Source: Deltaproteobacteria bacterium (GTDB lineage Bacteria; Desulfobacterota; Desulfobulbia; Desulfobulbales; VMSU01). Taken from it: 37,458 nt of DNA. Location: the NCBI GenBank assembly GCA_021782655.1, contig JAJXUT010000013.1, positions 1 to 37,458 of the forward strand, in the 5' to 3' direction. A program made the translations under genes and the position numbers. The notes under the pieces are model-generated. The model had not been told where the DNA came from. It did not search any database and worked only from the letters and a program-made list of their open reading frames with translations. Positions 1 through 37,458 of this stretch are shown here, one piece after another (within the stretch, counting starts at the first letter, position 1; each line of letters starts with the position of its first letter).

Positions 1-188
1 AGGAGACCCCGCTTGAGCTGATCCGCAGCCTCAAGCCCGACCTCCTAGTCAAGGGCGCCGACTGGCCACTCGACCGGATCGTGGGGGCGCCCGAGGTCTT
101 GGCCCGAGGCGGCCAGGTGGCCGCCATCCCCATGGCACCAGGCTTCTCGACCACCGGAATGATCCAGCGGATTCGCGGCCAGGATTGA
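1..188 (+). CDS. rfaE2: D-glycero-beta-D-manno-heptose 1-phosphate adenylyltransferase, C-terminal part (5' end outside window)
   Basis: The first complete codon begins at base 3 and the frame ends at TGA 186-188, leaving 61 residues. The peptide has the C-terminal signature of the RfaE domain II/HldE nucleotidyltransferase family: PLELI, KPDLLVKGADW, IVGA, RGGQV and a final FSTTGMIQRI. In the family this enzyme adenylylates heptose 1-phosphate in the cytoplasm to make ADP-heptose for the lipopolysaccharide inner core, which agrees with a Gram-negative host. Because the 5' part is missing I cannot tell whether it is a stand-alone transferase (rfaE2) or the end of a bifunctional kinase/transferase (hldE). 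The family assignment is confident; the symbol is less so. Confidence 0.85.
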   Translation, partial: ETPLELIRSLKPDLLVKGADWPLDRIVGAPEVLARGGQVAAIPMAPGFSTTGMIQRIRGQD

Positions 189-344
189 GACCAGGCCGGG
201 CCAACGGCCATCACCGACAAGCTATTACAAGACCTGACCCCAAATTGGATTCCACGGCTGCCTTCCGGGAAAACCAACAAAAGCCGCGAAGATATCTAAT
301 TGATAATATTAAATATGTAGCAAAAATTACAAAATTCAGAACGA

Positions 345-358
345 GTTTTCCGGAAAAC
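345..358. promoter_or_regulatory. Perfect 14-bp palindrome, possible activator site
   Basis: GTTTTCCGGAAAAC is identical on both strands. It lies about 185 bp upstream of the -24 element at 541-542, within the range of upstream sites for sigma-54 enhancer-binding proteins. That it binds the PrsR-type regulator often linked to PEP-CTERM genes is inference only. Confidence 0.35.
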
Positions 359-539
359 CGGAGACAATCCGCCCAATTTCTCCCCGCTACCCGCCGCCTG
401 ACCGCCAAACCAGCCGCCCCGCCCTGGAAATGGGAGGGGCCGGCAAACAAAAGGTAAAATTTATTTTTTATGGCAGGGCAAGATGTTATTAGCCACTGCC
501 TCCCGTCTCGCCGGTTTCCGGTGCGTCACCTCCGCCTTC

Positions 540-555
540 TGGCACAAAAGCTGCT
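540..555 (+). promoter_or_regulatory. Sigma-54 (-24/-12) promoter of the PEP-CTERM gene
   Basis: TGGCACAAAAGCTGCT fits the RpoN consensus TGGCAC-N5-TTGCW with one mismatch (C for T in the -12 box) and exact GG-to-GC spacing of 12. The predicted start is near 567-568, giving a ~200 nt leader. Control of PEP-CTERM genes by RpoN with a PrsK/PrsR-type system is established in exosortase-bearing bacteria, so the context supports the call. Confidence 0.65.
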
Positions 556-769
556 TTGTAAGCTCTAAAAAGGGCTATTCTGCTCCAGAAATCTATAAAT
601 TATCTGTGGAGCGCAACAGGAAATACCTAACCGCCTTTCCCTCGCCGGGGAGGGATGCAACAACCTGAGAGAGAGGAGGTGCGACATAAAAATCAAGAAA
701 CGGGGCAAGCCGGATAAGCATCCGGTACTAAAGCAGGCAACAACAACTAAACAACCGGAGGGAATTAAA

Positions 770-1543
770 ATGAAAAAAACGTATTTCTTGGCAATGTTGG
801 GCGCTGCCACCCTGATGATGAGTCAACCGGCCTTTGCCAATACTTTTGCAAACGGCGGGTTTGAGAACGGAAACTTAAACGGGTGGAGCCAAGGGGGGGG
901 ATCTTGGTATGGAGGGTGGCCCCTTAATCCCGCCAACTACAACGGCGGCACACCCAACAATGCAATCGTTACCCCGGGTAATGATCCGATTGTGGGTGCA
1001 AACCTCAATCGGGTGCACAGTGGCAACTATTCCGTCCGGGTCAACGATTGGGTCAACGACTATTCGGTATCCACCATTTACCAGACAGTTACAAACTACA
1101 CCGACAGCCACATCTATTTTAATTGGGCCGCTGTTCTGCAGGGATCACATGGATTGACTAATTCCGACAACTTGACCTTGACCCTGAAGGATGACACCCA
1201 AGGCGACACCCTGGTTAACAGATCATACAGTTCCGCCAGCGCTGCTGGCACCAACCTTTTTAATCATTTTTACTCCAACGGGTATTATGGCGGCAATTGG
1301 TATTATACTTCGTGGCAGACTGAGGACCTAGACGTTTCCGCCCGTGCAGGTGACACCTTCACCCTATCGCTACTCGCCTCAGACTGCCCCTATGGCGGCC
1401 ACGCCGGGTATGTTTATCTTGACGGCTTCGGGAGCCAGATCACCCCTCCTGGCCCCAGCCCCACCCCTGAGCCCGCCACCATGCTGCTCATGGGCACCGG
1501 CCTGGCTGGCCTGATCGGGGCCAAAAGGAGGAAGAAGGCCTAA
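770..1543 (+). CDS. PEP-CTERM sorting domain surface protein
   Basis: The 257-residue protein begins with a typical Sec signal peptide (charged MKK, hydrophobic core, AFA cleavage motif near residue 23) and ends, at 233-257, with a PEP-CTERM tripartite signal: PEPAT, a hydrophobic segment MLLMGTGLAGLIG and a basic tail AKRRKKA. Exosortase/EpsH-type enzymes process such proteins for surface or matrix attachment. The central part is rich in Gly, Asn, Trp and Tyr (NGGFENGNLNGW at the start) and looks like an all-beta, carbohydrate-binding-like extracellular domain, with one visible Cys; no catalytic motif is seen. A GGAGGG ribosome site stands just before the ATG. Base composition is less GC-rich than neighbouring housekeeping genes. 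It appears monocistronic, between a sigma-54 promoter and a strong terminator. Exact function unknown; a role in biofilm or floc matrix is inference. Confidence 0.85.
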   Translation: MKKTYFLAMLGAATLMMSQPAFANTFANGGFENGNLNGWSQGGGSWYGGWPLNPANYNGGTPNNAIVTPGNDPIVGANLNRVHSGNYSVRVNDWVNDYSVSTIYQTVTNYTDSHIYFNWAAVLQGSHGLTNSDNLTLTLKDDTQGDTLVNRSYSSASAAGTNLFNHFYSNGYYGGNWYYTSWQTEDLDVSARAGDTFTLSLLASDCPYGGHAGYVYLDGFGSQITPPGPSPTPEPATMLLMGTGLAGLIGAKRRKKA

Positions 1544-1571
1544 CTCCCCCAGGAATCCCAGTTATAAACCC

Positions 1572-1616
1572 AAAAACAACGGGCGGCGGACAAGTTGTCC
1601 GCCGCCCGTTGTTTTT
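1572..1616 (+). terminator. Rho-independent terminator of the PEP-CTERM gene
   Basis: A 45-base perfect inverted repeat centred on G1594 (arms of 22, GC-rich core GGGCGGCGGACAA and complement) ends in a run of five T. The A-run on the other flank means it could work in both directions. Confidence 0.9.
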
Positions 1617-1686
1617 AACCCGACAAGGCAGCATGCCCCCCAATCCCCTGTGCTTGCCCGGCCCTGAACAGCTTCTCATTTTTTGC

Positions 1687-1715
1687 TTGACAATTACCGC
1701 GCCCCTTTTTATGGT
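1687..1715 (+). promoter_or_regulatory. Sigma-70 type promoter of sat
   Basis: TTGACA at 1687-1692, a 17-bp spacer and TATGGT at 1710-1715. The predicted start near 1722 leaves a leader of about 85 nt before the sat ATG. Perfect -35, 4/6 in the -10 and optimal spacing, in a 260-bp non-coding gap. Confidence 0.6.
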
Positions 1716-1807
1716 CACTTACCTTTGAAAATCCACATCAAGTACGGTGAGTTCCGCCATACTTTTTTTGTCATTCATCCACACAATTCCAAAGAGGAGA
1801 CCGAACA

Positions 1808-3085
1808 ATGTCCAAGTTAGTAGCACCACACGGAGGCAAGGGGTTGGTTTGCTGCCTGCTGCACGGCAACGAGTTGAACGCCGAGAAGGAAAAGGCCAAG
1901 GGCATGAAGAAGATCCAGATCAGCGCCCGGGCCAAGGGCGACCTGATCATGATGGGCATCGGCGGCTTCAGCCCGCTCTCCGGCTTCATGACCAAGGCGG
2001 ATTGGAAGGGCGTGTGCGAGAAGTTCCAGATGGCGGACGGCACCTTCTGGCCGGTTCCCGTCACCCTGGACTGCGCCAAGGCCGATGCCAGCGCCATCAA
2101 GGTTGGCGACGAGATCGCCCTGGAAAACGAAGGCACCATCTATGCCACCATGAAGGTCACCGAGAAGTTCGAGATGACCGAGGCCGACAAGAAGTGGGAG
2201 TGCGAGAAGGTCTTCAAGGGCGAGGGCGAGGAATCCGCCGACGACAAGTTCTGGAAGATCGCCCTGGAAGATCATCCGGGCGTCAAGATGGTCATGGCCC
2301 AGAAGGAGTTCAATCTGGCCGGGCCGGTCAAGGTGCTGTCCGAGGGTGAGTATCCCGAAAAGTACAAGGGCGTTTACCTGACCCCGACGGAAGTCCGCGC
2401 CATGTTCGACGAGCGTGGCTGGGCCGATGTCGCCGCCCTCCAGCTCCGCAACCCCATGCACCGCTCCCACGAGTTCCTGGCCAAGATCGCCATCGAGGTG
2501 TGCGACGGCGTCCTGATCCACTCCTTGATCGGCAACCTGAAGAAGGGCGACATCCCCGCCGAAGTCCGGGTCAAGGCCATCGACTGCTTAGTCGAGCACT
2601 ACTTCGTGAAGGACAACGTCATCCAGGCCGGGTATCCGCTCGACATGCGTTACGCCGGCCCCCGCGAGGCCCTGCTGCACGCCACCTTCCGCCAGAACTA
2701 CGGGGTCAACAAGATGATCATTGGCCGCGACCATGCCGGCGTGGGTGACTTCTACGGCCTGTTCGAGGCCCAGACCATCTTCGACAAGATCCCCACCAAC
2801 CTGCCGGAAGGCAAGGCCTTGAAGTGCATGCCGCTCAAGATCGACTGGACCTTCTACTGCCACAAGTGCGACGGCATGGCCTCACTGCGCACCTGCCCGC
2901 ACAGCAAGGAAGACCGGGTCATCCTCTCCGGCACCAAGCTGCGCAAGGCCCTGTCCGAGGGCGCCGAGATCGTGCCCCACTTCGGGCGCGACGAGGTGCT
3001 GGTGATCCTGAAGGAGTACTACCAGGGTCTGACCGAGAAGGTCGAGGTCAAGATGCAGGGCGCCGCCTCCGGCGCCAAGATGTAA
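1808..3085 (+). CDS. sat: Sulfate adenylyltransferase (ATP sulfurylase)
   Basis: The 425-residue protein is the homo-oligomeric ATP sulfurylase of dissimilatory sulfur metabolizers: ATP + sulfate = APS + pyrophosphate, in the cytoplasm. Visible motifs are the nucleotide-binding R214-N-P-M-H218-R-S-H221 with its HxxH, GRDHAG at 306-311, and a zinc-binding set C351, C354, C363, H365. Length matches the family and no APS-kinase domain is attached. An AGAGGAG ribosome site precedes the ATG. It is flanked by its own promoter and terminator, so it is monocistronic here; aprAB, qmo and dsr genes are not in the window. The enzyme can run toward APS for sulfate reduction or toward ATP during sulfur oxidation/disproportionation; the sequence does not decide which. 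Confidence 0.96.
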
Positions 3086-3109
3086 GCGCGTTAACCTCAT
3101 TAGTTGCCC

Positions 3110-3147
3110 AAAAAGGGGATGCCCAGCCGGGTATCCCCTTTTTTTTT
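3110..3147 (+). terminator. Rho-independent terminator of sat
   Basis: AAAAAGGGGAT (3110-3120) pairs with ATCCCCTTTTT (3133-3143) around a 12-base loop, followed by a T-run to 3147. Confidence 0.9.
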
Positions 3148-3209
3148 GTGGGCGAGGCGCCGGTCAAGGCTCCGCCGCTCCTGGCAACAACCAGAATGGA
3201 AAAACAGCA

Positions 3210-4286
3210 ATGAAACAGTTGCAAGTCGGCCTCGGCGACCGTTCCTATCCCATCTTGATCGACCACGGCCTCATGGCCGACATCGGCCCCCAGCTTAAAG
3301 AACGGGGCATTGCCAAACGCTTCGTGGTGGTGGCCGACGACAGCGTCGCCGCCCTGCACAGCCAGCCGCTGATCGCCTCCCTAACCCAGGTCGGGCTCAA
3401 CCCGGAGCTGCTCACCTTCCCCGCCGGCGAGGCGAGCAAGAACCTGGCCACGATAGCCGGGCTCGCCAGCCGTCTCGCCCGGCTGGGGGTGGATCGCAAG
3501 GACGGCCTGATCGCCTTGGGCGGCGGGGTGACCGGCGACCTCACCGGCTTTCTCGCCGCCTCCTACATGCGGGGCATCCCCTTCGTCCAGGTGCCCACCA
3601 CCCTGCTGGCCCAGGTGGACAGCTCGGTAGGCGGCAAGACCGGGGTCGATCTGCCGGAGGGCAAGAACCTGGTGGGGGCCTTCTACCAGCCGCGGGCGGT
3701 CTATATCGACCCCCTGGCCCTGCGCTCCCTGCCCGCCGCCGAACTGCTAAACGGCATCGCCGAGGTCATCAAGTACGGGGTGATCCGCGACCCTGGCTTC
3801 TTCGCCTGGCTGGAAGGAAAAAGACCCGCCATCCTGGCCCTGGAACGGGAGACCATCGAGCGGATGATCGAGATCTGCTGCGCCATCAAGGCGGAGGTGG
3901 TGGCCGACGACGAACGGGAATCGGGGCTCCGGAGAATCCTGAACTTCGGCCACACCATCGGCCATGCGGTGGAGGCCGACTCCCGCTACCGGCTGGCCCA
4001 CGGCTCGGCGGTGGCCATCGGCATGGTGGCGGCCAGCCAGCTAGCGGTGGCCAAGGGGATGCTGGCACCCGCCGAGGCCAGCCGCATCACGACCCTAATC
4101 CGCGCCTTCGGGCTGCCCACCGCCATCCCCGCCACCGCCGAACCCGCGGACCTCAAGGCCTATCTGCGAACCGACAAGAAGACGGTGGACGGGCGACCCT
4201 TCTTCGTCCTGCCCACCGCCATCGGCCAGGTGGAGATCACCGACCAGGTGAGCGAGAAACAGATCGACCAGGTGCTGACCTCCTAG
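3210..4286 (+). CDS. aroB: 3-dehydroquinate synthase
   Basis: The 358-residue protein converts DAHP to 3-dehydroquinate, the second step of the shikimate pathway, using NAD and a divalent metal. Family motifs are clear: NAD-binding GGGVTGD near residue 104, the QVPTTLLAQVDSSVGGKTG segment, EVIKYG with a metal-ligand Glu, and NFGHTIGHAVE with metal-ligand His residues. Length is usual. The ATG at 3210 starts the expected MKQLQVGLGDRSYPI beta strand; the upstream ribosome site is weak. The gene lies about 60 bp after the sat terminator and about 70 bp before the promoter of the next operon. Confidence 0.96.
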   Translation: MKQLQVGLGDRSYPILIDHGLMADIGPQLKERGIAKRFVVVADDSVAALHSQPLIASLTQVGLNPELLTFPAGEASKNLATIAGLASRLARLGVDRKDGLIALGGGVTGDLTGFLAASYMRGIPFVQVPTTLLAQVDSSVGGKTGVDLPEGKNLVGAFYQPRAVYIDPLALRSLPAAELLNGIAEVIKYGVIRDPGFFAWLEGKRPAILALERETIERMIEICCAIKAEVVADDERESGLRRILNFGHTIGHAVEADSRYRLAHGSAVAIGMVAASQLAVAKGMLAPAEASRITTLIRAFGLPTAIPATAEPADLKAYLRTDKKTVDGRPFFVLPTAIGQVEITDQVSEKQIDQVLTS

Positions 4287-4355
4287 CCATCCGCCAGCCC
4301 CCGCCCCGGCCTCCCGCCCAAGGCCCCATTACGGCTTTTTGCCCGGCTATCGCCC

Positions 4356-4384
4356 TTGGCATTTTGCTTCAAGTTGGTTATGGT
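4356..4384 (+). promoter_or_regulatory. Sigma-70 type promoter of xseB-ispA-dxs
   Basis: TTGGCA (4356-4361), a 17-bp spacer and TATGGT (4379-4384), in the 148-bp gap after aroB. The same TATGGT and 17-bp spacing occur in the sat promoter. The predicted start is near 4391, about 45 nt before the GTG of xseB. Confidence 0.5.
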
Positions 4385-4434
4385 GCGCCAGGCTGAATTT
4401 ATCTTCCCCGCCTCAAGCAAGGGCGAACCGACAC

Positions 4435-4668
4435 GTGAGCAAACCCACCTTTGAAGAGAACCTGGAGCGACTGGAGCAGATCACCAGGGAGATGGAGAGC
4501 GGCGACTTGAGCCTGGAGGCCTCGCTCAAGAAATTCGACGAGGGGATGCGGCTGACCGAGCTGTGCGGCAAAAAGCTTGACGAGGCCCAGCGGCGGGTCG
4601 ATATTCTGCTCAAGCGAGACGGCGGCCTCGCCCCCGAGTCCTTCGACGATTCACCATCCGAGTCTTAA
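4435..4668 (+). CDS. xseB: Exodeoxyribonuclease VII small subunit
   Basis: The product is 77 residues from a GTG start at 4435. The frame stays open to an ATG at 4339, but family resemblance begins only at VSKPTFEENLERLEQI, and starting upstream would add about 32 unrelated residues that run across the predicted promoter. The sequence has the XseB helical signature: F-E-x-x-L-x-x-LE-x-I, the MESGDLSLEASLKKFDEGM core and a C-terminal coiled helix LDEAQRRVDIL. XseB binds the large subunit XseA to form the single-strand exonuclease VII; xseA is not in the window. It lies three bases before ispA, a common xseB-ispA-dxs arrangement. Confidence 0.9.
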   Translation: MSKPTFEENLERLEQITREMESGDLSLEASLKKFDEGMRLTELCGKKLDEAQRRVDILLKRDGGLAPESFDDSPSES

Positions 4669-4671
4669 ACG

Positions 4672-5568
4672 ATGGACATCAAGACCTACCTCGCCAGTCG
4701 GCGGCAACTGGTGGACGACACCTTGACGCAGCTGCTGCCGCAGCCAGGCAACCAGCTCGACCGCCATGTCGAATCGATGAACTACAGCCTGCAAGCGGGT
4801 GGCAAACGGGTGCGGCCCATCCTCTGCATGGCCGCCGCCGAGGCCCTGCTGGGCCGGGAACTTGGCCCCCGGCTCCTGCCCGTGGCCTGCGCCCTGGAGT
4901 GCATCCACACCTATTCCCTGATCCACGACGACCTGCCGGCCATGGATAACGACGCCCTGCGGCGCGGCCAGCCGACCAATCACATGATCTACGGCGAGGC
5001 CGGGGCCATCCTGGCCGGGGACGGGCTGTTGACCTTCGCCTTCGAGCTGTTGAGCCGCGACGACACCCCCGACCTGCTGCCCGCCGGCGGACGGCTCCGC
5101 CTCATCCAGCTGCTGGCCCAGGCCATCGGCCCCCTGGGCATGGTGGGGGGCCAGGCCCTGGACATGGCGGCGGAAGACCGACCCGTCTCCCTCGCCGAGT
5201 TACAGATGATTCACCGCTGCAAGACCGGGGCGCTGATCACCGCCTCGGTGCAGACCGGCGCCGTCCTCGGCCAGGCCTCGGAGCCCCAGTTCCAGGCCCT
5301 GACCGCCTACGCCGGGCATCTCGGCCTGGCCTTCCAGATCATCGACGACCTGCTGAACGTCGAGGGCACCCCCGAGCAGCTCGGCAAGGCGGCGGGCTCC
5401 GACGCCCACCACCGCAAGGCCACCTATCCCGCCCTGTTCGGGGTGGATGGCACCCGAAAACTGGCCCAGGAATCCATCCAGGCCGCCATCTCCGAACTGG
5501 CCGGCTTCGATCGGAACGCCGACCCGCTGCGGCACCTGGCTGAATACATTTACCGCCGCACCTACTGA
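4672..5568 (+). CDS. ispA: Polyprenyl (farnesyl/geranylgeranyl) diphosphate synthase
   Basis: The 298-residue trans-prenyltransferase condenses IPP with allylic diphosphates, most likely to the C15 or C20 product. The first aspartate-rich motif is D86-D-L-P-A-M-D92 and the second is D225-D-L-L-N; GGKRVRP near residue 43 binds substrate diphosphate. Length and the six-residue DDxxxxD spacing are typical of bacterial IspA. The ATG follows the xseB stop after three bases, so it is cotranscribed and probably translationally coupled. The exact chain length cannot be read with certainty from the sequence. Confidence 0.93.
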   Translation: MDIKTYLASRRQLVDDTLTQLLPQPGNQLDRHVESMNYSLQAGGKRVRPILCMAAAEALLGRELGPRLLPVACALECIHTYSLIHDDLPAMDNDALRRGQPTNHMIYGEAGAILAGDGLLTFAFELLSRDDTPDLLPAGGRLRLIQLLAQAIGPLGMVGGQALDMAAEDRPVSLAELQMIHRCKTGALITASVQTGAVLGQASEPQFQALTAYAGHLGLAFQIIDDLLNVEGTPEQLGKAAGSDAHHRKATYPALFGVDGTRKLAQESIQAAISELAGFDRNADPLRHLAEYIYRRTY

Positions 5569-5607
5569 CCGATCACCCCGCGGCCCGGCAAGGAAGATAG
5601 ACCCACC

Positions 5608-7497
5608 ATGACCAAACCCCCGCCCCTGCTCTCCACCATCGCCTCGCCGGCGGACTTGAAGAAGCTGCCCGAGGACCGCCTGCCGCAACTGGCCGGCGAG
5701 CTACGTCAGGAGATCATCGAGACCGTGGCCAGGGTGGGCGGCCATCTCGCCCCCTCCTTGGGGGTGGTGGAGCTGACCGTTGCCCTGCACTACGTGTTCA
5801 ACACCCCCGACGACAAGCTGATCTGGGACGTAGGTCACCAGTGCTACGCCCACAAGCTCTTGACCGGACGCCGGGGACGGTTCAAGAGCATCCGCCAACA
5901 TCAGGGGATCAGCGGCTTCCCCAAGCGCAAGGAGAGCCCCTACGACACCTTCGACACCGGCCACAGCAGCACCTCGATCTCGGCGGGCCTGGGGATCGCC
6001 TGCGCCAAGGCCCTCAAGGCCGACCGGCACAAGGTGATCGCGGTGATCGGCGACGGCTCCATGACCGGCGGCATGGCCTTCGAGGCCTTGAATCAGACCG
6101 GGCACCTGGGCCGGGACCTGATCGTCATCTTAAACGACAACGAGATGTCGATCTCGCCCAACGTCGGGGCGCTGTCCAGCTTCCTAAGCCGCAAGATGAC
6201 CGGGGCCACGGTGACCAGGCTCCGTAAGGAGATGGAAAACTTTCTAAAATCCTTCTCCCCCCTAGGCGAGAACATCTTGCAGATGTTAAAAAAGAGCGAG
6301 GGCAGCTTCAAGGGCTTCTTCACCCCGGGGATGCTGTTCGAGGCCTTAAAGTTCGACTACGTCGGCCCCATTCCCGGTCACGACCTGCCGGCCCTAATCG
6401 CCACCCTGCGCAACGTCAACCAGTTCTGCGACGGCCCCACCCTGATCCACGTCATCACCACCAAGGGCAAGGGCTACCCGCCCGCCGAGCAGCACCCCGA
6501 CGACTATCATGGACTCGGCCCCTTCGATCTGATAACCGGCCGCCCCCAGCCCGCGCCACCCGGCCCGCCCACCTACACCGCCGTCTTTGGCCAGACCCTG
6601 ACCCAGATGGCGGCGGTCGATCAGCGGATCGTGGCCATCACCGCCGCCATGCCGGCGGGCACCGGGCTAGTCAACTTCGCGGCCCAGTTCCCGGAGCGCT
6701 TCTTCGACGTGGGCATCGCCGAACAGCACGCCGTGACCTTCGCCGCCGGCCTGGCCACCGAGGGCATGCGTCCGGTGGTGGCCATCTACTCCACCTTCCT
6801 GCAACGCTCGCTGGATCAGATCATCCACGACGTCTGCCTGCCCAACCTGCCGGTCACCTTGGCCCTGGACCGGGCCGGGCTGGTGGGTGACGACGGCCCC
6901 ACCCACCACGGCGGCTTCGACCTCTCCTACCTGCGGATGATCCCCAACCTGGTGGTCATGGCCCCCAAGGACGAGGACGAACTCCGCCACCTCCTGCACA
7001 CCGCCTTGAGCCACCCAGGCCCCGCCGCCATCCGCTATCCCCGCGGCCAGGGGACGGGGGCGGAGCTGGCCGGGCCGCCGCGCGTCATCGCCATCGGCAA
7101 GGGTGAGGTGCTCAAGGAAGGCGACGAGGTCCTCTTGCTGCCGGTAGGCAACCTGGTACAGGCGGCGCTCAAGGCGGCGGAGATGCTGGCTCGGGAGGGA
7201 GTGAGGGCGGCGGTGTTAAACCCCAGGTTCGTCAAGCCGCTAGACGAGGAGCTGATCCTGACCTGGGCGGCCAAGACCGGCCACATGGTCACGGTGGAGG
7301 AGAACGTACGCCAGGGCGGCTTCGGAAGCGCGGTGCTGGAACTGTGCGCCGCCAGCAACCTCTCGGTCAAGGCCACCCTGCTTGGCCTGCCCGACCACTT
7401 TGTGGAGCAGGGCCCACAGGAGATACTGCGGCGGGAGGCCGGTCTTGACCCCGCCGCCATCGCCCAGGCGGCGCTCGCCCTGCTCGGACGGGGATAG
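5608..7497 (+). CDS. dxs: 1-deoxy-D-xylulose-5-phosphate synthase
   Basis: The 629-residue thiamin-diphosphate enzyme joins pyruvate and glyceraldehyde 3-phosphate to DXP, the entry step of the MEP isoprenoid pathway, and so feeds the neighbouring prenyl synthase. Visible features are the ThDP motif G148-D-G-S-M with the later N-D-N, the VGHQ(C)YAHKLLTGR segment, the pyrimidine-domain [13 protein letters not shown] with catalytic Glu372, and the C-terminal transketolase domain. Length is standard. An AGGAAG ribosome site stands upstream of the ATG. The gene ends five bases before the convergent receiver-PilZ gene; no terminator hairpin is visible between them. Confidence 0.96.
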
Positions 7498-7502
7498 CCG
7501 AG

Positions 7503-8246
7503 TTAAGCGGACGGCGCTTGCCCCTCCTGGGCCTGGGCCAGGATCTGCTCCAGCCGCTCCTGCACCGGCCCGGAGAGTTGCAAGAATTTGAGCCCCAAGC
7601 GGATGAGCTTAGGGGTCTGATCCGGGTGCCGGTCGATGACCAGGAGGTTGGAGACCACCGCCCGGATCTCGCCCACCTGCACCGGCCCGTCCTCGCCGGC
7701 GAAGATCAGGGTCAGGATATAGGGATAGGCGCTGTTCAACTGCGGCTCCATCTCGAACTCACACAAGACCCCGCCCAGACTGATGTTCTGCACCGAGGCC
7801 TCCAGCCGCACCTGGCGCTGCTCGATGACCGACCGGGCATCAAGCAGGCTGTAGCGCTTGGCCTGACGCAGGGCGGCCGGACTGCACACCCGGTCGATGG
7901 CCTGGGCCAAGGCCTCCGCCGAACAGGGCAGGGCCAGATAGGCATTCCCGGCCAGTTCGGCGGCCAGCTCCAAATGCTCCCGCTGATCGTTGACCAACAG
8001 CAGGAAGGGAATGGCCGCCCCGTTGCCGCCGGCGGCGACCCGACGGCAGAAATCCAAGCCCTTCCGGTCGTGGATGTCCCAGCCGTAGAGGATCAGGTGC
8101 ACCGTGCTCCGGGCGATGATCCCCTTGGCCTGGCCGATGTCGACGGCCTCGGAGATCACCGCGTCGTTCAGACTGGACAGGATCCGGGCCTGGAGCACCC
8201 GGCGCATCATGTCGGATTCCTCAACGATAAGAATATGCCTGGCCAT
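7503..8246 (-). CDS. Degenerate receiver domain-PilZ domain protein
   Basis: The 247-residue protein has an N-terminal receiver-like fold (about 1-120: HILIVEES, acidic E9-E10) and a C-terminal PilZ domain (about 130-245). The phospho-acceptor position in LILYGW is Gly55 instead of Asp, and the usual Lys of the K-P turn is Leu (ALPC), so this is a pseudo-receiver that probably cannot be phosphorylated. The PilZ part keeps an RxxxR (RQAKR) and N-x-S-x-x-G (NISLGG), the two elements that hold cyclic di-GMP, with Asn for the usual Asp. It probably acts as a cytoplasmic c-di-GMP effector, perhaps for motility or exopolysaccharide; the target is unknown. It is convergent with dxs and divergent from the transporter. 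Confidence 0.8.
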   Translation of the reverse strand: MARHILIVEESDMMRRVLQARILSSLNDAVISEAVDIGQAKGIIARSTVHLILYGWDIHDRKGLDFCRRVAAGGNGAAIPFLLLVNDQREHLELAAELAGNAYLALPCSAEALAQAIDRVCSPAALRQAKRYSLLDARSVIEQRQVRLEASVQNISLGGVLCEFEMEPQLNSAYPYILTLIFAGEDGPVQVGEIRAVVSNLLVIDRHPDQTPKLIRLGLKFLQLSGPVQERLEQILAQAQEGQAPSA

Positions 8247-8306
8247 AACCCCTCCGCCTGGTTGTTCGCTTAACCGCGCCTAAACCGCCTTCCTCTCATG
8301 GTGGCA

Positions 8307-8320
8307 AAAATCACCCCTTT
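8307..8320. repeat. Small motif shared with the region upstream of the histidine kinase
   Basis: AAAATCACCCCTTT here is, on the opposite strand, AAAGGGGTGATTTT; 13 of these bases recur at 19725-19737. Both copies are in non-coding DNA just before a gene start and both sit in small inverted repeats. It could be a regulator site or chance. Confidence 0.3.
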
Positions 8321-8335
8321 TGGCCAGCGTTTTTA

Positions 8336-9832
8336 ATGACCAACGCCCCTGTCCCCCCCCAAACGCCTGTGCCCCAGTCGCCGCGCCGTCTGCCCGACTC
8401 GCTGTGGACCTTCTCCACCTACTTCGCCGAGGGCTTCCCCTACACCGTCATCCGCATCGTCTCGGCCCTGTTTTTCCGCGACCGAGGGATGAGCCTGGAG
8501 GCCCTGGGGGCCACCTCCGTCTTCGGGCTGCCCTGGGCGCTGAAATTTCTCTGGGGGCCACAGGTGGACGCCTACAGCAGCAAGCGGCGCTGGCTGATCC
8601 TCTCCGAGGCCCTGCTCTGTCTGGTGATCCTGCTCGCCGTCCCCGCCTGCCGGGAAACCAACGGCGTCATCCTAGTGGCGCTCCTCCTCTTCGCCGGCAG
8701 TTGGGTCGCCGCCACCCACGATATCGCTATCGACGGTTTCTATTTGGAGGCCCTGGACCAGGCCGGACAGGCTCGCTACCTGGGGCTCAGGGTCATGGCC
8801 TATCGGATCGCCATGATGACCGGGGCCGGGGCGGTGGCCACCCTGGGGGCCAAATACGGCTGGCCGCTCGCCTTTGGCGTCTCCGGCCTGCTCCTGACCG
8901 GACTCTGCCTGACCCACTGGCGACTCCTGCCCCACCCGGAAACCGAGAGCCACCCCGCTCCCTGGCCGTCGCTCGTCCGCATCCTTAAGACCCACCCGGC
9001 CTGGGTCGTGGCCGGGACGGCCCTTTTCCTGCTGGCGCTGGCCACCGGCCGACGGGCCGTAAGCGGCGGCCTCGGCCAGGCGGCTGGCCTGCTGCCCGAG
9101 CTGATCGCCAGCCTCCTGTTCGCCGGCCTGATGGGGGTCTGGCTCCTGCGCCGCCGACTGCACGGCTGGCTGCTTACGCACCCCCAAAGCTTCTACGGCC
9201 GGGCCTTCCTCTCCTTTATCGACCGGCCCCGGATCGGAGTGACGGTGGGCTTCATTACCTTGAGCCGTACCGGCGAGTACCTCTTCTCCAGCATGTACTC
9301 GCCCTTTCTCATCGACCTGGGGCTGAAAGCCCACTACGGCTGGATCTCGGCCCTGGTTGGCCTACCCTGCTCAATCGGCGGCGCCATGCTCGGCGGCTGG
9401 CTGATCGGCAAGACTAGCCTCCGCCGGATGATCTGGCCCTTCCTGCTGCTTCAGAACCTGAGCATCCTGGTCTATCTGCCCCTGGCCCAGCATTTTTCAG
9501 GCGTTATATTAGCAAATACGGCTAATCAAGGGCAAGCGGCGGCCACCCCGGCCCTGCTGACCGCCATCGCCGCCGCCCACGGCCTCGACCAACTGGCCGC
9601 CGGCCTGGGCACCGCAGTGTTGATGACCTTCCTGATGCGCATCTGCCAGCCGGAATTCAAGGCCTCGCATTACGCCATTGGCACCGGGCTCATGGGCCTG
9701 ACCGGGCTCTACGCCGGCCTGGCGAGCGGTTTTCTTACCCACTGGCTGGGCTACGGATACTTCTTCGGCCTAAGCTTCCTGCTCTCCCTGCCGGGCATGC
9801 TGCTGGTCTTTTCCCTTCCTCTTGAGCCGTAA
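8336..9832 (+). CDS. MFS transporter, AmpG-like
   Basis: The 498-residue protein is strongly hydrophobic with about 12 to 14 predicted membrane spans and an opening segment YFAEGFPYTVI that resembles the YF-x-x-G-x-PYG start of AmpG-type major facilitator transporters. KFLWGPQVDAY fits the AmpG-family loop after the second span. AmpG imports anhydro-muropeptides in peptidoglycan recycling, but the substrate here is not proven. The first ~20 residues are Pro-rich and soluble. Residues near 388-400 (around 9500-9535) are coded by a short AT-richer stretch and are likely a loop. The ATG at 8336 has no strong ribosome site. No recycling genes are adjacent. Confidence 0.75.
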   Translation: MTNAPVPPQTPVPQSPRRLPDSLWTFSTYFAEGFPYTVIRIVSALFFRDRGMSLEALGATSVFGLPWALKFLWGPQVDAYSSKRRWLILSEALLCLVILLAVPACRETNGVILVALLLFAGSWVAATHDIAIDGFYLEALDQAGQARYLGLRVMAYRIAMMTGAGAVATLGAKYGWPLAFGVSGLLLTGLCLTHWRLLPHPETESHPAPWPSLVRILKTHPAWVVAGTALFLLALATGRRAVSGGLGQAAGLLPELIASLLFAGLMGVWLLRRRLHGWLLTHPQSFYGRAFLSFIDRPRIGVTVGFITLSRTGEYLFSSMYSPFLIDLGLKAHYGWISALVGLPCSIGGAMLGGWLIGKTSLRRMIWPFLLLQNLSILVYLPLAQHFSGVILANTANQGQAAATPALLTAIAAAHGLDQLAAGLGTAVLMTFLMRICQPEFKASHYAIGTGLMGLTGLYAGLASGFLTHWLGYGYFFGLSFLLSLPGMLLVFSLPLEP

Positions 9833-9860
9833 ACAGATCCCCGCCAGGGGTTTCAGGCGC

Positions 9861-9911
9861 AAAAAAAGGCCGGGCCGGGAGACCTCAACTCCTGGTCTCC
9901 CGGCCCGGCCT
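9861..9911 (-). terminator. Rho-independent terminator of ompH/skp
   Basis: The 18-base arms at 9867-9884 and 9894-9911 pair perfectly (GGCCGGGCCGGGAGACC and complement, nine-base loop) and, read on the minus strand, are followed by seven T. It may also stop transcripts from the convergent transporter gene. Confidence 0.9.
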
Positions 9912-9949
9912 GGTGGCGGACGATAAGCCTATAATCCGCCGCAGGGCGG

Positions 9950-10522
9950 CTACTTCTTGGCCTTGGGGCTGGTGGCGGTGTTGACGTTTAAGGTGGGCAG
10001 CTTGGCGTCCAGGGCCTTGATCACCTGGTCGCTGATGTCCAGGGAGTCGGCGGCGTAAAGCAGGCCGTTGCTCCGCGATTTCTCGAAGATCAGCGAGATG
10101 CCCTCCGTCTTGCCGATGTCGTTGATGATCGTCTGCAACTCCTTGAACAACGGATCAAGCACCTTCCGCTCAAGCTGCTTCATCTCGAACTGGGCGTCCT
10201 CCACCTTGAGCTGGTACTCGCGCAGTCTCTTCTGATAGTCCCGCTCCTTGCCGGCCTTCACCTCGTCGCTCCAGGCCGAGCCCTTCTTCTCGATCTCGTC
10301 CGCCATCGCCTTCAAGGCGTCCTGATCGCCCTTGAACTTGGGCTGCAACTCGGCCTTCTTGGCCTCCAGGGCCTTGCGGGCCTCGGCCCCGGCCTTGGAC
10401 TTTTCGATGACCTGCTGGACGTTGAAGGTGGCGATCTTAAGCTGATCCGCCGCCAAGGCAGGGGTGGCGGTGGCGATGAACAGGGCGCAGAGAGCGCAAA
10501 ATGCGATTCGTAACGATTTCAT
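9950..10522 (-). CDS. skp: OmpH/Skp family periplasmic chaperone
   Basis: The 190-residue protein has a cleavable signal peptide (MKS, hydrophobic core, PALA at 21-24), a short beta start (QLKIATFNVQQVIEKSKAG) and a long Lys/Glu-rich coiled coil, then LFKELQTIINDIGKTEGISLIFEKS, which is the OmpH/Skp pattern. Skp trimers hold unfolded outer-membrane proteins in the periplasm. It differs from the usual bamA-skp-lpxD context: here it stands alone between two terminators, downstream of pal on the same strand. The Ala/Lys-rich tail (about 20 residues) extends beyond the conserved part. Confidence 0.85.
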   Translation of the reverse strand: MKSLRIAFCALCALFIATATPALAADQLKIATFNVQQVIEKSKAGAEARKALEAKKAELQPKFKGDQDALKAMADEIEKKGSAWSDEVKAGKERDYQKRLREYQLKVEDAQFEMKQLERKVLDPLFKELQTIINDIGKTEGISLIFEKSRSNGLLYAADSLDISDQVIKALDAKLPTLNVNTATSPKAKK

Positions 10523-10597
10523 GTCCGTTTCCAGTCCTTTCAGGTAGAGATAATTAACCTCCCGGCGAGAGGGCTAAGCCGTTCTCATCCGCCGGAC

Positions 10598-10643
10598 AAA
10601 AAAAAACCGCGGCGCATCTTCGTGCGAAGATATTCCGCGGTTT
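10598..10643 (-). terminator. Rho-independent terminator of pal
   Basis: AAACCGCGG (10604-10612) pairs with CCGCGGTTT (10635-10643); an inner stem ATCTTCG/CGAAGAT extends it. On the minus strand the hairpin is followed by a T-run at 10603-10598. Confidence 0.88.
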
Positions 10644-10689
10644 CAACCAAACGGCGGCGGGCTGTTCAGCCAGCAACCGCCAGTGCTTA

Positions 10690-11235
10690 TTACTGCTGGA
10701 CGAAGTCGTCGCGGCGGTTCTGAGACCAAGCCAGCTCGTCGTGACCGAAATTCAGCGGCTTCTCGGAGCCGAAGCTGATGGTGTTCATCCGGGCGGCCGC
10801 AACGCCCATGTTGGCCAGATACTTCTTGGCGGCATTGGCGCGGCGCTGACCCAGGGCCAGGTTGTATTCCTTGGTGCCCCGCTCGTCGCAGTTGCCCTCG
10901 ATTCTGATCTTGGCGCTGGCGTTATCCTTCAAATAGGAGGCGTTGGTCTGCATCCGGCTCTTCTGGTCCGCCCGGATGACCGACTTGTCGAAGTCGAAAT
11001 AGAGCGGCAGCATGGGGGCGGTGGTGCGGCCCTCCAGGATGTTCGAGGCGGCACTCGCGGGCGGAGTGCTATCCAAACCCTCGGGGGCGCCCGGCGCGAC
11101 GTTGCTCTCCTGACTGGCAGCGGCGGGGGCAGCAGCCTCCTCCGCCTTCACCTTCTTCTGGCTACAACCACCCGCCATAAACAGGGCGCCCAGCATGACA
11201 CCTAACGCAGCGTACTTCAGATAACCTTTAACCAT
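10690..11235 (-). CDS. pal: Peptidoglycan-associated lipoprotein
   Basis: The 181-residue protein has a lipoprotein signal ending FMAGG-C24, an Ala/Pro-rich linker to about residue 65, and an OmpA-like peptidoglycan-binding domain: LYFDFDKSVI, IRIEGNCDERGTKEYN and LGQRRANAAKKYL are near-diagnostic for Pal. It anchors the outer membrane to peptidoglycan as part of the Tol-Pal system; tol genes are not in the window. A GGGAGGAAG ribosome site precedes the ATG. The gene has its own promoter (11293-11321) and terminator. Confidence 0.94.
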   Translation of the reverse strand: MVKGYLKYAALGVMLGALFMAGGCSQKKVKAEEAAAPAAASQESNVAPGAPEGLDSTPPASAASNILEGRTTAPMLPLYFDFDKSVIRADQKSRMQTNASYLKDNASAKIRIEGNCDERGTKEYNLALGQRRANAAKKYLANMGVAAARMNTISFGSEKPLNFGHDELAWSQNRRDDFVQQ

Positions 11236-11565
11236 TGTCTTCCTCCCATAGTTATACTTTAGTTTTCCTACCCCAATAAGCAGGAATTACTTATGATAAA
11301 AAAACTCAAATAAAATTTCAATCCCTATTTGCAAAAAAAATGACCCTGCCGACGCCTAGGCTGGCCTCCGCCAGGCAACTTTATCGAAATGATGAATTGA
11401 CAGCCCTCCTTTTTTCTGCGAATTTAACTTACTAGAAAAAATCGGCTCTCCCCGCGGATGCCAAACTCGCCTAGCAAACCAACCAAAATGCCAGATATAT
11501 AACGCGTCCGGCGAATTTAGCAAACACAATCCACCACCGCACAAAAAAAACCGGTATTTAAAGAC
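11236..11565. other. 330-bp divergent intergenic region between pal and glgP
   Basis: AT-rich DNA, with the pal promoter on the minus strand. On the plus strand a TTGACA at 11397-11402 and AT-rich TATATAAC near 11495 are weak candidates for glgP control; neither has a good partner box. A GC hairpin (CTGGC/GCCAG, four-base loop) lies near 11362-11376. No gene is supported here, although an open frame on the minus strand runs across the region and into glgP. Confidence 0.5.
11293..11321 (-). promoter_or_regulatory. Sigma-70 type promoter of pal
   Basis: On the minus strand TTGAAA (11321-11316), a 17-bp spacer and TATCAT (11298-11293), about 50 nt before the pal start after the predicted transcript start. 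Confidence 0.55.
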
Positions 11566-13749
11566 ATGGGCAACAGCGCGATCCTGGAAGGAATGATAGC
11601 AAGCAACAAATACGGGACATTTTTCGGGGTAAAACAGGAGACCCTGGATGCCGTCTGGACGGCGCTCACCGATCCGGCGGGCCACTCCGTCACCTACGTC
11701 AGCATGGAGATCGGGGCCGACAACGACGCCCACAACCCTGTCAAGGACCGGCTCCAAAAGCTGCCCTTCAGCAGCAAGGACGCCCGGCTCAAGTACTTCG
11801 CGAGCAAATTCCTGCACGACCCGGGCAAGATCCCCAACTACAGCGGCGGCCTGGGGGTGCTGGCCGGCGACACCTTGAAGAGCTACGCCGACTGCGCCAT
11901 CCCGGCGCTTGCCATCTCGCTCCTCTACCGCAAGGGCTATTTCTCCCAACTCATCGACTCCCGGGCCGGACAGATCGCCTACTCGACCCAGTGGCGGCCC
12001 GAGGAGACCTCCAACCTCTACCTGTTGAAAGACCCGCAGAACCCCGACATCCCCCTCCAAATCGAGATCCCCTTCTACGAACGGGGCGACCGCCGGGTGA
12101 ATGCCTACGCCAACCTGTGGATGAAGATGGAGATCAGCTCGACCCTGGACTTCTTCGTCCCCGAGATTCTCTTGGACTACAGCGTCGTCACCTCGCCGCC
12201 CTGGGTGCGCAAGGCCGCCGAGCACCTTTACGACAGCCGCAGCGAGCGCTCGAAGATCATCCAGCGCCGCCTCCTGGGGGCGGGGGTGATCCCGGTGATG
12301 AACGCCCTGGGGGTCAAGTCCAACACCATCCACTTAAACGAGCAGCACGGGGTCTCGGTGGTGCTGCACTTGATCGCCGAGCAGCTAAAGGCGCGCTTCG
12401 GCGACGACTACCCCCTGGTGGCCGAGGATCGCGACATCTTGATGGCCGCCGAGAAGGCGGCGCAGCGGATGGTCTATACCATCCACACCCCGGTCAGGGC
12501 GGGCCATGACCGCTTCAGCCGAGAGCTGTTTGCCGAGATCGGCCACTCCTTCTGCCAGCGGGTGCTTAACCTCCTGGCCCAGGATCAGGATAACCCCGGC
12601 CTGTTCAACTTCACCGACCTAGCGATGCGGATCAACCGGGCCACCAACAGCGTCAGCCGCATCCACCAGGAGGTCACCCGCAAGCAGTTCCCCCGCTACG
12701 CCAGCAAGATCAAGGCGGTGACCAACGGCGTCCACCACCTGACCTGGATCAGCGCCGCCAAGGCCGAACTGTACGACAGTTTCCGGGAGCTCAACCACTG
12801 GCGCCAGGATCCAGGCGCCTTTGCCAACGCCGACAAACTGTTCGAAAACAACAAGTTCCGCACCTACCTGGAGCAGGCCTGGCTTACCGACACCACCCGC
12901 CTGACCAACTACATCAACGCCATGCTGGTTCAGCATCGCAACCAGATGCACGAGACCTGGATCGATCCGCCCAACTACATCACCCACCTGGACGAAAAGG
13001 CCCGCGACCTCACCCCGGACACCCTGACCATCGGCTTCGCCCGCCGCTTCTCCACCTACAAACGGGCCGACCTCATCTTCGACAACATCGACACCCTGGC
13101 CCGGCTGGTGCTCGAACATCAGTGGCCGGTAAACTTCGTCTTCGCCGGCAAGGCCCACCCCACCGACGAGCCCGGCAAGGGGATCATCAAGCTGCTCCTC
13201 GACCGGCAGCAGGAACTATACGAGAAGAGCCGGGGCCTGGCCAAGCTGGTGTTCATCCCCGACTACGACATGGCGATCGCCAAGCTGATGGTGGCCGGGG
13301 TGCACGCCTGGCTCAACACCCCCAAGCGCCCGCTGGAGGCCAGCGGCACCAGCGGCATGAAGGCGGCCCTGAACGCGGTGCCCAACATCAGCACCATGGA
13401 CGGCTGGTGGGTGGAGGGCTATCACGGCGGCCAGACGGGCTGGAAGTTCGGCATCGAGACCACGGTTACCGAGGCCTGCCTGAGCGAAGACGCCGCCTGC
13501 CTGCTCTACGACCAGGACTCGACCTCCTTCTACCGGCTTTTCCCCGAGATCCTAAGCGAGTTCTACGACGAGACCAGGCGGCACCGGCTCATCGACCGCT
13601 GCCTCCACAACATCGCCTTAAACGCCCCCATCTTCAACACCCACCGGGTGACCGCCGAATACGTGCGACTCTACGGCCTGCCCCTGCCCGGGCCGATCGC
13701 CAGACGGATCGACAAGCTCTCGGAGCTGTACCACAGCAACCCGGACTAA
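11566..13749 (+). CDS. glgP: Alpha-glucan (glycogen) phosphorylase, GT35
   Basis: The 727-residue enzyme phosphorolyses alpha-1,4-glucan to glucose 1-phosphate with pyridoxal phosphate. It belongs to the shorter bacterial alpha-glucan phosphorylase group: N-terminal TYVSMEIG, PNYSGGLGVLAGD, HLNEQHG, TNGVHHLTW, IGFARRFSTYKRADL and the PLP segment EASGTSGMKAALN with Lys599 as the expected Schiff-base lysine. The ATG at 11566 has only a weak ribosome site; an ATG at 11593 is closer to the conserved region but its GGAAGGA is too near. It precedes nikR by 24 bases. Together with glgA (33417-35015) it indicates glycogen storage. Confidence 0.92.
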   Translation: MGNSAILEGMIASNKYGTFFGVKQETLDAVWTALTDPAGHSVTYVSMEIGADNDAHNPVKDRLQKLPFSSKDARLKYFASKFLHDPGKIPNYSGGLGVLAGDTLKSYADCAIPALAISLLYRKGYFSQLIDSRAGQIAYSTQWRPEETSNLYLLKDPQNPDIPLQIEIPFYERGDRRVNAYANLWMKMEISSTLDFFVPEILLDYSVVTSPPWVRKAAEHLYDSRSERSKIIQRRLLGAGVIPVMNALGVKSNTIHLNEQHGVSVVLHLIAEQLKARFGDDYPLVAEDRDILMAAEKAAQRMVYTIHTPVRAGHDRFSRELFAEIGHSFCQRVLNLLAQDQDNPGLFNFTDLAMRINRATNSVSRIHQEVTRKQFPRYASKIKAVTNGVHHLTWISAAKAELYDSFRELNHWRQDPGAFANADKLFENNKFRTYLEQAWLTDTTRLTNYINAMLVQHRNQMHETWIDPPNYITHLDEKARDLTPDTLTIGFARRFSTYKRADLIFDNIDTLARLVLEHQWPVNFVFAGKAHPTDEPGKGIIKLLLDRQQELYEKSRGLAKLVFIPDYDMAIAKLMVAGVHAWLNTPKRPLEASGTSGMKAALNAVPNISTMDGWWVEGYHGGQTGWKFGIETTVTEACLSEDAACLLYDQDSTSFYRLFPEILSEFYDETRRHRLIDRCLHNIALNAPIFNTHRVTAEYVRLYGLPLPGPIARRIDKLSELYHSNPD

Positions 13750-13773
13750 AACCTCAAGGCCTAAAGGAACCCC

Positions 13774-14193
13774 ATGTCCGACCTCGTGCGCTTCGGCATC
13801 TCGATCACCGACGAACTCCTGCTCCGTTTCGACCGGCTAATCGCCGACAAGGGCTACGTCAACCGCTCGGAGGCCATCCGCGACCTAATCCGCAACGCCC
13901 TGGTGGAGAGCGACTTGAGCCGGGGCGAGGGGGAGGCGATCGGCACCATCTCCATGGTGTACGACCACCACACCCGGGAGCTGGCCGACAAGCTTACCGA
14001 ACACCAGCACAGCCATCAAAAGGAGATCATCTCCGCCCTCCACATCCACCTGGATCACCACCACTGCCTGGAGGTGGTGGTAGCCAAGGGCCGCGCCCGG
14101 GAGATTCAGCGCCTGGCGGACGAACTGATCGGCACCAAGGGGGTTAAGCACGGCAAGCTGATGATGAGCACCACCGGCAAGGACCTAGGATAG
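13774..14193 (+). CDS. nikR: Nickel-responsive transcriptional regulator NikR
   Basis: The 139-residue protein has an N-terminal ribbon-helix-helix DNA-binding domain ([27 protein letters not shown]) and a C-terminal ACT-like nickel-binding domain. The canonical ligands are visible: H79, H90, H92 and C98, corresponding to E. coli H76, H87, H89 and C95. It should repress nickel uptake genes when nickel is plentiful; no nickel transporter or hydrogenase is in the window, so the target lies elsewhere. An AAAGGA ribosome site precedes the ATG. It probably shares the glgP transcript (24-base gap), an unexpected pairing. It ends convergently 10 bases from the fusion gene. Confidence 0.93.
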
Positions 14194-14203
14194 ACGGGTC
14201 GCC

Positions 14204-15481
14204 TCAGCGCCATCTTGACGTAAACCTATTGATTTGTTCAGGAGAATAAAAGTAATTCATAAATTTTGAACCGTATATCGACTGCAACTCTGATGCGGTA
14301 GGTTTATATCTGGAATTAAATTTTTTATATATCGGCTGATACCACTTGTTACTTGCCAGATTGTCATGTCGCAATTTAAAATCATCCAATCCCATAAATT
14401 TTCCCAGTTCTCCAGCCACTTCATCTAAATCTTCCAACCTGATGATGATCATCCGCACCCGTCCGCTTTTGCTCTCGTAGATCTGAAAACCCTGTTCCCA
14501 GTCAAATGGCTTAGCGTAAATATCAATAAAATGCCGGTCTATCTCTGGATAATAGAAGTGTGATTTGAGCAAATTGTCGTACCAGGAGGTGACCGAGCAT
14601 CCGGTGTTTAGCCGCCGGAGATGCCCGGTTATCGCCTGTTCCTGCTGCTCGTAGGGCATCGCCTGGAATTCCTCCATCCCGGCGATGAAGTAGTCGTTGC
14701 GCCAGGGCTCGCTGTAGTTCATGGACTGAAAGATGGTGGAGATGTTGCGGGCCAGCAGGTCGCGCACCAGGCTGATGATGACGAACTCCTCCTCCGAGTG
14801 GTGGAGCACGTCGTAGAGCGGTTTAATCGAGTGGGTCTGGATGAGGTTGTTGCAGATCAGCCAGCGGGGTGACTCACTGACCACCGGCGCCAGGCTGATC
14901 CTGGGGTTGGCGTGGGGCAAAAGCGACTTGAACACCGTCGAGGAGCCGACCTTGCCCATCTGCCAGATGAAGACCTTCTGGTCGATGCCCCTGGCGTTCC
15001 GATCTCCGGCGGGGCAGACGCGGCCGCCTGACTCCGCCTCCGGGCGGATGATGACGTTGCCAGGCCCGGTCGTCTGCGGGATGAGATAGACGTTGAAGTC
15101 CACCCGCCCGCCCGCCAGCTCCCAGGCGATCCGCCCCTCCTCAACCGCGAACTGGCCGGGCACGAAGCGCCCCGCCGCCTCGCGGATCGCCGCCCGCAGT
15201 TCCCGCGAGGCGACCCGGTCAATGCTCGCCACCCGGCGCAGCACCCCCTCCACCCGGAAGCAGACCTCGTCCCCGCCGCCGTCTGCGGGCTCCAGATGGA
15301 TGTCGCTTGCGGCTAGCCCCCTCCCCTCCTCGAGCAGGGCGGCCAGGGCGGCCCGCCGCTGACCGGGCTGGGCGAGGCCCGCCGCCAGACGACGGCCAAG
15401 CTCCGCCAGCCGCGTCGTCAAGTCGCCCCGGACGGGAACTTCGTGAACGACCGCCTTATCTTTATCAATAAAATTAGTCAC
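14204..15481 (-). CDS. GspE-N-like domain fused to NKWYS-type (sulfotransferase-like) polysaccharide enzyme
   Basis: The 425-residue frame has two unrelated parts. Residues about 1-155 resemble the N2 domain that precedes the motor core of type II secretion/type IV pilus ATPases (ASDIHLEP near 57-64, then FRVEGVLRRV and VDFNVYLIPQTTGPGNVIIRPE), but no Walker A/B motor follows. Residues about 168-425 start with VFIWQMGKVGSSTVF, like the phosphate-binding loop of sulfotransferase-fold proteins, and carry SNKWYQP near 376, recalling the NKWYS motif of putative capsular polysaccharide proteins. The start is GTG at 15481, ten bases after the AsrB-like stop, so it is the last gene of the fdhF unit. 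Bases about 14215-14580 are very AT-rich against GC-rich DNA for the N-terminal part, indicating recent joining of foreign DNA. Function unknown; transfer of a sulfo or related group to a surface glycan is inference. Confidence 0.65.
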   Translation of the reverse strand: MTNFIDKDKAVVHEVPVRGDLTTRLAELGRRLAAGLAQPGQRRAALAALLEEGRGLAASDIHLEPADGGGDEVCFRVEGVLRRVASIDRVASRELRAAIREAAGRFVPGQFAVEEGRIAWELAGGRVDFNVYLIPQTTGPGNVIIRPEAESGGRVCPAGDRNARGIDQKVFIWQMGKVGSSTVFKSLLPHANPRISLAPVVSESPRWLICNNLIQTHSIKPLYDVLHHSEEEFVIISLVRDLLARNISTIFQSMNYSEPWRNDYFIAGMEEFQAMPYEQQEQAITGHLRRLNTGCSVTSWYDNLLKSHFYYPEIDRHFIDIYAKPFDWEQGFQIYESKSGRVRMIIIRLEDLDEVAGELGKFMGLDDFKLRHDNLASNKWYQPIYKKFNSRYKPTASELQSIYGSKFMNYFYSPEQINRFTSRWR

Positions 15482-15491
15482 TACCTGGACA

Positions 15492-16331
15492 CTAAGCCAG
15501 CTCCGCCTCCCTTAGCCCCCGCAGCTCGGCCAGGGTGAAGACCGGGCCGTGGGCGCAGACCAGCTTCGGCCCCAGGTGGCAGTGACGGCAGACCCCCAGC
15601 CCGCACTTCATGTGGCGCTCCAGGGTGGTGACGATGTCCTGGTCGGAAAGGCCCAGGCGGGTCAGCTCTGCGGCCACGAAACGAAACATGACCGGCGGGC
15701 CGCAGATCAGGGCCGAGCTGCGGCCGGGGTCGGGGCTGATCTGGGCAAACAGGGTGGTGACCAGGCCCACCTGGCCGGTCCAACCCTCCCCGCCTTGATC
15801 CACGGTCAGCAGGCACTTGACCCCCGCCCGCCGCCAGCCCTCCAGTTCATCTCTAAAGGCGATGTCCGCAGGTGAGCGGCTGCCATAGAGGACGGTGAGC
15901 TGACCGTACTCCTCCCGCCGGTCCAGGCAGAGGTTGACCACCGAGGCCAAGGGGGCGAGGCCGATCCCCCCGGCCACGAAGATCAGGTCCCGGCCCCTTA
16001 GCTCCTCCACCGGGAAGGGCCGGCCATAGGGCCCCCGCAATCCGACCAGCTCGCCCTCGGCCATCCGGTGCAGGGCGGCGGTCAGGCGTCCGGCCTTACG
16101 GACGCTCAGGGTCAGCCTGCCAGGCCGGGTGGGGCTGGAACTGATGGAGATCGGGGCCTCGCCGCCGTGGGGCACCGAGACCATCACGAACTGGCCGGGC
16201 CGGTAGGTGAAGGCCCGGTGGCGCTCGGGATCGGTGAAGGCCAGCTCGAAGCTCTTGATCTGGCTATTCTCCTCCCTAACCCGCAGGATGCGGGCCGGAT
16301 GCGGCAGGTAGGGGTTGCCGTTGTCGGTCAT
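15492..16331 (-). CDS. FAD/NAD(P)-binding oxidoreductase subunit, AsrB/HydG-like
   Basis: The 279-residue subunit starts at ATG 16331, overlapping the upstream stop as ATGA; an open frame extends further upstream but is low-complexity and lies inside the previous gene. It has a ferredoxin-reductase-like FAD domain (PGQFVMVSVPHGGEAPISISSSP), a nucleotide domain (FVAGGIGLAPLASVV, ICGPPVMF) and a C-terminal 2Fe-2S site (KCGLGVCRHCHLGPKLVC). This is the pattern of anaerobic sulfite reductase subunit B and the gamma subunit of archaeal sulfhydrogenase. In this operon it most likely passes electrons between formate dehydrogenase and NAD(P)(H). No sulfite reductase catalytic subunit (AsrC) is present. 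Confidence 0.87.
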   Translation of the reverse strand: MTDNGNPYLPHPARILRVREENSQIKSFELAFTDPERHRAFTYRPGQFVMVSVPHGGEAPISISSSPTRPGRLTLSVRKAGRLTAALHRMAEGELVGLRGPYGRPFPVEELRGRDLIFVAGGIGLAPLASVVNLCLDRREEYGQLTVLYGSRSPADIAFRDELEGWRRAGVKCLLTVDQGGEGWTGQVGLVTTLFAQISPDPGRSSALICGPPVMFRFVAAELTRLGLSDQDIVTTLERHMKCGLGVCRHCHLGPKLVCAHGPVFTLAELRGLREAELA

Positions 16332-17374
16332 TGGCGCACCTCGCAAACCAGGTCGATGAAGCGGACGATATCCACCCCGCCAAAGCAGATGCCCACACAG
16401 CGCCCGCAGCCGACGCAGCTTGGCCGGCCATGCTCCCGCACGTCGTAGAGCAGCTTGTGGAGAAATCGCTGCCGCACCGCCTCCCGGCCAGGATCCACCG
16501 GGTTGTGCCCCCCGGCCAGGCGGGTGAAGCCGCCGAAGGTGCAGGCATCCCAAGACCGCTGCCGCAGCCCCTCGGTGGCGGTGATCTGCTGGTCGGTGAT
16601 GGTAAAGCAGGTGCAGGTGGGGCAGACATAGGCGCAGCCGCCGCAGTCCTGACAACGCCGGGAAAGCCCCGCCCACAGCTCCTCCGGCAGTGGCTCGTCC
16701 GCCTGCAGACGCCGGATGGCCTGCTCCAGATGCACCTGGCGCTGAAAGTGGCTGCGCGACTCCAGCAGGGCCTGATACTGGGCCTTGCGATCCGCCTCCT
16801 CCGCCGGGGTGAAGAAGTGCCGCCAGCGGCCCACCAACTCCGCCCCCCGAGCCCGGCCCACCTCCACCAGGTAACGGTCGCCCAGGTCGGTCAGTTGCAG
16901 GTCGAAGCCGTACTCCAGGAAAGGGCCGGTCTTGGCGCTGTTGCAAAAACAGTTGGCAAAGGGCTGGTTGCAGGCCAGCGAGATGAGCAGCGAGTCCCGC
17001 CGCCGGGCGAAATAGTAGGGATCACGACCCCGCTTGGAGAAGATCACGTCCAGGTAGAGCACCGCCGACAGGTCGCAGGCCCGCACCCCGAAGAAGAGCA
17101 GGGGCCGGCCCGGCTCGGGCGGCTCGAAGCGGTAGCCGCCCTCCCCGTCCAGCCGGTAGCGGAACATGGTCTCCTGCTGGGGGAAGAGGAAGGGCTTGAG
17201 CGAGGCCTGGGGCTGATGCTCCAGGTCGAGCTCCGCCCCCGCCAAGTCCTCGACCTCGGAGAACAGGGTGTCGCCGTGCCGGTTCCTGAGCGGCGCCACC
17301 AGGCGGTGCTCCCGCATCAACCGGCGCAACAGGCTTAAGGTATGGTCTTTTTTCAGGATCAGGTGGTCGTTCAT
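16328..17374 (-). CDS. 4Fe-4S dicluster electron-transfer subunit, AsrA/HydB-like
   Basis: The 348-residue protein starts best at ATG 17374, two bases after the fdhF stop (TGATAATG); an ATG/GTG further upstream would extend into fdhF. It has an alpha/beta N-terminal domain (LFFGVRACDLSAVLYLD, YYFARRRDSLLISLAC) and two C-terminal 4Fe-4S sites: CQDCGGCAYVCP and CVGCGRCVGIC. This is the AsrA (anaerobic sulfite reductase subunit A)/sulfhydrogenase beta pattern. The last cysteine of the second site is followed by Phe instead of the common Pro. It should wire the Mo/W site of FdhF to the FAD of the AsrB-like subunit. Tight spacing on both sides shows a single operon. Confidence 0.87.
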   Translation of the reverse strand: MNDHLILKKDHTLSLLRRLMREHRLVAPLRNRHGDTLFSEVEDLAGAELDLEHQPQASLKPFLFPQQETMFRYRLDGEGGYRFEPPEPGRPLLFFGVRACDLSAVLYLDVIFSKRGRDPYYFARRRDSLLISLACNQPFANCFCNSAKTGPFLEYGFDLQLTDLGDRYLVEVGRARGAELVGRWRHFFTPAEEADRKAQYQALLESRSHFQRQVHLEQAIRRLQADEPLPEELWAGLSRRCQDCGGCAYVCPTCTCFTITDQQITATEGLRQRSWDACTFGGFTRLAGGHNPVDPGREAVRQRFLHKLLYDVREHGRPSCVGCGRCVGICFGGVDIVRFIDLVCEVRQ

Positions 17375-17376
17375 TA

Positions 17377-19407
17377 TCACACCTTGGCTAGACGCACGGC
17401 GCAGACCTTGTATTCCGGGCACTGGGCCTTGGGGTCGCGGGCGGCGGTGGTCAACAGGTTGATGGGCGTCTCCGGGAAGTGGAAGCTGGTGTACACCGAG
17501 CCCGGCGGGGTTTGAGCGCTGACCAGCACCCGCACCGTCACCTCCCCCCGCCGGGAGGCAAGCCGCACCAGCTCCCCGGTGCGCAGCTTAAGGGCCGCCG
17601 CATCCTCGGGGTTCACCTCCAGCGCCGCCTCCGGGCACTCCCGGTTCAAGGCCGGACATTGCCGGGTCATGGTGCCGGTGTGGTAGTGGTGATAGACCCG
17701 GCCGGTATTTAAAATCAGGGGATAATCGGCGTCCACCGGCTCGGAGGCCCCCTGGTGTTCTCCAGGCATAAACCGTCCCCGCCCCCTGGTGAAAAAGTAC
17801 TTGTGCAGGAAGGGGGTGCCGGGATGGTTGCGGTTCCAGCACGGCCACTGCAGGCCCCAGGAACGCTCCAGCCGGTCGTGGAACATGCCGCCGTAGATGG
17901 GGGCGAGCAGGGTAATCTCCTCCATGATCTCGGCGGGCGAGTCGTAATCCATCCGGTAGCCCATGGCCTCAGACAACGCCATCAGGATGTCGCTGTCGGT
18001 GCGGCAGCCGGAAAACGGCGGGATGGCGGCCCGCACCATCTGCACCCGGCGCTCGGAGCTGGTGAAGGTGCCGGTCTTCTCGGCGAAGGAGGCGGCGGGG
18101 AAGACCACGTCGGCCAGGGCTGCGGTCTCGGTCAGGAACAGGTCGGAAACCGCCAGGAAATCGAGCCCGGTCAAGGTCTCCCGCACCTTATCCAGGGCCG
18201 GGTCGCTCAACATGGGATTCTCGCCCATAACAAATAGCCCCCGGATCGGCCCCCCGGCCCCGCCGTGGCTCATCTGCAACAGGGTGAGGCCGGGCCTAGA
18301 GGGCAGCTCTACCCCCCAGGCGCGCTCGAACTTCTCCCGGTGATCCTGATTCTCCACCGGCTGATAACTGGGGAACACCCCCGGCAGGGCCCCCATGTCG
18401 CAGGCCCCCTGGACGTTGTTCTGGCCGCGCAGGGGATCGACGCCGGTGAACTCCTTCTCCACCTGGCCGGCGAGCATGGCCAGGTTGGCGATGGCCTGGA
18501 CGTTGTCGGTGCCGCAGATGTGCTGGGTTATTCCCAGGCAGTAGCAGATCACCGCCTTCTGGGCCCGGGCGTAGATCTGGGCCGCAGCGCTGATGGCGGC
18601 CAACCCCACCCCGGTGATCGCCGCCACCGCCTCCAGGTCCATCTGGAAGAGCATGTCGCGCAGGGCCAGGAAGTTCTCGGTCCGCATCTCGACAAACAGG
18701 TCGTCAGCCAGGTTCTCGTCTAAGATGACCCGCATCATGGCGTTAATGAGCGGGATGTCGGTGCCGGGCCTAAGGGCCAGGTGGAGGTGGGCGTGCTCGG
18801 CAAGCCGGGTGCGGCGGGGATCGACGACGATCAGCTTGGCCCCCCGGTCAAGGGCGGCGAAGATCCGGCGAGCCACCTGGGGATGGGCCTCGGTGGTGTT
18901 CGAGCCCACCGCCAGGATCACCTGGGCCTGACCGATCTCCTCGATGGAGTTGGTCATCGCCCCGCTGCCGAAGGTGGTGGCCAGACCGGCCACAGTGGGG
19001 GCGTGTCAGAGCCGGGCGCAGTGGTCGATGTTGTTGGTGGCCAGTACCGCCCGGGTGAACTTCTGGGCCAGATAGTTCTCCTCGTTGGTGCACTTGGCCG
19101 AGGCCATGAACCCCAGGGCCTCCCCCCCGGCCCGCTCCTTGATCTCGGCAAGCCGCCAGGCGGTGGTGGCCAGCGCCTCCTCCCAGGAGACCGGGACCAG
19201 CTCGCCATCCTTCCGCAGCAGGGGCTGACGCAGCCGGTCAGGGTGATGGATGAACTGGTGGATGTTCCAGCCCTTGACGCAGAGGTTGCCTTGGGACACG
19301 GGGTGGTTGCGGCTGGGCGAGGCGCCGGTGATCCGGCCTTCCGCCTCGCGCAGGTAGAGACCGCAGCCGCAGCCGCAATAGACGCAGGTGGTGAGGATAT
19401 CGGGCAT
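17377..19407 (-). CDS. fdhF: Selenocysteine-containing formate dehydrogenase, catalytic subunit (UGA 19008-19006 read as Sec)
   Basis: Read through one in-frame UGA, this is a 676-residue molybdopterin oxidoreductase. The 4Fe-4S motif is C8-x2-C11-x3-C15-x27-C43, with K45 beside it. The UGA codes residue 134 in the context CARL-U-HAPTVAGL, which matches the Sec-His of E. coli FdhH, and a GGUCU-loop hairpin stands at the right distance. Both halves are in one frame (2031 bases), so this is not a frameshift or a pseudogene. It interconverts formate and CO2 at a bis-pterin Mo or W centre; no signal peptide is present, so it is cytoplasmic. It leads the operon with AsrA- and AsrB-like subunits, a set suited to NAD(P)-linked formate oxidation or CO2 reduction. 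GGAGAGG provides the ribosome site. Splitting at the UGA would give false 133- and ~540-residue genes. The genes selA-D must lie elsewhere. Confidence 0.95.
18977..19008 (-). promoter_or_regulatory. Bacterial SECIS element with Sec UGA codon
   Basis: On the minus strand UGA at 19008-19006 is followed by a hairpin GUGGCC (18993-18988), loop GGUCU (18987-18983), GGCCAC (18982-18977). The stem is perfect, the loop equals that of E. coli fdhF, and the GG of the loop is at nucleotides 22-23 counted from the U of UGA, the same distance as in E. coli fdhF. This is the SelB-binding signal. Confidence 0.93.
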
Positions 19408-19532
19408 AATGACCTCTCCGTCGGGAGTTAAAAGGCTGCCGATCTCGCCCCAAGATAGCCGAGGGCACGACGCTCTAGCCCCGGCCTCAGCCGGAGTGAC
19501 GGCGCCGAAACCATCCTAGATCAGCGGCCCTT

Positions 19533-19562
19533 ATTCTAGGCCGGGGCGAGCCGGCATGTCAA
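19533..19562 (-). promoter_or_regulatory. Sigma-70 type promoter of the fdhF operon
   Basis: Minus-strand TTGACA (19562-19557), an 18-bp GC-rich spacer containing a GCCGG.. CCGGC repeat, and TAGAAT (19538-19533). Perfect -35 and 5/6 in the -10. The predicted start is near 19526. Confidence 0.6.
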
Positions 19563-19702
19563 AGGGATTTACGGCAATCCCCTTAACCCTCGCCCCCACG
19601 CATTTCCCTCTGGCCAGATGGCCGGCAACCCGTTATAACTAGACTTAGGAGCCGTCACCAAATAATTTCCACGATTCCACCCCCTCCATTACGACTCCCT
19701 AT

Positions 19703-19748
19703 GCCGTTTTTGCTGTGCAAAATCAAGGGGTGATTTTGCGATAACGGC
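19703..19748. repeat. Nested inverted repeat upstream of the histidine kinase
   Basis: An inner repeat GCAAAATCA (19717-19725) / TGATTTTGC (19731-19739) with a five-base loop is enclosed by GCCGTT (19703-19708) / AACGGC (19743-19748). It ends 37 bases before the kinase start and may be an operator or a leader hairpin. There is no T-run, so a terminator is unlikely. Confidence 0.5.
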
Positions 19749-19785
19749 TTAGGCGGACGAAACACCCCGCAACCCAAAAAAACCT

Positions 19786-22700
19786 ATGTCCGAACCCGAC
19801 CATCCCCAGCCTCGCAACGGCAACCATCAGCGCCTAAGCGGGATACGCACCGTGGTGCTACTGTACGCCACCTTCGCCGCCCTGTGGATCCTGCTCTCCG
19901 ACCGGGCAGTGGGGATACTGTTCTCCTCTCCCGCCGCCATCACCCTGGCCAGCACCCTGAAGGGCTGGTTCTTCGTCCTCGTCACCTCCATCTTGCTCTA
20001 CGGACTGATGCGGCAGGCGATCCGCCCTTCCTCCTTGATGACGCCGAGGCCGCCCGCAGTCGTCAGCCTGAGGCCCCTGCTGCTGCCGGTGGCCATCCTG
20101 ATCGTCCTCATCGCCGGGATGACGGCGCTGTCCGCCTTGCAGGCGGTGGAGCGGGAAAAAAACGAGGCCGTGGGCCAACTGCAAACCATCGCCGCCTTCA
20201 AGGTAAAACAGGTCAACCAATGGATCAACGAACGCCAGGCCGACATCCGCTTCGTGCAGGGCAATCAGGCCCTGGCCCGGCTCTATACCCGCTGGCAAGA
20301 CACAGGCGACCAGGCGAGCCTTTCGGAACTGTCCGGACGGATAAACCGCTTCCGGAAACTAAACGCCTTCCGGGGCTTTCTGCTCTTCACCCCCCAAGGC
20401 AGATTTGTTTACGCCTCGGAGGGGATACCCCAGGTAACGGCCAGCCTCGACATCCTAAGACTCGCCCAAGTCGCCCGGACCCAGCCTGAGGCCGGGGTCT
20501 TCACCCTCCACCTGGAGGGCGGCCACCCCTGCCTGGATTTCGTCGCCTCCCTGCCAGAGGCGGGGGGCAAGCCGGGCGCCATCGTGGTGCTGCGGGTCGC
20601 CCCAGAGGATTACCTCTTTCCGCTCATGCAAACCTGGCCCATCCCCAGCACCAGCGGCGAGACCCTGCTCGCCCGCCGCGACGGGGACGACGTGCTCTAC
20701 CTCAACGACCTGCGCTTCCGCCGGGAGGCGGCCCTGCGCCTGCGCCTGCCGCTTAACCACCCCCACCTGCTGATGGCCCAGGTGCTGCAGGGAGACGTCG
20801 CCCTGGGCGAGGGTGCGTCCGGGGTCGATTACCGCCAGGCGCCGGTGCTGGGGGTGGGGCTGGCGGTGCCCGGCAGCGACTGGTTCCTGCTTGCCAAGAT
20901 CGACCGGGCCGAGGTCCTGGCCCAGGCCCGAACCAGCCTCTGGTGGATCGTCCTCTGCGGCGGGCTGGGGATCGCAGTGGTGCTGGCCAGCGCCTACCTG
21001 ATGCGCCAGCGCCAGGAGCTGGCCTTTACCCTGCGCGAGCGCGACCTGCAAGAGGAACGGCTCAAGGCCCTGCGACTGCTGGACGCCATCGACGCCCACT
21101 CCCCGGACCCGATCTTCGTCAAGGACCGGCAGGGCCGCTATCTGCTGTTCAACCAGGCGGCAGCCAAGATCGTCGGCCAGCCGGCGGAGCAGGTGCTGGG
21201 CAAGGACGACACCGCCATCTTCCCCCCGGAAATGGCCCAGGAAATCATGGCGCGGGATCAACGGCTCATGCGCGAGGGCGGCCAGGAGACCTTCCAGGAG
21301 GCCCTGCCCCTGCCCGGAGGCGGGCCGATCTGCCACCTGATGGTCATCAAGGGGGCGCTGCACGACGCGGAGGGCCAGATCACCGGCCTGTTCGGGGTGG
21401 GCCGCGACGTTACCGAGCTGCGGGAGACGGAGGAAGAACTGCGAAAAAGCGAGGCCATGTTTCGCTCGCTGTTTGAAAACATGCTAAACGGCTTCGCTTA
21501 CTGCAAGATGCTGTTTGAAGACCATCGCCCCAAGGATTTCGTCTATCTTTCTGTAAACCGGGCGTTTGAAGTGCTAACCGATCTCCACGATGTCGTCGGG
21601 CGCAAGGTAAGCGAGGTCATTCCAGGCATACTGGAAAGAGACCCCGAGTTACTTGTTCGATACGGTCGGGTCGCCTCAGGCGGGCCACCAGAGCGTTTTG
21701 AGCTGTTGGTAGAGAGTCTAGGGATCTGGTTTTCAATAGCCGTCTACTGCCCGCATCCCGAACACTTCGTGGCGATCTTCGATGTGATTACCGAGCGCAA
21801 GCAAGCGGAGGAGAAGATCAGGAGAACCGCCCAGGACCTGGCCAGCGCCCAGGCGGTGGCCCACGTGGGAAGCTGGCGGATGGACGGCCCCGACGCCCCG
21901 GAACGCCGGCTTATTTGGTCGGAGGAGACTTACCGAATCTTCGACCTCACCCCGGGCGAGCCGGTGACCTTCGGCCGCTTCCTGACCATGATTCATCCCG
22001 AGGACCGGGAAAGGCTGACTGCGGCGAGAAAGGCGGCCCTGACCGGCCAGCCCTTCGATGTCGAGTACCGAATCATCACCCCCGCCGGCCAGACCAAGTG
22101 GCTGCACGGCCAGGGCGAACTTACGCCCGGCCCCGACGGCGTCCCTTACCTGGGGGTGGGCGCCGTCCAAGACATCACCGAGCACAAACAGGCCGAGGAG
22201 GAGCGGGAGCGGCTGCAAGAGCAACTGGTGCAGGCCCAGAAGATGGAGTCGGTGGGCCGGCTAGCGGGCGGGGTGGCCCACGACTTCAACAACATGCTGT
22301 CGATCATCATGGGCTACACCGACCTGGCCCTGACCCTGGTACCCCCGGAAGGCCTGCTGCATGCCAACCTGCAAGAAATTCAAACCGCCGCCAAGCGCTC
22401 GGCGGAGCTGACCCGCCAGCTCCTGGCCTTCGCCCGCAAGCAGGTGATCATGCCCAGGGTGCTGGACTTGAACCAGGCCACCGAGGGGATGCTCAAGATG
22501 CTCAGACGGCTGATTGGCGAGGATATCGAGCTGATCTGGCGCCCGGATCCCGGCCTGTGGCCGGTGAAGGTGGACGCCTCCCAAATCGACCAGGTACTGG
22601 CCAACCTGTGCGTCAACGCCCGGGACGCCATCGCCGGCGCCGGCCAGGTGACCATCGCCACCGCCAACCTGACCCTGGGCGCGGAGCACCTCGCCGCCCA

Positions 22701-23361
22701 TCCCGACTGCGCACCCGGCCAGTACGTCCGGCTCTCGGTGACCGACACCGGCATCGGCATGAGCCCGGAGGTGGCGGCCCGGGCCTGCGAGCCCTTCTTC
22801 ACCACCAAGGGGGTGGGCAAGGGCACCGGCCTGGGGCTGGCCACCGTCTATGGCATCGCCAAGCAGAACCGAGGCTGGGTGAGCATCGAGAGCCAGCCGG
22901 GACAGGGCGCCACGCTGGCGGTCTTCCTGCCCCGCCACCAGGGCGAGTCCGAAGTGGCCGCGGCCCCGATCCCGGAGGGTGCCATCCCCCTCCACAACGA
23001 GACGGTGCTGGTGGTGGAGGACGAGAAGGTGATTCTACAGATGATCGTGGCCATGCTGAAGAAACAGGGCTACCAGGCCCTGGCCGCCTCCTCGCCGGGG
23101 GAGGCGCTCGGCATGATCGAGTCCGGAGTCGAGGCCGACCTGCTCTTAACCGACGTGATCATGCCGGAGATGACCGGCCGCGAACTTAGCGAACGGATCG
23201 CCAAGCTCAGGCCCAGCCTGCGCTGCCTCTACATGTCGGGCTACACCGCCGAGGTCATCGGCCAGCACGGGGTGCTGGCCGATGAGACCCGCTTCATCCA
23301 AAAGCCCTTCTCCCAGCGGGAGCTGGCCGCCCAGGTGCGGGCGGCGCTCGACGCCGGCTAA
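19786..23361 (+). CDS. Membrane-bound hybrid sensor histidine kinase (PAS x3, HisKA, HATPase, receiver)
   Basis: The 1191-residue protein has three hydrophobic N-terminal segments (about 22-46, 58-80, 90-118), a presumably periplasmic sensor region (about 120-385), a fourth span near 385-408, then PAS domains at about 429-549, 550-672 and 685-803, the last of the PAS_3 type. The phospho-acceptor His is H832 in VAHDFNN, followed by an ATPase domain (N-box [25 protein letters not shown]) and a C-terminal receiver from about 1072 (VVEDE, phospho-Asp D1123 in [12 protein letters not shown], late FIQKPF). The kinase and its attached receiver look active; no separate DNA-binding partner is adjacent. 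The PAS2 segment (about 21480-21800) is less GC-rich and uses other codons than the rest. The signal sensed is unknown. Confidence 0.92.
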
Positions 23362-23450
23362 ACGGCGGGCGCCAATTATCGGTTGTCAATCCCCAGGGAA
23401 TACATTAAATTTGCCGTCTTGCGGCGAGGACATGAGGACATGTTGTTTAA

Positions 23451-24062
23451 GTGAAGGAAGTCCAGGACTACTATTTCAAGAAGGCGCAGCGGGAGGGCTA
23501 CCCCGCCCGGTCGGTCTATAAGCTCGAGGAGGTACAGCAAAAGTACGGCTTCCTTAAGCGCGGCCATCGGGTTCTGGATCTGGGAGGCTATCCGGGGAGC
23601 TGGTCGATGTACAGCGCCAAGACCGTCGGCGACAAGGGCCTGGTGGTGACCGTGGACTTGCAGGCGGGCCAGCGGCGGCTGGAGAGCAGCCGCGCCCCCA
23701 TCGAATTCGTGCGCGGCGACATCATGCGGGAAGAGACCCTGGCGGCCATCGAGAGGCTGTCCCCCCAGTTCCAGGTGGTGTTAAGCGACATGGCCCCCCA
23801 GACCACGGGCAGCAAATGGGCCGACCACCAGAAGTCGCTTGTCCTCTGCCGCCAGGCCCTGGCCCTGGCCCGCCGGCTGCTGACGCCGGGCGGGGCCTTC
23901 TACTGCAAGGTCTTCGACGGCGAGGACTTCAAGGAGTTCTTCGAGCAGACCAAGCGGGAGTTCCGGCAGACCAAGATCGTCAAGCCCAAGAGCTCGCGGC
24001 CCGAAAGCCGGGAGGTGTTCGTGCTGGGGCTGGAGTTTGTGGGTGATACTCAAGGCGGATAA
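23451..24062 (+). CDS. rlmE: 23S rRNA 2'-O-ribose methyltransferase RlmE (FtsJ/RrmJ)
   Basis: The 203-residue SAM-dependent enzyme methylates U2552 (E. coli numbering) of 23S rRNA late in 50S assembly. It starts at GTG 23451; in-frame ATG codons are absent upstream. The expected catalytic K-D-K-E tetrad can be followed: K in RSVYKLEE, D in LSDMAPQTTG, K in FYCKVFDGED and E in SRPESREVF. The SAM loop DLGGYPGSWSMY differs from the common DLGAAPGGWSQ. The N-terminal KEVQDYYFKKAQREGYPARS is typical of the Desulfobacterota-like form. It lies 89 bases after the kinase gene and 120 bases before yebC. Confidence 0.92.
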   Translation: MKEVQDYYFKKAQREGYPARSVYKLEEVQQKYGFLKRGHRVLDLGGYPGSWSMYSAKTVGDKGLVVTVDLQAGQRRLESSRAPIEFVRGDIMREETLAAIERLSPQFQVVLSDMAPQTTGSKWADHQKSLVLCRQALALARRLLTPGGAFYCKVFDGEDFKEFFEQTKREFRQTKIVKPKSSRPESREVFVLGLEFVGDTQGG

Positions 24063-24182
24063 TCTGTAGGATTCTAGCAACAGGAAAATAACGAAAGACG
24101 CGACGGGCCTGCATCGTGGGGTGTCCTCCCGCCTGACCGCCTATCCGCCTAAACAACCTAACTAGATTTTTAGGAGCACCGT

Positions 24183-24932
24183 ATGTCAGGACACTCGAAG
24201 TGGAGCACCATCAAAAGGAAGAAAGGCGCGGCGGACGCCAAACGCGGCAAGATCTTCACCAAGCTGATCAAGGAGATCATGGTCGCGGCCCGCATGGGCG
24301 GCGGCGACCAGACGGGCAACCCCCGTCTACGGGCGGCGGTCTTGGCCGCCAAGGCCGAGAACATGCCCAAGGAGAACATCGACCGGGCGATCAAAAAGGG
24401 TTCGGGGGGCCTAGACGGGGTAAACTACGAGGAGATCGTCTATGAGGGCTACGGCCCCGGCGGGGTGGCGGTGCTGGTCAACTGCATGACCGACAACCGC
24501 AACCGCACCGTCTCCGAGGTGCGCTACGCCTTCAGCAAGAGCGGCGGCAACATGGGCGAGACCGGCTGCGTGGCCTTCATGTTCGACAAGAAGGGGGTGA
24601 TCGCGGTGGACAAGACGGCCATCGCCGAGGATAAACTGCTGGAGCTGGCGCTCGAGGCCGGGGCCGAGGACGTGGTGGAGGAGGACGAGGCCTTCAAGGT
24701 GCTGACCGGGCCCGGCGACCTGACCGCAGTCAGCGAGGCCCTGGAGAAGGCGGGGGTGGCCATGAGCGGCGCCGCGACCGAGATGCTCCCCCAGAACACC
24801 ATCGAGATCAACGACGAGAAGGTGGCCCGCCGGCTGCTGACCATGATGGAGATGCTGGAGGACAACGACGACGTGCAGAACGTCTATGCCAACTTCGACA
24901 TCCCGGACGAACTGATGGAGAGCCTCTCCTGA
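24183..24932 (+). CDS. yebC: YebC/PmpR-type protein (TACO1 family)
   Basis: The 249-residue protein is full length and begins with the highly conserved [20 protein letters not shown] and carries [18 protein letters not shown]. Members act as transcriptional regulators in some bacteria, and recent work on the family links it to translation of proline-rich stretches; I cannot separate these roles here. An AGGAGC ribosome site is present. It forms the head of the yebC-ruvC-ruvA-ruvB cluster, with its stop overlapping the likely CTG start of ruvC. Confidence 0.95.
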
Positions 24933-25423
24933 GCCCAGCCACCCGCATCTTGGGGCTCGACCCCGGCTCCCGGATCACCGGCTACGGGCTCCTAGAACGG
25001 CGAGGCCGCGAGCTGGGCTTCGTGGCCTGCGGGGTGATCAAGTCCACCCCCGCCCTGGCCTTTCCCCTGCGGATCAAGGAGATCCACGACGGGGTGCGGC
25101 AGGTGATCGAGACCCACGGCCCCCAGTTGGCGGCGGTGGAGGACATCTTCCTGGCCAAAAACCCCAGCTCGGCCTTGAAACTAGGCCAGGCCCGGGGGGC
25201 GATCCTGATCGCCGCCCTGAGCCAGGGCCTCGCCATTCACGAATTCAGCGCCCGGCAGGTCAAGCAGGCGGTGACCGGCTACGGTCAGGCCGCCAAGGGG
25301 CAGGTGCAGCACATGGTGCGCACCCTGCTCGCCCTCTCCGCCGACCCCAGCCCGGACGCCGCCGATGCCCTGGCGGTGGCCCTCTGCCTGGGCCATCACC
25401 TAAACAACACCGCAGCTCCATGA
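24929..25423 (+). CDS. ruvC: Crossover junction endodeoxyribonuclease RuvC, probable CTG start
   Basis: RuvC resolves Holliday junctions with RuvAB. Catalytic acidic residues are visible: Asp in [15 protein letters not shown], Glu in [15 protein letters not shown] and the pair in [10 protein letters not shown]. No ATG or GTG begins this frame. TTG at 24950 would cut into the first beta strand (losing RIL before GLDPG) and has no ribosome site. CTG at 24929 overlaps the yebC stop (CTGA), has GGAG at 24917-24920 eight bases upstream, and gives 164 residues, the usual length. I therefore prefer CTG 24929; TTG 24950 (157 residues) is the conservative alternative. The stop overlaps the ruvA ATG. 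Confidence 0.88.
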
Positions 25424-26037
25424 TCGCCAGTTTACGCGGCACCCTGATCCTTGCCGCCCCGGGCCGGATCGTCATCGAGGCCGGCGGGGTGGGCTACGAG
25501 GTGGCCTTCGCCGCCTCGGGGCTAAGACGCCTGCCCGAGCCAGGGGCCGAGGTCTTCGTCCACATCCACACCCGGATGCGGGAGGATGCCATCGAGCTGT
25601 TCGGCTTCCTTGATCCCCTAGAGAAAGAGCTGTTTGCGGTCTTGCTTTCGGTGTCCGGGGTGGGGCCCAAGGTGGCGATGAACATCCTCTCCGAGGCGGC
25701 GCCCGGCGAGGTGGCCCAGGCGGTGATGCGCGACGACCTGCGCCGGCTGACCGCCCTGCCGGGGGTGGGCAAGAAGCTCGCCGAGCGGCTCTGCCTGGAG
25801 CTGAAGGACAAGATCCGGCCCTTCGCCGACCTGGCGGAGCCGGCAACCAAGGCGGGAAACGGGCCGGAAGCCGTCGATCAGGTGGGCGCGGATGTGGTCT
25901 CGGCCCTGACCAACCTGGGATACCCCCCGGCCCAGGCTAGGGAGGCCTTGGGCCGGGTGCGTCAGGCCCTGCCCGCCAACCAGCCGCCGCCCCCCATCGA
26001 GGAGCTGCTGCGCCTGGCCCTGAGGGGGCTGGCATGA
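25420..26037 (+). CDS. ruvA: Holliday junction branch migration protein RuvA
   Basis: The 205-residue protein has the N-terminal OB-fold ([16 protein letters not shown]), two helix-hairpin-helix motifs ([10 protein letters not shown] near 77 and [13 protein letters not shown] near 112) and a C-terminal three-helix domain ([20 protein letters not shown]) that contacts RuvB. It binds four-way junctions as a tetramer and loads RuvB. Its ATG overlaps the ruvC stop and its stop overlaps the ruvB ATG (both ATGA), so the three are coupled. Confidence 0.97.
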
Positions 26038-27071
26038 ATCAAGAGGAACGCATCGTCAGCGCCGTTGCCCGCCGGGACGACCTGGCGGAAGAGGTGTCGC
26101 TCAGGCCCCAGAGGCTCTCCCAATACATCGGCCAGGAGCAGCTCAAGGACAACCTGGCCATCGCCATCCAGGCGGCCAGGGCCCGCCGAGAGCCGCTCGA
26201 CCACGTCCTGTTCCACGGCTTCCCCGGCCTGGGCAAGACCACGCTCGCCTACATCATCGCCCACGAGATGGAGGCAAACATCAAGGTCACCTCCGGCCCG
26301 GTGATCGAGAAGGCGGGCGACCTGGCCGCCATCCTGACCAGCCTGCAAGAGGGCGACGTCCTGTTCATCGACGAGATCCACCGCCTAAACCACGTCATCG
26401 AGGAGATCCTCTACCCGGCGATGGAGGACTTCCAGCTCGACCTGGTGATCGGCCAGGGGCCGGGGGCCAAGTCGGTGAAGATGAACCTGCCCCATTTCAC
26501 CCTGGTGGGGGCCACCACCCGCACCGGCCTGCTCACCCCGCCGCTGCGCGACCGCTTCGGCGTCCTCCTGCGCCTGGAGTTCTACGCCCCGGAAGAGCTG
26601 GTGGCGATTGTCGAACGCTCGGCCAGACTGCTTAAAATCGAGCTAGATCCCGAGGGCGCCCTGGAGCTGGGCCGCCGTTCCCGGGGCACCCCCCGGATCG
26701 CCAACCGGCTCCTGAAACGGGTGCGGGACTACGCCCAGGTCAAGGCCGACGGCCTGGTCAACCGGGAGGTGGCCCGCCAGGCCCTGAAGATGCTGCACGT
26801 CGATGAGTTGGGCCTAGACGACATGGACCGCCGCATCCTGCTCACCATCATCGACCGCTTCCAGGGCGGCCCCCTGGGCCTGGACACCCTGGCCACCGCG
26901 GTCTGTGAGGAACGCACCACCCTGGAGGACGTTTACGAGCCCTTCCTGATCCAGTCCGGCTTCCTGTTCCGCACCCCCCGGGGCCGAATGGCCACCCCCG
27001 CCGCCTACCAGCACTTTGGCCGATCCTATCCCGGCAATCAGCCGTTGGAGCAACCAAGCCTGTTCGATTGA
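26034..27071 (+). CDS. ruvB: Holliday junction DNA helicase RuvB
   Basis: The 345-residue AAA+ motor drives branch migration with RuvA. Motifs are the Walker [11 protein letters not shown] (Lys68), Walker [11 protein letters not shown], sensor 1 [20 protein letters not shown] with the arginine finger region, and the C-terminal winged helix ([15 protein letters not shown]). The first Walker A proline common in RuvB (GPPGLGKT) is Phe here; the catalytic residues are kept. The gene ends 49 bases before the convergent PPDK-like gene, and no clear terminator is visible in that gap. Confidence 0.97.
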
Positions 27072-27120
27072 CCAGCCACACCCCAGCCCCCACCCAGCGC
27101 CATCCCCATCATTTTACTCC

Positions 27121-30100
27121 TCAAATCGGCAGGATGTGCACCTCGCGCCGCAGTGGGTGCCGTCCCCGCAGGAAGAGCCCCTTGCGGCCATCGATGCTGA
27201 TCGGGTCGCCGAAACGGATCACCTGACCGCTGATCTCGCAGCGCTCCTCGGCCTCGTACACCTTGAGATTCTTACAGCCCACCACGCAGGTCTTGTCCAG
27301 CCGCAGGGCCACCAGGGAGGCGTGGGAGGTCTGGCCGCCGCGGGCGGTGAGCAGGCCATCGGCCTTGGATATCTCCTTGATGTCCTCGGGCACCGTGTCC
27401 TGACGGATCAAAATCAGCGGGGTGCCGGGGTCTTCCTGACGCAGACGGGCGATATTGGCCACCGTGAACACCGCCCGCCCGGCGAGCGCGCTACCGGAGA
27501 CGCCAATCCCCTTGCCCAGGATGGACTTGCTGGTCTCCAGGGAGTCGGCGAAGGTGTCGAAGTTCTCCTGCTTCTTGATGGTGATCATGTCCCGGGTCTG
27601 GAGGATGTAGAGGTCCCCGGCCTCCGGGCCCTCAAAGGTGAACTCGATGTCCTGGGGGTTCCACTGCTTCTCATACACCAGGTCGCGGGCGATGTCCCGC
27701 AGCCGCTGATAGACGTTGGGGAAGCGCCGTTCCAGGGACAAGTCCTTGGAACGGCCGTCGATCTCCGCCTGCTCCACCGAGATGGGGTAGGTGGTGACCA
27801 GCCCGGAGACAATGTCCTCGCCCTGATCGGCGGGGGCATAGTCACCCCACAGGGCCACCCGCCGCACCTTGCGGTAGGGGTGGGCGGTGAACAGCACCCC
27901 GCTGCCCGACTCCTGGCTGTGGTTGCCAAAGACCATCGCCTGGATGATGACCGCCGTGCCCCAGGCGTCGGAAACATCCATCAGGGCCCTAAACTCCTTG
28001 GTCTTGGTGGTGTCCCAGGAGTCGAGTACCGTCTCGATGGCGCCGGTGAGTTGCAGCCAGGGGTCGTCGGGGATGCCGATGCCAATACCACGGATCGCCT
28101 TCTGGTAGTTCAGGGCCAGGTCCCGCATCTGCTCGGACGAAAACTGGCGCTTGACCTGGACATCGTGCCGGGCCTTGGCCTTGTTCATCAGGGTCTGAAA
28201 GACCTCGCGCTCCACCCCCTTGGCCATGGCCCAGGATTGCAGGAAGCGGCGATAGTTGTCCCAGGCCAGATACTCCTGGCCCGACTCCCGGGCGAACTCT
28301 GCGGCTAGGTCCTCGTTTAGGCCGACGTTGTGCAGGGTGGCCATCATCCCCGGCATGGAGACAGCGGCGCCGCTGCGCACCGAGACCAGCAGGGGATTGG
28401 CCGGGTCGCCGAACCGGCGGCCCATCCGGGCCTCCATCTCACTCAAGGCCTGACGGATCTGGCCCATGAACTCGTTCTTGGCCTTGAAGAAGTCCTTGAC
28501 CACCGGCCAGCAGCGGAAGATCTCGGTGGTGATGATAAATCCCGGCGGCACCGGCTTGTCGTCGGCGGCGAGCGTGGTCAGGTTGTAGCCCTTGTTGCCC
28601 AGCATGATCAGGTTGTGGGTCTTGGGGTTTAAGCGATGCAGGAAGCTGATGACATTCTCCGGGTTGTAGGTCATCAGCAGGTCGAGGTTGCTCTCGCTTA
28701 ACACCTCCTTCTGGCTCTCCAGGGTTTGGTAGATGCGGGTGATGAAGTTATCCAGATTCTGGAGCCCGAAGGTGCCGGCGATGAGATCCCTTAAGAAGGA
28801 TTCGTTTAGGCGGTGCACCGAGCCGCTTAGGTCGTCGTCCCGCCACCGGTGGCGGTAGCGGGGCAGGAGGTTGGCAGGCCCGATCTGGGGGGCGATGATG
28901 GCCAGGTTATTCTGGTGAACGTTGGTGTAGTAGGCGTAGATGATGTCCTTGACCCCCTCGGACAGGCCCCGGAAGATGTCCAGGTACTGGGTGAAGGAGA
29001 AGCGCTTCTGCTCCACCGAGCTTGCGAGCAGCGCCAGGTAGGTCTCCAGGTGGCGGGAGGTGATACCGTCGATCTTCAGCGCCCGCAGATACAGCTTCAG
29101 GCAGGCCAGGATGCGGATGAAGGTCGCCTCGGTGATGAAGGCGGTGTTCACCATCTCGGGCAGCCTTTCGAGATAGAGGTTGGCCAGGTTCTCCAGCCGG
29201 AAGGTGAGGCCCAGGGCATCGAACTTCCGCTCCCGGTAACGGCCATAGACCGAGGGGATGTCCACCGCGATGTGGCGCTTGTAGTAGATATCCTCCTTGG
29301 CCTCGAAGGTCTCGGGGCTGAGGATGATGGTTTGCAGCCACTCCAGGCGGGCGAGGATGGCGTCCAGGCACTCGCAGGTGTTGTCGCCGCTTTTCGTAAG
29401 ATCGTCCATCAGGGTGTCGATCTCCGGGAAACCGGCGTTGGCGGCGATCTCAAGCTGCTGGCGCAGGCCCTGGAGCCCCAGATTGTATTTCTCGTAGAGC
29501 AGGGTGTACATGTGCACCAGGAGGGCGAAACGCCGCACCTCCACCGGATTCAAGTCAGACTGCTGGGCCAGGAAGTTGTCCCTGGTCTTCGCCTCCCAGG
29601 TGAGCAGGTCATCCACCCGCTTGAGGTCCGGCAGCTCGAAGACCCGTTTCATCAGGATGTTCAATTCGTCGACGAAGGGGCCGCTCTCCCGGAGGCCGTA
29701 CAGGACCTCCGGGGGCAGAAACTGCTCCAGCACCCGCTTGTCCTTGGTGCGCCAAAAGCTGAAGATGGCCCGGATGAAGTTGACGATCAGGTTGCTCGAC
29801 TCTACGTGGCTCTGCTTGCGCAGGAAGTGGATCAGGGTATCCTGGCGGCGGTGGGTCTCGTCCAGTTCGGTCGACACCTCGCGCAGCTCCCCCTCCGCGC
29901 CTATCTCGTTGAAGAATACCGGCAAAAGCTTGGCAAACTGCTTGGCCAGGTTGTAGATCGGGGCGATGGGGTGGTTAAGCAGCTCGGTGATGTCGCGCTG
30001 AAAGAGGTCGGTGTCCTTGATGCAGGTGCCGGAGAGATGCAGGTTGATGATCAGGGCCGAGAACAGGGTCGAGCACCACTTGGGCTCCTGCATGATGAGC

Positions 30101-31497
30101 GACAGCCAGACCCGGATGTTGACCAGGTGGGCGGGGTTGGCGATCGGTTGCCAGTCCTGATCCACCCCGGTGACGTTGGCGTACTGGAAGCCGAAGCGCA
30201 CCACCTCCCAGAGGAAGCTCTCCACCAAACCGCCGCTGCCCTTTTTGAAGATCTCGGTGCCCAAGACCTGGATGCACTGCAACGAGGTGTGGGGGAACTT
30301 GTTGACGTTGGCCTTCAAGAGCTGGAAGGTGGTGAGCAGAAACTTCTCGATCTCCTCGAACGACTGCTCGTGCACCAGGAGCACCAGGGAGCGGTTGATC
30401 TCGCGCAGGGTCTCCTCGTGGATCAGGAAGAGCCCGGGGGTGTCCATGATCTTAAACAGGAAGAGGAGCTTGCGGTTTTCGGCGAAGCGATCCACCTCCG
30501 TCTCGCCGCCGGACGGGGGAACGGGCGGGCGCTTGCCGCCGGGGTAGCCGGCGTTGGGGAAGGGAACGGTAAGCAACTTGGCCGGAATCTCTTTGTAATT
30601 CCTTACGATCTCCAGATGGGTGGGCAGTTCGAGCAGGGCCGTCAGCCGCTCGGCGGGCGGCAGGCCGCTGGCCTCGTCCGCCGCCTGCAGGTTGCCCTGC
30701 ATGGCCTGATGGGAAATACGTTCAAATAGCCCTGCCACATCCCATTCGCCGTCGTTGTGGCCGCAGGCCTTGGTGAACCAGGGCAAGGGGTCTTCCTCGC
30801 CCAGCCAGTAACGGTAATCGTTGACCAACAGCCGGCTGTAGAGGTTGACGAAGGGGCCGAGCTCAAACCCCACCGGCTGGCCGGTGGCCAGCAGGGCGGT
30901 GGCGATCTTACGGATCGGATGATAACCTTGCCCCATGAGCATCAAGACATGTTCGTCAAGACCCACGATCTCGGCCAAGGCCCGGTTTAGCGCCGTTTGG
31001 TGCCGGACAAGGTTCTCTCCGTCCAACTCGGCGATAAACTTTTCCAGATAGGCCAAAAGCGATTCCACCGCCTGGGCCAGGATGCTGTCCCAGTTCTTGG
31101 GCGAGTCGACGGAGCCGGCCAGAACGCCCGCCCCCTGACCCAGGGACGACGCGGCCAGCCTCTTCGCCTTCAAGTTGTCCCAGGCCTGGCCGATGGCCGT
31201 CAGATGGATGTCCACGATCTGGCCAAGGGCCTCCGGCCCCCGCACTTGACGGGCGTACAGCAGGGTATGCCGCAGGATGAAGGCCCTGAGCTTGGGCAGC
31301 ACCAGGCTCCAGTTACGGAAGGGATGGTTGATCTCCAGCAACAACTCGCTTATTGCCTGATTGATCCCCTTGTAATCCTTGGCCATATCGGCAAGTACCC
31401 GCTGTTCTGGAGCGATGGCCACCTCCTCGACGGCGGTCTCCTGGAGGTTGGCCTTTAAGGCGTCGGAGTCGATGGCGGGGGTGACGGTCTGGGGCAT
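27121..31497 (-). CDS. PPDK-like ATP-grasp/phosphohistidine protein with large unknown N-terminal region, no PEP/pyruvate barrel
   Basis: The 1458-residue protein has three parts. Residues 1 to about 950 are mostly helical, Leu-rich and unlike any domain I recognise. Residues about 960-1305 are a PPDK-type nucleotide-binding domain: LGNKGYNL, PPGFIITTE, SVRSGAAVSMPGMM and the closing QDIEFTFEG..LYILQTRD. Residues about 1306-1440 are the swivelling phosphohistidine domain, with TARGGQTSHAS and His1392. The protein ends there: the C-terminal TIM barrel that binds PEP/pyruvate in PPDK and PEP synthase is absent. By analogy with other dikinases of this fold (glucan water dikinase, rifampin phosphotransferase), it may use ATP to phosphorylate another acceptor, with the N-terminal region as the acceptor part; that is inference. 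It closes the glgA-gapA-ompA unit. No signal peptide; cytoplasmic. Confidence 0.82.
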   Translation of the reverse strand: MPQTVTPAIDSDALKANLQETAVEEVAIAPEQRVLADMAKDYKGINQAISELLLEINHPFRNWSLVLPKLRAFILRHTLLYARQVRGPEALGQIVDIHLTAIGQAWDNLKAKRLAASSLGQGAGVLAGSVDSPKNWDSILAQAVESLLAYLEKFIAELDGENLVRHQTALNRALAEIVGLDEHVLMLMGQGYHPIRKIATALLATGQPVGFELGPFVNLYSRLLVNDYRYWLGEEDPLPWFTKACGHNDGEWDVAGLFERISHQAMQGNLQAADEASGLPPAERLTALLELPTHLEIVRNYKEIPAKLLTVPFPNAGYPGGKRPPVPPSGGETEVDRFAENRKLLFLFKIMDTPGLFLIHEETLREINRSLVLLVHEQSFEEIEKFLLTTFQLLKANVNKFPHTSLQCIQVLGTEIFKKGSGGLVESFLWEVVRFGFQYANVTGVDQDWQPIANPAHLVNIRVWLSLIMQEPKWCSTLFSALIINLHLSGTCIKDTDLFQRDITELLNHPIAPIYNLAKQFAKLLPVFFNEIGAEGELREVSTELDETHRRQDTLIHFLRKQSHVESSNLIVNFIRAIFSFWRTKDKRVLEQFLPPEVLYGLRESGPFVDELNILMKRVFELPDLKRVDDLLTWEAKTRDNFLAQQSDLNPVEVRRFALLVHMYTLLYEKYNLGLQGLRQQLEIAANAGFPEIDTLMDDLTKSGDNTCECLDAILARLEWLQTIILSPETFEAKEDIYYKRHIAVDIPSVYGRYRERKFDALGLTFRLENLANLYLERLPEMVNTAFITEATFIRILACLKLYLRALKIDGITSRHLETYLALLASSVEQKRFSFTQYLDIFRGLSEGVKDIIYAYYTNVHQNNLAIIAPQIGPANLLPRYRHRWRDDDLSGSVHRLNESFLRDLIAGTFGLQNLDNFITRIYQTLESQKEVLSESNLDLLMTYNPENVISFLHRLNPKTHNLIMLGNKGYNLTTLAADDKPVPPGFIITTEIFRCWPVVKDFFKAKNEFMGQIRQALSEMEARMGRRFGDPANPLLVSVRSGAAVSMPGMMATLHNVGLNEDLAAEFARESGQEYLAWDNYRRFLQSWAMAKGVEREVFQTLMNKAKARHDVQVKRQFSSEQMRDLALNYQKAIRGIGIGIPDDPWLQLTGAIETVLDSWDTTKTKEFRALMDVSDAWGTAVIIQAMVFGNHSQESGSGVLFTAHPYRKVRRVALWGDYAPADQGEDIVSGLVTTYPISVEQAEIDGRSKDLSLERRFPNVYQRLRDIARDLVYEKQWNPQDIEFTFEGPEAGDLYILQTRDMITIKKQENFDTFADSLETSKSILGKGIGVSGSALAGRAVFTVANIARLRQEDPGTPLILIRQDTVPEDIKEISKADGLLTARGGQTSHASLVALRLDKTCVVGCKNLKVYEAEERCEISGQVIRFGDPISIDGRKGLFLRGRHPLRREVHILPI

Positions 31498-31528
31498 GGG
31501 CGAATCTCGGGATGAAGGAAAAATGACG

Positions 31529-31561
31529 AAGGCAGAAGGATGAGGGCCATCCTTCTGCCTT
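31529..31561 (-). terminator. Hairpin between the OmpA-like gene and the PPDK-like gene
   Basis: AAGGCAGAAGGATG (31529-31542) pairs perfectly with CATCCTTCTGCCTT (31548-31561) around five bases. On the minus strand TTCGTCATTTTT follows; the T-run is broken, so it may be a partial terminator or an mRNA-stabilising hairpin that lowers expression of the downstream gene. Confidence 0.55.
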
Positions 31562-31626
31562 GCTTGCCGGGGACTTTGGTTAATAGCCAGTGCGGGCCAC
31601 GGAACTAGAGGCGCATGACGTTTTCG

Positions 31627-32310
31627 TTATTGCCGGGCCCCGCTGTTGGTTGGCTGTTGCTGCTGGGTGTTGGGGGCGATCTTGATTTCCACCCGACGGT
31701 TCATCTGCCGGCCCGAATCCGTGTCGTTGCTGGCGATGGGCCGGGAGGCCCCGTAGGCGGTCACCTCCAGTCGGCTGGGATCGATACCCCGTTTGACAAA
31801 CAGGGACTTTACCGCCTCGGCCCGGCGCCGCGACAGATCCATATTTAGGGCGTCCGAGCCCCGTGAATCGGTGTGACCCTCGATCATGATCAACGTGTTT
31901 GGATAATCTTGCAGCACCTTGGCGATCCGATCGATCTCGGAGTAAAGCGCCGGACGAACGGTAGCCGAGTTGATGTCAAAGGAAACGTCGCCCTTCAAAC
32001 TGACCGAAAGGAGATCACCTTGGCGTTGCACGGTTGCCGATCCTGACTGGCCCACCGCCTGCCGCATATCCTGTTCCTGTTTGTCCATCATGTGGCCGTA
32101 GGTGGCGCCGCCCAAGCCCCCGAGCGCCGCGCCGATGGCCGCGCCGATCAGGGTGGACTTGGTGCTACGACCCGCCAACTGTCCGATGCCGGCCCCCACC
32201 GCCGCGCCGCCAGCCGCGCCGTACACGCCGCCTTTTTGAGTATTGGTCTGCGGCACGCAGCCGCCACAGAGCAAAGCCAAACCAGTTGCCAGCACAATTA
32301 TTTTCTTCAT
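31627..32310 (-). CDS. OmpA-family outer-membrane lipoprotein with glycine zipper (YiaD-like)
   Basis: The 227-residue protein has a lipoprotein signal ending LLCGG-C18, a glycine-zipper stretch (YGAAGGAAVGAGIG and IGAAIGAALGGLGG, about 30-70), and a C-terminal OmpA-like peptidoglycan-binding domain (IMIEGHTDSRGSDALNMDLSRRRAEAV, NRRVEIKI). It is predicted to sit in the outer membrane and bind peptidoglycan. A Gln-rich tail ends the protein. An AGAGGAG ribosome site precedes the ATG. It stands between gapA and the PPDK-like gene on the same strand; a functional link with carbon metabolism is not evident. Confidence 0.9.
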   Translation of the reverse strand: MKKIIVLATGLALLCGGCVPQTNTQKGGVYGAAGGAAVGAGIGQLAGRSTKSTLIGAAIGAALGGLGGATYGHMMDKQEQDMRQAVGQSGSATVQRQGDLLSVSLKGDVSFDINSATVRPALYSEIDRIAKVLQDYPNTLIMIEGHTDSRGSDALNMDLSRRRAEAVKSLFVKRGIDPSRLEVTAYGASRPIASNDTDSGRQMNRRVEIKIAPNTQQQQPTNSGARQ

Positions 32311-32357
32311 GTTATTCTCCTCTGGTTAGATTCCTGGCGTCGCGAGCCAGATCCGGC

Positions 32358-33362
32358 TCAAAGTGGCCGCTTGGCCTCCATCATGGCAATCAGGTCCAGC
32401 ACCCGGTTAGAATAGCCCCACTCGTTGTCGTACCAAGAGAGGATCTTGACCATCTTGCCGATGGCCTTGGTGGAGATGGCGTCCACCACCGAGGAGTGGG
32501 GATTGCCCTGATAGTCGATGGAGACCAGGGGCTCGTCAGAGTAGCCCAGATAACGGTTGGCGCCCTCCTTCAAGGCCTGGTTGACCTCGGTGGTGGAGGC
32601 CTCGCGCTCCATCTCGATCACCACGTCCACCAGGGAGACGTTGGGGGTGGGCACCCGCACCGCCAGGCCGTCGAACTTGCCCTTCAAAGATGGCAGCACC
32701 AGCGACACCGCCGCCGCGGCCCCGGTCTTGGTGGGGATCATCGACAGGGCCGCAGCCCTAGCCCGGCGCAGGTCGGAGTGGGGGAAGTCGAGGATGCGCT
32801 GGTCGTTGGTGTAGGAGTGAACCGTGGTCATCAGGCCCTTGGCGATCCCGAAGCGGTCGAGGATGACCTTAGCCACTGGTGCCAGGCAGTTGGTGGTGCA
32901 GGAGGCGTTGGAGATGATGTTGTGCTCCAGGGGGTCGTACTCGTCGTCGTTGACCCCCATGACAATGGTCTTGACCTTGCCCTTGGCCGGGGCCGAGATG
33001 ATAACCTTCTTGGCCCCGGCCTCCAGATGGGCGCCGGAGGCCTCGTCGTTGGTGAAGTAGCCGGTGGATTCGACCACGTAGTCAACCCCGATGGCCCCCC
33101 AGGGGATGTCGGCGGGGTTGCGGTGGTTGTAGATGTCCACCTGACGGCCATTGACGGTGATCCCCTTTTCGGTGGCCGCCACCGCCTTGTCGTACACCCC
33201 CATGATGGAGTCGTACTTGAGCAGATGGGCGGTGGTGGCGTTGCTGGTCAGATCGTTGATCGCCACCACCTCGATATCCGCAAAGGCCGGGTCCTTGTCG
33301 ATGGCCCGGAAGATATTCCTGCCGATGCGGCCAAAGCCGTTGATTCCAATCCTGATAGACAT
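32358..33362 (-). CDS. gap: Glyceraldehyde-3-phosphate dehydrogenase, type I
   Basis: The 334-residue enzyme oxidises or forms glyceraldehyde 3-phosphate in the central glycolytic/gluconeogenic path. Motifs: NAD-binding GINGFGRIGRN, AINDL, the active-site SNASCTTNCLAP with Cys155, and C-terminal WYDNEWGYSNRVLDL. Length is standard. A GGGGAGA ribosome site precedes the ATG. It follows glgA by 54 bases and precedes the OmpA-like gene by 47, so cotranscription is likely. Confidence 0.97.
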   Translation of the reverse strand: MSIRIGINGFGRIGRNIFRAIDKDPAFADIEVVAINDLTSNATTAHLLKYDSIMGVYDKAVAATEKGITVNGRQVDIYNHRNPADIPWGAIGVDYVVESTGYFTNDEASGAHLEAGAKKVIISAPAKGKVKTIVMGVNDDEYDPLEHNIISNASCTTNCLAPVAKVILDRFGIAKGLMTTVHSYTNDQRILDFPHSDLRRARAAALSMIPTKTGAAAAVSLVLPSLKGKFDGLAVRVPTPNVSLVDVVIEMEREASTTEVNQALKEGANRYLGYSDEPLVSIDYQGNPHSSVVDAISTKAIGKMVKILSWYDNEWGYSNRVLDLIAMMEAKRPL

Positions 33363-33416
33363 GACTTTCTCCCCTTTACGTTTAGTTAATTGCCCAAAAA
33401 CACCGAGGCGGCAGGC

Positions 33417-35015
33417 CTAAATGGCCTTCCGGGCGGCGGCGTAGAGTTCCAGATACCGCTCCCGGACCTTTTCCCAGGTGTAACGCTCGCGAATCAGGCC
33501 CACCGCCGCCCGCTGCATGGCCAGCAAGGCAGGACGGGAGTTCCGGTACAGGTGCATGGCCCGCCGCATGGCCTCGGCCAGGGCCAGGCCGCTGAACTCG
33601 TGGAAGGCGAATCCCGTCTCCCCGTCCACCACCTTGACCAGGCCGCCGACATGATGGACGACTGGCAGGTTGGCGAAGAGCTGGGCGATGAAATCGGTGA
33701 GCCCGCAGGGCTCGTAGCGGGAGGGGATAAGGAAGAAGTCGCCCGCCGCGTACACCCAGTTGGCCAACTGGGGATCGAAGCCCCTAAGCAGGCAGAGACG
33801 GCCACGATGCCGGGGATCGCGGCTCATGGCGATCAGGGCCTCCTCGATCTCCGGCTGGCCGGAGCCCATAATTAGTATCTGGAAATCGCGGTCGATAGGC
33901 AACAAGTATTTGAGGGCCTCGATCATTTTGTCCACCCCTTTTTGGGAGGAGAGGCGGCCAATGAAGGTGAACAGGGGCTGCTCGGGCCGAAAGTCGAGGC
34001 GGCCGTCTTGACGCATCCCGGCCAGCCGCCGCTGAGCGATGGCCAGACCCAACTCCTCCCGGCAGACCTCCTTGCCGGACCGCTGGCCGGCGGCGGGCGG
34101 CTGACCGGGGATGAAGCCCGCCGGCAATCCCAGGGCCTGGTAGTTGGCGAGATCGGAGTCCGCCGGGTCGATGCCGTTGGTGATCCCTTGCAGGATAACC
34201 CCGCGCTTTTTCAAGGCATGGCCCAGCCAGCCGGTCAGGGCGTCAGCCTCCGTCTCCCGCAGCTCCCGGGCGTAGTTCTCGCTCACCGTGTTCAAGGCGG
34301 CGTAAGAGGCGGCGGCAAGAAAGGGGTCGAAGGCGTTGTTTAAGAGGTTGCCCTTAATCACCCTAAGCGGCAGGCCGGTGATCCGCTGGGCAAAGGGCAG
34401 GTCGGCGACCTCCTGGTGATAGCCCAGTCCGGCGTTGTGGATGGTGACCAGGCAGCCGCTGTCCCGGAAGTAGTGGCGGAAGCCGTCCTGCTCCCGGATC
34501 AAGGCCGGCGTCAGGGCGGCATGGCCGTCGTGGCAGTGAATAATGTCCGGGCGCTCGCCCATAAGGATCAGGAGGCAGAGGGCCGCCTTCTGCAGGAGGA
34601 CGTTCATGGCAAAGTAGTCGTAATGGCCGCGGCCCTGGCGATGATCCGGGTGCTGGCGCTCCTCCTGGGCGGTGTAGGTGTAAACGCCAAGCTTCTCAGC
34701 GAAACGGGGGCTTTCGAGCAGATAGACCTCCACCCCGCCCTCGGTCTTACGCCAGACCGAGACCGGCTCCCGCCGCTCCTCCTGGGGATAGGACATGTCA
34801 AGCTCGAAGGTCAAACCGGCGGCGGGGGCAAAGCCTAAGGCGCGAGGCTCCATGAAGCCGTAACGGGGCAGGATGACCAGCACCCGGCGGCCGCTCCCGG
34901 CCAGGGCCAGGGCCAGTTGCCGGGCCACGTCCTTTACCCCGCCGGCCCCGGCCAGGGCGCCGTATTCACGGGTGAGGACAACGATGGAACCAATAGCGGC
35001 AGGATCAGAGGGCAT
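33417..35015 (-). CDS. glgA: Glycogen/starch synthase-like glycosyltransferase (GT5)
   Basis: The product is 532 residues from ATG 35015, chosen because GAGGAG stands nine bases upstream and homology starts at IVVLTREYGALAGAGGVKDV; the open frame continues upstream through a terminator palindrome and is not coding there. GT5 features: N-terminal Rossmann half, DIIHCHDGHAAL, LVTIHNAGLGYH, ITNGIDP, FIGRLSSQKGVD and the C-terminal RYEPCGLTDF. It should add glucose from ADP- or UDP-glucose to alpha-1,4-glucan. The KxGG loop typical of bacterial glycogen synthase reads G23-A-G-G here, so the nucleotide-sugar-binding Lys is lost; the donor or acceptor may differ. The first gene of the glgA-gap-ompA-PPDK-like unit. 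Moderately sure of glycogen synthase function. Confidence 0.85.
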   Translation of the reverse strand: MPSDPAAIGSIVVLTREYGALAGAGGVKDVARQLALALAGSGRRVLVILPRYGFMEPRALGFAPAAGLTFELDMSYPQEERREPVSVWRKTEGGVEVYLLESPRFAEKLGVYTYTAQEERQHPDHRQGRGHYDYFAMNVLLQKAALCLLILMGERPDIIHCHDGHAALTPALIREQDGFRHYFRDSGCLVTIHNAGLGYHQEVADLPFAQRITGLPLRVIKGNLLNNAFDPFLAAASYAALNTVSENYARELRETEADALTGWLGHALKKRGVILQGITNGIDPADSDLANYQALGLPAGFIPGQPPAAGQRSGKEVCREELGLAIAQRRLAGMRQDGRLDFRPEQPLFTFIGRLSSQKGVDKMIEALKYLLPIDRDFQILIMGSGQPEIEEALIAMSRDPRHRGRLCLLRGFDPQLANWVYAAGDFFLIPSRYEPCGLTDFIAQLFANLPVVHHVGGLVKVVDGETGFAFHEFSGLALAEAMRRAMHLYRNSRPALLAMQRAAVGLIRERYTWEKVRERYLELYAAARKAI

Positions 35016-35097
35016 GGGCGTAACTCCTCGGGGGCATGACGGAAGGGGAAGTCCGGACGGCATCCCGGACTGGCGAGAAAACGGCAAGGCCAGGGGA

Positions 35098-35185
35098 TAA
35101 AAAAAAGGCAGGACCGGAATTCCGGTCCTGCCTTTCCAAGGAGGAGAGTAAAAAGACAGAAAGGAGGTTTCTGTGCAATTCAATT
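35098..35185 (-). ncRNA. Candidate sigma-54-dependent small RNA (or glgA leader attenuator)
   Basis: Transcription from the sigma-54 promoter at 35194-35209 would start near 35183 and stop in the T-run near 35098, making an RNA of about 88 nt. Visible parts on the minus strand: a short AU-rich 5' end; a hairpin ACAGAA / TTCTGT (about 35175-35157) whose loop exposes ACCUCCU; a single-stranded U-rich stretch with CUCUCCUCCUU (about 35148-35138); and a 32-base perfect palindrome ending in eight U. No coding frame with a ribosome site is present. The two CCUCC segments are complementary to Shine-Dalgarno sequences, a feature of several trans-acting small RNAs. It lies between groEL and glgA. The other reading is a conditional leader of glgA, since no clear promoter was found between the palindrome and the glgA ATG. 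Confidence 0.55.
35104..35135 (-). terminator. Perfect 32-base palindromic terminator upstream of glgA
   Basis: AAAGGCAGGACCGGAA / TTCCGGTCCTGCCTTT pairs over 16 bases and, on the minus strand, is followed by a T-run to 35098. The A-run on the plus strand before it shows the minus-strand orientation. There is no protein-coding gene on the minus strand between the groEL terminator and this one. Confidence 0.85.
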
Positions 35186-35193
35186 CTTCCAAA

Positions 35194-35209
35194 AGCAACC
35201 ATCGTGCCA
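35194..35209 (-). promoter_or_regulatory. Near-perfect sigma-54 (-24/-12) promoter
   Basis: Minus strand TGGCACGATGGTTGCT (preceded by C) matches the RpoN consensus YTGGCACG-N4-TTGCW at every conserved position, with GG at 35208-35207 and GC at 35196-35195, 12 apart. The start is predicted near 35183. Confidence 0.75.
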
Positions 35210-35284
35210 GTTGATTAGCGGTGTCCGGCCTGGGATAAAACTAATAAAATAGCCACACTACCAAACATCACCGTCAGCAGGCGA

Positions 35285-35316
35285 GGGGCAAATGCCCCAG
35301 AATGGGTATTTTTACC
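35285..35316. promoter_or_regulatory. Inverted repeats upstream of the sigma-54 promoter
   Basis: GGGGCA-AA-TGCCCC (35285-35298) and GGTA-TTTT-TACC (35305-35316) lie about 77-108 bp upstream of the -24 element, the usual distance for enhancer-binding protein sites. The activator is unknown. Confidence 0.4.
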
Positions 35317-35364
35317 AGCGAAAGGGGGATTTATCACCTTGCAAACATCCCGGCCAGGCAAACG

Positions 35365-35400
35365 AAAAAGGCAGGGCAGCCCTTGCGAGCCCCCTGCCTT
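35365..35400 (-). terminator. Rho-independent terminator of groES-groEL
   Basis: On the minus strand AAGGCAGGG and CCCTGCCTT arms (about 35368-35376 and 35392-35400) form a stem with a 15-base loop, followed by TTTTT. It stands 30 bases after the groEL stop. Confidence 0.8.
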
Positions 35401-35429
35401 GGTCAGTCAGGCGTGCGGCTTACGCGGTT

Positions 35430-37088
<1,659 letters not shown>

Positions 37089-37153
37089 CTATTCTCCTTA
37101 AACAGTATTTCAGTCGATATGAAAGTTGATTGACTCTTCTTTGAGGGTGAAAA

Positions 37154-37441
37154 TTACTCGACGATCCCCAGGATGTCGTCCTCGCGCATGATCAGGAAGT
37201 CGTCGCCATCGAGCTTGACCTCGGTGCCGCCGTACTTGCTAAACAGCACCCGATCGCCGGCCTTGACCTCCGGGGCCACCCGCTGGCCGTTATCGTTTAA
37301 CTTGCCGTTACCCACGGCGATGATCTTGCCCTCGGCGGGCTTCTCCTTGGCGCTGTCCGGGATAATGATCCCGCCGGCGGTCTTTTCTTCCTGCTCCAGT
37401 CTCTTCACCAAAATGCGGTCGTTCAACGGACGAATCTTCAT
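37154..37441 (-). CDS. groES: Co-chaperonin GroES (Hsp10)
   Basis: The 95-residue lid protein of the GroEL chamber shows [21 protein letters not shown] at its start (given here by description: roof-loop and beta-barrel start), the mobile loop [15 protein letters not shown] and the conserved [24 protein letters not shown] ribosome site is the last element before the window end. The promoter, and any CIRCE or sigma-32 control, lies beyond base 37458. It forms an operon with groEL. Confidence 0.98.
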
Positions 37442-37458
37442 GCATTACCTCCACGTTT

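Follow-up and report, generated by a model that had tools for sequence, protein, structure and literature searches.

A candidate sigma-54-dependent small RNA gene with anti-Shine-Dalgarno segments between groEL and glgA in a deltaproteobacterium

The window analysed here, which is the whole stretch of 37,458 nucleotides taken from contig JAJXUT010000013.1, belongs to a metagenome-assembled deltaproteobacterium (genome G000), and the assemblies with which it was compared are incomplete. On its minus strand, a sigma-54 promoter lies in the gap between groEL (35430-37085), the upstream neighbour, and the glycogen synthase gene glgA (33417-35015, ATG at 35015), the downstream neighbour. This -24/-12 element, TGGCACGATGGTTGCT (35194-35209, minus strand), was found by pattern scan and is conserved in four related loci. 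It fits TGGCACG-N4-TTGCW exactly, as no other site of the window does, in agreement with the sequence-only reading, which had called it consensus-perfect; the other five window matches to the sigma-54 consensus have two mismatches each, which is chance level. The invariant GG and GC stand directly upstream of a short, predicted non-coding transcript, here termed the class A RNA, which has its own terminator and is independent of the flanking gene. With a start near 35183, placed by promoter spacing, this RNA would be UUGAAUUGCACAGAAACCUCCUUUCUGUCUUUUUACUCUCCUCCUUGGAAAGGCAGGACCGGAAUUCCGGUCCUGCCUUUUUUUU, about 85 nt long (35099-35183, minus strand), the length and terminator-bound end that had also been proposed earlier. 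A groEL terminator recognisable in the sequence (35365-35400, minus strand) parts the small RNA gene from the chaperonin operon. Elsewhere in the window, the minus strand encodes a 1458-aa protein (27121-31497) whose C-terminal third has domains like those of pyruvate phosphate dikinase, whereas the N-terminal ~950 residues match nothing in NCBIfam.

The class A RNA has a predicted fold of -36.5 kcal/mol (z = -6.8), and none of 200 shuffles folded equally well. Fold prediction and the alignment of four homologues give a 5' hairpin, ACAGAAA-CCUCC-UUUCUGU (35156-35174, minus strand), in which the CCUCC loop has a predicted unpaired probability of 1.00. The earlier proposal of a hairpin exposing ACCUCC is borne out in this genome for the CCUCC, though the loop is missing in G006. 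Overlapping the hairpin, ACCUCCUUU (35160-35168) comprises nine bases identical to the 3' end of the organism's own 16S rRNA (GGATCACCTCCTTTTAAAG). The main conserved segment is the anti-Shine-Dalgarno (anti-SD)-like CUCUCCUCCUUGG (35136-35148, minus strand), which is the same in all four class A RNAs. It had been described as a second unpaired stretch, and it is indeed present and invariant, but it is only partly open, with an unpaired probability of 0.37-0.67 for its CUCCUCC in the predicted folds of the four homologues; the anti-SD layout is one CCUCC loop plus one partly open CUCUCCUCC stretch. The RNA ends in an intrinsic terminator, AAAGGCAGGACCGG AATT CCGGTCCTGCCTTT followed by a T-run (35099-35135, minus strand), which is supported by the fold and by covariation, three of its pairs having changed on both sides within the four sequences. 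The 16-bp perfect stem reported before corresponds to a 32-nt perfect palindrome, for which a stem of 14 bp capped by AATT, followed by the T-run, is the best reading.

In a search of 58 genomes, the class A block was found in G003 (94% identical), in G001 (81%), and, weaker but recognisable, in G006, so that no more than four genomes are known to carry class A, in two genera and three different surroundings. In G003, a genus-mate of the source genome, the block keeps its position between groEL and glgA, and the refuting condition named by the sequence-only reading, absence of the block from relatives that retain this gene order, therefore does not apply. In G001 it also follows groEL but is succeeded by a convergent ankyrin-repeat gene rather than glgA, while in G006 it lies after a multihaem cytochrome gene and before tRNA-Met and a Fic gene. 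Constant in all four loci are the promoter, UUGCACAGAA...UUCUGU, CUCUCCUCCUUGG and the terminator. A covariance search with the promoter-hairpin-terminator block, which had been suggested as a check, returned full-length matches including the promoter at the four loci (E 1e-18 to 1e-27); E-values from such home-made models are rough, and these scores are not independent evidence because the same four sequences built the model. Of 234 genomes of the order, 119 contain the sigma-54 promoter pattern, and a backwards control gave very few hits. A GTDB-wide pattern scan for the core gave 26 loci, of which only two are real, both in JAJYJA01 (the G003 genome); the others were rejected because neither a promoter nor a terminator flanks the motif. 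Sequences resembling the terminator from other families of the order (L005-L009) and the pattern matches L021-L026 were likewise rejected as unrelated.

A further conserved feature, unreported by the sequence-only reading, is the palindrome GGTAAAAATAC(C). All four class A genomes have it some 110 bp before the promoter, at -107 to -113, as an island amid diverged upstream DNA. Its palindromic form, GGTAAAAATACC, is present in three of the four loci. In the window, the putative enhancer-binding-protein site reads GGTAAAAATACCC (35304-35316, minus strand), and comparison of upstream regions points to an inverted repeat, GGGGCATTTGCCCC (35285-35298, minus strand), as the second half of the putative enhancer region. 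The repeat is loosely kept, reading GGGGGCCATTTCGCCCC in G003 and GTGGGGGGTATCCCCC in G001, and is not clear in G006. The palindrome lies at a distance from the promoter at which sigma-54 activators usually bind, and the position falls within the ~80-150 bp that would suit the enhancer site of a stand-alone sigma-54 small RNA gene. The 12-mer palindrome pattern has 23 occurrences in ten family genomes, a count that leaves out the G003 locus, which carries GGTAAAAATACG, and a sigma-54 promoter follows only at the class A ones; because of this exclusive pairing, the palindrome is probably the activator site of the class A promoter. In a regulon search of the ten family genomes with GGTAAARATACC, the remaining sites lay mostly within open reading frames and none had a sigma-54 promoter downstream. 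Two GGTAAARATACC sites near sigma-54 activator genes of another genus were set aside as coincidental, being inside a long reading frame and without a sigma-54 promoter. The source genome has 14 genes with a sigma-54 activator domain, such activators being numerous in the genomes of this lineage, and no activator gene was seen adjoining the class A locus.

The same genome carries a related RNA, class B, at C96:14153-14203 (L014 1501-1551), which is also present in G001, G002 and G003 (loci L012, L013 and L039). Classes A and B share a CUCCUCCUUGG-terminator core, except that G002 (L039) has CUCCUCCUUG instead. The class B promoter is sigma-70-like, TTGAC-17-yATAnT, and the 5' hairpin differs from that of class A. 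In G000 and G003 the promoter spacer contains a palindrome, TACTACrTTGTAGTA, which is not kept in G001 or G002. Genes for a Ppnp nucleoside phosphorylase and a deaminase are found near class B.

Taken together, the window most probably contains a stand-alone gene whose product, a trans-acting small RNA made under sigma-54 control, masks ribosome-binding sites, probably without Hfq, a reading to which we assign a probability of roughly 0.72. An enhancer-binding protein, probably seated on GGTAAAAATACC about 110 bp upstream, would activate sigma-54 polymerase at 35194-35209, and the RNA of about 85 nt would stop at its own terminator. CUCUCCUCCUUGG, together with the CCUCC loop in this genus, would mimic the 3' end of 16S rRNA and pair with the purine-rich ribosome-binding sites of certain mRNAs, and translation of these would be blocked. 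Since CUCUCCUCCUUGG is an extended anti-SD sequence, pairing with mRNA ribosome-binding sites is the obvious mechanism that we infer, by analogy with NfeR1/alpha-r14. Hfq (Pfam PF17209) was not detected in G000, G001, G002, G003 or G006, in which positive controls matched, and the pairing would therefore be Hfq-independent. Within the window, predicted duplex energies with 26 translation starts were no stronger than the coding background; pairing with the glgA start (-13.1 kcal/mol) is unexceptional, the 5% level of the background being -14.5. If confirmed, one of the 14 sigma-54 activators has a small RNA as its dedicated target, and such RNAs would offer a tractable case of Hfq-free base-pairing control, because Hfq went undetected in the five genomes tested.

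The sequence-only reading had raised the alternative of an attenuated 5' leader of glgA, in which the sigma-54 transcript stops at the terminator unless a signal permits read-through into glycogen synthase. The two are on the same strand, the terminator ends about 84 bases before the glgA start, which leaves little space for another promoter, and the arrangement is retained in G003. Yet a conserved place before glgA is seen in G003 only, and the promoter, RNA and upstream site are still kept in G001, with its convergent ankyrin-repeat gene, and in G006, with tRNA-Met and Fic. The leader is disfavoured, and we regard it as unlikely, because the block is also found without glgA behind it; in addition, the CUCCUCCUUGG-terminator core also exists as a separate gene in class B, and no alternative antiterminator fold of the class A RNA was seen among the predicted structures. 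Kept amid differing neighbours, the block is by this sequence comparison an independent small RNA gene, which precedes glgA by happenstance in two genomes and is not primarily its leader. One might also consider that the transcript encodes a short peptide or that GlgA is extended at its N terminus, as the glgA frame stays open upstream across the small RNA block (window 35015-35198) and gives a 593-aa ORF starting at TTG; the earlier statement that there is no coding frame is therefore not strictly right. However, the TTG forms part of the -12 element and lies ahead of the transcript, there is no ATG with a ribosome site, the frame is interrupted by the terminator, and two homologues have no glgA downstream. 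Because the TTG precedes the transcript start and the homologues have frame-shifting indels, the block is not coding, and the chance of a coding role is negligible. The open frame is an accident of composition, which could mislead automatic start calling.

The RNA might instead act as a sponge or ribosome decoy, a copy of the 16S 3' end that would titrate unbound mRNA leaders or S1-type proteins wholesale rather than regulate specific mRNAs. The identity of ACCUCCUUU with the 16S 3' end, the several anti-SD RNAs in one genome and the unselective pairing predicted within the window all suit such a role. Against it, the constant segment CUCUCCUCCUUGG is longer and more specific than a bare CCUCC and is identical across two genera, and titration on that scale would take very large amounts of the RNA; we regard the decoy as quite unlikely. 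A stand-alone, sigma-54-dependent small RNA with anti-SD segments, as proposed in the sequence-only reading, is the interpretation that the comparison of genomes supports. The analysis gave no support to the proposed tie to nitrogen, surface or stress signals, and it led to no assignment of an activator, signal or target.

Stand-alone small RNAs with a dedicated sigma-54 promoter and an enhancer site are exemplified by Qrr in Vibrio, GlmY/GlmZ in enterobacteria and CrcZ/CrcY in Pseudomonas. Qrr is present in several copies, which pair close to ribosome sites; like GlmZ, it works with Hfq, and CrcZ titrates Crc/Hfq via CA-rich motifs. To our knowledge, none of these RNAs has the sequence or fold of the class A RNA. 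Against Rfam, the class A block had no match at the gathering threshold, and the permissive threshold gave only sub-threshold, chance-like matches. For suhB/mmgR (RF00519) the block scored 17.8 bits against the 41 needed. For alpha-r14/cuckoo (RF02344) the window had no match at the gathering score, and ar14 was absent even from the permissive list for the block; the G028 relatives reached a sub-threshold 32 bits against the 58.8 needed. The class A RNA also lacks a set of hairpins each exposing CCUCCUCCC, which characterises NfeR1/alpha-r14 ("cuckoo") of alphaproteobacteria, where three hairpins each carry this anti-SD motif (PMC10746234). NfeR1 is short, trans-acting and Hfq-independent, bears its anti-SD CCUCCUCCC unpaired and is tied to the sigma-54 activator system NtrBC (PMC10746234), and class A as proposed here would resemble it in these respects. 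Class A differs in its single loop plus linear stretch, in its sigma-54 promoter and in the lack of any match in Rfam. NfeR1 and NtrBC form a double-negative loop (PMC10746234), and NfeR1 is therefore not sigma-54-activated in the same way. In Desulfovibrio vulgaris, Dv_sRNA2, whose function is unknown in the source, is a target of the NtrC-family regulator DVU0679 (PMC3333781). Compared by description only, it resembles the proposed class A RNA as a small RNA that is a sigma-54 activator target in a sulfate reducer with a conserved binding site, but unlike class A it is encoded just downstream of its regulator gene (PMC3333781). CJnc230 (FlmE) of Campylobacter jejuni is RpoN-dependent, with a 12-nt single-stranded anti-SD stretch between its two hairpins; unlike class A, it is mostly RNase III-processed from flgE mRNA rather than made from a sigma-54 promoter of its own, and its anti-SD is CCUU (PMC11187230). 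The literature searched contains no account of RNAs like the present ones from this phylum. Sigma-54 small RNAs and anti-SD small RNAs are known kinds, and the present family appears to be undescribed.

A second sigma-54 small RNA of the source genome, class C, lies at C19:24517-24614 (L198 1501-1598) and comprises a sigma-54 promoter, CUCCCAAUCUCCUUUCC as a similar anti-SD segment, and a terminator whose loop is C-rich; no Rfam family matched it. As an independent RNA of comparable design, it lends support to the reading of class A given above. Its model, R3, has the consensus TGGCAyG-N4-TTGC ... CTTATCTCCTTTC ... terminator and matches 88 of 156 genomes and 41 of 57 genera of the order, as well as nine genomes outside the order but inside the phylum. 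The conserved sequence blocks are the promoter and UUAUCUCCUUUC. In the terminator, both-side changes affect 12 of 13 pairs over 50 distinct sequences, and no shuffle of 500 reached the score, which is favoured by the fitting of the alignment to the model. The window block itself scores 32 bits against R3 (E 0.001, such E-values being rough), mainly through promoter and terminator, and the TTATCTCCTTTC segment differs. Many class C promoters (loci L195-L221) are preceded, at about -60 to -190, by palindromes GTAyAAAAAATTGTAy, often two, which are probably class C activator sites distinct from the class A palindrome.

The order-wide presence of class C suggests that sigma-54 control of anti-SD RNAs is, if confirmed, an old and common regulatory layer in the phylum. 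It is possible, although we put it somewhat short of an even chance, that sigma-54 anti-SD RNAs form an undescribed set spanning the phylum, of which the window RNA is a lineage-specific member. Each class would have an enhancer palindrome of its own, GGTAAAAATACC in class A and GTAyAAAAAATTGTAy in class C, and the RNAs would act as Hfq-free, signal-specific translational brakes; one genome would then run at least three such RNAs, two under sigma-54 and one under a sigma-70-like promoter. The models and motifs enable a search of cultured relatives with existing RNA-seq data.

In several families (L195-L218), class C is located between aconitase-like and DUF362-like genes, as judged by eye from translations, a synteny that may hint at iron or carbon metabolism. 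Some genomes have two to five class C copies, with five in G051 and three each in G037 and G057. The three of G028 are class C-like sigma-54 RNA genes in tandem on contig C43 (L191 732-832, 1075-1175 and 1394-1490), just upstream of tRNA genes.
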